Below are positions 1 through 44,612 of a stretch of 44,612 bases of DNA, in pieces. Position numbers and translations under genes: made by a program. The notes beneath the pieces are model-generated. The model saw only the letters and a list, made by a program, of their open reading frames with translations. It was not told where the DNA came from and did not search any database. Source of the DNA: a virus; IMG/VR virus record IMGVR_UViG_3300046535_000596, positions 1 through 44,612 of that record; one strand, given 5' to 3'. Position 1 is the first letter of the stretch, and each line of letters starts with the position of its first letter.

Positions 1-197
1 TGATCGTGGTTCCGGAACCAGAGAACGGCTCATAAACGGCTTGGCCGGGGCTACTGTTGTTTTCAATCGGACGCTTCATGCACTCGACGGGCTTTTGAGT
101 GCTGTGGCCGGTCTCGGATTTCTTCGGATTGTCGATCTGCCAGAGTGTTGATTGCTTCCGGCCGCCATCGTAATGCCCGACCTTACCTTCTTTGACC
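1..197. repeat. Terminal redundancy of the contig, left copy
   Basis: Bases 1-197 match 44416-44612 base for base except A128 versus C44543. The repeat lies wholly inside the ParB-methyltransferase gene and joins its two halves in frame, so it marks closure of a circular or circularly permuted map, not a physical end repeat with its own signals. The mismatch changes one codon on the minus strand (AAT Asn here, AAG Lys in the right copy), which points to strain variation in the sampled population or a sequencing error. Confidence 0.9.
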
Positions 198-1102
198 GCA
201 TACCAGCACGGCTCGTGCTGCCAGTGGTAATCGCCGCGCCCGATGGCAAATTGCTGCTTGCTCCACACAACCTGAGAGCGGAGCTTGAACCCGCATGCGG
301 TCAGGCTGTCGGCCACGGTCCCGGCAAACAGCCCCGAATGCCAAACATAGGCGACGTCGCCTGGGAATAGCGACCAAGCCTCTGACCAGTCGGCATTATC
401 GTCATTCAGAACTTTTCCGATGGCTCGGCCATCGGCGGCCGAGCCATCGGCGCGGATTGCTTTGTTCCGCCAGTCGGCATCGTACTCGACGCCATAAGGC
501 GGGTCCGTGACCATCAAATGCGGCTTGACCGGGCCGAGCAACTTAATGACGACATCAGCATCCGTCGAGCTTCCGCAGACGATGCGATGGTTTCCCAACG
601 ACCAAACGTCGCCCAATTCGCTAACCGGGACAGCCGGGGCTTCCGGTGTCTCGTCCGGGTCCGTCAGCCCATCAGTCTTATCAGCAAGCAGAGACGCCAG
701 TTCGGCTTCGTCAAATCCCGTCAAGCCAATGTCAAAATCGAGGTCTTTCAATTCCCCCAATTCGATCTTTAAAATATCGTCGTCCCACCCGGCGTTGATC
801 GTCAGCTTATTGTCCGCGAGAACATATGCCCTGCGCTGCGCTTCAGACCAGCCAGACGCGACCATGCAAGGAACGTCGCGGAGTCCAAGCTTCTTAGCCG
901 CCATCACGCGCCCGTGGCCCGCTATGATGCTTCCTGTCTCGTCAACCAGTATGGGAACCGTCCAGCCCCATTCGCGAATGGACGCCGCGATCTGATCGAC
1001 CTGTTCCGCCGAATGTGTCCGAGCGTTTCTGGCATACGGCACAAGGGACGCGACCGTGCGCCGTTCGACGTGATCGGCCGGCCATGAATTGCTTGTAATC
1101 AC
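1..1102 (-). CDS. ParB-domain DNA methyltransferase (C-terminus continues at the other contig end)
   Basis: Translated from GTG at 1102, the product begins MITSNSWPADHVERR and carries a ParB/sulfiredoxin-like nuclease fold early on, with the signature GHGR in IIAGHGRVMAAKKLG. An N6/N4 methyltransferase domain follows, with catalytic DPPY in MVTDPPYGVEYDA. The SAM-binding FSGSGTT motif lies across the contig end, and the last 83 residues are encoded at 44243-44494. This fusion is frequent in alphaproteobacterial phages, placed between an HNH gene and terS as here. It probably methylates phage DNA at a short site, giving protection or regulation; specificity cannot be read. GTG overlaps the stop of a possible 32-aa ORF (1099-1197) as GTGA. 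The upstream frame also stays open without a good start codon. Confidence 0.9.
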   Translation of the reverse strand, partial: MITSNSWPADHVERRTVASLVPYARNARTHSAEQVDQIAASIREWGWTVPILVDETGSIIAGHGRVMAAKKLGLRDVPCMVASGWSEAQRRAYVLADNKLTINAGWDDDILKIELGELKDLDFDIGLTGFDEAELASLLADKTDGLTDPDETPEAPAVPVSELGDVWSLGNHRIVCGSSTDADVVIKLLGPVKPHLMVTDPPYGVEYDADWRNKAIRADGSAADGRAIGKVLNDDNADWSEAWSLFPGDVAYVWHSGLFAGTVADSLTACGFKLRSQVVWSKQQFAIGRGDYHWQHEPCWYAVKEGKVGHYDGGRKQSTLWQIDNPKKSETGHSTQKPVECMKRPIENNSSPGQAVYEPFSGSGTTI

Positions 1103-1197
1103 AGATGGTTGGCCTTGGTTTGAATTCGGCGTTTTTTCAAACGAGGAAAAAAACTCTGCATGGGGGAAGACCCGGTAGAAGGTACCGCCAAATTCAT
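1099..1197 (-). CDS. Possible 32-aa leader ORF coupled to the methyltransferase
   Basis: ATG at 1197 opens a 32-codon frame starting MNLAVPSTGSSPMQSFF and ending TGA within GTGA, the start of the methyltransferase. A G-rich run lies upstream (GGGGGTGG on the minus strand) that could bind ribosomes. The product is basic and has no recognised domain. The overlap suggests translational coupling, but chance cannot be excluded. The rest of the 152-bp gap (1103-1254) shows nothing else clear. Confidence 0.25.
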   Translation of the reverse strand: MNLAVPSTGSSPMQSFFPRLKKRRIQTKANHL

Positions 1198-1254
1198 GGA
1201 CTTTTGACCACCCCCGCCCCTTGATTGCATGCGGGATGGTATGTGCGGCAGTCC

Positions 1255-1563
1255 CTAACGTGGGATGGTCTGGCCTCGCCTTACGCCTAGATGGTCTTCC
1301 TTGACCTTGTTATCGCATGTGCGACACATAGCGCGGAGATTGGTCAGCGTATCACTTCCACCATTGCGCCGGCTTATGATGTGATCGGCAATGGTTGCCT
1401 TGTCACCGCATGACTGGCAGGCGAACCCATCACGCTTTAGGCATGACAGGCGCAGAGCTTGCCATTCGCTTGTGCCGTAATAGGCTTCAGCTTTCTTGAC
1501 GAAAGCGACAGAGGTTTGTTTGGCGACTGTGAGCCGCGACCCTATCGCCTTGAGTCTTCCCAT
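1255..1563 (-). CDS. HNH endonuclease (packaging-associated type)
   Basis: A 102-aa protein with a zinc-binding HNH module: CxxC in FACQSCGDKATIADHII, the catalytic His in ADHIISRRNGG, the Asn in LTNLRAMC and a second CxxC in MCRTCDNK. Small HNH proteins of this size next to terminase genes are common in cos-type siphoviruses, where they act with TerL in DNA maturation. Here only the methyltransferase separates it from terS and terL on the circular map. It follows the 1564-1830 gene with no gap (ATG at 1563). Confidence 0.85.
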   Translation of the reverse strand: MGRLKAIGSRLTVAKQTSVAFVKKAEAYYGTSEWQALRLSCLKRDGFACQSCGDKATIADHIISRRNGGSDTLTNLRAMCRTCDNKVKEDHLGVRRGQTIPR

Positions 1564-1830
1564 TTAGGCAGCGACGGGAACGGACGCGATGGGCGAATCA
1601 ACCGGAGCGACCGGAGCAGTCGGGTCGAACGCTTCAGCCTGCGCTAATGCGGCCTGGTGGATAGAGAGCGCCGCTTGTGCCGCTGCGATCAACGCAATGA
1701 GGCTGGCGATCTCGGCCTGCGTATCGACGATATAGGCGTCTGTGGTGGCTTTGATGGCGGCAGGAGCGGATACAGCATAGGCAGTCACGGATGAGATAAC
1801 GGCGGCGATCTGGTCAGTGGTGGCGCTCAT
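1564..1830 (-). CDS. Alanine-rich hypothetical protein, 88 aa
   Basis: The product is rich in Ala and Ile and looks helical; TQAEIASLIALIAAAQAAL could form a coiled coil. No family is recognised. Its ATG overlaps the stop of the 1827-2030 gene (ATGA), so it belongs to the leftward early operon. The C-terminus is a Pro/Val-rich tail (DPTAPVAPVDSPIASVPVAA). Confidence 0.7.
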   Translation of the reverse strand: MSATTDQIAAVISSVTAYAVSAPAAIKATTDAYIVDTQAEIASLIALIAAAQAALSIHQAALAQAEAFDPTAPVAPVDSPIASVPVAA

Positions 1831-2030
1831 TGTTTCGGTTCCTGCTTGGTTCGCATGGGTTTGATGATCGGGTGCGGTTCGCCATCATATTGGACGATGC
1901 AGTATGAGCCTTCCTTGGGAAGGAACATATATTCGCCGTTCGGAAGCTGGTAACATAGGCCATTGGGGATGTCGGCGGCGGGGAAGCGTTGCCACCCGAA
2001 GCTATCGACCTTCCCGATGCGCGGGTTCAT
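1827..2030 (-). CDS. Hypothetical protein, 67 aa
   Basis: A small protein beginning MNPRIGKVDSFGWQRFPA with a mixed beta-rich composition (NGEYMFLPKEGSYCIVQYDG). No domain is recognised. It overlaps neighbours at both ends by 4 nt (ATGA), the usual sign of a translated phage operon gene. Confidence 0.7.
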   Translation of the reverse strand: MNPRIGKVDSFGWQRFPAADIPNGLCYQLPNGEYMFLPKEGSYCIVQYDGEPHPIIKPMRTKQEPKQ

Positions 2031-2308
2031 TCGACTGATCTCAAAATGCGACGCGGGCCAAGTTGGCCTTTCTTGGCATCTGCAACGTAGTGGAGTTTCG
2101 CGGCGTGTTGATGCAGATCAAGGGCCGCCTCAAGCGATGCGATGGCTGATTGAATGCCTTTGCGCGACTGCGGCAGGAGATCGGACCAGCGGTTTTTAAT
2201 GAGATCGCGGCAAGCAGCCAGCGGGATCTCGATCTTTGCGGGAACCGGGACGCTTTTGTCGATCTCGCGCATATGGGCGACGGCATCGTAAACGATTTCC
2301 GAGGACAT
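2027..2308 (-). CDS. Hypothetical helical protein, 93 aa
   Basis: The start is placed at ATG 2308 (MSSEIVYDAVAHM), just after the stop of the 2311-2541 gene, in preference to an in-frame start 36 nt upstream that would overlap that gene. The product is mostly helical, with the segment IQSAIASLEAALDLHQHAAKL, and ends in a basic tail. No known family is visible. Confidence 0.65.
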   Translation of the reverse strand: MSSEIVYDAVAHMREIDKSVPVPAKIEIPLAACRDLIKNRWSDLLPQSRKGIQSAIASLEAALDLHQHAAKLHYVADAKKGQLGPRRILRSVE

Positions 2309-2310
2309 AC

Positions 2311-2541
2311 TCAGACCTTTCGCGGAGCGCCGTCGATGGGCCACAAAGCAATCGGCGTAGGAGGCGCATAAGGCTTGCCGCGCGCTATGACCGAGCGCAA
2401 TTCGCTCTCAGCCAGCATCAGCGCCATCGATGATTCGAAATCATAGGCCGGGCGCATTGCGGATAGTTCGCCTGCGATCTGCGACAGACGGCGGCGCAAG
2501 TCGCAAAGGTGGGCCTCTGCGATGAGCGCGCGGTGATCCAT
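2311..2541 (-). CDS. Hypothetical protein, 76 aa
   Basis: The N-terminal helix MDHRALIAEAHLCDLRRRLS is followed by a Pro-rich C-terminus (PYAPPTPIALWPIDGAPRKV). It starts on the base where the 2541-2762 gene ends, so the two are tightly coupled. Function unknown. Confidence 0.65.
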   Translation of the reverse strand: MDHRALIAEAHLCDLRRRLSQIAGELSAMRPAYDFESSMALMLAESELRSVIARGKPYAPPTPIALWPIDGAPRKV

Positions 2542-2762
2542 CAGAATCTCACATCGCCAGGGATTGGATCACGCGCCGGTTTCGCCTCGGATTTGCTATG
2601 ATACGCCACCACGTCGCGCACGTTGAGCAGCGCAGTAAGTAGCTTCTGATCGTCCACGCTCGGGAATATGCCCATAGACAATTCAATGAGCTTTGCCGCC
2701 CGCGTCAGCCCGTCCTTAGCCGCATATTGGCGCATGGCCGCGTTGTTTTCAGCGTGGCTCAT
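2541..2762 (-). CDS. Hypothetical protein, 73 aa
   Basis: A small helical protein (MSHAENNAAMRQYAAKDGL...) with a leucine-rich middle (QKLLTALLNVRDVVAYH). It is not recognised. It is the first gene after a roughly 200-bp gap that holds a promoter-like sequence at 2912-2940, so it may head its own transcript. Confidence 0.65.
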   Translation of the reverse strand: MSHAENNAAMRQYAAKDGLTRAAKLIELSMGIFPSVDDQKLLTALLNVRDVVAYHSKSEAKPARDPIPGDVRF

Positions 2763-2911
2763 GGCTGATGCTCCGTGACATATACCGCCGACGGGCGCGC
2801 TCGCCTCGCCTACTGTGAGATTGTCGGTCTACGCCGGGCGGAAATGCGAAAAGCAGCCCCGGTTCATCCACGGTGGCGGCTTCGTGTGCGCCTGCATGGG
2901 CGCGAGACGCA

Positions 2912-2940
2912 ATTCTAATTAAAGCACCATGACACGGCAA
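2912..2940 (-). promoter_or_regulatory. Candidate sigma70-type promoter, leftward
   Basis: On the minus strand TTGCCG (2940-2935) and TAGAAT (2917-2912) are separated by 17 bp. The -10 matches consensus at 5 of 6 positions; the -35 is weaker. It lies in the gap 2763-2970 between two minus-strand genes and could feed the small genes below it. A 68-aa ORF across the same gap (2749-2955) reads like non-coding sequence. Prediction by eye only. Confidence 0.35.
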
Positions 2941-2970
2941 CATATTCGCAAGCATCCGTCAAGCCCTAGT

Positions 2971-3519
2971 TCACGAAAATGGCGTTTCTTTTGGGGATAA
3001 TGTTCCCATCTCGACGGCGAGCCAGAATGCGGCCATGCGCGCTAGTCCGCCAAAGCGCGGGTCGCATTCGTTCCCGTCGATCACCATCACGCGCAGCGCC
3101 AGATAGCCGCGCGGGTCGCTTTTCGTAATGACAGCGTGTTCCACTTTGGCGATACGCTCTCCCCATGCCCTCACAGCCTCGTCAGAGGGTCCTAGACCGT
3201 TTCCGCTACCTTCTATCCTAATTTCGCTCGGGACGCCCTTGGCGCTTCTCCAGCCGCGAACTAGAGCCGCAAAATCATCGGCTGCTACGGAAATCTCGCG
3301 CCTGAGTTTCCACCCGACGCAAAAGCGTCCAAACGGGGATTCCAAACGCGGGTCAGCATGGTCGATAGAGCCTGCCCGATGCGGTTGCGAGAGGGCCACG
3401 CTCATAATCGCGTCGTCTCGGCTTCGGCTCATCTCGTTTAGGATTTCAACCGTTGGGCGTTGACGGCGACCATTCGGTTCGCGGCGGGCAGGGTTAATCT
3501 TGTGCTTCGCCTTCGCCAT
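2971..3519 (-). CDS. Hypothetical protein, 182 aa
   Basis: The basic N-terminus (MAKAKHKINPARREPNGRRQ) precedes a globular domain rich in Trp and Arg (FGRFCVGWKLRREISVAADD, ALVRGWRSAKGVP, VRAWGERIAKVEHAV). No catalytic motif or known family is evident. Its position in the replication block, after the DnaA-C and DUF1376 genes, suggests a DNA-related early role; this is guilt by association only. Confidence 0.7.
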   Translation of the reverse strand: MAKAKHKINPARREPNGRRQRPTVEILNEMSRSRDDAIMSVALSQPHRAGSIDHADPRLESPFGRFCVGWKLRREISVAADDFAALVRGWRSAKGVPSEIRIEGSGNGLGPSDEAVRAWGERIAKVEHAVITKSDPRGYLALRVMVIDGNECDPRFGGLARMAAFWLAVEMGTLSPKETPFS

Positions 3520-3732
3520 CTATGGCCCCCTATGGTTCAAAATCTTCAGCCCACGATCTTGCCGCGCCTGCGACGCCGGCCCGAATGGCGGGCTGCTCTT
3601 GTCGGGATGGGCGTATTCGTCGCGCCAGGGCGTTCCCCATCGCTCGCATTGGCGGAAAACCCATTCGGCGTAGGACTCGGCATGGAGGAAGCCGATGCGG
3701 AGGGTTTCGTGCTCGATTTGGGAAGGCGTCAT
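3520..3732 (-). CDS. Hypothetical protein, 70 aa
   Basis: The product starts MTPSQIEHETLRIGFLHAES and includes the aromatic segment YAEWVFRQCERWGTPWRDEY. It overlaps the 3729-4091 gene by 4 nt and ends directly before the start of the 2971-3519 gene, as expected for an operon member. Not recognised. Confidence 0.65.
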   Translation of the reverse strand: MTPSQIEHETLRIGFLHAESYAEWVFRQCERWGTPWRDEYAHPDKSSPPFGPASQARQDRGLKILNHRGP

Positions 3733-4091
3733 GCGGCGTCACAGCCATCAACGCCGTCGTATTTCTCGCGCTCTGCCTCGGCATAGTCAGCATAAAAGCG
3801 AGCCGTCCCATCGTCGGGAACTTCCAGCACGACGCACGGCACGATGTAGCAGTCCATATCGGGGTTTCCGTAGTCGAAAACGAGGCCTGCCTTGGCCTCC
3901 CGGCGCGTGTCGTATGTCTCGAAAATCCCGTTGCAATCGTTCTTGACAGCCCATGAATAATTACCCATTGGCCGAAGGGCTCGGCAAAGCGGACAGGTGC
4001 TCGTTTCACCATTCCTCGTCGCAGGGCTTCCGCGCTTGTCCCGCGTGTCGAAATTGTAACCGCACGAACTGCATTTGATGATGTTTCTCAT
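3729..4091 (-). CDS. Zinc-ribbon protein, 120 aa
   Basis: The start is placed at ATG 4091, which overlaps the stop of the preceding gene; the open frame runs further upstream but would overlap two genes. Residues 1-40 form a rubredoxin-like zinc ribbon: CSSCGYNFDTR at the N-terminus and CPLCRALRPMG later, giving CxxC...CxxC. The rest is acidic (GNPDMDCYIVPCVVLEVPDD). It is probably a small DNA- or protein-binding factor of the early region; the exact role is unknown. Confidence 0.7.
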   Translation of the reverse strand: MRNIIKCSSCGYNFDTRDKRGSPATRNGETSTCPLCRALRPMGNYSWAVKNDCNGIFETYDTRREAKAGLVFDYGNPDMDCYIVPCVVLEVPDDGTARFYADYAEAEREKYDGVDGCDAA

Positions 4092-4288
4092 GCCGCAATC
4101 TCCGCCCATTCGAAAAGCCCCGCCGCGATTGGCTGTTTCCGTTGCCGCGCGAATGTCAGCCAGAGGGCTTCGGGCTCTCCCGCCCTCTGCCAGGCGATCA
4201 TTGGCGGCATTGACGGGCCGATGAAATTGGGACGCGGGCGCCAAAGTTCGGTCAGGTTTGAGGGGGTGAGGGGTTTCGCTTTCGCCAT
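4088..4288 (-). CDS. Hypothetical protein, 66 aa
   Basis: A short protein (MAKAKPLTPSNLTELWRPRP...) with the segment PPMIAWQRAGEPEALWLTFA. It begins on the last base of the DUF1376 gene and overlaps the zinc-ribbon gene by 4 nt. Such a small basic gene beside a phage initiator-like gene may be a replication accessory, but no motif proves it. Confidence 0.6.
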   Translation of the reverse strand: MAKAKPLTPSNLTELWRPRPNFIGPSMPPMIAWQRAGEPEALWLTFARQRKQPIAAGLFEWAEIAA

Positions 4289-5196
4289 TACGCTGCCGCC
4301 TCCGCATGGTTAGGCGGCCATTCGCTTGGAACATGCCAGCCGCCAACCGCATCGCGGGGCATGGATTTCCCCTTGGTCGCGCGCCACCATTCGGCCCAGG
4401 CTTCCCATTGTGGGGTTTCGGGCTTGGCGTAATAGCCGCTCGATACGATGGCGAGGGCGGGCGCCTGCTGCTGGAAGCCCTCAAATCTGCGTTGAGAGAG
4501 GAACCGGCAGGCATGAACGGCCGAGTAGGTGGGGTTGGTGCGGCAATAGGCCCGATACGGCTCTACGGCCTCCGTAGCCGATTTGCGATCTTCGGGCGAA
4601 AGCTTGCCCCATGCGGACCATGCTTCCTTGCGGCTCATGATTGGCGTAGTGGGATAGGCTCTCCAGAAAGAAAGAAACTCATCCGAAGGCTTCGAATTGG
4701 TCCGGGGCGGCGAAGCCGTTTCGGACAAAGAACTTTCTCTTAACTGGTTATTGGTATCTGGTATCTGGTTAGGTAGGCTTTCGCTAGGCTTTTGACAGCC
4801 AATCGCTTGTGGCATTCCGTTAGCATCGCTGTTAGCATCGCTAGGGGTAGGTTTAAGCTTTTTCAATGCCTTAGCACGTCCGCCAGCACGTCCGGCATCA
4901 GCCAATTTTTGCGCCTTGCTAGAAGCAATTTCAAACTCCAGCTTCAGGCGTTTTTGAGTTATGGCTTTTCCGTCATCGGACATAAATTCCATGATAGACG
5001 GCGCGATCTTCCGCCACTTATCGAGCGACAGGCGAGCAACTCTGGCAATGCGTATTTCATCGTTCGGAAGGGTTCCGCCAGCGCGCCACATCGCCATGAG
5101 GATCAAAAGGTAAGCGCCGTGCTCTGTTGTCGTCAGGTGAGACGTGTCGGCCATATAGGCGTCTGTCCAAAGAAGCATCGCGGGAATATCGGTCAT
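4288..5196 (-). CDS. DUF1376 (YdaU-like) replication initiator-like protein
   Basis: A 302-aa protein. The N-terminal ~95 residues match the DUF1376 pattern of phage and prophage replication proteins (PAMLLWTDAYMADTSHLTTTEHGAYLLILM, in two halves around the AYMAD turn). A polar linker rich in Ser, Asn and Pro follows (about 115-165), then a C-terminal domain (DEFLSFWRAYPTTPIMSRKEAW onward) like those fused to phage initiator proteins. The linker DNA carries tandem repeats (4745-4842), as in lambda O, where the origin lies inside the initiator gene. It overlaps the DnaA-C gene upstream by 4 nt (ATGA). It likely binds the origin or recruits host helicase; the role is inferred from family and position. 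Confidence 0.8.
   Translation of the reverse strand: MTDIPAMLLWTDAYMADTSHLTTTEHGAYLLILMAMWRAGGTLPNDEIRIARVARLSLDKWRKIAPSIMEFMSDDGKAITQKRLKLEFEIASSKAQKLADAGRAGGRAKALKKLKPTPSDANSDANGMPQAIGCQKPSESLPNQIPDTNNQLRESSLSETASPPRTNSKPSDEFLSFWRAYPTTPIMSRKEAWSAWGKLSPEDRKSATEAVEPYRAYCRTNPTYSAVHACRFLSQRRFEGFQQQAPALAIVSSGYYAKPETPQWEAWAEWWRATKGKSMPRDAVGGWHVPSEWPPNHAEAAA
4740..4860. other. Candidate replication origin with iteron-like repeats
   Basis: The segment holds four tandem 7-bp units TGGTTAT, TGGTATC, TGGTATC, TGGTTAG (4745-4772), two copies of TAGGCTTT (4774-4781, 4785-4792) and a perfect tandem 12-mer GTTAGCATCGCT (4819-4830, 4831-4842). It is visibly richer in A/T than its surroundings and lies in the linker-coding part of the DUF1376 gene. 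Repeats in that place are typical of lambdoid-type origins. No search for duplex-unwinding energy could be done. Confidence 0.5.
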
Positions 5197-5714
5197 GGCC
5201 CGACCGTCCCGGCGTCAATGCGCGCCTGGTGCCGCTTGATGGCGCTGTGAACGGTCGTGTGGTCCTTGCCTCCGAAGAATTTACCGATCTGCCCAAGGCT
5301 CCATGTCGTGTATTTCGACATTTCCCACATGGCATGATGCCGAGCGCGGACGATCTTGGCTTTGCGCTGATCCCCTTTGATCTGCTCGATTGTGAGATCG
5401 TATAAATCGGCCTTGGCGCGCAGGATCAGCCATGCGCGGTCATGCGAGAGCGATGGGGGGCCCATAGGGGAAGGATAGATCGTGCGGCAGTCGCGTAACC
5501 ATTGGCTCTTACGGGCGCGCCAAGGCCAGCGTGGCAACTCATCGTCAGATAATGGATCGGCCTGCACTATGATGCGCGTGAACGCCAGGATTACGGCCTC
5601 GCGGGTCGAGATCGGCGCGGGTGGCAGAGGGGCGACGGGAACATCCTCAACGCGCGGCGGCGGAGCAAATCCCAACCGCGCCCGGCGAGCTTGGTACTCG
5701 GATAACGCTTGCAT
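5193..5714 (-). CDS. DnaA domain IV-like DNA-binding protein, 173 aa
   Basis: The C-terminal ~60 residues resemble DnaA domain IV (Bac_DnaA_C): ARHHAMWEMSKYTTWSLGQI followed by FFGGKDHTTVHSAIKR, where GGKDHTTV corresponds to the DnaA signature that contacts the DnaA box. The N-terminal part has no Walker motifs, so the AAA+ ATPase of true DnaA is absent. The protein probably recognises a DnaA-box-like sequence at the phage origin next door, or competes with host DnaA. It is followed by the DUF1376 gene with an ATGA overlap, so the two are co-translated. The N-terminal ~90 residues (Pro-rich, then WPWRARKSQWLRDCR) are unassigned. Confidence 0.85.
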   Translation of the reverse strand: MQALSEYQARRARLGFAPPPRVEDVPVAPLPPAPISTREAVILAFTRIIVQADPLSDDELPRWPWRARKSQWLRDCRTIYPSPMGPPSLSHDRAWLILRAKADLYDLTIEQIKGDQRKAKIVRARHHAMWEMSKYTTWSLGQIGKFFGGKDHTTVHSAIKRHQARIDAGTVGP

Positions 5715-5719
5715 AACGC

Positions 5720-6100
5720 CTACTCCCTCTCACAAAGCGCGGCCGGCGATCCGACGCGGGAAAACATCGCGTCTGGCTGGATCTGGTGCAGGATTGAATT
5801 TGGCTTGGGCGGGGCAGGGACGGGCTTTTGATAGGACTTAGCCAATTCCTTAAGGAACCCCTTGTGGTCGCCTTTTGGCGCGTATTCCTTGAGAGCATGG
5901 GGGGCCGCGTCTGGAACCGGCCTCCCACTTGCTTTGGGGCCGAGGATTCCTTCCCGGCGAAACTTGGCGACGACGCGCGCAACGGATGACTGGCAAAACC
6001 CAATAGTTGCCGCGATCTCGCGAATGGTCTTCCCTTGCCGCGTCAGGTCGCGGACTTGAAGTATTCCGGCTTCGGTAATGCGGGGCGCAAGTTTTGTCAT
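5720..6100 (-). CDS. Helix-turn-helix DNA-binding protein, 126 aa
   Basis: Residues 5-55 form a resolvase/transposase-type HTH: ILQVRDLTRQGKTIREIAAT followed by IGFCQSSVARVVAKFRREG. The rest is a Pro/Lys-rich tail without a catalytic domain. It is probably an early regulator or replication accessory. Its start overlaps the stop of the 6097-6324 gene by 4 nt, and it ends 5 nt before the DnaA-C gene. Confidence 0.75.
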   Translation of the reverse strand: MTKLAPRITEAGILQVRDLTRQGKTIREIAATIGFCQSSVARVVAKFRREGILGPKASGRPVPDAAPHALKEYAPKGDHKGFLKELAKSYQKPVPAPPKPNSILHQIQPDAMFSRVGSPAALCERE

Positions 6101-6324
6101 GCGGGTTCCTCACTTTTCGCCAGCGATTTACGCCGTTCGTATTCCTCACGAACCCACGGGTTTCGGCCGAGCCATTCCAGCGTCGCGCGGGCGGCTCCGA
6201 GGCCGATCTGCGTTGCGTCAACCTCGTCGTCTTTCCAGCCGTGGACGCGAATCGACGCGCCATTGGCGGCGATTATTTCGGACGCGGAATTGATGGCGGC
6301 GATTTGGGCGGGGAGGGTGGTCAT
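6097..6324 (-). CDS. Hypothetical protein, 75 aa
   Basis: The product is MTTLPAQIAAINSASEIIAA... with a C-terminal charged helix (NPWVREEYERRKSLAKSEEP). It overlaps both neighbours by 4 nt (ATGA). No recognised family; the sequence GLGAARATLEWLGRNPW suggests a compact helical fold. Confidence 0.65.
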   Translation of the reverse strand: MTTLPAQIAAINSASEIIAANGASIRVHGWKDDEVDATQIGLGAARATLEWLGRNPWVREEYERRKSLAKSEEPA

Positions 6325-6728
6325 GCGGCGTCCTTAGATTCGATGCCCCAAAGAGACAGAACCCGGCGCGTATCATCTATAGAGCGCACCACAGCCCAAG
6401 GAACGCCCGCAGCGTCCAAAGCCGATCCGAACGCCTTCTGGGGCGCAGACATCACGCCCTTGTCGTCCTTGACCTCTAGAAAGCACAGGCGCCCGCTTTC
6501 CGTGATGATGGTCAGATCGAAAACGCCAGCGAGAACACCAAGGCGTTTGAACTCGGCGGCCTCGCGGGCCGACCGCTTTCCCCCATTGGCTGCGTGGAAC
6601 ACCAGCGCGCCCGGCAGGACGAGCCGCAGATAATCGACAATTGCAATGTGGATCGGCGTCTCAGCGGGGCGATGGCCGGCTTTGCGCGATTTGGTCGGGA
6701 GGCCGGATAGTGAAGGAACGCGGCCCAT
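6321..6728 (-). CDS. VRR-NUC domain nuclease
   Basis: A 135-aa protein with the layout of stand-alone phage VRR-NUC nucleases. An N-terminal helix (ETPIHIAIVDYLRLVLPGAL) precedes HAANGGKRSAREAAEFKRLG, then the PD-(D/E)XK core with Asp in GVFDLTII and E-x-K in CFLEVKDDKG. These proteins are thought to process branched DNA during phage replication or recombination. It abuts the GapR-like gene (ATG at 6728 equals that gene's final base) and overlaps the next gene by 4 nt. Confidence 0.88.
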   Translation of the reverse strand: MGRVPSLSGLPTKSRKAGHRPAETPIHIAIVDYLRLVLPGALVFHAANGGKRSAREAAEFKRLGVLAGVFDLTIITESGRLCFLEVKDDKGVMSAPQKAFGSALDAAGVPWAVVRSIDDTRRVLSLWGIESKDAA

Positions 6729-6976
6729 CAGGACAGCCCCAGAGCCGAAAGATAAACCGAAAGCGTGTCATCCTTCTCGGATCGCTTCTGGCGCTTGTCG
6801 GCGTCCTCCATCGCGATCTTGACGCATTCATTGAGAGCGGCCTTGTCATATCCGTTGCCAGACGCCTCCTTGAGGACATCGGCAATGTCGTCTGCCATTT
6901 CCTTGCGCTGCTCGTGCAGGCGCGTGAGGCGTTCGACAAGGCTTTTCAGTTTGGTGTCGTTGATGCCGTCCGTCAT
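6728..6976 (-). CDS. GapR/DUF2312-like nucleoid-associated protein
   Basis: The start is set at ATG 6976 (MTDGINDTKLKSLVERLTRL), which overlaps the upstream stop as ATGA; an in-frame start 21 nt upstream is less likely. The 82-aa product is almost wholly helical with the family pattern LxxxxERLxxLHEQRKEMADD, then IADVLKEASGNGYDKAAL. DUF2312/GapR proteins bind overtwisted A/T-rich DNA and are nearly confined to Alphaproteobacteria; in Caulobacter GapR supports replication and topoisomerase action. A phage copy beside replication genes may help replisome or topology control. Confidence 0.85.
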   Translation of the reverse strand: MTDGINDTKLKSLVERLTRLHEQRKEMADDIADVLKEASGNGYDKAALNECVKIAMEDADKRQKRSEKDDTLSVYLSALGLS

Positions 6977-7113
6977 AGCGCCGCCCTCCGATTGCATTCG
7001 GCGGCAGTCATTGCGACTTCAGCGGCGAATTTGATGAGGAATCGGGCGAATTCGTTGGTAATTTTGAACGCGGCCGACCAAAACCGGCGCGATAAGGATT
7101 GCCCCCAGGACAT
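6973..7113 (-). CDS. Hypothetical protein, 46 aa
   Basis: The start at ATG 7113 (MSWGQSLSRRFWSAAFKITN) is preferred over an in-frame GTG at 7212, which would overlap the upstream gene. The product is a short amphipathic, helix-prone peptide ending AECNRRAAL. Its TGA overlaps the GapR-like start. Not recognised. Confidence 0.5.
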   Translation of the reverse strand: MSWGQSLSRRFWSAAFKITNEFARFLIKFAAEVAMTAAECNRRAAL

Positions 7114-7192
7114 AATATTTCCGTTCGATCCTATGGCCTTCGGGACGCCACCCGGCAGGCCAGATTTCAGCCGTTCCCCTCGAAGCGGCCGA

Positions 7193-7531
7193 TCAGCAAT
7201 TTTCCAACGCACGCAATTTCAATTTGACGCGCTCAAGCTCCATCATCGTCGCGCGCAATTCAGCGTCACGAGAGGCGCGGGAAACCCATTCTTCCGGTGT
7301 GTCGAAAAACGCCGCCTCTAGCAGAGCAGGGCCATAAGCCTTAATCAGGCGAAGGGTATTTCCCCATGTCGGGCGCGAGCAGCCAGCCAGCAGCTTGCGC
7401 ACGGTGTCGGCAATGATGCCAGTATCGGCCGCGACATGGTCCGCCGTTTTGGACGGGTATTTGCGCTGCAAAAACGCGATGACCCGCGACCAAGATTCCT
7501 CGGAAAACTTTCCACTTGATTGGTAAGACAT
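7193..7531 (-). CDS. HTH-like early regulatory protein, 112 aa
   Basis: The start is placed at ATG 7531 (MSYQSSGKFSEESWSRVIAF) with a G-rich run about 8 nt upstream. Residues ~14-50 resemble a helix-turn-helix: VIAFLQRKYPSKTADHVAAD followed by TGIIADTVRKLLAGCSRPTW. The C-terminal helix is charged and Leu-rich (ELRATMMELERVKLKLRALE) and could dimerise. Proteins of this type are often found at the head of early operons in rhizobial prophages. It is the first gene after the hairpin-rich leader 7532-7961. Confidence 0.7.
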   Translation of the reverse strand: MSYQSSGKFSEESWSRVIAFLQRKYPSKTADHVAADTGIIADTVRKLLAGCSRPTWGNTLRLIKAYGPALLEAAFFDTPEEWVSRASRDAELRATMMELERVKLKLRALENC

Positions 7532-7698
7532 TCGACGACGCCCCCCGCATTCTGGACTGACAGAAGGGGAGAAAGCAGCATGCGCGACCATCACAACGCC
7601 TCCGAGTTTGTCAGCCTGGGTTCGGCGTCACGGTGGGTTTTGTACGGATTGGAATTGAAGATGAGGCCAGCCAGCGCGCCAACGCTGCCTGGTTTCCC

Positions 7699-7731
7699 GA
7701 AAAAAGACCGGACGCTTTTTACGACGCCCGG
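7699..7731 (-). terminator. Rho-independent terminator in the early leader
   Basis: On the minus strand the stem CCGGGCGT/GCGTCCGG (8 pairs including two G-U) with an A-rich loop is followed by TCTTTTTTC. It would stop leftward transcripts coming from the HTH gene at 7962-8195 before the replication genes. Confidence 0.7.
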
Positions 7732-7815
7732 CAAGTCGGGAGGAACGCTCGTGAGAGCCTCCGCGCGGAGGGGCGCGAAGCTGTGTTGCGCAAGAATGCT
7801 GCGCGAATAAGGGAA

Positions 7816-7846
7816 GCGCGCCACACGCGGAAACGATGTGGCGCGC
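7816..7846 (-). repeat. Perfect inverted repeat (10-bp stem)
   Basis: GCGCGCCACA (7816-7825) pairs with TGTGGCGCGC (7837-7846) around an 11-nt loop. On the minus strand it is followed by TTCCCTTATT, a poor T-tract. It could act as a weak terminator, a pause site, or an RNA landmark for antitermination. Confidence 0.6.
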
Positions 7847-7961
7847 GAGAAAACCCCGGAAAAGGTTTTCCACCATCTCGACTCATTTCGAGAATGGATT
7901 CGTAATGGCATCAGCGCGCCCGACAACGGCGCGTTTTTTGCGACCGTGGGAGCGCGGGAGG

Positions 7962-8195
7962 TCATTGGGCGGGCCTCTGGCTGGCTGGCGAACGGGAGCG
8001 CAGCGGATAAAGATCAGGCCGCAGATCCGAGCGGCTGACGCCGGTCATTTGCTCAATATCCAGCACACGTTCGGCAGGAATGCGCCCTTGGTCCCACCGC
8101 GTCGCTGTCCCTTTATCGACGCCGGCAAGGCGCGCAAGGTCAGCCAGCCGCAGGCCCCGGTCTTTCAACAATTCTTTGAGCGAAGGTTTCAACAT
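7962..8195 (-). CDS. Cro-like HTH regulator, 77 aa
   Basis: The sequence contains a lambda-repressor-like HTH: LKELLKDRGLRLADLARLAG followed by VDKGTATRWDQGRIPAERVL. The size and single HTH domain fit Cro or YdaS-type regulators. It is the first gene of the long leftward transcription unit, and its promoter region (TTGACA at 8230-8225) contains a GTTGC...GCAAC operator. It is divergent from the second HTH gene at 8280. It is most simply the Cro-like switch partner; the reverse assignment remains possible. Confidence 0.8.
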   Translation of the reverse strand: MLKPSLKELLKDRGLRLADLARLAGVDKGTATRWDQGRIPAERVLDIEQMTGVSRSDLRPDLYPLRSRSPASQRPAQ

Positions 8196-8201
8196 GCTGT
8201 G

Positions 8202-8230
8202 ATAGTTGCGCGACTAGCAACCGATGTCAA
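8202..8230 (-). promoter_or_regulatory. Leftward promoter overlapping an operator
   Basis: On the minus strand a consensus -35 TTGACA (8230-8225), 17-bp spacer and weak -10 AACTAT (8207-8202) precede the Cro-like gene. The inverted repeat GTTGC-N7-GCAAC (8205-8221) fills the spacer and -10, so a bound repressor would block RNA polymerase. The overlapping near-palindrome TAGTTGCGCGACTA (8203-8216) adds further symmetry. Confidence 0.6.
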
Positions 8231-8279
8231 GCATGAAAGTTGTATTTTGTGCTAAAGACTCTCGAAAGAATTCGGAACT

Positions 8280-8621
8280 ATGTTCACGCCCATGATTGGA
8301 AATGACAAAAACCGCCAGCCAGGGCGACCACATTTTATCCGCGATTGGGCCGAGGCTCTACGCTTGAGTCCAGGCGAACTTGCTGATGCGGTCGGGGCTG
8401 ACAAAAGCGTGATTTCGCGTTGGTACAGCGGCGCCGCGCCAACCCGTCCATATCAAGAGAAGCTTGCAGCGCTGTTTGAATGCGAGAGGGATTCGCTGTT
8501 TCGCCATCCGAACGAAGACTGGATTGCGAAATTCATGCGCGGCAGATCGGCGCGGGAGGTCGAGCAGATCAAGGCGACATTGAACGCCGCTTTCCCGCGC
8601 AAATCACCCGACGAAAGCTAG
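8280..8621 (+). CDS. CI-like HTH repressor, 113 aa
   Basis: An N-terminal extension (start 8280, or internal ATG at 8292) precedes an XRE-type HTH: HFIRDWAEALRLSPGELADA followed by VGADKSVISRWYSGAAPTRP. The downstream segment YQEKLAALFECERDSLFRHP is typical of phage and prophage regulators of Hyphomicrobiales that recognise operators. There is no C-terminal S24 peptidase, so induction would not follow the LexA-type cleavage route. It is transcribed away from the leftward regulator and stops 4 nt inside a convergent gene. It is a candidate lysogeny repressor. Confidence 0.78.
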   Translation: MFTPMIGNDKNRQPGRPHFIRDWAEALRLSPGELADAVGADKSVISRWYSGAAPTRPYQEKLAALFECERDSLFRHPNEDWIAKFMRGRSAREVEQIKATLNAAFPRKSPDES

Positions 8622-8947
8622 TGCGCCTGCACGCACGCGGGCAAGAGTTGTGCCAAACGCTCGCTGCACGCCGCAAGGTCAGGGTCATAAACGAGAGACC
8701 GGACCAGCGGGCGAAGCCTGGAGCAGTCGATCTCGAAAAATTCCATTTCCCTTTCGATTCGACAAAGGATCGCTCGGGCTGCAAGTCGCGTCTTTGGAGT
8801 AGCCGCTAGAAGCGCCTCCAAAAGACCGTCGAACAGGCCTGGGTCAATCTGATCGCCCTTCGCGGCTAACGCGTCGAACCTGTCCCATTGGGCTAAGATC
8901 ACGAAAATATCATGGTCCGCATCATCAACTAGATTCTCAATTTGCAT
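8618..8947 (-). CDS. Hypothetical acidic protein, 109 aa
   Basis: This gene converges on the CI-like gene and their stop regions overlap by 4 nt. The product (MQIENLVDDADHDIFVILAQ...) is acidic and Leu-rich, with a helical core DPGLFDGLLEALLAATPKTR followed by LAARAILCRIEREMEFFEID. No family is recognised, but composition and length support coding. It may be expressed in the lysogen, as it is the only leftward gene of the short 8622-8947 interval. Confidence 0.55.
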   Translation of the reverse strand: MQIENLVDDADHDIFVILAQWDRFDALAAKGDQIDPGLFDGLLEALLAATPKTRLAARAILCRIEREMEFFEIDCSRLRPLVRSLVYDPDLAACSERLAQLLPACVQAH

Positions 8948-9161
8948 AATAGCTGGGTGTCCTCACGGCGCGGATTGCGCTAGCCCCCCCCCCGACGGGC
9001 TTAAGGTTGCGAGTCATATTGAGACAAAAATAAGAACGCAACCCGTCATATCCGCATAATGGATCGGCATAGGAAAAAAGTCGTAAGTTGCGCTTTTCGC
9101 GCTTGCTTATTGTTGCGAGATGCGCAACACTCTACCCGTCGAACAAGACGGAGTTGCAGCA
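8948..9161 (+). promoter_or_regulatory. Control region of the rightward operon with GTTGCG operators
   Basis: No gene is seen. The stretch contains a C10 run (8984-8993), the inverted pair GGTTGCG (9005-9011) and CGCAACC (9037-9043) about one DNA turn multiple apart, another GTTGCG at 9087-9092, and the inverted repeat TGTTGCG-N5-CGCAACA (9111-9129). The same GTTGC/GCAAC element overlaps the leftward promoter at 8205-8221, so one regulator may control both operons. No clear -35/-10 pair could be fixed here. Confidence 0.55.
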
Positions 9162-9299
9162 ATGACCGACCTAATCCCCGAAATCCTCACCATTCTCGCG
9201 CTGGCATTCGTCGCCACCGTCACCGCGGTTCACATCGCCCACCGACTTGAAGTCCGCGCCGCGATCAAGCGCCGCCTCAACTCTATTTCGGAGGGTTGA
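9162..9299 (+). CDS. Small single-span membrane protein, 45 aa
   Basis: The frame MTDLIPEILTILALAFVATV onward gives one hydrophobic helix (about residues 5-25) and a basic cytoplasmic tail (HRLEVRAAIKRRLNSISEG). GGAG lies 10 nt before the ATG. It is the first gene of the rightward operon and directly precedes the HNH gene. The function is unknown; small early phage membrane proteins often act in exclusion or host takeover. Confidence 0.6.
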   Translation: MTDLIPEILTILALAFVATVTAVHIAHRLEVRAAIKRRLNSISEG

Positions 9300-9302
9300 T
9301 CC

Positions 9303-9809
9303 ATGACCAGCGATGGCGGTCGCGTAAAGAGAAAGTACTCCCCAAGGGGAAGCATACTGGCTTGGATTGCTGACCATGTTGGGTTTTCTGGCGATAGCTG
9401 CCTATCTTGGCCTTTTTCTCGGGACACACATGGATACGGCCGTCTTCGCGTAAATGGGGAACTGGTTGGCGCTCACCGCCAAATGCTGAAGCAAATCTCC
9501 GACCCCCCGTCTTCCAAGTATCAAGCAGCCCATAAATGTGGAAATGGCCATCTTGGTTGCGTCAATCCAAAGCATCTTTCGTGGAAGACGCGCGCCGAGA
9601 ACGAAGCCGACAAGATTGCCCACGGCACGATCAGCCGTGGCGAGCGAAATGGACACGCGAAGCTAGTAGAAGCAAGCGTAATTGCAATTATATCCCGCGC
9701 AGATCGTGGAGAAACGCAACAAAGCCTTGCGGATAGTTTCGGCGTTCATCAATCGACAATATCTGTAATCGTTCATCGTAAAAGATGGCGCTATTTGGAA
9801 GGGGTTTAA
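9303..9809 (+). CDS. HNH homing-type endonuclease with C-terminal HTH
   Basis: A 168-aa protein. The HNH_3 core shows GAHRQMLKQISDPPSSKYQA, then AAHKCGNGHLGCVNPKHLSW (His, Asn, His pattern) and KTRAENEADKIAHG. A helix-turn-helix follows (ADRGETQQSLADSFGVHQST), as in free-standing homing endonucleases of phages. It likely nicks or cuts related phage DNA and promotes its own spread. It sits between two small genes with very short gaps. Codon usage looks slightly more A/T-rich than its neighbours, consistent with a mobile origin. Confidence 0.85.
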   Translation: MTSDGGRVKRKYSPRGSILAWIADHVGFSGDSCLSWPFSRDTHGYGRLRVNGELVGAHRQMLKQISDPPSSKYQAAHKCGNGHLGCVNPKHLSWKTRAENEADKIAHGTISRGERNGHAKLVEASVIAIISRADRGETQQSLADSFGVHQSTISVIVHRKRWRYLEGV

Positions 9810-9813
9810 AATC

Positions 9814-10026
9814 ATGACCGTTAACGAATGTCTGCACCAAACCCACTTCACCAAATTCTGGCGCGAACTTTCCGCCGCTCTGGCCTCTGAATTTGAAGAG
9901 CCCGCCAGTTCATACGAGGCCGCTGCGCTTTATCGCGGCCCGATGTCCGATGTTGATATCATCGCAGCCGTGATCGTTCGCCGCCGCATCGCTATTGCGG
10001 TCGGACAGACAGAGAAGGCGGCCTGA
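9814..10026 (+). CDS. Hypothetical protein, 70 aa
   Basis: A small protein (MTVNECLHQTHFTKFWRELS...) that ends just before the pentapeptide-repeat gene (TGA 10024-10026, ATG 10028). The segment SDVDIIAAVIVRRRIAIAVG is hydrophobic but short and contains Arg. Not recognised. Confidence 0.6.
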   Translation: MTVNECLHQTHFTKFWRELSAALASEFEEPASSYEAAALYRGPMSDVDIIAAVIVRRRIAIAVGQTEKAA

Positions 10027-10027
10027 C

Positions 10028-10672
10028 ATGATCGAGATCAAACATCGTTTTTCAGGCGCGACGCTTTTTACCAGCAACACCGCGATTGATTTGTCGGAAG
10101 CTGTGAAAGAGGCGATTAAGAGCCGCGCGAACCTCAGCGGCGCGGACCTCAGCCGCGCGTACCTCAGCGACGCGAACCTCAGCGGCGCGGACCTCAGCCG
10201 CGCGGACCTCAGCCGCGCGGACATCAGCCGCGCGAACCTCAGCGGCGCGTACCTCAGCGGCGCGGACCTCAGCCGCGCGAACCTCAGCGGCGCGAACCTC
10301 AGCGGCGCGAACCTCAGCGGCGTGTACCTCAGCGGCGCGAACCTCAGCGGCGCGAAAGGCGCAGATTTGATAATCGCCCAAACGCGCATCTTGCCGGAAG
10401 GCGACCTGATCGGATGGAAGAAACTCAAGGGAGGGACCATCGCCAAGCTGCGTATCCCAGGGGATGCCAATCGCTCCCATGCCTTCGGGCGCAAGTGCCG
10501 CGCGGAATACGCCATCGTGATCGAGGGAGAAGGCGTATCAACCCATGATGGGAAAACGCAATATGCGCCGGGCCTGAGAGTCGTCTGCGACAAATGGGAA
10601 GATGATTGGACGCAGGAATGCGCGGGAGGAATACATTTTTTCATTAGCCGAATCGAAGCGGAGAATTATTGA
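10028..10672 (+). CDS. Pentapeptide-repeat protein with DUF5758-like C-terminus
   Basis: The start is ATG 10028 (MIEIKHRFSGATLFTSNTAI). Residues 34-108 are 15 tandem pentapeptides of the A(N/D/Y)LS(G/R) type, predicted to make a right-handed quadrilateral beta-helix. The C-terminal half (GWKKLKGGTIAKLRIPGDAN, then RKCRAEYAIVIEGEG and CAGGIHFFISRIEA) resembles DUF5758, which is often attached to pentapeptide repeats in phages. Some pentapeptide-repeat proteins mimic DNA and bind gyrase, but that role is not shown here. The coding DNA is a 15-bp tandem array and may change copy number. Confidence 0.88.
   Translation: MIEIKHRFSGATLFTSNTAIDLSEAVKEAIKSRANLSGADLSRAYLSDANLSGADLSRADLSRADISRANLSGAYLSGADLSRANLSGANLSGANLSGVYLSGANLSGAKGADLIIAQTRILPEGDLIGWKKLKGGTIAKLRIPGDANRSHAFGRKCRAEYAIVIEGEGVSTHDGKTQYAPGLRVVCDKWEDDWTQECAGGIHFFISRIEAENY
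10127..10351 (+). repeat. 15-bp tandem repeat array inside the pentapeptide gene
   Basis: Fifteen near-identical 15-bp units of the form GCGNACCTCAGCGGC occupy 225 bp. The unit length equals five codons, so gain or loss of units keeps the frame. All reading frames stay open across it, which creates long spurious antisense ORFs. Confidence 0.9.
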
Positions 10673-10673
10673 G

Positions 10674-11075
10674 ATGGAAATCATTCACGAGTTTTTCGGT
10701 CGGGAATATCTGATCGACTTCGACATCAAAATCACCGCGCCAGCCTGCGCCGCGACCGGACCGACTTACGCCTGCGGCGGAGAGCCTGCCTCCCCGATGG
10801 AATGGGAGATTGACGGAGACCCGGAGGTTTTCAGCCTCAAGTATGTCGGCGTTGTTGATGTGTTATTGCGAGAGGGAAAGTGGGAAAGCGTCACGATAGG
10901 AAAATGGGTACGCGATCAATCGCTTGAACTTCCGGTCTGGCTCAAAGAAGCCGTCGCCGAATGGCTACACGACAGCGACGAGGTCGCCTGCATGGCTGAT
11001 GAACTGGCCGAAGAACAGAGCCACCCCGACCCCGACATGATGCGCGAGCGCGAGTACGACGACGCGCGTTTTTGA
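10674..11075 (+). CDS. Hypothetical acidic protein, 133 aa
   Basis: The start is ATG 10674, 1 nt after the upstream stop. The N-terminus MEIIHEFFGREYLIDFDIKI and PACAATGPTYACGGEPASPM suggest a beta-rich fold; the C-terminus is acidic (DSDEVACMADELAEEQSHPD). The sequence resembles small phage proteins found with Gp157 and recombination genes, but no named family can be given. Confidence 0.65.
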   Translation: MEIIHEFFGREYLIDFDIKITAPACAATGPTYACGGEPASPMEWEIDGDPEVFSLKYVGVVDVLLREGKWESVTIGKWVRDQSLELPVWLKEAVAEWLHDSDEVACMADELAEEQSHPDPDMMREREYDDARF

Positions 11076-11099
11076 CCCTCACATTTTGGAGTAATCGCT

Positions 11100-11366
11100 A
11101 TGAGCAATATTGACCTTGGAATCCATTTTATCGACGGAATCCAACTGCGCCCGTTCTGCGATCAGGACGACGGAAGCAAGACTTTCCACCTGAAACTTCC
11201 GACGCATACGAAATGGACCGACCGCAGCGACAAAGAGCAGATCAGCCTGCATGTCAACGCCGCCCGCGTCGCCAAATTCGAGCGCATCGCCGCCGCCATC
11301 GCGGAAATCATGGCTGAGGACGACACCGCCGACAAGCCGATGGTCGAAGCCATCGCAGCGGAGTGA
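11100..11366 (+). CDS. Hypothetical protein, 88 aa
   Basis: Starts MSNIDLGIHFIDGIQLRPFC behind TTTTGGAGTAATCGCT, a good ribosome site. The C-terminal half is a helix (AARVAKFERIAAAIAEIMAE). It overlaps the next gene by GTGA (11363-11366). No family is recognised. Confidence 0.65.
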   Translation: MSNIDLGIHFIDGIQLRPFCDQDDGSKTFHLKLPTHTKWTDRSDKEQISLHVNAARVAKFERIAAAIAEIMAEDDTADKPMVEAIAAE

Positions 11367-11371
11367 TCGCC

Positions 11372-11620
11372 ATGCAAGACCCATTCTGGCACCCCGCCGA
11401 CATGCTTTCCGCCGAGATGCGGGTGATTGAAACCCTCGTTCTCCAAGCTGAAAAAGCCATCCGCGAATGCGATTTCCAAACCGCGCTCGACAAGCAAGCC
11501 GAATTGGCGAGCGGCAGTGACATGAGCCAGCTTTTCGCTGAGGTCGTCGGCGGGTTCATCGCCAGCGCCCGCGAGAAGCCCAACGCGGCCGTGGATGATT
11601 TGCGGAGGATATGGGCGTGA
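11372..11620 (+). CDS. Hypothetical helical protein, 82 aa
   Basis: ATG 11372 (MQDPFWHPADMLSAEMRVIE) is chosen; GTG 11363 is an in-frame alternative that overlaps the upstream stop. The product is helical throughout (TLVLQAEKAIRECDFQTALD). It ends inside the next small gene (ATG 11611). Confidence 0.6.
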   Translation: MQDPFWHPADMLSAEMRVIETLVLQAEKAIRECDFQTALDKQAELASGSDMSQLFAEVVGGFIASAREKPNAAVDDLRRIWA

Positions 11621-11745
11621 CCTGCGCTTTGTGTGGCGAAGTGCTCGCCCTCGTCCTCGCCATCCGCAGCGTGTCGTTCGAAATCCTCTTGGCGGTCGCC
11701 GCTTCTGGCGCGGTCGCTCTCGCTGCAACCATGCGGAGGCACTGA
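11611..11745 (+). CDS. Small membrane protein, 44 aa
   Basis: The frame MGVTCALCGEVLALVLAIRS onward contains two short hydrophobic stretches (residues ~10-17 and ~25-40) separated by Arg-Ser, and a CxxC near the start. It overlaps the preceding gene by 10 nt and the next ATG follows within 2 nt, supporting translation. Function unknown. Confidence 0.45.
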   Translation: MGVTCALCGEVLALVLAIRSVSFEILLAVAASGAVALAATMRRH

Positions 11746-11747
11746 CA

Positions 11748-11954
11748 ATGAACTACGCGCAAACCCAATTCATTGGCTGCGTCAATGCGGCCCGCATGGC
11801 GCGCGATAACGCCCGCATCAATCGCCGCATGGCGCGCAATTGGCCGACCAGCGCCGAGGAATACGAGAGCGGCGCCCGCGAGGCGTTTGGCCGCGCTCGC
11901 GACTATCTCCGCTGGGCCAGAAGTTTCAGGAGCGAAGCTAATGCGAACGGATGA
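11748..11954 (+). CDS. Hypothetical basic protein, 68 aa
   Basis: MNYAQTQFIGCVNAARMARD begins a short, Arg- and Ala-rich helical protein. Its ATG follows the previous stop by 2 nt behind the ribosome site GGAGG. It overlaps the Gp157 gene by 14 nt. No family is recognised. Confidence 0.6.
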   Translation: MNYAQTQFIGCVNAARMARDNARINRRMARNWPTSAEEYESGAREAFGRARDYLRWARSFRSEANANG

Positions 11955-12462
11955 GTTACACGCCAGCGCGGTCCTCTATTCGCGGCTACGGGAAGAACTG
12001 GCGACCGCCTACGGGCTTGAAGCCGACGACGAGTTCCTGACTGGTTCGCTGGAAGGCGCAAGCGATTTGAACGAGATCATCATTCGCGCCTTGCGTGAAG
12101 CCCGCGAGGCGAAAGCAATGGCCGCAGCGATGGTTGAAATCATCGATGCTAACGAAAGGCGGCGCCAGCGTTTCCTGGACAAGCGCGAAAGGATCAGGGC
12201 TGCTGTTGCGCGGGCTATGGCCGACGCCGGTCTGAAAAAGGTTCCGGCGCCAGATATGACCATTTCAGTGCGCGCCGGGAAGGTCGCCCCGAAGATCGTG
12301 GACGCCGAAGCTTTGCCGGAATGGGCGCGGATCGAGAAGCGGACTTGGGCGCCTGACCGCGACGCCATCAAGCAAGCCTACGAGGAAGACCCGGCTGGCT
12401 TTTCCTGCCCCGGCGTCATCATTCCCAACGCTGAACCAGTCTTGACCGTGAGGGACTTGTGA
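11941..12462 (+). CDS. Siphovirus Gp157 family protein
   Basis: ATG 11941 gives a 173-aa protein. The N-terminal half is a helical coil (EAREAKAMAAAMVEIIDANE, then RRRQRFLDKRERIRAAVARA) and the C-terminal half shows the Gp157 pattern: AGLKKVPAPDMTISVRAGKV, IVDAEALPEWARIEK and TWAPDRDAIKQAYEED. Gp157 proteins are linked to phage DNA metabolism and, in Streptococcus phages, to phage resistance; biochemical function is unsettled. It overlaps the recombination-like gene downstream, forming a pair often seen in phage recombination modules. Confidence 0.85.
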   Translation: MRTDELHASAVLYSRLREELATAYGLEADDEFLTGSLEGASDLNEIIIRALREAREAKAMAAAMVEIIDANERRRQRFLDKRERIRAAVARAMADAGLKKVPAPDMTISVRAGKVAPKIVDAEALPEWARIEKRTWAPDRDAIKQAYEEDPAGFSCPGVIIPNAEPVLTVRDL

Positions 12463-13100
12463 TGGCCCAAATTCAGCCAGACGTGAAAAAATTCATGCAC
12501 GATTACTCCGTGCGGGAAGATGAGATTTGGCTTGTCGCGGGCGGCAAGTCCTACGCGATCAAGCATTCCGCCTTGGAGCGCATCGCCGCCGAGCAGACCA
12601 TCAAATTCGGAGCGCCGCAGATCATCGAAGCCAATGGCGGCGAGGGGGTCGCGACTATCGTCGTGACCGCGACTCGAGGAGACGTTGCGGAATGGTCCTT
12701 TGGCGAGGCTAGCCCGAAGAACAACAAAAACGCATATCCGTTCGCGATGGCCGAAAAAAGGGCGAAGGACCGCTGCACATTGAAGCTGCTCAAGGCGCAC
12801 GGAGCGATCTATTCTGAGGACGAGGCCGAAGAATTGCGCCGACAGGAACAGCCTACGCAGCAGCCGCGCCAAGCCCGCGTAAACCACGCCGACGAAATCA
12901 GCGCCTATGTCGCGCGCTGCAAAACCGGGATCGCCAACCACACGCAACGCGACGACCTCATCGCCTATTGGAAGCAGGAGGCAACTAACCGCGACATTTA
13001 CCGGCTCAAGCCCGGCGTCCCCGAATATGACGATCTGTATTCGGCCTATAAGGCGCATGGCGTCGCTCTGTCGTCGCAGATGAAGGAAGCCGCAGAATGA
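12462..13100 (+). CDS. Probable phage recombination (ssDNA-annealing-like) protein, 212 aa
   Basis: ATG 12462 is preferred to GTG 12459. The N-terminus MAQIQPDVKKFMHDYSVRED and the motif KNAYPFAMAEKRAKDRCTLK followed by LLKAHGAIYSEDEAEE match a widespread phage family found next to Gp157 and HNH genes. Its position suggests single-strand annealing or repair, but I cannot place it firmly in the RecT, Erf or Rad52 groups. The last ~70 residues (HADEISAYVARCKTGIANHT) may form a separate small domain. It overlaps both neighbours by a few bases. Confidence 0.55.
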   Translation: MAQIQPDVKKFMHDYSVREDEIWLVAGGKSYAIKHSALERIAAEQTIKFGAPQIIEANGGEGVATIVVTATRGDVAEWSFGEASPKNNKNAYPFAMAEKRAKDRCTLKLLKAHGAIYSEDEAEELRRQEQPTQQPRQARVNHADEISAYVARCKTGIANHTQRDDLIAYWKQEATNRDIYRLKPGVPEYDDLYSAYKAHGVALSSQMKEAAE

Positions 13101-13531
13101 GCGCGCCCGCCGTCATCTCAGCCAGCCTTGTCGATGTGCGCAATGTCTCGGCACACAAATGCGTCAGGCTCGAAATCCACGTCCCCGTTGAACAAGCGGG
13201 CCTCGTCATGGCCGCTTTCGGATGGCCTACGGCGGTCGATCCGGTTCCGGTAGCAATCGCCCGCCTCGATCTGTCGAAGCCCGCCAGCGATCCCGAAAAG
13301 ACGCGCCGGCCATTCGAGACGCTGCTCCCGGCGCAACAAGCGGCGATGCGCTGCAATGAAGTGGGGTTCCAGAAGTTTGTAAGCGCGCAGACGCCCGAAG
13401 GTGCAGCGACGCAAATCCGCATTCGGTGCGGTGTCGTAAGCCGGTCTGACCTGAACACCGATCCGATAGCCTCGCAAAAGTGGCGAGCGCTCGATACCGA
13501 ATATTTCCGCGAGAGCCGGGGGATTAGATGA
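13097..13531 (+). CDS. Hypothetical phage protein, 144 aa
   Basis: The N-terminal domain has a beta pattern around CVRLEIHVPVEQAGLVMAAF with FGWPTAVDPVPVAIARL. The C-terminus shows LLPAQQAAMRCNEVGFQKFV and IRIRCGVVSRSDLNTDPIAS, a pattern common in alphaproteobacterial phage proteins of the recombination region. The role is unknown. It starts within ATGA of the preceding gene and overlaps the next ATG by 4 nt. Confidence 0.65.
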   Translation: MSAPAVISASLVDVRNVSAHKCVRLEIHVPVEQAGLVMAAFGWPTAVDPVPVAIARLDLSKPASDPEKTRRPFETLLPAQQAAMRCNEVGFQKFVSAQTPEGAATQIRIRCGVVSRSDLNTDPIASQKWRALDTEYFRESRGIR

Positions 13532-13659
13532 CCGCACGCACAAACGACGCCCTCTTGATCGCCCTCGTGCTGCTGATCATCGCGCTGGGCTCTGCTCTTT
13601 TCGGATCGGTGGGGGTCGCGGTGACTGGCGAGCAGATCGCGCAGGGGAGCGGGGAATGA
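13528..13659 (+). CDS. Small single-span membrane protein, 43 aa
   Basis: MTARTNDALLIALVLLIIAL opens a short protein with a strong hydrophobic helix (residues ~8-33) and the polar end TGEQIAQGSGE. It overlaps both flanking genes by 4 nt, so it is likely translated. Third small membrane protein of this operon; function unknown. Confidence 0.55.
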   Translation: MTARTNDALLIALVLLIIALGSALFGSVGVAVTGEQIAQGSGE

Positions 13660-14030
13660 GCGACTGTTATTGCGATTATGACCGCCCCGCATTTTATGTC
13701 GCCAGCATCCGCATGGCGCGCAAAGTCCATCGTTGCGACGAATGCGGTGGGGAAATTCGCCCCGGCGAACAATACGAGCACGTCTCAGCGAAATGGGATG
13801 GCAGCATCGGAACAGTTTCAACTTGCCGTCATTGCCACGACTTGCGCGTGTGGACGAAGAACAACGTTCCTTGCCTTTGCGTGATGCATGGCAACCAGGA
13901 TGAAGAAAACGATCTAGCGATTGAAAATGCGATCTACCGCGCTCCGGACGAAACGAAGGGGCTGAAATTCGGCTACCTTCGCCGGAAGGTCGCGCGCCGC
14001 AAATTCTATGCGATGCGGATGGCCGCATAA
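13656..14030 (+). CDS. Zinc-binding hypothetical protein, 124 aa
   Basis: Contains CxxC pairs typical of a treble-clef or ribbon zinc site: RMARKVHRCDECGGEIRPGE and TVSTCRHCHDLRVWTK. Further Cys residues lie at the N-terminus (CYCDYDRP) and in VPCLCVMHG. The C-terminus is strongly basic (YLRRKVARRKFYAMRMAA). It directly precedes an HNH nuclease. Probably nucleic-acid binding. Confidence 0.7.
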   Translation: MSDCYCDYDRPAFYVASIRMARKVHRCDECGGEIRPGEQYEHVSAKWDGSIGTVSTCRHCHDLRVWTKNNVPCLCVMHGNQDEENDLAIENAIYRAPDETKGLKFGYLRRKVARRKFYAMRMAA

Positions 14031-14428
14031 TGGCCCGCCGCCGAGAATTTTCCAAGCCCGTCGCCCGCGAGATCATGAAGCGTTGCGAGCGCCCGACCGG
14101 ATGGCAATGCGAGGACTGCGGGCTGATCGTCTCATCTGGCGAGATCGACCATATCATAGCTGAGGCGCTGATCGTCGATAAGACAAAGAAACTCACGGCG
14201 TCTGAAGGCCAATTTTTGTGCTGGCCCTGTCACCAAGGACCGGACGGCAAGACGCCGAAGGATAAGGCGATCATCGCTAAGGCTGTGAGGGTAGAGGCTA
14301 ACCGCATCGGAACCTCGACGGCGCCGAAAGCATCTATCCCACGCCCGCCGAAAGCGCAGCGCGTCAGTAAGCCTCCGGTTCGCGATGTCGGAAGCCTTTA
14401 CGCCAGAATGAATGAGGACAGCCAATGA
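14030..14428 (+). CDS. HNH endonuclease, 132 aa
   Basis: The zinc site CEDCG (residues 25-29), the catalytic-type His in GEIDHIIAEALIVD, and LCWPCHQGPDGKTPKDKAII form the HNH pattern of small phage nucleases usually annotated as HNH or NinG-like endonucleases. In this recombination block it may resolve or nick replication intermediates. The C-terminal ~45 residues are a Pro/Lys-rich tail. It begins on the last base of the upstream gene and overlaps the next by 4 nt. Confidence 0.78.
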   Translation: MARRREFSKPVAREIMKRCERPTGWQCEDCGLIVSSGEIDHIIAEALIVDKTKKLTASEGQFLCWPCHQGPDGKTPKDKAIIAKAVRVEANRIGTSTAPKASIPRPPKAQRVSKPPVRDVGSLYARMNEDSQ

Positions 14429-15150
14429 CCTACGAGGAATCGAAACAGCGCGACACGCGCCCCTGTCGCGACGGCTGGGCCCCCGGCCTCTATGTCTGCA
14501 TATGCATCAAATGCCGCAAGGAGTTTTGCGGCGACAAGCGCGCGATGGTCTGCGCGCCGTGTGCTTACGCCAAACCAGATGCGGAGTTGACCGCGACGCC
14601 GGAAACGGCATTTACCCCTGAGAAGATCGCGGAACTGCGCGCGCTCTACGCTAGCGCAGAAATGACGATGAGTTGCTTCGCATCGAAGGGCGACCTGATC
14701 GAAGCCCGTGATAACTATTCCGCTGCTGCCCACGCCGCCCTCCCCGCCGCTCTGGACGAGATCGAGCGGCTAGCGGCTCAACTTGAAACATCAGCCAATC
14801 TTTTCGGCGAGCAAATCCATATCGCGCAACAGATGAAAGCCGAGCGCGACGCGGCCATTGCCGAGCGGGACGAAGCGGGAAAAGGCTGGCGACGAAAATG
14901 CGCCGAGGTTGAGGCCGAGCGCGACGCGGCCATTGCCGACAAAGCCGCCGCCCTTGAAGCGTCCGTTATCCTCACCATGCAGCGCGACGCGGCCATTGCC
15001 GAGCGGGACGAGTTGCTCGCCGCCCTACAAGACATCAAAGACGAAACAACCGGATGGGCGCATTGCGTCGCATCTAGCGCGCTCAGCCGTCAAGGATTGC
15101 TTGACAACTCAACCCGCGCCGCTCTCACCAAGGACGCGCCCAATGACTGA
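14425..15150 (+). CDS. Zinc-ribbon plus coiled-coil protein, 241 aa
   Basis: Residues 20-52 carry a Cys-rich module (YVCICIKCRKEFCGDK, then MVCAPCAYAKPD). A long helical region follows, with heptad-like repeats such as MKAERDAAIAERDEAGKG and MQRDAAIAERDELLAALQDI. The repeated ERDAAIA block arises from three identical 22-bp DNA repeats. Similar proteins with an N-terminal ribbon and variable coil lengths are frequent in rhizobial phages; function unknown. It shares ATGACTGA with the next gene's start. Confidence 0.7.
   Translation: MTYEESKQRDTRPCRDGWAPGLYVCICIKCRKEFCGDKRAMVCAPCAYAKPDAELTATPETAFTPEKIAELRALYASAEMTMSCFASKGDLIEARDNYSAAAHAALPAALDEIERLAAQLETSANLFGEQIHIAQQMKAERDAAIAERDEAGKGWRRKCAEVEAERDAAIADKAAALEASVILTMQRDAAIAERDELLAALQDIKDETTGWAHCVASSALSRQGLLDNSTRAALTKDAPND
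14843..15002 (+). repeat. Three copies of a 22-bp direct repeat
   Basis: The 22-bp sequence beginning AGCGCGACGCGGCC and ending TTGCCGA occurs at 14843-14864, 14918-14939 and 14981-15002 (spacings 75 and 63 bp, both multiples of three). It encodes the recurring RDAAIA segment of the coiled coil, so recombination between copies would shorten the coil without changing frame. Confidence 0.9.
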
Positions 15151-15337
15151 AATCACCGCAGACTATATTAGCGCCGAGGTGGTCCGCGCATTGCGGGAGC
15201 TCGAAGACCCCGAAAATGCCGGGAGGTATTTGATCGCCTCTATCGACAATGCCAGCCCCTCAAACTTGATAGCAATCACGGATGACGGCGCCCGTTTCGT
15301 TGTCCGCATTACTCAGAAGGACGGCACCAATGACTGA
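15143..15337 (+). CDS. Hypothetical protein, 64 aa, M(T/S)EI family
   Basis: ATG 15143 sits in ATGACTGA, which also contains the upstream stop. The product begins MTEITADYISAEVVRALREL and has a small beta-like C-terminus (LIAITDDGARFVVRITQKDG). Its start (MTEIT) is shared with the following gene and resembles the MSEID starts at 18495 and 18787. Function unknown. Confidence 0.65.
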   Translation: MTEITADYISAEVVRALRELEDPENAGRYLIASIDNASPSNLIAITDDGARFVVRITQKDGTND

Positions 15338-15827
15338 AATCACCGATGCGATGGTCGTGGAGGCCGCGCTGGTAATCTCTGATATGCGCGATAGGTCATT
15401 TAACTCGACGGAAATCGCCCGATTGGCCCTTGCCGAGGCTGCGCGAGTGGCGGGTACGAACCTGCAAACAAATCTTGCAGGTTGGAAATTAGTTCCGCTT
15501 GAACCAGATGCCGTAATGATTGCCGATGCCGCCGAGGAAATGGCCGACGAGCCGATTTATGACAAACAGATTGTCGAAATCTACCGCGCCATGATTGATG
15601 CGTCGCCCACGTTCTCCGCCAGCCCCGCCGCCCCGACTCCTGCCGAGGGAGAGGGGGTATTCGTGTCCCGCAAGCTGATCGGAGAAGCCCATGCGGTCAT
15701 GCGCGCTTGTGGCTGGCACCTAGCTCCAGGGTCAGAACTGCAGAGCGATGGAGTTATCGAGGCTGCTGCGGCTGAAATTGAAGAACAGTTTTGCGGTCTT
15801 CTCTCCACTCCCGCGGAAGGTGAATGA
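15330..15827 (+). CDS. Hypothetical protein, 165 aa, M(T/S)EI family
   Basis: Begins MTEITDAMVVEAALVISDMR, overlapping the previous gene by 8 nt. Two segments end in the similar words PAEGEG and PAEGE (SPAAPTPAEGEGVFVSRKLI; CGLLSTPAEGE), and the second half repeats a pattern of predicted helices seen in the first. Such modular helical proteins are abundant in Hyphomicrobiales phages; no function is known. Confidence 0.65.
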   Translation: MTEITDAMVVEAALVISDMRDRSFNSTEIARLALAEAARVAGTNLQTNLAGWKLVPLEPDAVMIADAAEEMADEPIYDKQIVEIYRAMIDASPTFSASPAAPTPAEGEGVFVSRKLIGEAHAVMRACGWHLAPGSELQSDGVIEAAAAEIEEQFCGLLSTPAEGE

Positions 15828-15830
15828 ACG

Positions 15831-16112
15831 ATGAGCGACCACCAAAAAATCGAGGCCGAGAAATGGCGGGAAGCCCTATCTGCCGCCACCGAGCGCGGCA
15901 GACAGGCGGGTCTGCGCGAGGCTGCGTCCATTCATGACGCCGAAATCGAGCGCCTGCAAAAGCAGATCGAGGAAAACGACGCCTATTGCGAGCGCCAAGG
16001 AAAAGACCCGTTTGCCAACGGATCGAACAGGCTTTGCCGCGATAAAATGGGCGTCCACGAATATTCTGCCGCCGCCATCCGCGCCCTCATCAAGGAAGGG
16101 CCGAGCGAATGA
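15831..16112 (+). CDS. Hypothetical helical protein, 93 aa
   Basis: The charged helix MSDHQKIEAEKWREALSAAT leads into a coiled-coil stretch (ASIHDAEIERLQKQIEENDA). The C-terminus ends in SAAAIRALIKEGPSE, the 'AAxAxxALI' ending common to the M(T/S)EI proteins. It overlaps the next gene by 4 nt. Confidence 0.65.
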   Translation: MSDHQKIEAEKWREALSAATERGRQAGLREAASIHDAEIERLQKQIEENDAYCERQGKDPFANGSNRLCRDKMGVHEYSAAAIRALIKEGPSE

Positions 16113-16339
16113 GCGAGCGCAAGATCAAGTTCAAATCGTCAGGCTTCGCTATCCTCGACGTGACATCTGGCCGCCGTGCGCTCGCCAAGCATTTTGATGC
16201 GCGACCTCCATGCGGACTTTGCCCGGAAGATTTGCGCATCCCGGTCGTGATCCACGGCTATCTGGATGGCGTAAATTCTTTCGATGACGGAACGTCACGC
16301 GAATTTAGCGTTAACGTTGAAAAGGTGGAGACGCCATGA
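16109..16339 (+). CDS. Hypothetical protein, 76 aa
   Basis: A small beta-rich protein (MSERKIKFKSSGFAILDVTS...) with two Cys in ARPPCGLCPEDLRIPVVIHG. The 4-nt overlaps with both neighbours place it in the operon just before xis-int. Not recognised. Confidence 0.6.
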   Translation: MSERKIKFKSSGFAILDVTSGRRALAKHFDARPPCGLCPEDLRIPVVIHGYLDGVNSFDDGTSREFSVNVEKVETP

Positions 16340-16653
16340 GCCGCCCTCTGGTTTACACGCCCGACGAAGCGGCGCTTGCCCTCAAGTGCTCGCCCGCCCA
16401 TGTCCGCGCTATGATCGGACGCGGTGAAATCCCTGCTTTCCGATTGGGCGGGAAACTGCTTAGAATCCGTGCGTCCGATCTGGAGGCCATGCTATGCCCA
16501 TCGAATACAAACTCCAGCGACTGCGCGGCGGATGGTGCATCGCCGCCTATGAAGGCGGAACCCGTATCAGCCGCCGCCAGCTTGACGCTGGCGATGCAGC
16601 GGCGGCGGCAATCGAATTTGCCGAAATCGTCGCGGACGCCGGCAAGCCCATAG
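16336..16653 (+). CDS. xis: Excisionase-like HTH protein
   Basis: A 105-aa protein. Residues 7-53 form a MerR/excisionase (HTH_17) fold: YTPDEAALALKCSPAHVRAM followed by IGRGEIPAFRLGGKLLRIRA and SDLEAML. The tail (residues ~54-105) is low-complexity and is read in a frame overlapping the first 160 nt of the integrase. This xis-int overlap is a known layout in alphaproteobacterial prophages. It probably binds near attP to direct excision and may repress int. Confidence 0.78.
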   Translation: MSRPLVYTPDEAALALKCSPAHVRAMIGRGEIPAFRLGGKLLRIRASDLEAMLCPSNTNSSDCAADGASPPMKAEPVSAAASLTLAMQRRRQSNLPKSSRTPASP

Positions 16654-17492
16654 ACCCGGCCATTGCCGAGATTTGGGCGGCGTATCGTGCGGATCGGGCG
16701 GGCCGGCGCATTGCTGAGAATATGGAATGGAGCGGGCGCGCGATCTTGCCGGTGTTCGGCGCGATGAAGCCTATGTCGATCACGTCGAAGGATTGCCGCG
16801 CTTATGCCAAGGCCCGCAAGGCGTCCGGGCGCCAGGCTGGCACGATCTGCACCGAACTTGCGCACCTTCGCGTGTGTCTGGCGTGGGCTGTCAAGTCCCG
16901 CATGATCCGAGAGGCGCCGCACATCGAGCGCCCGCAACTTCCGCCTCCGTGCGAGCGCCACCTCGCGCGCTCGGAGGCTGAGCGCGTCATTAACGCCGCT
17001 GTCGCGCCGCATGTGCGCTTGTTTATCGTGCTGGCGATTTCGACCGCCGCGCGGGCGACAGCTCTGCTAGAGCTAAAATGGGACCGGATCGACTTTGAGC
17101 GCGGGTTGATCGTGCTTGGAGATCCTGACCGGACGATGCGCCAGAAGGGCCGGGCGACGGTCCCGATGACCAACACGGCCCGGGCCGCGCTATCATCAGC
17201 CAGGGAAGGCGCGCGAACTGAATATGTGATCGAGCATGGCGGCGCCCCGATCAAGTCGGCCAAGAAGGGCGTCGCGGAGGCCGCACGCCGGGCCGGCGTC
17301 AATGGCTGCACCCCGCATGTCTTTCGCCATACGGCTGCGGTCTGGATGGCTGAGGATGGTGTTCCAATGAGCCAGATTGCTGCGCTGTTGGGCCATGCGG
17401 ATTCAGCGATCACGGAGCGTGTCTATGCGAAGTGGGCGCCGGATCATTTGCGCACGGCGAGTGCAAGTTTGGAAATGAAGATTTTTAAGTGA
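16494..17492 (+). CDS. int: Tyrosine recombinase / phage integrase
   Basis: A 332-aa protein with an N-terminal arm-binding region (MPIEYKLQRLRGGWCIAAYE), core-binding SAM-like domain (~60-160) and catalytic domain. Catalytic residues visible: Arg in AISTAARATALLELKWDRID, Lys region after VTMTNTARAAL-type beta turn, H-x-x-R in TPHVFRHTAAVWMA, His in AALLGHADSAITE and the nucleophile Tyr in RVYAKWAPDH. It catalyses site-specific integration and excision at attP, which lies 280 bp downstream. All key residues are present, so it should be active. Confidence 0.93.
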   Translation: MPIEYKLQRLRGGWCIAAYEGGTRISRRQLDAGDAAAAAIEFAEIVADAGKPIDPAIAEIWAAYRADRAGRRIAENMEWSGRAILPVFGAMKPMSITSKDCRAYAKARKASGRQAGTICTELAHLRVCLAWAVKSRMIREAPHIERPQLPPPCERHLARSEAERVINAAVAPHVRLFIVLAISTAARATALLELKWDRIDFERGLIVLGDPDRTMRQKGRATVPMTNTARAALSSAREGARTEYVIEHGGAPIKSAKKGVAEAARRAGVNGCTPHVFRHTAAVWMAEDGVPMSQIAALLGHADSAITERVYAKWAPDHLRTASASLEMKIFK

Positions 17493-17502
17493 GGGATTGG
17501 AT

Positions 17503-17775
17503 ATGAGTAAGACTAAGGCGTGGACAACATTCAACATAAATAATTATGTTCTTGTGCAACTGACCGATCACGGAAGGGAAATCATACGGGAGAATTTTGC
17601 GAATTTGAAAAAATCATTCCCGAAATTGAACGGTCCGAACCTCCCAAACGAAGACGAGGGTAGTTGGTCAAGATGGCAGCTTTGGGACTTGATGAGCACA
17701 TTTGGCCCGCATATTGGCCTTGGTCTTGAAAACCCATTTGCGACCGTAATCCAGATCGAAGGAAATATGGAGTGA
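17503..17775 (+). CDS. Hypothetical protein, 90 aa
   Basis: ATG 17503 with GAGGG 7 nt upstream is preferred to the in-frame TTG at 17497. The sequence MSKTKAWTTFNINNYVLVQL then RWQLWDLMSTFGPHIGLGLE and NPFATVIQIEG matches a small family common in alphaproteobacterial genomes and prophages, without assigned function. It is the last gene before attP and is noticeably more A/T-rich than the integrase. Confidence 0.65.
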   Translation: MSKTKAWTTFNINNYVLVQLTDHGREIIRENFANLKKSFPKLNGPNLPNEDEGSWSRWQLWDLMSTFGPHIGLGLENPFATVIQIEGNME

Positions 17776-17796
17776 TCTGAGGTTCACTTGAACCTG
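17772..17796 (+). repeat. attP arm-type repeat, left copy
   Basis: A 25-bp element whose centre is the inverted repeat AGGTTCA-CT-TGAACCT (17780-17795). It matches 22 of 25 bases of the element at 17967-17991. The two copies flank the tRNA-like core symmetrically and are likely integrase or excisionase arm sites. Confidence 0.65.
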
Positions 17797-17860
17797 CGCA
17801 CATGGCGCAAAGCCATTTAGATGGCGCTGATACATGAACACAAAGCGCACATGGCGCAAA
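17796..17860 (+). repeat. Two 16-bp direct repeats beside attP core
   Basis: GCGCACATGGCGCAAA occurs at 17796-17811 and 17845-17860, 49 bp apart, with a partial copy (ATGGCGC) at 17821-17827 between them. Closely spaced direct repeats to one side of a phage crossover site are typical arm-type binding sites. Confidence 0.65.
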
Positions 17861-17878
17861 CATAGCGTGAATAAAGGC

Positions 17879-17935
17879 CGGATAGCTCTTTTGGTAATGG
17901 AGAGGTCGAGAGTTCAATCCTCTCTCGCAGCACCA
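17879..17935 (+). other. tRNA 3' end with D-arm remnant, anticodon arm missing
   Basis: A T-arm GAGAG-TTCAATC-CTCTC (17908-17924) is followed by acceptor strand TCGCAGC, discriminator A and encoded CCA (17933-17935). Upstream GGATAGCTC...TTGGTAATGGAG resembles a D-arm, after which GGTC joins directly to the T-arm: the anticodon arm is absent and the 5' side does not pair with TCGCAGC. It is not a working tRNA. The isoacceptor of the host target cannot be told. Confidence 0.65.
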
Positions 17936-17966
17936 GAAAACAAACGATTTTCTCCCGAAAAATAAT

Positions 17967-17991
17967 GTGCTCTGAGGTTCATATGAACCTG
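17967..17991 (+). repeat. attP arm-type repeat, right copy
   Basis: The 25-bp element contains a perfect 16-bp palindrome AGGTTCATATGAACCT (17975-17990). See the left copy at 17772-17796 for the comparison. Confidence 0.65.
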
Positions 17992-18073
17992 ACTTTCGGA
18001 TGGAGGGTTCAAGATAACGCTTGCTTCGTATTACGTTTTGCGGCATATTGAATCATCGAAACGGAGTAAGGTA

Positions 18074-18334
18074 ATGTCTGTCCATTATTTCCTTCAGGTT
18101 TTCCATTCAGACCTTAACGATTGGTTTGGCCCTATTGGGAGGTTTGCGACGCAAGAGCAGGCGGAGGAGGAAGCCCGAGCGCTTTTACTCGTTACCGAAG
18201 ACGACAACGGCAATCCGATCAGCATGACAGACGCGCGTGTTCTTCGGCTTGAAAGCAAGCCGCGCTTCACGCCGAAAGGCGCTCGCAAACTTTCCATTTC
18301 GGAAAAGATCGTTAAGACGATTGCCGCCCAATGA
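18074..18334 (+). CDS. DUF6894-like small protein, 86 aa
   Basis: ATG 18074, behind GGAGTAAGG, starts MSVHYFLQVFHSDLNDWFGP. The pattern of a short aromatic beta strand, an aspartate- and glutamate-rich helix (ATQEQAEEEARALLLVTEDD) and a following strand recalls small alphaproteobacterial proteins, but the family name is tentative. The C-terminus is basic (KPRFTPKGARKLSISEKIVK). It overlaps the next gene (ATGA). Confidence 0.5.
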   Translation: MSVHYFLQVFHSDLNDWFGPIGRFATQEQAEEEARALLLVTEDDNGNPISMTDARVLRLESKPRFTPKGARKLSISEKIVKTIAAQ

Positions 18335-18498
18335 CCGAACCCCGCAAGCCAATAACGATCCGCGTGAACCCCGATGAGTTCGCGCGGTATCAATCCGCAG
18401 CCCGCGAAAAGGGCCTGACCGTGTCGGCGTGGCTCCGCATGGCTGGTCTGAATTTGGCCGACGCGCAAGATAGGGAAAAGAGAAAGGCTGCGAAATGA
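18331..18498 (+). CDS. Ribbon-helix-helix-like protein, 55 aa
   Basis: The product begins MTEPRKPITIRVNPDEFARY and continues QSAAREKGLTVSAWLRMAGL. A short beta strand (ITIRV) followed by two helices with 'GLTVSAWLR' is the pattern of Arc/MetJ and relaxosome-type RHH proteins. It probably binds DNA as a dimer and could regulate this small downstream cluster. It overlaps both flanking genes by 4 nt. Confidence 0.7.
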   Translation: MTEPRKPITIRVNPDEFARYQSAAREKGLTVSAWLRMAGLNLADAQDREKRKAAK

Positions 18499-18800
18499 GC
18501 GAGATTGACGCGGGGATTGTGGAGAAGGTCGTGGATATCATCAGGGAGGGGATAAACAATGAAATTTCAATCCCTGAACTCGCCCACGCCGCTATCGCCG
18601 CCTATAAATCATTCTATGTTCTTGCCGAGAGGGATGAATGTGCGAAGGCGGCTGAACGGCTGGAATCGGATTTCCTAAGCCTGCATTATGAGACGGAGCA
18701 GCCCTTATCATCATTCAGGGAGCGGTTTGCTTGCCGCCAAGTTGCCGCCGCCATCCGCGCCCGCGCGACGCAGAAAGTTGAGCGCCATGAGCGAGATTGA
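18495..18800 (+). CDS. Hypothetical protein, 101 aa, M(T/S)EI family
   Basis: Starts MSEIDAGIVEKVVDIIREGI, nearly the same as the next gene's start. Inside, ISIPELAHAAIAAYKSFYVL fits the 'AHAAIAAY' block shared with it, and QVAAAIRARATQKVERHERD ends the protein. Predicted all-helical. Function unknown. Confidence 0.65.
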   Translation: MSEIDAGIVEKVVDIIREGINNEISIPELAHAAIAAYKSFYVLAERDECAKAAERLESDFLSLHYETEQPLSSFRERFACRQVAAAIRARATQKVERHERD

Positions 18801-19038
18801 CACGGGGATTGTGGATAAGGTTGCAGCTGTGATGTGGGAAGCCTGGCAGCCTGCGTTCCCGTTCGAGATGCAGCCGGCATATATTAAAGACAAACTCAGG
18901 GAGCAGGCCCGCGCCGCCATCGCCGCCTATGAGGAAGCGAAAGCGGCGATTAGCCCGCAAGACGCATTCGATCTTCTCAATAGGCTAGAGACGGCAAGGC
19001 TGGAACGAGTAGAAGCAACATGGGCATTAGGCACGTGA
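18787..19038 (+). CDS. Hypothetical protein, 83 aa, M(T/S)EI family
   Basis: Begins MSEIDTGIVDKVAAVMWEAW and contains KDKLREQARAAIAAYEEAKA, matching the helix block of the preceding gene, so the two are likely tandem duplicates that diverged. Last gene of the rightward operon; it stops 5 nt before the terminator hairpin of the opposing late operon. Confidence 0.65.
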   Translation: MSEIDTGIVDKVAAVMWEAWQPAFPFEMQPAYIKDKLREQARAAIAAYEEAKAAISPQDAFDLLNRLETARLERVEATWALGT

Positions 19039-19158
19039 ACGCAAAAAAAACCGCCCCGGCGTGAACCGAGGCGGGCCGAGCGCGGAGTATTGAGCGGCTA
19101 CGGCGCAAGCCGCCTCGGCAATTTCCGCCGAAGGTGAGCATTCGTAAGCGTCATCCAT
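19027..19158 (-). CDS. Possible small protein, 43 aa, reading through the late terminator
   Basis: ATG 19158 (MDDAYECSPSAEIAEAACAV) follows the DUF6378 stop by 10 nt with GGGGCAGCC in between. The frame runs through the terminator stem and stops 8 codons past it, so an mRNA ended at the terminator would lack a stop codon. Either the gene is not real or read-through transcripts express it. Confidence 0.3.
   Translation of the reverse strand: MDDAYECSPSAEIAEAACAVAAQYSALGPPRFTPGRFFLRSRA
19043..19074 (-). terminator. Rho-independent terminator of the leftward late operon
   Basis: On the minus strand CCGCCTCGG, loop TTCACG, CCGGGGCGG and then a run of eight T form a strong intrinsic terminator. 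It closes the long leftward late unit where it meets the rightward operon ending at 19038. The plus strand has no T-tract after the stem, so it works one way. Confidence 0.85.
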
Positions 19159-19168
19159 TGGCTGCCCC

Positions 19169-19447
19169 TTATGTTGCGATCTCCGCGCCACATGCGAAAT
19201 ATCCCGCCCCGTCCACCCAGCTATCGAGATGCGCAGGCGCGTTCTCAAGCCTGGCGATCTTGAGATCCACCATCATCAGGGCGACAGATGCGCCATCAAT
19301 CGCGACATCGACGCCGAATCGGTTGGACAGGTGAACCCGCCAGCGGGCGGCGACACGATCAAAGTTTGCTTCCGGTCGGCCATAGTTCAGCCCGCGGTCG
19401 CCAACAGCCGCTTTCGCCATGTCCAAAACATCGTGTTTGCTCGTCAT
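19169..19447 (-). CDS. DUF6378 family protein, 92 aa
   Basis: The pattern AVGDRGLNYGRPEANFDRVA, then AIDGASVALMMVDLKIARLE and HLDSWVDGAGYFACGAEIAT, is characteristic of DUF6378 phage proteins. They resemble MazG-like all-helical folds in places, but no enzymatic residue can be claimed. It begins in ATGA with the 58-aa gene upstream. Confidence 0.82.
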   Translation of the reverse strand: MTSKHDVLDMAKAAVGDRGLNYGRPEANFDRVAARWRVHLSNRFGVDVAIDGASVALMMVDLKIARLENAPAHLDSWVDGAGYFACGAEIAT

Positions 19448-19620
19448 TTAATCTCGTCCATTGCGGGCGGCTCGCCAGGCTGCGCCCATTCCATTGCTAC
19501 GGCATAAAAATCATGGTGGCAGACGCTGGTTATCTGGCAGACGATCCAGCCAGCCTCTAGGTATCGCGGAACGTCGTCGCGCCGCACATATTTAAAGAAC
19601 ACAATGGAATCGTCCTGCAT
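19444..19620 (-). CDS. Hypothetical protein, 58 aa
   Basis: MQDDSIVFFKYVRRDDVPRY opens a compact protein ending in the acidic EWAQPGEPPAMDEIK. ATG 19620 lies 3 nt after the metallophosphoesterase stop, and its TGA overlaps the DUF6378 start (ATGA). The segment LEAGWIVCQITSVCHHDFYA looks globular. Real by operon position; function unknown. Confidence 0.65.
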   Translation of the reverse strand: MQDDSIVFFKYVRRDDVPRYLEAGWIVCQITSVCHHDFYAVAMEWAQPGEPPAMDEIK

Positions 19621-19623
19621 TGA

Positions 19624-20892
19624 TCACGCGGCGTTCTTCCTCGCGGGCAAGACGGTCACGGTGGACCGCCCGTCCTCGCCGCCCTCGCGGTCATAGATGA
19701 TCGACTTAAGCGAGCGTCCTGCGTCGTAGCCCTCTCCCCAATGCCAAGCGTCGCCGGGCGCCATGATCTGATGACATTCCGTAATGCATCCCCGGCCTTC
19801 GGTGATGCCGACTTGCGTTATGTGCTTATGGAAGCCGTGGGCGAAGCGGTGTCTGGCAAGTCCCCACATTTCAGGCTCACGCGCAGCCATAACGCCCGGC
19901 ATGTCCTTAAGCTTGGTCGTGTGCGTGTGTGTCATTCCAAGCATTACCCTCCCAAAAAGGCGGTAACGGTGGATCGCTGGAGAAATATCAACAATAACGC
20001 GCGGATCATTTCGGAACCACGCATGAAGAAAAAACGAAATTGCGTAACTTGCGTGCTCGTCGTGATTACCTGGAAGCGTGATTATTTCGATAATACGATG
20101 GTTTTGCAATAGCAAATTTGCGACTTCAACAATCGTGTCGCAGGCTTTTAACAGAACCTTTGGGTAACGGCCATCGACTTGCAGAGCATTTCCGCTGCGC
20201 GCGGTTTTGTTTTCGTTTGAATCTGCGTGGAGGGTGTCGCCCCCGATTAAAAGGATCGCCCGTTCCGTTTTCGGCGTCCGATCTGCGACCTTGCCGAACG
20301 TCTCAAGCATGACGCGGGCGCCAATTTTCAAATCCCAGTTTTCGGCAGCGTCTCCCTCCCAGCAATGAACGCCGAAATGCGGATCGCCCCAAGGGTATAG
20401 TGCAAGCAAATCCTCGTATTTTGCGGCCGGCGCCCTTGTCGGCTGAGCGCATGGCTTGAAGTTGGCGAAATGCGCAGCCAGATCATCAACGAATAGGCGC
20501 GGGTTGATGCCATCGCGCGTCTTGACCCAAGACTGGACGACGCGGCCTTCGGCGTCCACAAGGCTTGAAACGCCCTTGACGATATGGCCCTGTGGGAGCG
20601 CGAACTTTTCGCCGGCCTCGCGCTTTTGCTGGACGAATGTCTTTTGCACCTCGCCATCGGCATCGAGTTGGCTCGAAACCCGCGAGACTTCAAATCCGGG
20701 CATGACCGGCGCGAAGCCCAAAAGCCCCTTGGCCGCGATGTTTTTCAACCGGCTTTGCAGGGTAGTTCGGCGCATATCGTTGAGATGCCGTGCAGCGGCG
20801 GATTTATTGATCGACCCGTCAGGGTTGCGGGTTGCTTCAATGGCGGCGAGGGTTTCGGCGATCTGTTCGTCAGTAAGGGCTATTCCGGTCAT
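19624..20892 (-). CDS. Winged-HTH plus metallophosphoesterase protein, 422 aa
   Basis: An N-terminal HTH-like segment (PDGSINKSAAARHLNDMRRT) precedes a calcineurin-like phosphoesterase domain from about residue 165. Metal-binding motifs are YPWGDPHFGVHCWE (D-x-H), ILLIGGDTLHADSN (GD), TLPGNHDEHASYA (GNHD) and MLGMTHTHTTKL (H-x-H). The expected metal ligands are present, so it should be active on a phosphoester, DNA or nucleotide. Proteins of this layout are common in phage genomes of Proteobacteria, often labelled oxidoreductase in error. It lies after the lysis cassette. A good ribosome site (GAGAGGGGGACGC) precedes ATG 20892. Confidence 0.85.
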   Translation of the reverse strand: MTGIALTDEQIAETLAAIEATRNPDGSINKSAAARHLNDMRRTTLQSRLKNIAAKGLLGFAPVMPGFEVSRVSSQLDADGEVQKTFVQQKREAGEKFALPQGHIVKGVSSLVDAEGRVVQSWVKTRDGINPRLFVDDLAAHFANFKPCAQPTRAPAAKYEDLLALYPWGDPHFGVHCWEGDAAENWDLKIGARVMLETFGKVADRTPKTERAILLIGGDTLHADSNENKTARSGNALQVDGRYPKVLLKACDTIVEVANLLLQNHRIIEIITLPGNHDEHASYAISFFLHAWFRNDPRVIVDISPAIHRYRLFGRVMLGMTHTHTTKLKDMPGVMAAREPEMWGLARHRFAHGFHKHITQVGITEGRGCITECHQIMAPGDAWHWGEGYDAGRSLKSIIYDREGGEDGRSTVTVLPARKNAA

Positions 20893-20941
20893 GCGTCCCC
20901 CTCTCGGGGTTGCGGCCTATGGCCTGGGGCGCGGGAAATGC

Positions 20942-21325
20942 TTATTGATTGTGACTCGGCCAGAAATGGCTCAAGGCCCATTGCGCGACGATGGCGAATC
21001 CCGATCCGAATGCCCCGGCGATGACTAGCAGTACCGCCATCGCGCCCTTGCCGCGCTCATCACGACGCTCAAGCGCAGTCAGTCGCTGGTCGATCTTGTT
21101 TTCGTGCGCCGTCAACTTTTCAGTCAAAGCCTCTTGTCCGTGGCTCAAGTCGGTGATTTTCGACAAGATAAGGCCGTTTTGCGCCGCAATATTACGCAAT
21201 GCCCCGATGCTTTCCCAAATATCGCGCCTATCTTGTTTGGAGGCGTCAGATTGTTCCTTGAGCCGCCCAATATCGGACGCATTGTCCAATATGCGGCCGA
21301 TTTCCGAGGCGGATGAGGGGTTCAT
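20942..21325 (-). CDS. Coiled-coil protein with C-terminal membrane span (lysis-associated)
   Basis: ATG 21325 (MNPSSASEIGRILDNASDIG) has GGGG at good spacing; ATG 21334 is an alternative. A long helical stretch (LTEKLTAHENKIDQRLTALE) is followed by a hydrophobic segment AMAVLLVIAGAFGSGFAIVA near the C-terminus. The layout recalls DUF1515-like proteins and could be a lysis accessory, as it follows holin and endolysin genes. A classical spanin pair is not seen. Confidence 0.6.
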   Translation of the reverse strand: MNPSSASEIGRILDNASDIGRLKEQSDASKQDRRDIWESIGALRNIAAQNGLILSKITDLSHGQEALTEKLTAHENKIDQRLTALERRDERGKGAMAVLLVIAGAFGSGFAIVAQWALSHFWPSHNQ

Positions 21326-21337
21326 TCCGGGCATCCC

Positions 21338-21394
21338 CTACGAAACGCGAAGATGAAAAATTAACGGGTCGGGAATATGCTCTTGCACAGCCAT
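21338..21394 (-). CDS. Possible 18-aa peptide ORF
   Basis: ATG 21394 has a strong ribosome site (GGAAGG 8 nt upstream) and encodes MAVQEHIPDPLIFHLRVS before TAG. The stop lies just before the coiled-coil gene, so it may tune that gene's translation. The rest of the 21326-21461 gap shows only a GC-rich inverted segment and no other gene. Weak evidence. Confidence 0.2.
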   Translation of the reverse strand: MAVQEHIPDPLIFHLRVS

Positions 21395-21461
21395 TTGGTT
21401 CGGTCCTTCCAAGCCAGAGGGTCAGAGGCGCGCCGGCCCTGCGAAGATCGGCGCGTCTCGC

Positions 21462-21995
21462 TTACTTCTTGTGGATTGCGGCGATTGCCGGCGTTGCTAC
21501 GCCCTTCCATTTTTCGATGGTGCGTGCGCCGATCAGCGTTCCGAGGATGCCCAACGACACATTATATACTGATGCCTCGATCAATGGGCCGTGCCACATC
21601 GTAGCCACCCACTGCCAAGTGACCATCGCGCCAAGCGACCAGCCGAGACTCGGCCTCCATCCGGCAATGAATAGAGACGGGCTTTCCGCTTCCTTGGCGT
21701 TAATATCGGTTTGCTGCTTGTCGGCGGCGAGGGCTGCGGCAATGTCGTCAGCATGGGCTTGCGCCACGCTGTTAACCTTGGCGACAGCATCCGGGTCTTT
21801 GTTGATGGCGTCCGCGAGAGCGCCAGGATCATCCGCCGATGCCCCAAATGCCGATGACAGCCCATTGATGACGGTCGAGGCGATCAAATTGGCCGGGAAG
21901 GGGAGAACGGTTCCGACGAGCTTTGACAGGATCGGCGCGCCAGCTTTCGCCAGGGCCTCAGCAACCGGAGCAAGGGTTGAAATATCAAATGCCAT
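21462..21995 (-). CDS. Holin of the 3TM superfamily
   Basis: A 177-aa protein. The C-terminal part has the family pattern SLFIAGWRPSLGWSLGAMVT, then WQWVATMWHGPL and LGILGTLIGARTIEKWKGVA. The N-terminal hydrophobic helix (LSKLVGTVLPFPANLIASTV) and a charged helical linker precede it. Holin_3TMs proteins form the membrane lesion that releases or activates endolysin. It follows the endolysin gene by 3 nt. Confidence 0.85.
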   Translation of the reverse strand: MAFDISTLAPVAEALAKAGAPILSKLVGTVLPFPANLIASTVINGLSSAFGASADDPGALADAINKDPDAVAKVNSVAQAHADDIAAALAADKQQTDINAKEAESPSLFIAGWRPSLGWSLGAMVTWQWVATMWHGPLIEASVYNVSLGILGTLIGARTIEKWKGVATPAIAAIHKK

Positions 21996-21998
21996 AGA

Positions 21999-22778
21999 TC
22001 AAACTCCGTTTGCGGCGGTGGTCAATTCAGCAGCGGTTCTGTTGTGACGATTGATGGCGACGACGAGCGCGACGGCGCATCCAACGCAGGCCGCGACCAG
22101 CGCGACGATCACGATAGACGGGACGGGGCTTTGTGCGGCTGGATGCAGGCTGGCGAGCGAGGCGGCTGACGCCGTAGCGGGCGCAACCGCGACCTTGGCC
22201 TTGGTCATGGCTTTCTGTGTCTCGACGGCAGCGCCTGCGATTAGCGAGCCCTTGAGGTCGGATAAGGCGTGCTTAGCCTTGGCGAGATAAGCTTGGCGCG
22301 AGGCGAGGCCGTTGTAACCGCCATTGACGCGCAATGTCACGGCACGGATGTCGTCCTTATCGGCCGAGACGTTAAGACTGCGATCTTTCCAGTATTGCGC
22401 CGCCGTGGTCGCGGCCCAAGGGAAGGTCGCCATCTTGGCGGGTTGCGAGACGAAATCGACGCCGAAGACTTTGGCGAGCCTGGAATAGTTGGCCCTTCCA
22501 GTATTTTGAATTAATCCGCGCCCCTTGAATGCAGGGCCATCGCCCGCAATGATGTTGCCGAGGTCTTTTCGCCCCTCATAGGCGCGGCCGCTCGCGAATT
22601 CGGTCGTGGTCGTAATGCCGGCCGATTCGTGCGCGCACTGGGAAATGAAATGCGCCAACCGCAGTTTGCTCGAAAGATCAGCGCGCGTGATACAATCGGC
22701 CATCGATGCCGCGAACCCGGAGCGGATCGCCGCTTTGCTGTTGGGCGCGATAGCGAGAATGATCTTTTCGTAATCCAT
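21999..22778 (-). CDS. GH19 endolysin with C-terminal membrane anchor
   Basis: A 259-aa protein. Residues ~1-180 match GH19 chitinase-type phage endolysins: FISQCAHESAGITTTTEFAS with catalytic Glu in HES, GRAYEGRKDLGNIIAGDGPA, FKGRGLIQNTGRANYSRLAK, and VTLRVNGGYNGLASRQAYLA. They cleave peptidoglycan glycan strands. After an Ala-rich linker comes a strong hydrophobic segment, PSIVIVALVAACVGCAVALV followed by VAINRHNR, near the C-terminus; no N-terminal signal is present. A C-terminal anchor would hold the enzyme at the inner membrane, unlike typical free endolysins. Confidence 0.88.
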   Translation of the reverse strand: MDYEKIILAIAPNSKAAIRSGFAASMADCITRADLSSKLRLAHFISQCAHESAGITTTTEFASGRAYEGRKDLGNIIAGDGPAFKGRGLIQNTGRANYSRLAKVFGVDFVSQPAKMATFPWAATTAAQYWKDRSLNVSADKDDIRAVTLRVNGGYNGLASRQAYLAKAKHALSDLKGSLIAGAAVETQKAMTKAKVAVAPATASAASLASLHPAAQSPVPSIVIVALVAACVGCAVALVVAINRHNRTAAELTTAANGV

Positions 22779-22927
22779 CAGTCAATCCTCTGCCATTGCG
22801 TACAGCCGGCGATAGCGTCGAAAACAGGGCCACACGCCAGTTGCAGCGCGAGAACGGCCGCGAAGGCGATGACAGCGCCGACAATGAGCGGCGAGAAGAC
22901 GACGAGAAGCGTCAATCTCAGAGGCAT
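22778..22927 (-). CDS. Small membrane protein, 49 aa
   Basis: ATG 22927 gives MPLRLTLLVVFSPLIVGAVI continuing AFAAVLALQLACGPVFDAIA, one or two hydrophobic spans with a short C-terminus. Its TGA overlaps the endolysin start, so it is the first gene of the lysis cassette and could be a second holin, antiholin or pinholin-like protein. Confidence 0.55.
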   Translation of the reverse strand: MPLRLTLLVVFSPLIVGAVIAFAAVLALQLACGPVFDAIAGCTQWQRID

Positions 22928-22967
22928 GACAGAGCCTTTCGATGGGGCTTGATTATGTTGACGCCGC

Positions 22968-23339
22968 TTAAGGTGCCTCAACCGTCGCTGCATCAGGGAC
23001 TGATGCGCGGATCTTGAGGGCGCCGGCCACCACAATTTCACTCGACCCATCCGAGTCATTGACGCGCGCTTGATGGTAAACACCGGCCGGAATGACTGGC
23101 AGAGCCGCCGTATCAGATGACGACAGCGCGACAGACATCGTCCACAGTTGCGAAGGTCCGTCTTGGGTGAACGCCCCGACCTTTTTAACGAACGCCGTCT
23201 CTGACGAGGACGACGCCGCAATGATGTAAACCCCAGTCGGCGCGGTCAAAACTGCCGGTGTCGTCCCGGTGGCGTAAATCGGGATTTCCAGGTCTATGGT
23301 GTCTCCCTGATAGATCGGGCGCTGTGAGAGGTCCGTCAT
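22968..23339 (-). CDS. Beta-rich tail-associated protein, 123 aa
   Basis: ATG 23339 (MTDLSQRPIYQGDTIDLEIP) overlaps the upstream stop by one base. The sequence is an Ig-like beta pattern (GVYIIAASSSSETAFVKKVG; SQLWTMSVALSSSDTAALPV; GVYHQARVNDSDGSSEIVVA). Such proteins often follow tail fibre genes in siphoviruses of Alphaproteobacteria (BppU-like N-domain fold). Likely a virion or baseplate accessory. Confidence 0.6.
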   Translation of the reverse strand: MTDLSQRPIYQGDTIDLEIPIYATGTTPAVLTAPTGVYIIAASSSSETAFVKKVGAFTQDGPSQLWTMSVALSSSDTAALPVIPAGVYHQARVNDSDGSSEIVVAGALKIRASVPDAATVEAP

Positions 23340-24046
23340 CAACTTGCCTTTCTGATCCCGAACAAGCCGGGCGTCGTGATGGTTTTGGAATAGACGCCCT
23401 TGACGGTGGCGGATTGCGGCGGCCATACGCCGGGGACGATAACAAGCCGCGATTGGGGTTGGCTGACCGCCACGGATATGGCGGCGATGTCGGGCGATTC
23501 AGATGCGGCAAGGGCGCCGGATAAAGACACGCCACCCGTAAGCGAGGCCGTGTCAGGTTGATCCGTTGCCGACAGCGCGCCAGGTATCGCCACATTGCCG
23601 GAAAGCGCGGCGCCATCTTGCCCTTCGGTCGCGCCCACTGAACCGGTCGAACTGATTGAACCGGATAGGCCGGCCGCGTCCGCCGCCTCCGTCGCCGCCA
23701 GCGTGCCCGCCGTCGTGCCTCCAGTGGTTCCGGCTATGGCCGCCGCGTCTTGTGCCTCATTGGACGCCAGCGCCCCGCTTGAGGCGGACGAACCCGCAAG
23801 CGCCGCCGCGTCCGACGCCTCCGTTGCCGAAATCGCGCCAGAGGACGCGACGGAACCCGCCGCCGCCGCCGTGTCGGAAGCTTCCGTCGTCGCCAGCGCG
23901 GCGCTTGTGGAAATACTCCCGGCAAAAGCGGCGCCGTCTGCGCTTTCCGTCGTCGCCAGCGCCCCCGATGCGGACGGAGATGCTGAGGTGCTTTCGGCAG
24001 CAATCGCGCTGAGGCCAATGGCGTCCGCGCCTAACGCGCCAGACAT
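23339..24046 (-). CDS. Alanine/serine-rich repeat protein, 235 aa
   Basis: Residues ~25-200 contain about eight imperfect repeats of 20-23 residues with the core A(T/S)(T/N)E(A/S)xDxAAxAGS. Examples are ALATTESADGAAFAG, AISATEASDAAALAG and SVGATEGQDGAALSG. The last ~40 residues are non-repetitive (VIVPGVWPPQSATVKGVYSK). The repeats suggest an extended beta or solenoid shaft and the position among fibre genes suggests a virion-surface protein. No family is named. Confidence 0.7.
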   Translation of the reverse strand: MSGALGADAIGLSAIAAESTSASPSASGALATTESADGAAFAGSISTSAALATTEASDTAAAAGSVASSGAISATEASDAAALAGSSASSGALASNEAQDAAAIAGTTGGTTAGTLAATEAADAAGLSGSISSTGSVGATEGQDGAALSGNVAIPGALSATDQPDTASLTGGVSLSGALAASESPDIAAISVAVSQPQSRLVIVPGVWPPQSATVKGVYSKTITTPGLFGIRKAS

Positions 24047-24048
24047 GA

Positions 24049-25242
24049 TCAGCTATCCCAATAGGAATAGCCGGAAGGCGGGGTATATGCGCATTGCTGT
24101 GCGGTGGTGCAGAGCAACACCTTCTGCGCCGTCGCGGCGCAGCTATACCCTGCCATGATATAGCTCGCACCGAGCGTCAGACTCGAGACGGTATATCCTA
24201 GGCTGTTGGCTGCGTAGAACTTAATCGACCCAGTGGACGCTGTGAAATCTACCGCGACGCCGAGCGTATTACCGCTAATTGGTACGGGCGAGGCTGTTCC
24301 GAGAACACCGGCATTATTGTACACGGCTCCGCCGCCAGCCACGATGCCCCAGCTTACAGAGTCAGCTCCGGGGTAGCCGGTTGTAGCCGTGGATGCCGCT
24401 GCTATGCCTACGATGCACAGGTTAGTCGCAACACCTTCCAGCTTGACCTCAAAATAGAGTTTGCCTGCGGACCGTGAGGTGGTCGATTTGATGCTGCTGT
24501 TCTGGCTGGTTGACCCTGCCACCCCAGTTCCGTATAGCCTACGGCCGTTAGGTGCAAGGGGGATGAGGGCAGTAGTGACGTTGGGGCTGCTGTTGTTAAC
24601 GTCCCACGTCGTCGCGGACGAAGCCCCCTTGGATAGCGAGACCACCCAGCCGTAGGTTGTTCCGGTATAAGTTAGGATGGCATTGGCGCAATCTTCGGCC
24701 AGCACCAGATTGTTGTTCGATACGCCCTGTATCTTCAGGCTGTTCGGGGAAATAGTCAGGTTACGGGCGCTAAAGCATTGTAGCGCGTCGACGACTTCAA
24801 TCGTGTCATTGATCGCAGGTGACGCGGGCAATGTTAGGGTCCACGCACCACCGGATGTATCGGCAAGGATTTGATCACCGGCAACGGCGGTATAGGTTGT
24901 GGTCTTGGCAACGTAGCGCGAGAATTGCGCATTAACCATGTATTCTGCTGGCATCGAGCAAATAACCGTGCTGGTTCCAGACAGGGAAATCGCGGCGTTA
25001 GAGTTCGACGACTTGAGGATGGTCGTGCGCGCCAACGTATCCGGCGAACCGGAGGTTACCGGCCCTATACCCACTTCCCAATCGGTTCCGTTGCCTGACA
25101 GCAAGGTGTAATAGCATGAGTTTCCGCTGCCGATACCGGCAACGAATGTTTGACGTTGCGCTACCGCCCCCGCAAGCGCCAGCGTTGCGGTCCCGGTCGT
25201 CGCGGTGGTTTCTTGAACGAGATCAGCGAAAACTATTGCCAT
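24049..25242 (-). CDS. Tail fibre protein with C-terminal SPRY-like domain
   Basis: A 397-aa protein. The N-terminal part (TGTATLALAGAVAQRQTFVA; GSPDTLARTTILKSSNSNAA) is typical of phage tail proteins, and a beta-helix-like middle (DTSGGAWTLTLPASPAINDT) follows. The C-terminal ~150 residues match a SPRY/B30.2 lectin-like fold: AGKLYFEVKLEGVATNLCIV, SVSWGIVAGGGAVYNNAGVL, GNTLGVAVDFTASTGSIKFY. SPRY modules in phage tails probably bind host surface glycans or proteins. Confidence 0.75.
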   Translation of the reverse strand: MAIVFADLVQETTATTGTATLALAGAVAQRQTFVAGIGSGNSCYYTLLSGNGTDWEVGIGPVTSGSPDTLARTTILKSSNSNAAISLSGTSTVICSMPAEYMVNAQFSRYVAKTTTYTAVAGDQILADTSGGAWTLTLPASPAINDTIEVVDALQCFSARNLTISPNSLKIQGVSNNNLVLAEDCANAILTYTGTTYGWVVSLSKGASSATTWDVNNSSPNVTTALIPLAPNGRRLYGTGVAGSTSQNSSIKSTTSRSAGKLYFEVKLEGVATNLCIVGIAAASTATTGYPGADSVSWGIVAGGGAVYNNAGVLGTASPVPISGNTLGVAVDFTASTGSIKFYAANSLGYTVSSLTLGASYIMAGYSCAATAQKVLLCTTAQQCAYTPPSGYSYWDS

Positions 25243-25273
25243 TGCGCTCCCCTTCGGCGTTGATCAGGATTAA

Positions 25274-25699
25274 TCAGGCGTGGGTGATCGTGCCGGCCGT
25301 GATCGTCACGGTAACACCGCTCGAAATGGTCGAGGCAGCAAGGACGATGTCTTTGCCGGACGCGGTTCCTTCCGCCGTACCGCCGACCGTCAGGCCAGAT
25401 ACAATCGTGGTTCCGGCGTTGTTGCGGAATTCGGCCAAAGCCGCCGTGCCGCCTGCGGAGGCCGCGACAGATAGGGGAACGCCCGCCAGCGTCAAAACAG
25501 AACCCGACACGGTCGCCGCGGTGGCGGGGAGCGCAATGGTGGCGAGAACGCCGGTTGCGCCAGAGAGCGCCGACGTTCCGATGACAAGTTGGCCTGCGAG
25601 CGCGGTTCCTGTGGCGGAAGCAATCGTCTTGCTGGCGATCAGATCGGCAACGTCTTGGAGACGAGCGGTTTTCAACGCGGCTTGATAGGTCACGGCCAT
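25274..25699 (-). CDS. Tail-associated protein, 141 aa
   Basis: A Ser/Thr/Ala-rich beta protein (TALAGQLVIGTSALSGATGV) with an N-terminal helix MAVTYQAALKTARLQDVADL. The DNA is intact and ends with a bare stop before the SPRY fibre gene. Similar small proteins appear among fibre genes of siphoviruses; function unknown. Confidence 0.65.
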   Translation of the reverse strand: MAVTYQAALKTARLQDVADLIASKTIASATGTALAGQLVIGTSALSGATGVLATIALPATAATVSGSVLTLAGVPLSVAASAGGTAALAEFRNNAGTTIVSGLTVGGTAEGTASGKDIVLAASTISSGVTVTITAGTITHA

Positions 25700-25753
25700 A
25701 GGTCAGTTCCTTTTGATGATGGGGGATTTTCGGGAAGGTAAAACGGTCGCGCG

Positions 25754-27844
25754 TTATTTCAGCGCCTTGATGTCGGACAGCGAAACGTCCATCAGCATCC
25801 AGTCGATATTGTCGAGCGACACGCCCACGGCGGCGGCGAGGGTCGAACCCCAATCGGCGCCATCAAGGAAGATGTGCGGGTATTGGTTGTGCAGCGTCGC
25901 AGCTTGAATGTGGTGCGCGCCGTTCGAGCAATGCAGCCACGGCGTCCAGCCCCACGTCGATGTGGTCGTATAGGTTGCAGGACCAAACGCGGTGGAAATA
26001 TTATAGGTGGACGTATGCGAGACATATTGCCCCGCCCAAACACCATGACCCGCCGTGGTTCCGGTCGGATATGGGAAATAGCTGATGGCGACATATTCCG
26101 GGTCGAGGAACCTGTTCGGAAGGGTTGCCCCTGAGCCTGCGGTTACAATCGAGTTCGAACCCGAAAATCCAGCGATAGAATAACTGAACGAACAGTCAAA
26201 ATCCCATGTCCAAGTTTTATGCGCCGGTGTCGTCCATGTGGCCGACTGGCTTATATCAAGCAGCATTGACCCGCTTAGGGCTATCGTCTGCAAATCCAGC
26301 TTATCGAAGCCGCCAACTTGCGAAAACACCAAGATCGGGCAAGAACTAAGGCTATAATCGCCGCTGGTGTTGCTGATATAATTCGACGTTCCTGACGCCC
26401 CGCCGCCGCCTCCGCTTAACGTTCCATCGGAATGATAGGATGTTGAGCCAATCGCGGGGATGCCTGCCGTGTCGCCCGGCCCGATGGTGAAGGCCAGGAT
26501 GATCGGCCCCGATCCCTCTTGGCCGAAGGGCGAGATCGGAATGAATTCATCGCCCCACGAAGCGGTCTGGACGACGTTTTGCCAGACGCTCAGGATATTA
26601 TTTTCAATCGTATCCGACCAAGAATAGCCGCCAGTGCCGCTCGATATGATCAGCGACCCGCCGCCGAAATTGATCGCCTTGACGCCCCAGTAATAGTCTC
26701 CGGTTTTGGTCGGAAAATCGGGGACTTGGTTTGTCGGCGTATGGCCGGTGTCGTTGTAATCAATCGCCCGCCATGTCTCATAGGCGAGCGAGTTAGATGA
26801 GACGCTAACGTTGCCGTAGGTGTCGGCGGTGAAGGTTTCACCGCAGAAATAGACCTTGTTGCCCGCGCCGTTGATGATCGGGTCGGACGCTTCGACCTGG
26901 ACGCCGGAAACCGTGCTTCCCTGCATGGCATCGGTAAAATTGGAAATACTGGACGCCGCCGAGCCGTCGCTTAACTTGCGCGCGCCCGACATGTTGAAGC
27001 ATTGCCACTTCGGGGTGACTGTGATCGTTAGGGGCTTGACGCCCGTCACTGGGTCGGGGGCGCCTGCTGTGACGGTAAACGGCGCCATGATCGGCGCGAA
27101 CACGTCCGATAATTTAAGCTGACATAACGCCATGCGGGTGATGCCCGCGCGGTCGTTCATCCACGAACTGCCGGTCAGCGTCGCCGTGTAGCTCGCTGCC
27201 CCCATCGGCGCGACGCTGGCGAGTTTCGACATCGGCCATGCGGCGATTTTGTTGCCGCTATGGGCGACCAGTAGATATTTTCCGCCCCAACTCACATCGA
27301 TGATGCATTGAAACGGATCGATCCGCCACGGTGGATTGATGTCGGTTCCATCCCATGTCGTGACCGGAGGCGGGAGCGGAGCGGGCGGGTTGGCGGTGTC
27401 GTCATCGACCCATGTCAATTCAAGGATCGTCTCTTGGCCGCCCTTATCGACGACGGCCATTTTGTCGGTGCGTTTCAGCTTGAGCCACGATCCGCCATCT
27501 TCCGAATAAACCGTGGCTTCATGCGAGGCGAGGTGCTTCGGAGGCTCGGAACTGTCGAGCGTATATTGCGTCTCTTGGCCCCGGTCGGAATCGTCTTTGA
27601 CGCTGAACACGTCGATGCGCTCAGCGTCGAGTTTGGACGCGCCGTCTGTCGCATCAATCGCCTTGACATGCACTTGGCGGTTGTCATCGGAGCCGTTGTT
27701 GAGCGTCCATTGCGTCTCTTGCCCACGGTCGGAATTGTCAATGAACGAAATGCGATCAATGACTTTCAGCGGGACGAACATGCTCGCATCGTCGGGGTTC
27801 TTGATGCCCCGGACGGAGGTTGTGCGGTCGGCTTCCGTCGCCAT
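25754..27844 (-). CDS. Large putative tail tip/fibre protein, 696 aa
   Basis: The N-terminal ~140 residues hold three related units: DRISFIDNSDRGQETQWTLN, DVFSVKDDSDRGQETQYTLD and DKMAVVDKGGQETILELTWV. The long remainder is Gly/Ser/Trp-rich beta sequence (TSTWGWTPWLHCSNGAHHIQ) typical of surface-exposed phage proteins, and the segment AGITRMALCQLKLSDVFAPI is the only hydrophobic run. It starts 2 nt after the upstream fibre gene ends. Probably a virion adhesin or tip protein; no domain can be named with confidence. Confidence 0.65.
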   Translation of the reverse strand: MATEADRTTSVRGIKNPDDASMFVPLKVIDRISFIDNSDRGQETQWTLNNGSDDNRQVHVKAIDATDGASKLDAERIDVFSVKDDSDRGQETQYTLDSSEPPKHLASHEATVYSEDGGSWLKLKRTDKMAVVDKGGQETILELTWVDDDTANPPAPLPPPVTTWDGTDINPPWRIDPFQCIIDVSWGGKYLLVAHSGNKIAAWPMSKLASVAPMGAASYTATLTGSSWMNDRAGITRMALCQLKLSDVFAPIMAPFTVTAGAPDPVTGVKPLTITVTPKWQCFNMSGARKLSDGSAASSISNFTDAMQGSTVSGVQVEASDPIINGAGNKVYFCGETFTADTYGNVSVSSNSLAYETWRAIDYNDTGHTPTNQVPDFPTKTGDYYWGVKAINFGGGSLIISSGTGGYSWSDTIENNILSVWQNVVQTASWGDEFIPISPFGQEGSGPIILAFTIGPGDTAGIPAIGSTSYHSDGTLSGGGGGASGTSNYISNTSGDYSLSSCPILVFSQVGGFDKLDLQTIALSGSMLLDISQSATWTTPAHKTWTWDFDCSFSYSIAGFSGSNSIVTAGSGATLPNRFLDPEYVAISYFPYPTGTTAGHGVWAGQYVSHTSTYNISTAFGPATYTTTSTWGWTPWLHCSNGAHHIQAATLHNQYPHIFLDGADWGSTLAAAVGVSLDNIDWMLMDVSLSDIKALK

Positions 27845-27846
27845 GA

Positions 27847-28887
27847 TTATAGCGCCGCCGAGCGGGCGAATTCATAAAAATTCACGCCGTTCCCATCGAA
27901 TTTGACGATGAAGGATTTGCCGGAAACCGTGCCGGTGGCGAGCGTCCCCGATGACTTGAAGTTCGTGCCAAACGTGATGGTATAGGATGTCGTGCCTGAC
28001 GTGGTGACGATCAGCGAAGCCGTTTTGGCGAGAGCCGAGGCGGCGTTGATTGTGATGTTTCCGGTAGGCGTGACGGTTGCAATGTCGCAAGTCGAAAGGT
28101 CAAGACTGACCGTCCCTGTGGTTGCCGACAGCGCAGACACGACAAGCGGCGCATTAGCCGAGGCGACGGTCTGGTTAGGCCATGCGCCTGAAACTGCGAT
28201 ATTCGCGCCCGGCACGAGGCCGGGGGTCGCGGTCCCGGTTCCGCCATTAGCGAGCGGCAGAATCCCCGTTACCAGGCTAGTGAGATCAACCGATGCCAGC
28301 GTAGCGAGGGCGCCTAGGCCAAGATTAGTGCGCGCGGTCGCGGCTGAGGCCACGTCCGAGAGATTGTTCGACGCCTTGAGCAGCGTCGCCCATCCGCAAT
28401 CGTAATCGGTCCCACTGGCCTTAACTAGCGCCTGCCCGGTCGTCCCGCCAGACGGCAGCACGTCGCTCGGAAGGTTGAACCTAACGATGTAATAATTATG
28501 TCCAAGGCCATCGTTGGCGCCGGACGAAAATGTTGATGCCGAAGTGTGCGCCCATATGACCGCGTAAATCGTGCCGTTTTGCTCGAAAATGTCATCGACG
28601 GCGTAGGCGGTCAAGGCGGACCAATTGCCCCGGAAATTCCACTGCGCCCCCGCCGGCAGAACGAACGGCCCTGCTGTAGTGGCGTCAGTCATGGTGAACA
28701 AGATCGTGCCGGCCGTTGGCTGCGAGATCGAGGCCACGCCGACGCCGGGCGTCAGCGATATGGCATTGATCGCGGCTTGGAGCGTGTAAATGTCCTCATC
28801 GAAATACGCCGCTGACAACGGGGCGCCCGTGCCGGTCCAGCGGCCAGAGCCGTCCGTCGTCACGTAATGGGGAACCGTAACCGTCAT
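27847..28887 (-). CDS. Tail fibre-like protein, 346 aa
   Basis: After an N-terminal segment (TDGSGRWTGTGAPLSAAYFD) comes a short carbohydrate-binding-like motif, NFRGNWSALTAYAVDDIFEQ followed by NGTIYAVIWAHTSA, like CBM5/12 modules. The middle has phage tail fibre repeats (GTDYDCGWATLLKASNNLSD; ARTNLGLGALATLASVDLTS; GILPLANGGTGTATPGLVPG), a classic collagen-like/beta fibre pattern. The end is a beta domain. Likely part of the host-recognition apparatus. Confidence 0.78.
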   Translation of the reverse strand: MTVTVPHYVTTDGSGRWTGTGAPLSAAYFDEDIYTLQAAINAISLTPGVGVASISQPTAGTILFTMTDATTAGPFVLPAGAQWNFRGNWSALTAYAVDDIFEQNGTIYAVIWAHTSASTFSSGANDGLGHNYYIVRFNLPSDVLPSGGTTGQALVKASGTDYDCGWATLLKASNNLSDVASAATARTNLGLGALATLASVDLTSLVTGILPLANGGTGTATPGLVPGANIAVSGAWPNQTVASANAPLVVSALSATTGTVSLDLSTCDIATVTPTGNITINAASALAKTASLIVTTSGTTSYTITFGTNFKSSGTLATGTVSGKSFIVKFDGNGVNFYEFARSAAL

Positions 28888-28924
28888 TCGATTTTATCCT
28901 TGGATTTCCAGGCGAAAAGCACGG

Positions 28925-29131
28925 TTATGCCGTCTGCTTTTCCTTGGGGCGTTTGATCACATAAACGGACGTGTCCGCCGAATAGGATGCGTGAAACGTC
29001 TTAGCCGCTCCGACCAAGCCCCACCGCAAGCGGACGGGCGCGCTGCTCTGCGAAAACCCCGCCTGCGCCATCATCTTCGGCGGCGTTACGTCCTGCGTCT
29101 GGAATGGCCTTACGAAGCGTTCAAAGCCCAT
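28925..29131 (-). CDS. Hypothetical tail-region protein, 68 aa
   Basis: MGFERFVRPFQTQDVTPPKM starts a small protein ending in YVIKRPKEKQTA. It sits between the 878-aa tail protein and the fibre gene, as small linking proteins do in siphovirus tail-tip modules. No family is recognised. Confidence 0.6.
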   Translation of the reverse strand: MGFERFVRPFQTQDVTPPKMMAQAGFSQSSAPVRLRWGLVGAAKTFHASYSADTSVYVIKRPKEKQTA

Positions 29132-29134
29132 CGG

Positions 29135-31771
29135 TTACGCCCCCAAATCAATCTGTTTCGGGATTTGCAGTTTGGTGGTGCTGATCTTGTAGACGGTCGT
29201 GAACCCCGCGCCGGTAACGGGGCTCAATTGCAGATCGAGATAAATCGAATTTCCCGCCTGCGCCAAAATCGAGTCCACGGTTACGTTGCCGAGCGCGGCC
29301 AACTGCTTTTGCATGTCCAATTGCGCCTGGGCGTCGCCGGGAACCGTATTCTGTTGCAGGGCGGCCTCTTTCTGAATGATCGGGATCGCAGCTTCTATCG
29401 CTGATTTTTGCGTAGCCAACGAGCCGGTAATCGACTGGTTCAAAACGATCTGGCTTGCGGATAAGGGGAATGTCAGCCCGTCGTCGTTCGGATTGTCGAG
29501 CGGCGGTCCATAGCCTACGTCGCCAGAGGACGGCAGCACGATTGCTCCGGTCATTTGCTGGACGCCCGGAGCGAACACGCCCGACGCTGCATAAGAACCC
29601 GTTCCCGCCACAGCCGAGACGGTTCCGCCATTACCCACCGCGCAGCCAATTTTGACCTTGGTCAAAAATACGCCGCTGTCGCCGTTGCCGGTCAGCGAAT
29701 AGGACGTGATTTTTCCCGTCGCCGTGCCGCCCGGAATGCGCGGATTTTCGTTCGGGTCGATGATCGTCGCGTTCATCCGGCAGGACAGGCCGACGCCCGT
29801 TGAGAACGGAGCTTCCCATCCAATTTCAACGCATCGCGCCCGCTTGCGAAGGTGGGCCCGGGCTTTCATCAATGCTGCTTCGACCGTCTGTATTCCGCGC
29901 GCCGTAGGGAAATAACTGCGCCGCGTGACATTGCCGACCAATCCACCGGCCGGGATCGAGATGGACGGGCCGCCCGCGCCAAGGCTTGTCCAAATGATCG
30001 TTCCGTCCGTGACCTGATCGCCCGATATTGCCGACCACGGCGGAGGGATTTGCAAAGCCGACAGGCCGGACTGTACCGCGATCTGAAACGATCCGGCCGG
30101 CAATCTCGGGCCAAGGCTCGTCCATTGCGCAGTGCCGTCGTTCGTCGTCACGCCGTAGACCGGCGAGAAGGCGGGCTTGGTCAGATATTGCGTCGTCCCG
30201 CCTTGGGTGCATTGCTGAAACGAAAGGTTGTCATCCGTCCGAATGATCATGCCTTCAGAGACTTGTGCTCCAGACGTGCGATAGGGGATGACCGGCGGCA
30301 GCAGCGACGAGTAATAGATCCACGTTGGCGTCGTCGGCGCGATGATCGTTCCGAGCGCCGCAACCGTCGAGGGTTTCCAATCGCCAATGGTGGGAAGGCT
30401 TTCGCCAATGCACGCCCAAACCGCCGAGCCGTCCGAAGTGGTATCGCCGGGAACGTCCGAAAATGTCGGCTCCGTGGTCCCGCAAACGCCGGGCGTCACG
30501 ATGACTTGATAGGATGTTCCGCCCGGAAGGCTCGGATTATTTGGCAGACAGATTTGTCCGAGCGCGACCGATTGCCCTGCGAGGATCGTCCACGCCCGCG
30601 CGTCAATCATGGGCAAGCCGAGATCGACCGTGCTGATTTTGATGACTTCCGAATCTTGCTGAACATCCGGGTCGGTCAAAACCGGCTGGAGATCACTCTG
30701 CAACAGTATTGTTGCATATTCGGTGCGCGGCCGATCCGCCTTATATTGAAGGTCAAGCGACGCCTGAATGGTCCATTCGGGAACCCACAAATAAGTCTCG
30801 TGAACATAGCCGTTGGGATCGCCCTCGCCGTCGATGATGCCCCCGTTTTTGATTACCTGCGTCAGCAGGATTTGGATATAAGGCGCCGAGAAATAGGGCT
30901 GCGACTGCGACACGGAAAGCGACATCGTATCGCCCTCGGAATGGGTTTTTCCGGCGTTATGCCACGAATAACTGGTCGAGATCGTTTGTGCCGTCGAGAT
31001 GCCGTGAATATCGAGAAACGTAGACGCCTGCGCGGTCCAGCCGCCGCCGATGGACGCGCCCGCCTTGGGCCATTCGTTCATGAGGCTCTGGCCGGTGTAC
31101 GTTTTGATATTGAACGGCCCAAGCTTGATGCTGCCGCCCGCCGAGGTCTGCGACCATTGCGCCGTAAGGTCGAGACGAATGGCGGTAAATGGAGGCTGAT
31201 CTACGCGGAATTCGAGGCTGTCATAGAAGGCGGTGTCGCCGTCAAAAACGACCGTTCCGTCTTCGCCTAGCAGAATATCGGAGATCGACCATGCCAGCGT
31301 CGTGCGATCAACATGCGGGGTTGCTGACCATCCTTCAAGGATGGCTTCAAGGTCGGAGCGGTGCGCGTCATCCAAAAGGACCGGGTCGTAATAGGGCGAG
31401 ATCTTCAACGTCTCGGCAAGCGCCTGCTTCTTCGATATATAATCCGGCGCGCGCGCGCGAAACTTGATCTTGATGACTTGGCGAAACAGATCGGACGGGA
31501 TGCCGTCAAGGCGCCCGAAGAATAGCGGGACGACCGTCGAGCCGTTCCAATAGGAAAACCACGCCCATTGCTTGCGCCCAGCAGACAACAGCCCGACGCC
31601 GGGGTTGGCGATCTCGATTTCGAGCGTGGGAATTTGCGATTCGTCGTGCTGGATCGAAAACGCGAAAATCGCCTCATCGAGAGTGTAACAGGCTTCCGAA
31701 AATGCCACCGCCGAGTCGATGACATAATGGAAATAGAACGGCCCGCCCGATCCCGGTCCCGGCCCGCTCAT
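29135..31771 (-). CDS. Tail tip / baseplate-hub-like protein, 878 aa
   Basis: The N-terminal ~250 residues (SIQHDESQIPTLEIEIANPG; WAWFSYWNGSTVVPLFFGRL; IKIKFRARAPDYISKKQALA) follow a pattern seen in phage hub and distal tail proteins, where the chain wraps around the tail tip. Later repeats PGTSYQVIVTPGVCGTTEPT-like (around 410-620) have the recurring ATTCG-type 'VTTNDGTAQWTSLG' ending (TSLGPRLPAG; TSLGAGGPS). The C-terminal ~150 residues are helical (SGDVGYGPPLDNPNDDGLTF onward). It likely initiates tail assembly with the tape measure. A 4-nt overlap joins it to the 31768-32220 gene. Confidence 0.7.
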   Translation of the reverse strand: MSGPGPGSGGPFYFHYVIDSAVAFSEACYTLDEAIFAFSIQHDESQIPTLEIEIANPGVGLLSAGRKQWAWFSYWNGSTVVPLFFGRLDGIPSDLFRQVIKIKFRARAPDYISKKQALAETLKISPYYDPVLLDDAHRSDLEAILEGWSATPHVDRTTLAWSISDILLGEDGTVVFDGDTAFYDSLEFRVDQPPFTAIRLDLTAQWSQTSAGGSIKLGPFNIKTYTGQSLMNEWPKAGASIGGGWTAQASTFLDIHGISTAQTISTSYSWHNAGKTHSEGDTMSLSVSQSQPYFSAPYIQILLTQVIKNGGIIDGEGDPNGYVHETYLWVPEWTIQASLDLQYKADRPRTEYATILLQSDLQPVLTDPDVQQDSEVIKISTVDLGLPMIDARAWTILAGQSVALGQICLPNNPSLPGGTSYQVIVTPGVCGTTEPTFSDVPGDTTSDGSAVWACIGESLPTIGDWKPSTVAALGTIIAPTTPTWIYYSSLLPPVIPYRTSGAQVSEGMIIRTDDNLSFQQCTQGGTTQYLTKPAFSPVYGVTTNDGTAQWTSLGPRLPAGSFQIAVQSGLSALQIPPPWSAISGDQVTDGTIIWTSLGAGGPSISIPAGGLVGNVTRRSYFPTARGIQTVEAALMKARAHLRKRARCVEIGWEAPFSTGVGLSCRMNATIIDPNENPRIPGGTATGKITSYSLTGNGDSGVFLTKVKIGCAVGNGGTVSAVAGTGSYAASGVFAPGVQQMTGAIVLPSSGDVGYGPPLDNPNDDGLTFPLSASQIVLNQSITGSLATQKSAIEAAIPIIQKEAALQQNTVPGDAQAQLDMQKQLAALGNVTVDSILAQAGNSIYLDLQLSPVTGAGFTTVYKISTTKLQIPKQIDLGA

Positions 31772-32220
31772 ACCTCCTCAAGCTCCAAGGACCAGCTTGA
31801 CTGGCCGGGATATTCCTCAATGGAAATTGTCGGGGGCGCCTTGACCATCATGGTGATCTGCGGCCGATAGAAGGTGTAATTTCCCACCACATAGGACGAG
31901 CCGGAAACCACAGTTTTCGCAGGCGTTCCGCCGCTCGTCAGATATGACAACTCAGCCACGCACGAGACGGTCAAAACCTGTCCAGGGAAAATACCGTCGA
32001 GCGCGGGGGGATGCTGATCGCGGCATTTAATCGACGATTTGTACTTCCTGGACGCGGCAAACGACAGATCGACAAGGCCAAAATTGATCGTGCGCCGCGA
32101 ATTGTTTGATGCGCCAATCGGCTCAAGCGTCTGCGTCAATCCGCGCGACGAATAGAGCGTGACAAGATCGGTTGACCCGCTCGCCAAAACAAGCAGGGTT
32201 CCAGAAGCTGGGAGCGCCAT
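31768..32220 (-). CDS. Hypothetical tail protein, 150 aa
   Basis: MALPASGTLLVLASGSTDLV begins a beta-rich protein with SYVVGNYTFYRPQITMMVKA near the end. It lies directly after the tape measure, where siphoviruses encode small tail-tip components, so a distal tail role is likely. No family is recognised. Confidence 0.65.
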   Translation of the reverse strand: MALPASGTLLVLASGSTDLVTLYSSRGLTQTLEPIGASNNSRRTINFGLVDLSFAASRKYKSSIKCRDQHPPALDGIFPGQVLTVSCVAELSYLTSGGTPAKTVVSGSSYVVGNYTFYRPQITMMVKAPPTISIEEYPGQSSWSLELEEV

Positions 32221-32222
32221 GA

Positions 32223-35200
32223 TTATTTATCCCAGCTTGGATTATTCTTGAGCGTCTTCGACGATTGAATGTCGGCGGCGAGGCGGCGAAGATCGGCCAC
32301 CACTTCGTCGGAGCCGTAAACATCGAACTGGCTTCCGCCAATGCCCAACGGGAAGGCGATCAACCCTGCCGAGCGCGATGCTCCTCCCGCGCCTGATCCA
32401 GAGAATGCCGGGACCATAGCGGCCGGCTGGATGCCACCCATGACGGCGCTAGCCGCCCCGGATGCCGCGCCAGAGACCACGGAGCCAACCGCCGAAACAG
32501 AACCTTTCAGCGCCGCCCACGCCCGCGCCGCCGCGCTCTCAATCTTCCCAAGGCCCGAACTCATAAAATCCATTGCCGACTGCGCGGCGGATTTCATGCC
32601 ATCCCATGCGCCGCCAGCCAGCGATTTGAGAGCGTCAAATTTGCCGCCGACCCATGCGAAGAAATCGCCTGCCGTGGTTTTGATCCATTGCCACGCCGAG
32701 GAGGCTCCATTCTTCATGGCCTCCCATGCGGCGCTTGCTGCGGCCTTGATGTCGTCCCAATGGATATACAATTCGTAAAGCGCGACGCCGATTGCGCCAA
32801 TAACGGCGATGATAAGCAGGCCTTCCGGGCCGAGCGACGCCAGCAGCAGCCCAAATTTAACAATAGATGTCGCGGCGCCGAACGCAGCAGAAACGATTCC
32901 GATAGTGACCGCGACGAGCGTTAGCCCGCCGATCACGGCCGGCATAATTCCTAGCATCTGCGCGAACACGGCGAGGATGATCACATCCTTGCCCGTCAGG
33001 CTGGTTCCGAAAATGAGGTTGATTGCCTTCGCAACCAGCCCGGCAGCAGTTTCGACGCCTTTCCAAATGGCGACAAGGTTATCCCATATGCCTTTGATGG
33101 CCGGGAAGCCTGCGCTGTGTTCATTCTTGATCGCGGTCCATGCGGATTTAACCGCATCTTCTATGGCTTTCCATGGGCCACGCAGCCACGGAGCCGCCGA
33201 GAGGATGCTGGAACGAACAGCCGTCCATCCAGCGCCGAATGTGATTAGGATCGATTCCCACGCAGCAGACGCCGACGCCTTGAGCAGATCCCATGCGGAT
33301 GCCTGCAAAGCCTTGTCGCTATTGAAAAGTGTAAGGATGTAATCCCATGCCGTGCGAGCGACCAGAGAAACCCATTCGAAGCTAGCAGAGGCCGCAATCC
33401 GAAGCGCCGCCCATTCTGCGCTCAGACCGGGGGAAATCTCAATCGCGCCTTCAAGCAATCCGCGCCACATAGCCGCGCCAGCAAGCCCTATAGCTGTAAA
33501 GCCTCCACCAAATAGGACCGCAGTTGCGACGGCTCCAATGCCGATTTCAAGCCATGTTGCACCAGAGACCTGACCAAGAGCCGCGAATGCATCGCGGCCC
33601 ATAGCCTCGAATGAATTCCACATATCAGCAAGGTCAGGGAACGCCTCTAAAGCCGCGGTCTTGATAGACTCATATCCAGCCGATACAACGTCGGAAATTC
33701 CGCTCAAGGCGTTCGCTGCGGCTTCTGGTACGCCGTTCAAAAGATCGCGGATGAATTGGTTTAGGAGCACCAGCTTTCCGGCCCATTGCGGAACAACTTG
33801 CGCAATCTGGAATGTGATGTAATCAAACGCCGCCGATGCATAGGCTTGAACCTTCTGAAATGTGGTTTCAGAGCCGATTGCGATTTGAGCAATATCAAGC
33901 TGGAAATCCGCGCCAAGCTTGATATCGTTCCACCCGGCGGAAATTGATACTGCCGCCGCTTTCCATTTTCCAGAAATCCATTCAGCAGCGGACGAAGCCG
34001 ATTTCTTGACGCCTTCCCATGAAACGACATCCTTGCCGGACAGCAATTCTCCTATTGAAGCGAAAGTGTTTCCGGCAATGTCCTGAATGAATAGGAACGC
34101 ATTTAAGGCGTTATCTTTGATGTCTTCCCACAGCGCGGCGAACGCCGTTCGCGCCTGATCCAGTGCGCCGCCTTCCTCGCCAAGGCTGGCAACGAATTCC
34201 TTGGTCGCGCGAATGGCCGGGGTGACGTACCCGCCAATGAAGTCCTCGATCGCCGTCTTGTGCGCATCGATAAAATTAGAAATCGAGTCTTGAGACGATG
34301 TGGCGAGCGGCGTAAAAATAAGGCCGAGTTGCAGCCGGATGCCGCCAACGGCTTTTGAGATAATTTGTCCTTGATTATCAAGGCCCGCCTTCATCCGCAC
34401 CAAGGATGTCTGCTGCGCCGTGACAGCCGCTTCGTCCGTTTCGGATAACTTCAGCCCAAGCTTGTCGAATAGATCGCTTGTTTCCTCAACGCCGCTGGCG
34501 ATCAGGCTTAGGCTTTGGACAAACTCGTCGCCAAATTTCTTGCTTAGGTCTTCTAAAACCTTGGTCTTTTGTGCGCCGTCAGGCATGGCGTCGAGCGCCG
34601 CCGAAAGCGTCTTGATATAATCCGCCGTAGATTCGACGTTGCGCTGCACGCCGCCGAACACGGTTTTGAAATGCTCGGCTTTTGCCCCAGCGCCAGAAAT
34701 TGCGCCGCCGAACTTGGTTATACTGACGCCTGCCCCGGCGTAGAACGTCGTCACGCCCGAAGTGGCGTCGCCAAGTTTGCGGAAATTGGCCCCGAGAACC
34801 GTAGACCCGGCTGCGGCATCATCCGTGGCCCTTTTGATCGCAGCGAGGCCCGCCGCGATCTGCTCGGACGAAAGCCCAGCCTTCTCGCCGGCAAGAACGA
34901 AACGCTGATAGGCTTCCGTTGTCATGCCCGCCGACTTGGCGGTATCCATGATCTTAGCAGCGGTATCAGCCGAGGCTGCGCCGACAGCCGTCAGCGCGCT
35001 TTTGAGCGCGAGAACGGACCCGACGATAATTCCGACCGTGCCAATGGTCGGGACCAGTCCGCGTCCGAAATTGCCGACCGAAGCAAGCGAACGCGACAGG
35101 GATGATCCAGCGGCATTCGCCTTATCGGAAACCTCACTAAGCATCGTCGAGACAGACGACAGGCCGGAGGTTAGCTCCGTGGATCCGGCATTAGCCGCCG

Positions 35201-35444
35201 CCTGTCGGATTTGATCGAAAGCCCCCCGGCCGGTCGTGCCGATTTCGGACAGCTTTTTCGAGACTTCGCCGCTCGCTTTGCCGACTTCACCGACAGATTT
35301 ACCGATATTGTCGAAGGCGTCCTTGCCCGCCTTGCCGATTTGGTCGAAGGCGTCTTTTCCGAACTTTGCGAGATCAGACAGCGACGATTTTACTTTATCA
35401 GCCCCGTCAAGCGTGACGCTCCGTGTAAAGGGATTGCTCTTCAT
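32223..35444 (-). CDS. Tail tape measure protein, 1073 aa
   Basis: The largest gene. A helical N-terminus (VTLDGADKVKSSLSDLAKFG) and repeated small-residue helices lead to a recurring tryptophan motif (WEGVKKSASSAAEWISGKWK; AWEAMKNGASSAWQWIKTTA; AWDGMKSAAQSAMDFMSSGL). Two to four hydrophobic segments lie at residues ~210-260 and ~790-860 (VIILAVFAQMLGIMPAVIGG; LLIIAVIGAIGVALYELYIH). This is the pattern of tape measure proteins that set siphovirus tail length; by the usual 1.5 angstrom per residue rule the tail would be about 160 nm. It starts 1 nt after the frameshift chaperone stop. Confidence 0.92.
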   Translation of the reverse strand: MKSNPFTRSVTLDGADKVKSSLSDLAKFGKDAFDQIGKAGKDAFDNIGKSVGEVGKASGEVSKKLSEIGTTGRGAFDQIRQAAANAGSTELTSGLSSVSTMLSEVSDKANAAGSSLSRSLASVGNFGRGLVPTIGTVGIIVGSVLALKSALTAVGAASADTAAKIMDTAKSAGMTTEAYQRFVLAGEKAGLSSEQIAAGLAAIKRATDDAAAGSTVLGANFRKLGDATSGVTTFYAGAGVSITKFGGAISGAGAKAEHFKTVFGGVQRNVESTADYIKTLSAALDAMPDGAQKTKVLEDLSKKFGDEFVQSLSLIASGVEETSDLFDKLGLKLSETDEAAVTAQQTSLVRMKAGLDNQGQIISKAVGGIRLQLGLIFTPLATSSQDSISNFIDAHKTAIEDFIGGYVTPAIRATKEFVASLGEEGGALDQARTAFAALWEDIKDNALNAFLFIQDIAGNTFASIGELLSGKDVVSWEGVKKSASSAAEWISGKWKAAAVSISAGWNDIKLGADFQLDIAQIAIGSETTFQKVQAYASAAFDYITFQIAQVVPQWAGKLVLLNQFIRDLLNGVPEAAANALSGISDVVSAGYESIKTAALEAFPDLADMWNSFEAMGRDAFAALGQVSGATWLEIGIGAVATAVLFGGGFTAIGLAGAAMWRGLLEGAIEISPGLSAEWAALRIAASASFEWVSLVARTAWDYILTLFNSDKALQASAWDLLKASASAAWESILITFGAGWTAVRSSILSAAPWLRGPWKAIEDAVKSAWTAIKNEHSAGFPAIKGIWDNLVAIWKGVETAAGLVAKAINLIFGTSLTGKDVIILAVFAQMLGIMPAVIGGLTLVAVTIGIVSAAFGAATSIVKFGLLLASLGPEGLLIIAVIGAIGVALYELYIHWDDIKAAASAAWEAMKNGASSAWQWIKTTAGDFFAWVGGKFDALKSLAGGAWDGMKSAAQSAMDFMSSGLGKIESAAARAWAALKGSVSAVGSVVSGAASGAASAVMGGIQPAAMVPAFSGSGAGGASRSAGLIAFPLGIGGSQFDVYGSDEVVADLRRLAADIQSSKTLKNNPSWDK

Positions 35445-35738
35445 TTACACGCCCCGCAAAAGGTCTTTGTGCCTTGACTCGATATCCGAGCCTTCGCCGC
35501 GCGCCGCGATAGCCGCGAGCGACAACTGATCGGCTTTTTCGAGTTTTAGAACCCGCCGCGCAAAATCCATGTGGCCGGAAATCTCGCGCGGCGTATAATT
35601 CCAGACCGAGGCGGGCGAGTGATGCCCGACGACGATCAGCCATTCGATGGCGAAGGCTAGTTCGTATCCGAACTCTTTGAACCTTGGTCGGTATTCGACA
35701 GGCCGAGGCTCCCCGAGAGTGCCTTGACCTGATCCACC
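35445..35738 (-). CDS. Tail chaperone -1 frameshift extension (G-T-like)
   Basis: This 97-codon frame runs from 35738 to TAA 35447-35445 in the -1 frame relative to the upstream chaperone gene. It has no ATG, GTG or TTG until an ATG late in the frame, so it can only be expressed by frameshifting. It reads as a real protein: GTLGEPRPVEYRPRFKEFGY, then ELAFAIEWLIVVGHHSPASV and WNYTPREISGHMDF. The fused product would be 207 aa, equivalent to gpG-T of lambda, which loads the tape measure. Confidence 0.8.
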   Translation of the reverse strand, partial: GGSGQGTLGEPRPVEYRPRFKEFGYELAFAIEWLIVVGHHSPASVWNYTPREISGHMDFARRVLKLEKADQLSLAAIAARGEGSDIESRHKDLLRGV

Positions 35739-36067
35739 AAAGGGCCGACGCCTCTCGGCAACGTCGCAGTGATGATGGCCGAGAGGAAGTCGATCTGCGC
35801 GCCAATGGTCAGCCGCTCGGCCGCCGCCTCATGCTTGGCGTTGCCGGGAAAGCCGCAGCCCGCCGCGATGATCGCCGCCACAGCATCCGGCGCGAGGGAA
35901 ATCAGCTTTTCAGCCGTGATCCCTTCGCCGGTCAAGGCCGCTTGAATGTCAGGAAACCGCGCGATAAGGGAAGCAATTCCCTTCGCGGTGACGCCCGAAA
36001 CCGTGACAGAGACGCCGCCGACATCGACCGAAGCCGATGCCGGGACAATATCGAGAAGGCCGGCCAT
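35657..36067 (-). CDS. Tail assembly chaperone (G-like), 136 aa
   Basis: The product MAGLLDIVPASASVDVGGVS has an N-terminal beta strand and a helical body (ITAEKLISLAPDAVAAIIAA; AAAERLTIGAQIDFLSAIIT), the usual size for the unshifted chaperone between tail tube and tape measure. Codons 108-110 (GGC CCT TTG) contain the slippery heptamer CCCTTTG at 35744-35738. It follows the tail tube gene directly (ATG on its last base). Confidence 0.85.
   Translation of the reverse strand: MAGLLDIVPASASVDVGGVSVTVSGVTAKGIASLIARFPDIQAALTGEGITAEKLISLAPDAVAAIIAAGCGFPGNAKHEAAAERLTIGAQIDFLSAIITATLPRGVGPLVDQVKALSGSLGLSNTDQGSKSSDTN
35738..35744 (-). promoter_or_regulatory. -1 programmed frameshift site CCCTTTG
   Basis: The heptamer has the form X-XXY-YYZ in the zero frame (GG C CCT TTG). 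After slipping, Leu-110 is followed by GGSGQGTLGEP in the -1 frame. A frameshift between the two chaperone genes is nearly universal in long-tailed phages. The GC-rich stretch 3' of the site may add a stimulatory structure. Confidence 0.78.
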
Positions 36068-36726
36068 TAGGCGATTTCCGTCACGGTACCGAATGAGCCA
36101 TTCGGATCGATCAGCGTATCGCCGGTCAGTTCAATCTCGGCAAATTTGGTGTCGATGATCGAAATCGCTTTGTCGGGGATGCACAGGACGTTGGTGAAGA
36201 TCCACTCGTGACGAAGGCCAACGCTGTTGGTCTGCGTGAGTTTGATCTGACACTGAAAGCCGGCGCGGGCGAGGACTTGCGTCACCTGGGTTCCGACCGT
36301 TCCGGTGGTGGTGCCGAGAACGCCAATCGCCAGATTGTAGGTGGTGATTTCGTCGCAGACGACAGTGACCTTGCCGCCAACCTGGGTGATAACCTTGGCG
36401 TCCTGCGTCATCGAGAACGAGCGCGAGGTATAATGGTCGAGCGTCTTCAGGTCGGGCTTGAACTCGAATTTCGGGCAGTTGCCGATGTCCACCCAATTGA
36501 TATAGGCGAGCGTCGCGGTTCCGTCCGTCACGCTGGACGTGGTGCCGGTTGGCGCCGTGGCGCTGGTCGTCCCGCCCGTGGTGACGTTGTAAATAGCGCC
36601 AGCGACAGTCATGAGGGACTGCCCGACCAGAACCGGCGTGGTTGCGGTCCAGAGGCTAGGGGCGGCGGAATAGGCTCGTACGGATACGATGCCCTTACCA
36701 ATCATATAGTTGGCGGGAGAGGCCAT
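36067..36726 (-). CDS. Major tail tube protein, 219 aa
   Basis: ATG 36726 (MASPANYMIGKGIVSVRAYS) follows the structured leader and GGAG 8 nt upstream. The beta-rich sequence TAPTGTTSSVTDGTATLAYI and the signature segment ALVKTLDHYTSRSFSMTQDA-like (LKTLDHYTSRSFSMTQDAKV) are typical of phage tail tube proteins, as is the end RHEWIFTNVLCIPDKAISII. Position between tail terminator and chaperone genes agrees. It polymerises around the tape measure to form the tube and is made in many copies. Confidence 0.85.
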   Translation of the reverse strand: MASPANYMIGKGIVSVRAYSAAPSLWTATTPVLVGQSLMTVAGAIYNVTTGGTTSATAPTGTTSSVTDGTATLAYINWVDIGNCPKFEFKPDLKTLDHYTSRSFSMTQDAKVITQVGGKVTVVCDEITTYNLAIGVLGTTTGTVGTQVTQVLARAGFQCQIKLTQTNSVGLRHEWIFTNVLCIPDKAISIIDTKFAEIELTGDTLIDPNGSFGTVTEIA

Positions 36727-36737
36727 TTGTGAGGCTC

Positions 36738-36792
36738 CATCAGGGGAATGGCGCGTCATCACGACGGGCCGGAATGGTCTTGCCTAAGGACC
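36738..36792 (-). promoter_or_regulatory. Structured leader RNA upstream of the tail tube gene (copy 2)
   Basis: On the minus strand the RNA folds as three stem-loops. SL1 (36792-36776) is GGTC/GACC around CTTAGGCAA. SL2 (36770-36750) is GGC-C-CGTC/GACG-C-GCC with loop GTGAT. SL3 (36750-36738) is CATT/GATG around CCCCT and runs into the GGAG ribosome site. Loops and order match the capsid leader, with compensatory stem changes. It likely tunes translation or RNA stability of the tail tube mRNA. Confidence 0.7.
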
Positions 36793-36807
36793 AGATTGGG
36801 CGTTCCG

Positions 36808-36821
36808 CTCTCTTGCGAGAG
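36808..36821 (-). other. Small hairpin with GCAA tetraloop before the tail tube leader
   Basis: CTCTC-GCAA-GAGAG (minus strand) lies immediately after the stop codon of the 36823-37266 gene. The GNRA-type loop makes a stable local stem. No T-tract follows, so it is not a terminator; it could protect or mark the 5' side of the leader RNA. Confidence 0.6.
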
Positions 36822-36822
36822 G

Positions 36823-37266
36823 TCAGAATTCGCTTGGAATGACCGGGTAAAGGAAGGTCAGGGAAAGCAACATTTTGCCTTCGACGCCTGACGCCATTGT
36901 CAGCCCCGTCTTCGTCTTTTCGAAAATGATTTGGCCGTTTTCCGTCAGCAGGGTTTGCAACGTCGTGTCGGCAAAAACCGCTTTCATGATTTCGGTCCTC
37001 AAGCCGTTGAGCGTCGTTCCAACGTCTTCCGGCGCCGCTGCGAGCGACACGACGATTTCGGGCGTCATCCGCATCAAGGTGATGCCGTGCGACTGCCAGA
37101 CATCCCCTTGATTGGGGTCACGATCTTCGTCAGCGTCGAAGAGGAACACAGCCGGGCGCAGGGCGGTTTGCGCGTTCATCGGCCGATTACGATAGACCGC
37201 CGCAAAGTCGGGAAGGCTCTGCAGCACGGTCAGCAGTTGCGCCAGGATCTCTTCGCGACGGTCCAT
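36823..37266 (-). CDS. Tail terminator/completion-like protein, 147 aa
   Basis: MDRREEILAQLLTVLQSLPD with RPAVFLFDADEDRDPNQGDV and TLMRMTPEIVVSLAAAPEDV gives the mixed alpha/beta pattern of tail completion proteins (gpU/gp17 types). It lies between head-tail connector genes and the tail tube, the normal place for the tail terminator that caps the growing tube. Confidence 0.72.
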   Translation of the reverse strand: MDRREEILAQLLTVLQSLPDFAAVYRNRPMNAQTALRPAVFLFDADEDRDPNQGDVWQSHGITLMRMTPEIVVSLAAAPEDVGTTLNGLRTEIMKAVFADTTLQTLLTENGQIIFEKTKTGLTMASGVEGKMLLSLTFLYPVIPSEF

Positions 37267-37652
37267 TACAGCCCCATCAGCACAAAGAGGATTTCGCCGC
37301 GCGCCTGCCAGTTCTGAGTCGGCCTGAGTTGGTCAGCAACGACACGAAATGACGGGTCTGGCTTGTCGTGAACCGAAAGGATGCGATAGGAGACTCCGCC
37401 AAGCGAAATAGACACGTCGGCCATTTGCGCGGGAGAAACGTTCAGCGCCGCGAGATCGGAATTCAGCACCGTGCAGCACGGCTTGACCGCCGAGACCTCC
37501 AGCGCATCTTCCTTGATAATGGTGACGGACGAGCGATCAACAGCAGCCAGAGAGACGCTTGTTCGCGTGGTCGGGTGGCGGAACGTCATCAGCGATCCAG
37601 CATCGGCGTAAAGCTTCGCCATCCCTCGCGCGGTGATCCCCTGCACGTCCAT
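37266..37652 (-). CDS. Head-tail joining protein, 128 aa
   Basis: A beta-rich small protein (MDVQGITARGMAKLYADAGS; VSISLGGVSYRILSVHDKPD; EILFVLMGL) in the position of a head closure or head-tail joining protein (gpFII/gp16 type). It overlaps both neighbours by one base. Confidence 0.65.
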   Translation of the reverse strand: MDVQGITARGMAKLYADAGSLMTFRHPTTRTSVSLAAVDRSSVTIIKEDALEVSAVKPCCTVLNSDLAALNVSPAQMADVSISLGGVSYRILSVHDKPDPSFRVVADQLRPTQNWQARGEILFVLMGL

Positions 37653-38347
37653 TATTCGACAGCCCGAAAGACGTAGGGGTTAAGCCTTTCGGCTATGTCG
37701 TGCGGCAATCCGCCATTCATGGCTGGCGTCGCATATTCGACTTGCGCCACGCCAAAGAGCGTTTCCTTGGAGACGTTCGGGTCGCGCTTGATCGCCGCCA
37801 GTCCGAGGCGAACCAGGTCAATGCAGGCTGATTCGATGGCGCCGGGGAGGTTCGGCGTTCCGGTATCGCCGGGCAGGACATAGCCGGTCGTGAATGAAAT
37901 CACGATTTTGCGGTACGTCCAAAACACTCGCATGTCGTTGAACAAGCGGAAAATGCGCAGGCCGTCGAGTTCGTAATCCTCGTCCTGAACCAGCGTGATC
38001 ATATTGCCGGTTCCGGCGTCGCGCACTTGCAGCGAGTCAACCGAAACAATGGGGCCGGGGTCGTCGAGAACCAGCGCCGCAGGCTCGCGATACATGATGC
38101 CCGGCATGAGTGGGTCATACATCGAATAAGATGAGAAGGCCGGTCGGAGCGTCTGTTGCAGACTGCGAAGGCCGAACGCCTGCGCGCCGGCCGCCCGCTG
38201 GCAATAGGTGGCGATGCGGTTGGACGCCTCATTGATCAGCGCGCCGACCAGCGCCGACTGCGCGGAAGTCACATCCGAAAACCGCGCCTGAAAATTGGCG
38301 AAGGTCGTCAAGGCCGTTGAGTCGGCCGGCGTGATGATGGTCAGCAT
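37652..38347 (-). CDS. Head-tail connector (gp6-like), 231 aa
   Basis: The helical N-terminus (TALTTFANFQARFSDVTSAQ; SALVGALINEASNRIATYCQ) and C-terminal helices (AIESACIDLVRLGLAAIKRD; SKETLFGVAQVEYATPAM) resemble HK97 gp6-type head-tail connectors that sit below the portal. The middle contains a beta insertion (YREPAALVLDDPGPIVSVDS). It begins on the last base of the short 38347-38514 gene. Confidence 0.8.
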   Translation of the reverse strand: MLTIITPADSTALTTFANFQARFSDVTSAQSALVGALINEASNRIATYCQRAAGAQAFGLRSLQQTLRPAFSSYSMYDPLMPGIMYREPAALVLDDPGPIVSVDSLQVRDAGTGNMITLVQDEDYELDGLRIFRLFNDMRVFWTYRKIVISFTTGYVLPGDTGTPNLPGAIESACIDLVRLGLAAIKRDPNVSKETLFGVAQVEYATPAMNGGLPHDIAERLNPYVFRAVE

Positions 38348-38514
38348 CAGGCGCGCTCGCCGGTCTTGCCGCGCTTTGGTTTTTCGACCGGAGCCGGTTC
38401 AGCCATCCCCGCGACGATGCGGGCTTTCGCCACATCATCCGGCAGATCGATAACAGCGCCGTGATCGTAGCTAAAATCGAGGCCCGCCCATGCGACAAGA
38501 TTAATGACCAGCAT
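38347..38514 (-). CDS. Small head-region protein, 55 aa
   Basis: ATG 38514 (MLVINLVAWAGLDFSYDHGA) starts a short protein with IDLPDDVAKARIVAGMAEPA and a basic end (EKPKRGKTGERA). The pattern matches small proteins found after capsid genes in HK97-type phages, which begin with a beta strand and a Lys-rich tail. The longer open frame extends into the capsid gene and is not used. Confidence 0.65.
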   Translation of the reverse strand: MLVINLVAWAGLDFSYDHGAVIDLPDDVAKARIVAGMAEPAPVEKPKRGKTGERA

Positions 38515-38572
38515 GAAAGCCTCCCGTTCAGAAAGAAAGGGCGCCGGAAGTGATCCCGGCGCCCGTGCGCGA

Positions 38573-39790
38573 TTAGGTCGCGGAGTTGGCGTAATAGGCG
38601 ATGGGATGCGTGCCGGCGTCCACAAGGGCGCCGTCGAAACGCTGCCAGAGCATGAAGCCAACCTGAGCATAATCGGCGTAACGCTCGGTCAAGCGCATAG
38701 CCACAGCGCCGTTGACGCGGCGGATGTAGTAGTTCTTAAAGTCGCCGAACAGCACGGACTTGGCGTTGGCCGCCATGCTCGCAACCTGCTGGTTGATCAC
38801 ATAGGGATAGCCGTTGATGGTGTCCGGGTCGTTCGAGGCGAGGCCAGCGAGCCACAGCGGGCGGCCGTAGCTATCCTTGAGCTTCTTGATCACTTTGAGC
38901 GACGAATCGTTCATCATGAAGCGCGCGTTCTGGCGATAGGCCGGGTCCACCGAATGTTCCAGATCGATCAAATCATCATAGATGATCGATGTGGTCTGGC
39001 CGGTCAGGCCGACCTTGCCCGATGTCGCATCGAGAACGACGCCACGGGGAACCGTGGTTCCGGCGCCGGTCGTGAAGTGCGTGTTCGTGATTCTCGCAAT
39101 GCGGGTCGCCAGCTTGTTGGCGATGAACGCATCGAGGTCGAACGCCGAATCCTGCAAAAGCTGCAAGGAGATGAGGACAGCCTTGGAGCTGTACATAAAC
39201 GCACCGAGCGTCACCTGGCCGAAGGTGATGTCTTGGTTGGCGACCTGGGTGTTTTCCGAGATGATCGCGCCGACGTTGGCGGTATCATTATCGGTCGGGA
39301 TCGGCAGGCTCTGGCCGGAATCGGTGTCGAGCACTTCCGAAACAGCCAGCATTCCGCCGTAAGCAAGCTGCGCGTCGATCAGTTTGCGATAGAAGCCGGT
39401 CGGGACGGTGTAGCCGCCCGCCGTGGTCGTGGTGCTCTGCGCGTTCTGGAACGACTTGCGCGAAACGGCGCGTTCGGCGTCATTCAGGGACGAAGCTCCG
39501 AAGCGCATGAACTTGTTGAAGGCAGAGTTTTCGATTTCGGCTTCATGCTCGGCCTGATCGATAGAGACGCCGGAAACGCGGGCGCGGTTGCCGATGACGA
39601 CCGACATTTCGGCGTCGAGCAGTTCGGCGCGTTCGATGCGGTCAATCTGCGCCTTGATCTCGTCGCCCTTTTCCATCAGGGCGTCGAAAGCGGCGTTGTC
39701 TTCGTTGGAGGGGTTTGCCTTGTCAACGAGCGCGCGAGCGTCCGCAACAAGCTGTGCGCGCTCAGCGCGCAAGTCTTTGGCAATAGCCAT
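38573..39790 (-). CDS. HK97-fold major capsid protein, 405 aa
   Basis: The N-terminal ~105 residues form a charged helical delta domain (LRAERAQLVADARALVDKAN; IKAQIDRIERAELLDAEMSV), normally removed by the prohead protease. The rest shows the HK97 fold pattern: TTTAGGYTVPTGFYRKLIDA, GFITFGQVTLGAF-like (QDITFGQVTLGAFMYSSKAV), DLIDLEHSVDPAYRQNARFM and ADYAQVGFMLWQRFDGALVD. The S14-type protease upstream fits. GGAG 10 nt before ATG 39790 adjoins the structured leader. It forms the icosahedral shell, the most abundant virion protein. Confidence 0.93.
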   Translation of the reverse strand: MAIAKDLRAERAQLVADARALVDKANPSNEDNAAFDALMEKGDEIKAQIDRIERAELLDAEMSVVIGNRARVSGVSIDQAEHEAEIENSAFNKFMRFGASSLNDAERAVSRKSFQNAQSTTTTAGGYTVPTGFYRKLIDAQLAYGGMLAVSEVLDTDSGQSLPIPTDNDTANVGAIISENTQVANQDITFGQVTLGAFMYSSKAVLISLQLLQDSAFDLDAFIANKLATRIARITNTHFTTGAGTTVPRGVVLDATSGKVGLTGQTTSIIYDDLIDLEHSVDPAYRQNARFMMNDSSLKVIKKLKDSYGRPLWLAGLASNDPDTINGYPYVINQQVASMAANAKSVLFGDFKNYYIRRVNGAVAMRLTERYADYAQVGFMLWQRFDGALVDAGTHPIAYYANSAT

Positions 39791-39803
39791 TTGGGTTAGG
39801 CTC

Positions 39804-39856
39804 CATCAGGGGATGGGCGCGCAATCACTGCGGGCCGATGACCTTGCCCAAGGGTC
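39804..39856 (-). promoter_or_regulatory. Structured leader RNA upstream of the capsid gene (copy 1)
   Basis: Three stem-loops on the minus strand: SL1 (39856-39840) GACC/GGTC around CTTGGGCAA; SL2 (39836-39816) GGC-C-CGCA/TGCG-C-GCC with loop GTGAT; SL3 (39815-39804) CATC/GATG around CCCT, its last G being the first base of the GGAG ribosome site. The tail tube leader (36792-36738) has the same order and loops. It likely controls translation or stability of capsid mRNA. Confidence 0.72.
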
Positions 39857-39866
39857 GTTGGGGCAT

Positions 39867-39896
39867 AAAAAAACCGCCCAAATGGACGGCTTTTTT
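39867..39896. terminator. Bidirectional intrinsic terminator before the capsid leader
   Basis: The stem GCCGTCC/GGGCGGT (minus strand, with G-U pairs) is followed by seven T; on the plus strand it is followed by six T. It lies between the 39941-40186 gene and the capsid gene and ends 10 nt before SL1, leaving no room for a promoter between them. Confidence 0.8.
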
Positions 39897-39902
39897 AGAG
39901 GT

Positions 39903-39924
39903 TGGCCCGCTTCAAAGCGGGCCA
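39903..39924. repeat. Perfect 8-bp hairpin beside the terminator
   Basis: TGGCCCGC-TTCAAA-GCGGGCCA is a perfect inverted repeat 6 bp from the terminator. There is no T-tract directly after it. Stacked hairpins here may slow polymerase or block exonuclease from the 3' end of the upstream transcript. Confidence 0.75.
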
Positions 39925-39940
39925 GAATCGGGCAAATGCG

Positions 39941-40186
39941 CTACTCGGATCGCGCCGATTCAAATTCGTGATACTGACGCTCTGGCGTCCATGTATATTC
40001 AGGATCAAACCGAACGATGGACGGGACAGTCATACGGTCGGCGCGAACCTCAACGCGCTTTGCATGAAGGAATATTTGGCGAACAAACACGGTAGGGATG
40101 CCGAACTTTTTGCCGACAACATGAAACCTCATGCCAGATTTGCAGCACTCCACGATTTGACGCTCGCGATCTTTAGACGGGCTCAT
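39941..40186 (-). CDS. HTH-like small protein between protease and capsid genes, 81 aa
   Basis: MSPSKDRERQIVECCKSGMR followed by FHVVGKKFGIPTVFVRQIFL reads like a sigma-factor region 4 / HTH fold with a recognition helix around TVFVRQIFLHAKRVEV. It overlaps the protease stop by 4 nt. A DNA-binding protein placed inside the head module is unusual; it could regulate late transcription. The C-terminus is acidic (ERQYHEFESARSE). Confidence 0.6.
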   Translation of the reverse strand: MSPSKDRERQIVECCKSGMRFHVVGKKFGIPTVFVRQIFLHAKRVEVRADRMTVPSIVRFDPEYTWTPERQYHEFESARSE

Positions 40187-40902
40187 GCAACCTCGGCGAT
40201 TCTCAGGCGCATTCTCATGCGCGAAATCGAGTTCTTTTTCTCGTCCGGCTCGTTCTCTTCGTCCGGGTCTTTCGGGTCGGGCTCTTCGTCCGAATCCGGG
40301 TCAATGGCGTCGATCAGGCCGGCGTCTTTGGCTTCGCTCGCGGTGAACCACGTTCCATCGACATCGCCGTCCATCAGCGCCGCGCATTCCGCAACAGACT
40401 TGCCGCATTTGGCCGCGTAGATCGACGCCAATTGATTGTCGAGCTTGCCGAGGGTGGACGCCATGTCCATCATGTCAGCCTTATTTCCGACCGCCATTCC
40501 CCAAGCGTTGTGGACCATCAGGAACGCGTTTTCCGCCATGCAGACCTTATCGGCCGCCAGCGCGATAAACGACGCCGCAGAGGCCGCCAGGCCGTCAACA
40601 ATCGCAGTGACGTGCGCGGGATGGGCCTTGAGCGCCGAATAGATCGCGATGCCGTCGAACACGTCGCCGCCGGGCGAGTTGATGTGCATGACGATGTTTT
40701 TAGTTTTCACGCCAGCAAGTTGAGCCTGAAAGTCCTTGGCCGTGACGCCATAAAATCCGATTTCGTCGTAAAGATAGACGTCGGTGCAGTCGCCCGCCGC
40801 CGCAGCCTCAAACCGAACCGCCTTGGGCGCCGCGTCCTTGGGAGAGCGGTTTTCGAAATGCGCCCGCCAGTTTTTGCGAACAGCGTCTAGCGATTGGTTC
40901 AT
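40183..40902 (-). CDS. ClpP-like (S14) prohead protease, 239 aa
   Basis: The ClpP fold shows NIVMHINSPGGDVFDGIAIY, then IVDGLAASAASFIALAADKV with the catalytic Ser in AASAAS and ENAFLMVHNAWGMAVGNKAD with the catalytic His. The Asp is expected further on near GLIDAIDPDS. The acidic, Glu-rich end (SDEEPDPKDPDEENEPDEKK) may be a scaffold-like tail. It cleaves the capsid delta domain during maturation. It overlaps the portal gene by 4 nt. Confidence 0.9.
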   Translation of the reverse strand: MNQSLDAVRKNWRAHFENRSPKDAAPKAVRFEAAAAGDCTDVYLYDEIGFYGVTAKDFQAQLAGVKTKNIVMHINSPGGDVFDGIAIYSALKAHPAHVTAIVDGLAASAASFIALAADKVCMAENAFLMVHNAWGMAVGNKADMMDMASTLGKLDNQLASIYAAKCGKSVAECAALMDGDVDGTWFTASEAKDAGLIDAIDPDSDEEPDPKDPDEENEPDEKKNSISRMRMRLRIAEVA

Positions 40903-42179
40903 GGTTTCTTTTCCGATGCAGTCGCAGGGTCAGCGCCGGGCGCCTTGGGCGGCTGTCCCGCCATCGTGAGGGGAACGCAGGCCGAGTTAATGAAAAGCTG
41001 GTCGCCGCCTTCCATCGCCGGAAGGTTCTGGAATTTGCGCAATTCGTTCGGCGTCAGTCCGCCATTCTGGATCATCTGCGCATAGAACGAGCCGCGCGCC
41101 GTGGCGTCCATCGCAAGAAGCGCATCGCGGTTGAATTCCGCATAGAGGTTGCGGTCCTTTTTGAACAGCTTGCGGTTGAATTCGTTCTCAATGCGGGCCA
41201 GCAATGGCTGAAGCGTCGTCATCAGGAAGCCGAGCATCATCTGTTCGATGCCGCTGCCCCATGATGTAGCTTTGTCCGTCTCGCCAACCATGTGAGGCGG
41301 AACGCCGAAGATCCGGCAAATGTCCGCGACCTGGAAGCGCCGCTGCTCCATCGTCTCCGCGTCGGCCGGCGTGATCTGCATTGGCGACCAAGCCATGCCC
41401 TTGTCGAGGAAGATGGTCTTTCCGGTGTTGGACAGGCCAGAATAGGCTTGCTCGAATTGCGCACGAACGCGGCGAACCGCGACGACAGGATCAGCGCCCC
41501 AGCCATCCGCGGCCGAGACAACGCCAGACGGCCTGATGCCGTTGGAGTGCATCCGAGAAGACGATTCTTCCATCGCAAGCGATAGACCGATGGCCTGCCG
41601 TGACGCCGAAATCATCGACAATCCGGCGACGCCATCAAAGCCCATGCCGGCGATGTGCAGCATATTGTCTTGATCGACAGTTTCCTGACCATCGGCAAGC
41701 TGGATTGTGTAGACTTGGCGCCCGGTTTCAGTCTTGTGGATCGTGACAGCATTGCGCGGAACCGGGAAAAATCCCGTGACGCGCGCCGCGCCGTCGTATT
41801 CGATCACAGAATAGTGGTTTCCGCCCAAAAGTAGATCGACGGCGATCAATTCGCGCCAGCAAAACCCAGACATGATGTCATTGGGATTGTCATGCAACAG
41901 GGGGTAAACCCTATTGCGATCAGCGACTTTGCGTCCCTCTTTGTCCTTTTCGTAGACCATCAGCGGCAGCGACGCGATCAGCCCCGAAATCAGCGACACG
42001 CAACGGAAAACCGTCGTCGAACGCATGGCCGATTGTTCGTTGACGACCGGGCCGGCGAGCGTCGGGCCGCCGCCCATAACCGTCATCAGCCAGTCGGCGG
42101 GGTTAGCCAGCGACGTTGACGGGTTTTCGGGTGATCCGGCTTGCGGCGCGATCTTTTCCTTGCGCGAAAAAGGCCACAT
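40899..42179 (-). CDS. HK97-family portal protein, 426 aa
   Basis: ATG 42179 overlaps the TerL stop as TAATG, so MWPFSRKEKIAPQAGSPENP is preferred to an upstream in-frame ATG at 42194. The portal pattern is clear: NEQSAMRSTTVFRCVSLISG, LIASLPLMVYEKDKEGRKVA, LLHDNPNDIMSGFCWRELIA and GVPPHMVGETDKATSWGSGI with EQMMLGFLMTTLQPLLARIE. Twelve copies form the DNA channel at one capsid vertex. Conserved family length. Confidence 0.93.
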   Translation of the reverse strand: MWPFSRKEKIAPQAGSPENPSTSLANPADWLMTVMGGGPTLAGPVVNEQSAMRSTTVFRCVSLISGLIASLPLMVYEKDKEGRKVADRNRVYPLLHDNPNDIMSGFCWRELIAVDLLLGGNHYSVIEYDGAARVTGFFPVPRNAVTIHKTETGRQVYTIQLADGQETVDQDNMLHIAGMGFDGVAGLSMISASRQAIGLSLAMEESSSRMHSNGIRPSGVVSAADGWGADPVVAVRRVRAQFEQAYSGLSNTGKTIFLDKGMAWSPMQITPADAETMEQRRFQVADICRIFGVPPHMVGETDKATSWGSGIEQMMLGFLMTTLQPLLARIENEFNRKLFKKDRNLYAEFNRDALLAMDATARGSFYAQMIQNGGLTPNELRKFQNLPAMEGGDQLFINSACVPLTMAGQPPKAPGADPATASEKKP

Positions 42180-43879
42180 TAGGCGGCGCCCCAAAGCTCA
42201 GAGTAATCGAATATCGTCGGACGGCTGCGCGGTTCCGGGTTCATCGACATCAGCGCCGCCGCATCGAACAGCGCCATCAACGGGTCGATCTTGGCGACGC
42301 CGGACGCCTGCTTGGTGATCATCGCGGCGTTCCCTTTAAGTTCTATTTTGGCGTTGCCAACGCACCAATCCATGATCGGTTGGACGCAATGTTTCAGCGT
42401 CCCATCAGCCAACTTGCGCTCGGTCGTCTTGATCGCGCCTTGCAACTTGTAGCCCTGCGACACAGCGACCACGCGCTCGTCACCTATTCCCGCTTCAGCA
42501 AGGGCGTCAATAACCGATCCCACGCCATAAGGATCAAGGCCAACGGATGCATTTCCAGCCAGAATTCCAGCATCTTCTAGCCTCTGCACATGCGCCACGA
42601 CGGCGGCGATGTCGTCGCCAAGATCATCAATGATCGTGAGGTCGCCCGACTTGGCGAAATCGTTCATCTGCGCTGCGACCGACTTGCGCTTTTCAAGAAC
42701 TGATCTATGGCAGAATGAATGCGTCCAGCAGAGCCAGCGTTTTGAGCCCTTTTCGCGCCCGATCACCGCCAGGCCGAAAAGATCGTCAAGGCCGCCGCCA
42801 TCGACGCCGACCACCGCAACCTCGGATCGCGCGATCAGGCTATCAAGGGTCAATCCCTCTTCGGCCGCATCTTCCCAAAAATCAGCCCCGGCCCATCGGT
42901 CGGAGCGGAGCGACATTCCGATCTCGACGTTCAGATGCTTTGCAAGGAAGCCTCGCAAACTCTCTTCGCCGGCGTTCTGCGCCTTGCCTAATTCATCAAC
43001 TAGCCATTCCCGGTCCACCGAGAGGCCAATGTTCGGGTTCGTGACATGCAGATATTCGGTTTCGAGGTAAGACTTGTTCGAAACCATCTCTTCGGGGAAT
43101 TCGTAAATGACCGGCAGTGACCGTTTATCAACGATTTTTCCGTCGCGCACGTCCCGATAGTAATTCAATTTCTGCCGGAAGATGCCGCTTGGCGGCTCGT
43201 CCGATTGCGTCGAGAGATAGACGACGAATCCCTCGGGCCGCGACACTAGTCCGCCCGTCGCCTCGCGCAGCATGTTCTCCGCGTTGGCCCGCTTTCCGAA
43301 CAGCCACAACTCGTCAATCAGGACGCCGGTCGCTTTCTTGCCCGAAACCGTGTCGTTATCCGCCGCAACTACTTTGAGTGTCGCGCCGGTGGTTTTATGA
43401 GTGATCATTTTTAGGTGATCCTGCACATGCAGGATCGCCGTCAATTCATCATCGGCCTTGACCATATCTCGGGCCGGATAATAGCTGTTATTCGCAACCT
43501 CCAGTGTAGGCGCAACAATCAGGAATTCCGCCGACTTGCGCCAATTGCGCAGAAGCGCCGTCAACATGATGCCGGCCGCCGTGGTCGATTTGGAGTTCTT
43601 CTTGCTGATCAACATGAAGAATTCGCGGATCAGGCGCCGGCCGGTTTCGTGGTCATATGCCCCGAAGATCGCGCTGGCGAAATCTTGAACCCATTCCCGC
43701 GACGATTCACCGATGACCGGAGAGCCAGGGGCGTCCACGATTTTCAAAGCGTTGAACGCTTCCATCGCCGCGCTCGCCTCAGACGGGAACAGCGGAGCGA
43801 ACGGGATGAGGCTTTTGCCCGCAACGATCCGCTCCCGCCAGTCAAGGCAGGCTGTTGACCATTCGGGGATATGGGTCAT
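42179..43879 (-). CDS. terL: Terminase large subunit
   Basis: A 566-aa protein of the HK97/lambdoid TerL type. The ATPase domain has a Walker A-like LISKKNSKSTTAAGIMLTAL and Walker B with catalytic Glu in ATGVLIDELWLFGKRANAEN. The C-terminal RNase H-like nuclease has Asp in VAVVGVDGGGLDDLFGLAVI and IIDDLGDDIAAVV, then QPIMDWCVGNAKIELKGNAA. It packages DNA through the portal. It overlaps terS by 4 nt. Confidence 0.94.
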   Translation of the reverse strand: MTHIPEWSTACLDWRERIVAGKSLIPFAPLFPSEASAAMEAFNALKIVDAPGSPVIGESSREWVQDFASAIFGAYDHETGRRLIREFFMLISKKNSKSTTAAGIMLTALLRNWRKSAEFLIVAPTLEVANNSYYPARDMVKADDELTAILHVQDHLKMITHKTTGATLKVVAADNDTVSGKKATGVLIDELWLFGKRANAENMLREATGGLVSRPEGFVVYLSTQSDEPPSGIFRQKLNYYRDVRDGKIVDKRSLPVIYEFPEEMVSNKSYLETEYLHVTNPNIGLSVDREWLVDELGKAQNAGEESLRGFLAKHLNVEIGMSLRSDRWAGADFWEDAAEEGLTLDSLIARSEVAVVGVDGGGLDDLFGLAVIGREKGSKRWLCWTHSFCHRSVLEKRKSVAAQMNDFAKSGDLTIIDDLGDDIAAVVAHVQRLEDAGILAGNASVGLDPYGVGSVIDALAEAGIGDERVVAVSQGYKLQGAIKTTERKLADGTLKHCVQPIMDWCVGNAKIELKGNAAMITKQASGVAKIDPLMALFDAAALMSMNPEPRSRPTIFDYSELWGAA

Positions 43880-44265
43880 TGAACTGTTTTGCTAACCAGT
43901 GATGGGGGCGACGACGGGGCCGAGAACTTGCCGCCACCAGACATCAGCCTTTCAGCGGATTGTTTCGCCTGCGCCTTTTTGCCTTCAGGCGTTAACGCTT
44001 CGTCCGCGTCCGCGAGCGCCGCAAACTCGATAATCTTCGCGGCAGCAGAGACGCGCGCAGTCTCAGATTTCCCCTGCGTTGCTATCAGGCCAAGCACCTT
44101 GAGCGCGGTGGTTGAATATGACCGCGCCAGCGCGACAAACTCAGCCTGAATTCCGGATTCAATTTCCTGTTCGATTGCCGTTTTAGGCGGAGGGACAGCC
44201 TTTGGTCGCCCTGCACCAGCGCGAGCGCCGCCACGCCCTCGCTTATTTTGGAGCTTGTCGGCCAC
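43876..44265 (-). CDS. terS: Terminase small subunit
   Basis: A 129-aa protein with an N-terminal GGARAGAGRPKAVPPPKTAI motif, common to small terminases, and a helical body (SYSTTALKVLGLIATQGKSE; KIIEFAALADADEALTPEGK). It recognises phage DNA and presents it to TerL. It overlaps the methyltransferase C-terminus (ATG 44265 versus gene end 44243) by 23 nt. Confidence 0.82.
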   Translation of the reverse strand: MADKLQNKRGRGGARAGAGRPKAVPPPKTAIEQEIESGIQAEFVALARSYSTTALKVLGLIATQGKSETARVSAAAKIIEFAALADADEALTPEGKKAQAKQSAERLMSGGGKFSAPSSPPSLVSKTVQ

Positions 44266-44612
44266 GGTCTTCTTTCATTTCAGAAAACGTCTTGCCCGTC
44301 GATTCAAGCGTGGCGTCCTGCCCGGTAAAGGCTTGCCAGCGAGTCACCGCGACATCGACATAGGCAGCGCTTAATTCGACGGCGTAAACGTGCCTCCCGG
44401 TCATCTCGCCCGCGATGATCGTGGTTCCGGAACCAGAGAACGGCTCATAAACGGCTTGGCCGGGGCTACTGTTGTTTTCAATCGGACGCTTCATGCACTC
44501 GACGGGCTTTTGAGTGCTGTGGCCGGTCTCGGATTTCTTCGGCTTGTCGATCTGCCAGAGTGTTGATTGCTTCCGGCCGCCATCGTAATGCCCGACCTTA
44601 CCTTCTTTGACC
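44243..44612 (-). CDS. ParB-domain DNA methyltransferase, C-terminal part
   Basis: This is the same gene as 1-1102 on the circular map. It encodes KPVECMKRPIENNSSPGQAV, YEPFSGSGTTIIAGEMTGRH and VYAVELSAAYVDVAVTRWQA. FSGSGTT is the SAM-binding motif I, placed after DPPY as in beta-class enzymes. It ends TGA at 44243, overlapping terS. Confidence 0.9.
   Translation of the reverse strand, partial: VKEGKVGHYDGGRKQSTLWQIDKPKKSETGHSTQKPVECMKRPIENNSSPGQAVYEPFSGSGTTIIAGEMTGRHVYAVELSAAYVDVAVTRWQAFTGQDATLESTGKTFSEMKEDRGRQAPK
44416..44612. repeat. Terminal redundancy of the contig, right copy
   Basis: Matches 1-197 except C44543 versus A128; the minus-strand codon here is AAG (Lys). See the left copy. 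Confidence 0.9.

Follow-up and report, generated by a model that had tools for sequence, protein, structure and literature searches.

How does a capsid mRNA arise if an intrinsic terminator stands directly in front of the capsid gene, inside the very operon that encodes it? This question is raised by a 44.6-kb virus contig (IMG/VR record IMGVR_UViG_3300046535_000596, 44,612 nt), which is referred to as the window. An earlier note on this DNA had described a bidirectional terminator at the locus and had named read-through, antitermination or a promoter overlapping the hairpins as possible sources of the capsid message.

The terminator and its place in the late operon

The window encodes an integrase-like gene at 16494-17492 (E 9e-47), and the phage is therefore probably temperate, i.e., able to lie dormant in its host. 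A search for isolated phages of similar DNA yielded none. All virion (late) genes are located on the minus strand, and the upstream end of their operon falls beyond the contig. The genes encode the terminase large subunit (43879-42179), the portal (42194-40899), a ClpP-type head maturation protease (40183-40902), a product of 81 aa with weak HTH resemblance (small ORF, 39941-40186, between protease gene and terminator) and the major capsid protein (38573-39790; Phage_capsid PF05065, E 4e-65), followed by four small genes and the major tail gene (36726-36067). According to our own simple ORF calls, neighbouring late genes between the contig end and the tail genes abut or overlap, save at a few gaps: 150 nt before the capsid gene, 58 nt between the capsid end and the next ATG, 96 nt before the major tail gene, and two more further down, one preceding the tape measure gene and one at 28.9-29.1 kb.

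The terminator was found at 39896-39867 of the minus, i.e., the coding strand, at the coordinates given by the earlier note. It reads AAAAAA-GCCGUCC-AUUU-GGGCGGU-UUUUUU and is composed of an A-tract, a 7-bp stem (39890-39873) with an AUUU loop and a tract of seven U (39873-39867), so that on the transcribed strand a stable GC-rich hairpin runs straight into a U-rich tract. On this strand a 44-nt stretch folds with -18.1 kcal/mol (z -4.7, 0/200 shuffles as good), the hairpin is present in both the MFE and the centroid fold, and the d-score of the core is +23 to +27; the termination efficiency is a predicted value only. On the plus strand the same stretch reaches just -9.3 kcal/mol (z -0.5, 51/200 shuffles as good) with a d-score of -43.6, and the U-G pair of the minus strand becomes a C.A mismatch which breaks the stem. 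The terminator is hence one-way, and its description as bidirectional has to be abandoned. Its position between the protease gene and the capsid gene was given correctly, but the HTH label attached to the neighboring small ORF corresponds to sub-threshold matches only (HTH_SB and Sigma70_r4, E 0.05-0.07).

A generic terminator scan of the window did not include 39896-39867 among its calls, probably because the A-tract pairs with the U-tract and thereby masks the tail. In a scan for very strong stems the terminator was unranked because its core amounts to only about -9 to -11 kcal/mol. A further strong terminator of the window lies at 19051-19074 on the minus strand (10-bp stem, eight U, d +54). 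Concerning an attenuator or riboswitch, the sequence upstream of the terminator varies among relatives and no Rfam family was matched at the gathering score. The match to ColE1 RNA I (39865-39968, minus strand; 35.5 bits, gathering score 47) derives mostly from the generic hairpin and terminator and was taken as chance; a match to the Leu leader (27.6 bits), likewise below its gathering score and of the same origin, was rejected too. Judged by its sequence, the capsid-front terminator is an ordinary kind of signal in an unusual place.

Directly 3' of the capsid gene (38530-38564, minus strand) a strong hairpin (38564-38539) carries a UUUCUUU tail. It is the lowest-energy hairpin with a T-rich tail that was found on the minus strand of the window. 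Within the densely packed late operon, the capsid cistron is bracketed by predicted terminator-type elements.

The leader RNA and its probable decayed copies

Between terminator and capsid gene lies the capsid leader RNA (39788-39860, minus strand), which scores 72.2 bits with our leader model and shows covariation. It comprises hairpin A (39856-39840), hairpin B (39836-39816), a Shine-Dalgarno-like GAUGGAG (39807-39801) and the capsid ATG (39790-39788). Hairpin B, which varies less than hairpin A, consists of a 3-bp outer stem, a C.C mismatch and a 4-bp inner stem with covariation at its two inner pairs; its loop is mostly GUGA or GCGA (GNRA-type) and is followed by GAUGGAG and the start codon. 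Another copy of the leader is present in the window ahead of the major tail gene (36724-36796, minus strand; 74.1 bits). Copies detected in a search with the leader core represent about 119 distinct contexts (loci L001-L009, L092-L206, L241-L413), in which the genes that follow encode capsid, major-tail or tail-fibre proteins and belong to unrelated families.

In an alignment of 33 leader copies 98.7% of the pair cells were standard and 34 cells were double-changed. None of 500 shuffles matched the paired percentage, the double-change cells or the covariation score, the aligned copies being related and these shuffle counts not being probabilities. Sliding of the pairing partners abolished the pairing. 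On the basis of this alignment we regard the leader as a genuine structured, covarying RNA element. No Rfam family matched the leader at the gathering score, Rfam analysis of four copy-bearing loci (L008, L113, L167, L240) returned tRNA only, and in those parts of the literature that were accessible to us neither the leader nor the arrangement was found described. The leader is possibly a new phage RNA family. In nearly all copies a UCC within 39801-39816 (minus strand) can pair with the GGA of the Shine-Dalgarno sequence. This pairing might hide the ribosome site; the UCC and GGA positions hardly vary, so that covariation cannot test it.

A class-wide genome scan, covering the class of a Hyphomicrobiales MAG, detected the leader in one genome out of 289. 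An intact leader is also present before a tail-fibre gene of Sinorhizobium medicae plasmid pSU277_1 (about 413.1 kb; positions 19994-20063 of locus L240), probably in a prophage on this megaplasmid, which makes a named isolate available for testing the leader.

The second hairpin in front of the capsid gene, described by the earlier note as a perfect 8-bp hairpin, does exist at 39903-39924 (minus strand), but its stem comprises 9 bp. It has a UUGA loop, lacks a U-tract and, with a d-score of about -35, is not a terminator. The leader model matches it weakly (14.8 bits, E 0.014), and its equivalents in two relatives, GGCCCGCU-UUGA-AGCGCGCC in L008 and GGCCUGCU-GUGA-AGCGCGCC in L412, resemble hairpin B of the leader more closely than the hairpin of the window does. 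Owing to this likeness, the second hairpin is probably an old, decayed extra copy of hairpin B. Besides these three partly decayed copies, each located beside an intact hairpin B, further such copies were observed at L008 8059-8157, L306 587-641 and L359 near 10330, likewise beside an intact one. The extra copies suggest a tandem duplication of the leader.

Conservation of the terminator and its order with the leader

The earlier note had proposed to look for a conserved hairpin and for the same order of elements in related phages. The hairpin is conserved: every capsid-clade relative in which the upstream region is covered has kept the terminator. Contigs with capsids of 92-100% identity contributed five more distinct versions (L004/L006, L007, L410, L412 and L005, the last with a largely different stem in the same place), and in all versions from capsid-clade contigs seven U are followed by RUGCC and then by the leader. 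An alignment of nine terminators, three of them located before tail leaders and all of them related sequences from metagenomic contigs, contained standard pairs in 54/54 cells, an invariant U7 and compensatory double changes at two pairs. In relatives the element after the capsid gene occurs with two unrelated stem types, which also carry compensatory changes, and with a constant UUUCUUU. These compensatory stem changes indicate that the capsid-front and the post-capsid elements are both kept as structures.

Such conservation bears on the possibility that the terminator is a leftover of mosaic exchange with little function, either introduced together with an inserted gene (moron) or marking a joint left by recombination. 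Consistent with an exchange, the small ORF and the stretch with the second hairpin, right beside the terminator, are present or absent among relatives and are missing together in L003, L004, L006, L007 and L410. All five of these relatives nevertheless retain the terminator, which is therefore not part of the inserted gene, so that a moron terminator gained and lost with that gene was rejected. Together with the compensatory stem changes and the invariant U-tract, this renders a mosaic leftover highly improbable.

The expected order of terminator, leader and capsid gene was recovered in the close relatives but does not constitute a general rule. A predicted terminator is located just upstream of the leader in 10/119 contexts, compared with 12/184 other same-strand gaps (p = 0.65), and an architecture shared by all leader-bearing phages was thus dismissed. 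Since terminators are no commoner before leaders than in other gaps, the combination of terminator and leader is, as far as these predictions go, a clade feature. The front of the tail leader carries a terminator with U-tract in L007, L008 and L168 but not in the window, L002-L004 and L006; in the window it is preceded by a plain, short hairpin with a GCAA loop and without U-tract. As homologous tail leaders occur both with and without a terminator, the leader-bearing downstream genes cannot depend on it. HK97-type capsid genes as a whole show no enrichment of upstream terminators either (11/65 loci vs. 27/211 controls, the controls being gaps of 30 nt or more); seven of these 11 loci belong to the present clade and three to one other lineage. 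As a separate observation from another phage lineage, a very strong terminator (stem of about 14 bp plus UUUUU) is directly followed by a short divergent leader after the tail gene (L100 11640-11730, L166 about 1007-1085, L167 about 6271-6345, L257 and L281).

Stable hairpins of any kind show a different distribution. Of 35 independent leader contexts, 63% have such a hairpin, mostly lacking a U-tract, ahead of the leader, as against 18% for 49 other gaps (p 2e-6; the control gaps of this and the preceding comparisons derive from simple ORF calls). This association favours the main rival explanation, a boundary element of the mRNA: an endonuclease would cut the U-rich linker between hairpin and leader, the hairpin would guard the 3' end of the terminase-portal-protease mRNA, the leader hairpins would shield a stable capsid mRNA at its 5' end, and U-tracts would be optional. 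The hairpin is often found close behind the stop codon of the preceding gene, and the structured, covarying nature of the leader fits as well. However, the invariant U7 of the capsid clade is a signature of termination and not of processing, and a hairpin is equally expected if it is part of the leader itself. We therefore consider RNA processing at this site somewhat unlikely.

Origin of the capsid message and comparison with known systems

The earlier note had argued that the leader starts too close to the terminator for a promoter in between, and this argument holds, as hairpin A begins only 11 nt past the U-tract. Its further option, a promoter overlapping the hairpins, found no support: a scan of the minus strand near the capsid gene and the terminator revealed no sigma70-like site, neither at the hairpins nor elsewhere in this region. 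A capsid-specific promoter, overlapping the hairpins or located in the small ORF or the protease end, with the terminator as its insulator, would correspond to a common arrangement and would meet the demand for more capsid than portal or protease. Besides the missing promoter-like site, it is opposed by the relatives lacking the small ORF, which have only a short stretch between protease stop and stem, and by the other leaders, where the distance from the end of the upstream gene is often just 0-30 nt. Such a promoter is less likely than RNA processing and, on the whole, very unlikely.

With no room for a promoter, no promoter-like site overlapping the hairpins and an order kept in relatives, read-through or antitermination, as put forward in the earlier note, is the likeliest route to the capsid mRNA, and the findings suggest that capsid messages come from polymerase passing the stop signals. 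In our best explanation, to which we assign about an even chance, an ordinary sense-strand terminator would be read through by the late polymerase and would block stray transcription and/or set mRNA ends. The late RNA polymerase would start far upstream, before the terminase genes, and would pass the terminator by antitermination or partial read-through. In the prophage state the terminator pair could keep stray, unmodified transcription out of the heavily translated capsid gene, and during lytic growth the terminators would generate 3' ends of mRNA next to this cistron. The leader would be a separate, portable RNA element acting on the capsid message, either on translation start or on stability. 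It counts against this explanation that a strong terminator without antitermination would depress capsid expression, contrary to the needs of this gene. No antiterminator gene was identified in the contig, which ends before the upstream end of the operon, and no transcript data for these phages were found in the accessible parts of the literature searched. As an unlikely extension, we also considered a cassette of hairpin-U, leader and hairpin-U which, inside a single late transcript, would make the capsid cistron a discrete, stable message with strong translation of its own. The portable part of such a cassette would be the leader, which recurs in many phages ahead of tail and fibre genes and may be a new RNA family.

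The way in which phages draw hundreds of capsid subunits but few portals from a single transcript has mostly been worked out in a small set of model phages. With a conserved terminator in front of a capsid gene that has no promoter-like site close by, read-through or antitermination can be tested directly in a little-studied phage group, and the finding draws attention to a structured leader that is widespread in front of virion genes.

Among known systems, intrinsic (Rho-independent) terminators share with the present one the short GC-rich stem, the AUUU loop, the seven-U tract, the leading A-tract and a d-score well above 0. Here, however, the signal is located before the most demanded gene of the virion operon and not at an operon end. 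Lambda N/Q and HK022 put antitermination likewise involve terminators inside operons that need read-through, but no N, Q or put element was identified here, and in contrast to HK022 put the conserved leader is located downstream of the terminator and joined to the start codon. The leader itself was also considered as a put RNA, an element which follows closely behind an early promoter, and was set apart by its location, being operon-internal, adjoining the Shine-Dalgarno sequence and the ATG, and having no promoter-like site before it. Stem-loops at the 5' end of ompA mRNA and intercistronic hairpins of the puf operon set differential mRNA stability. They resemble the present hairpins in their position at cistron boundaries beside a highly expressed gene, whereas the elements described here have an invariant U-tract. 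T7 T-phi and the terminator of gene VIII in filamentous phages are terminator-type hairpins after the main coat or capsid gene, as is the hairpin at 38564-38539. What distinguishes the present locus from them is that the capsid gene is also preceded by such an element, no promoter being known between the two.
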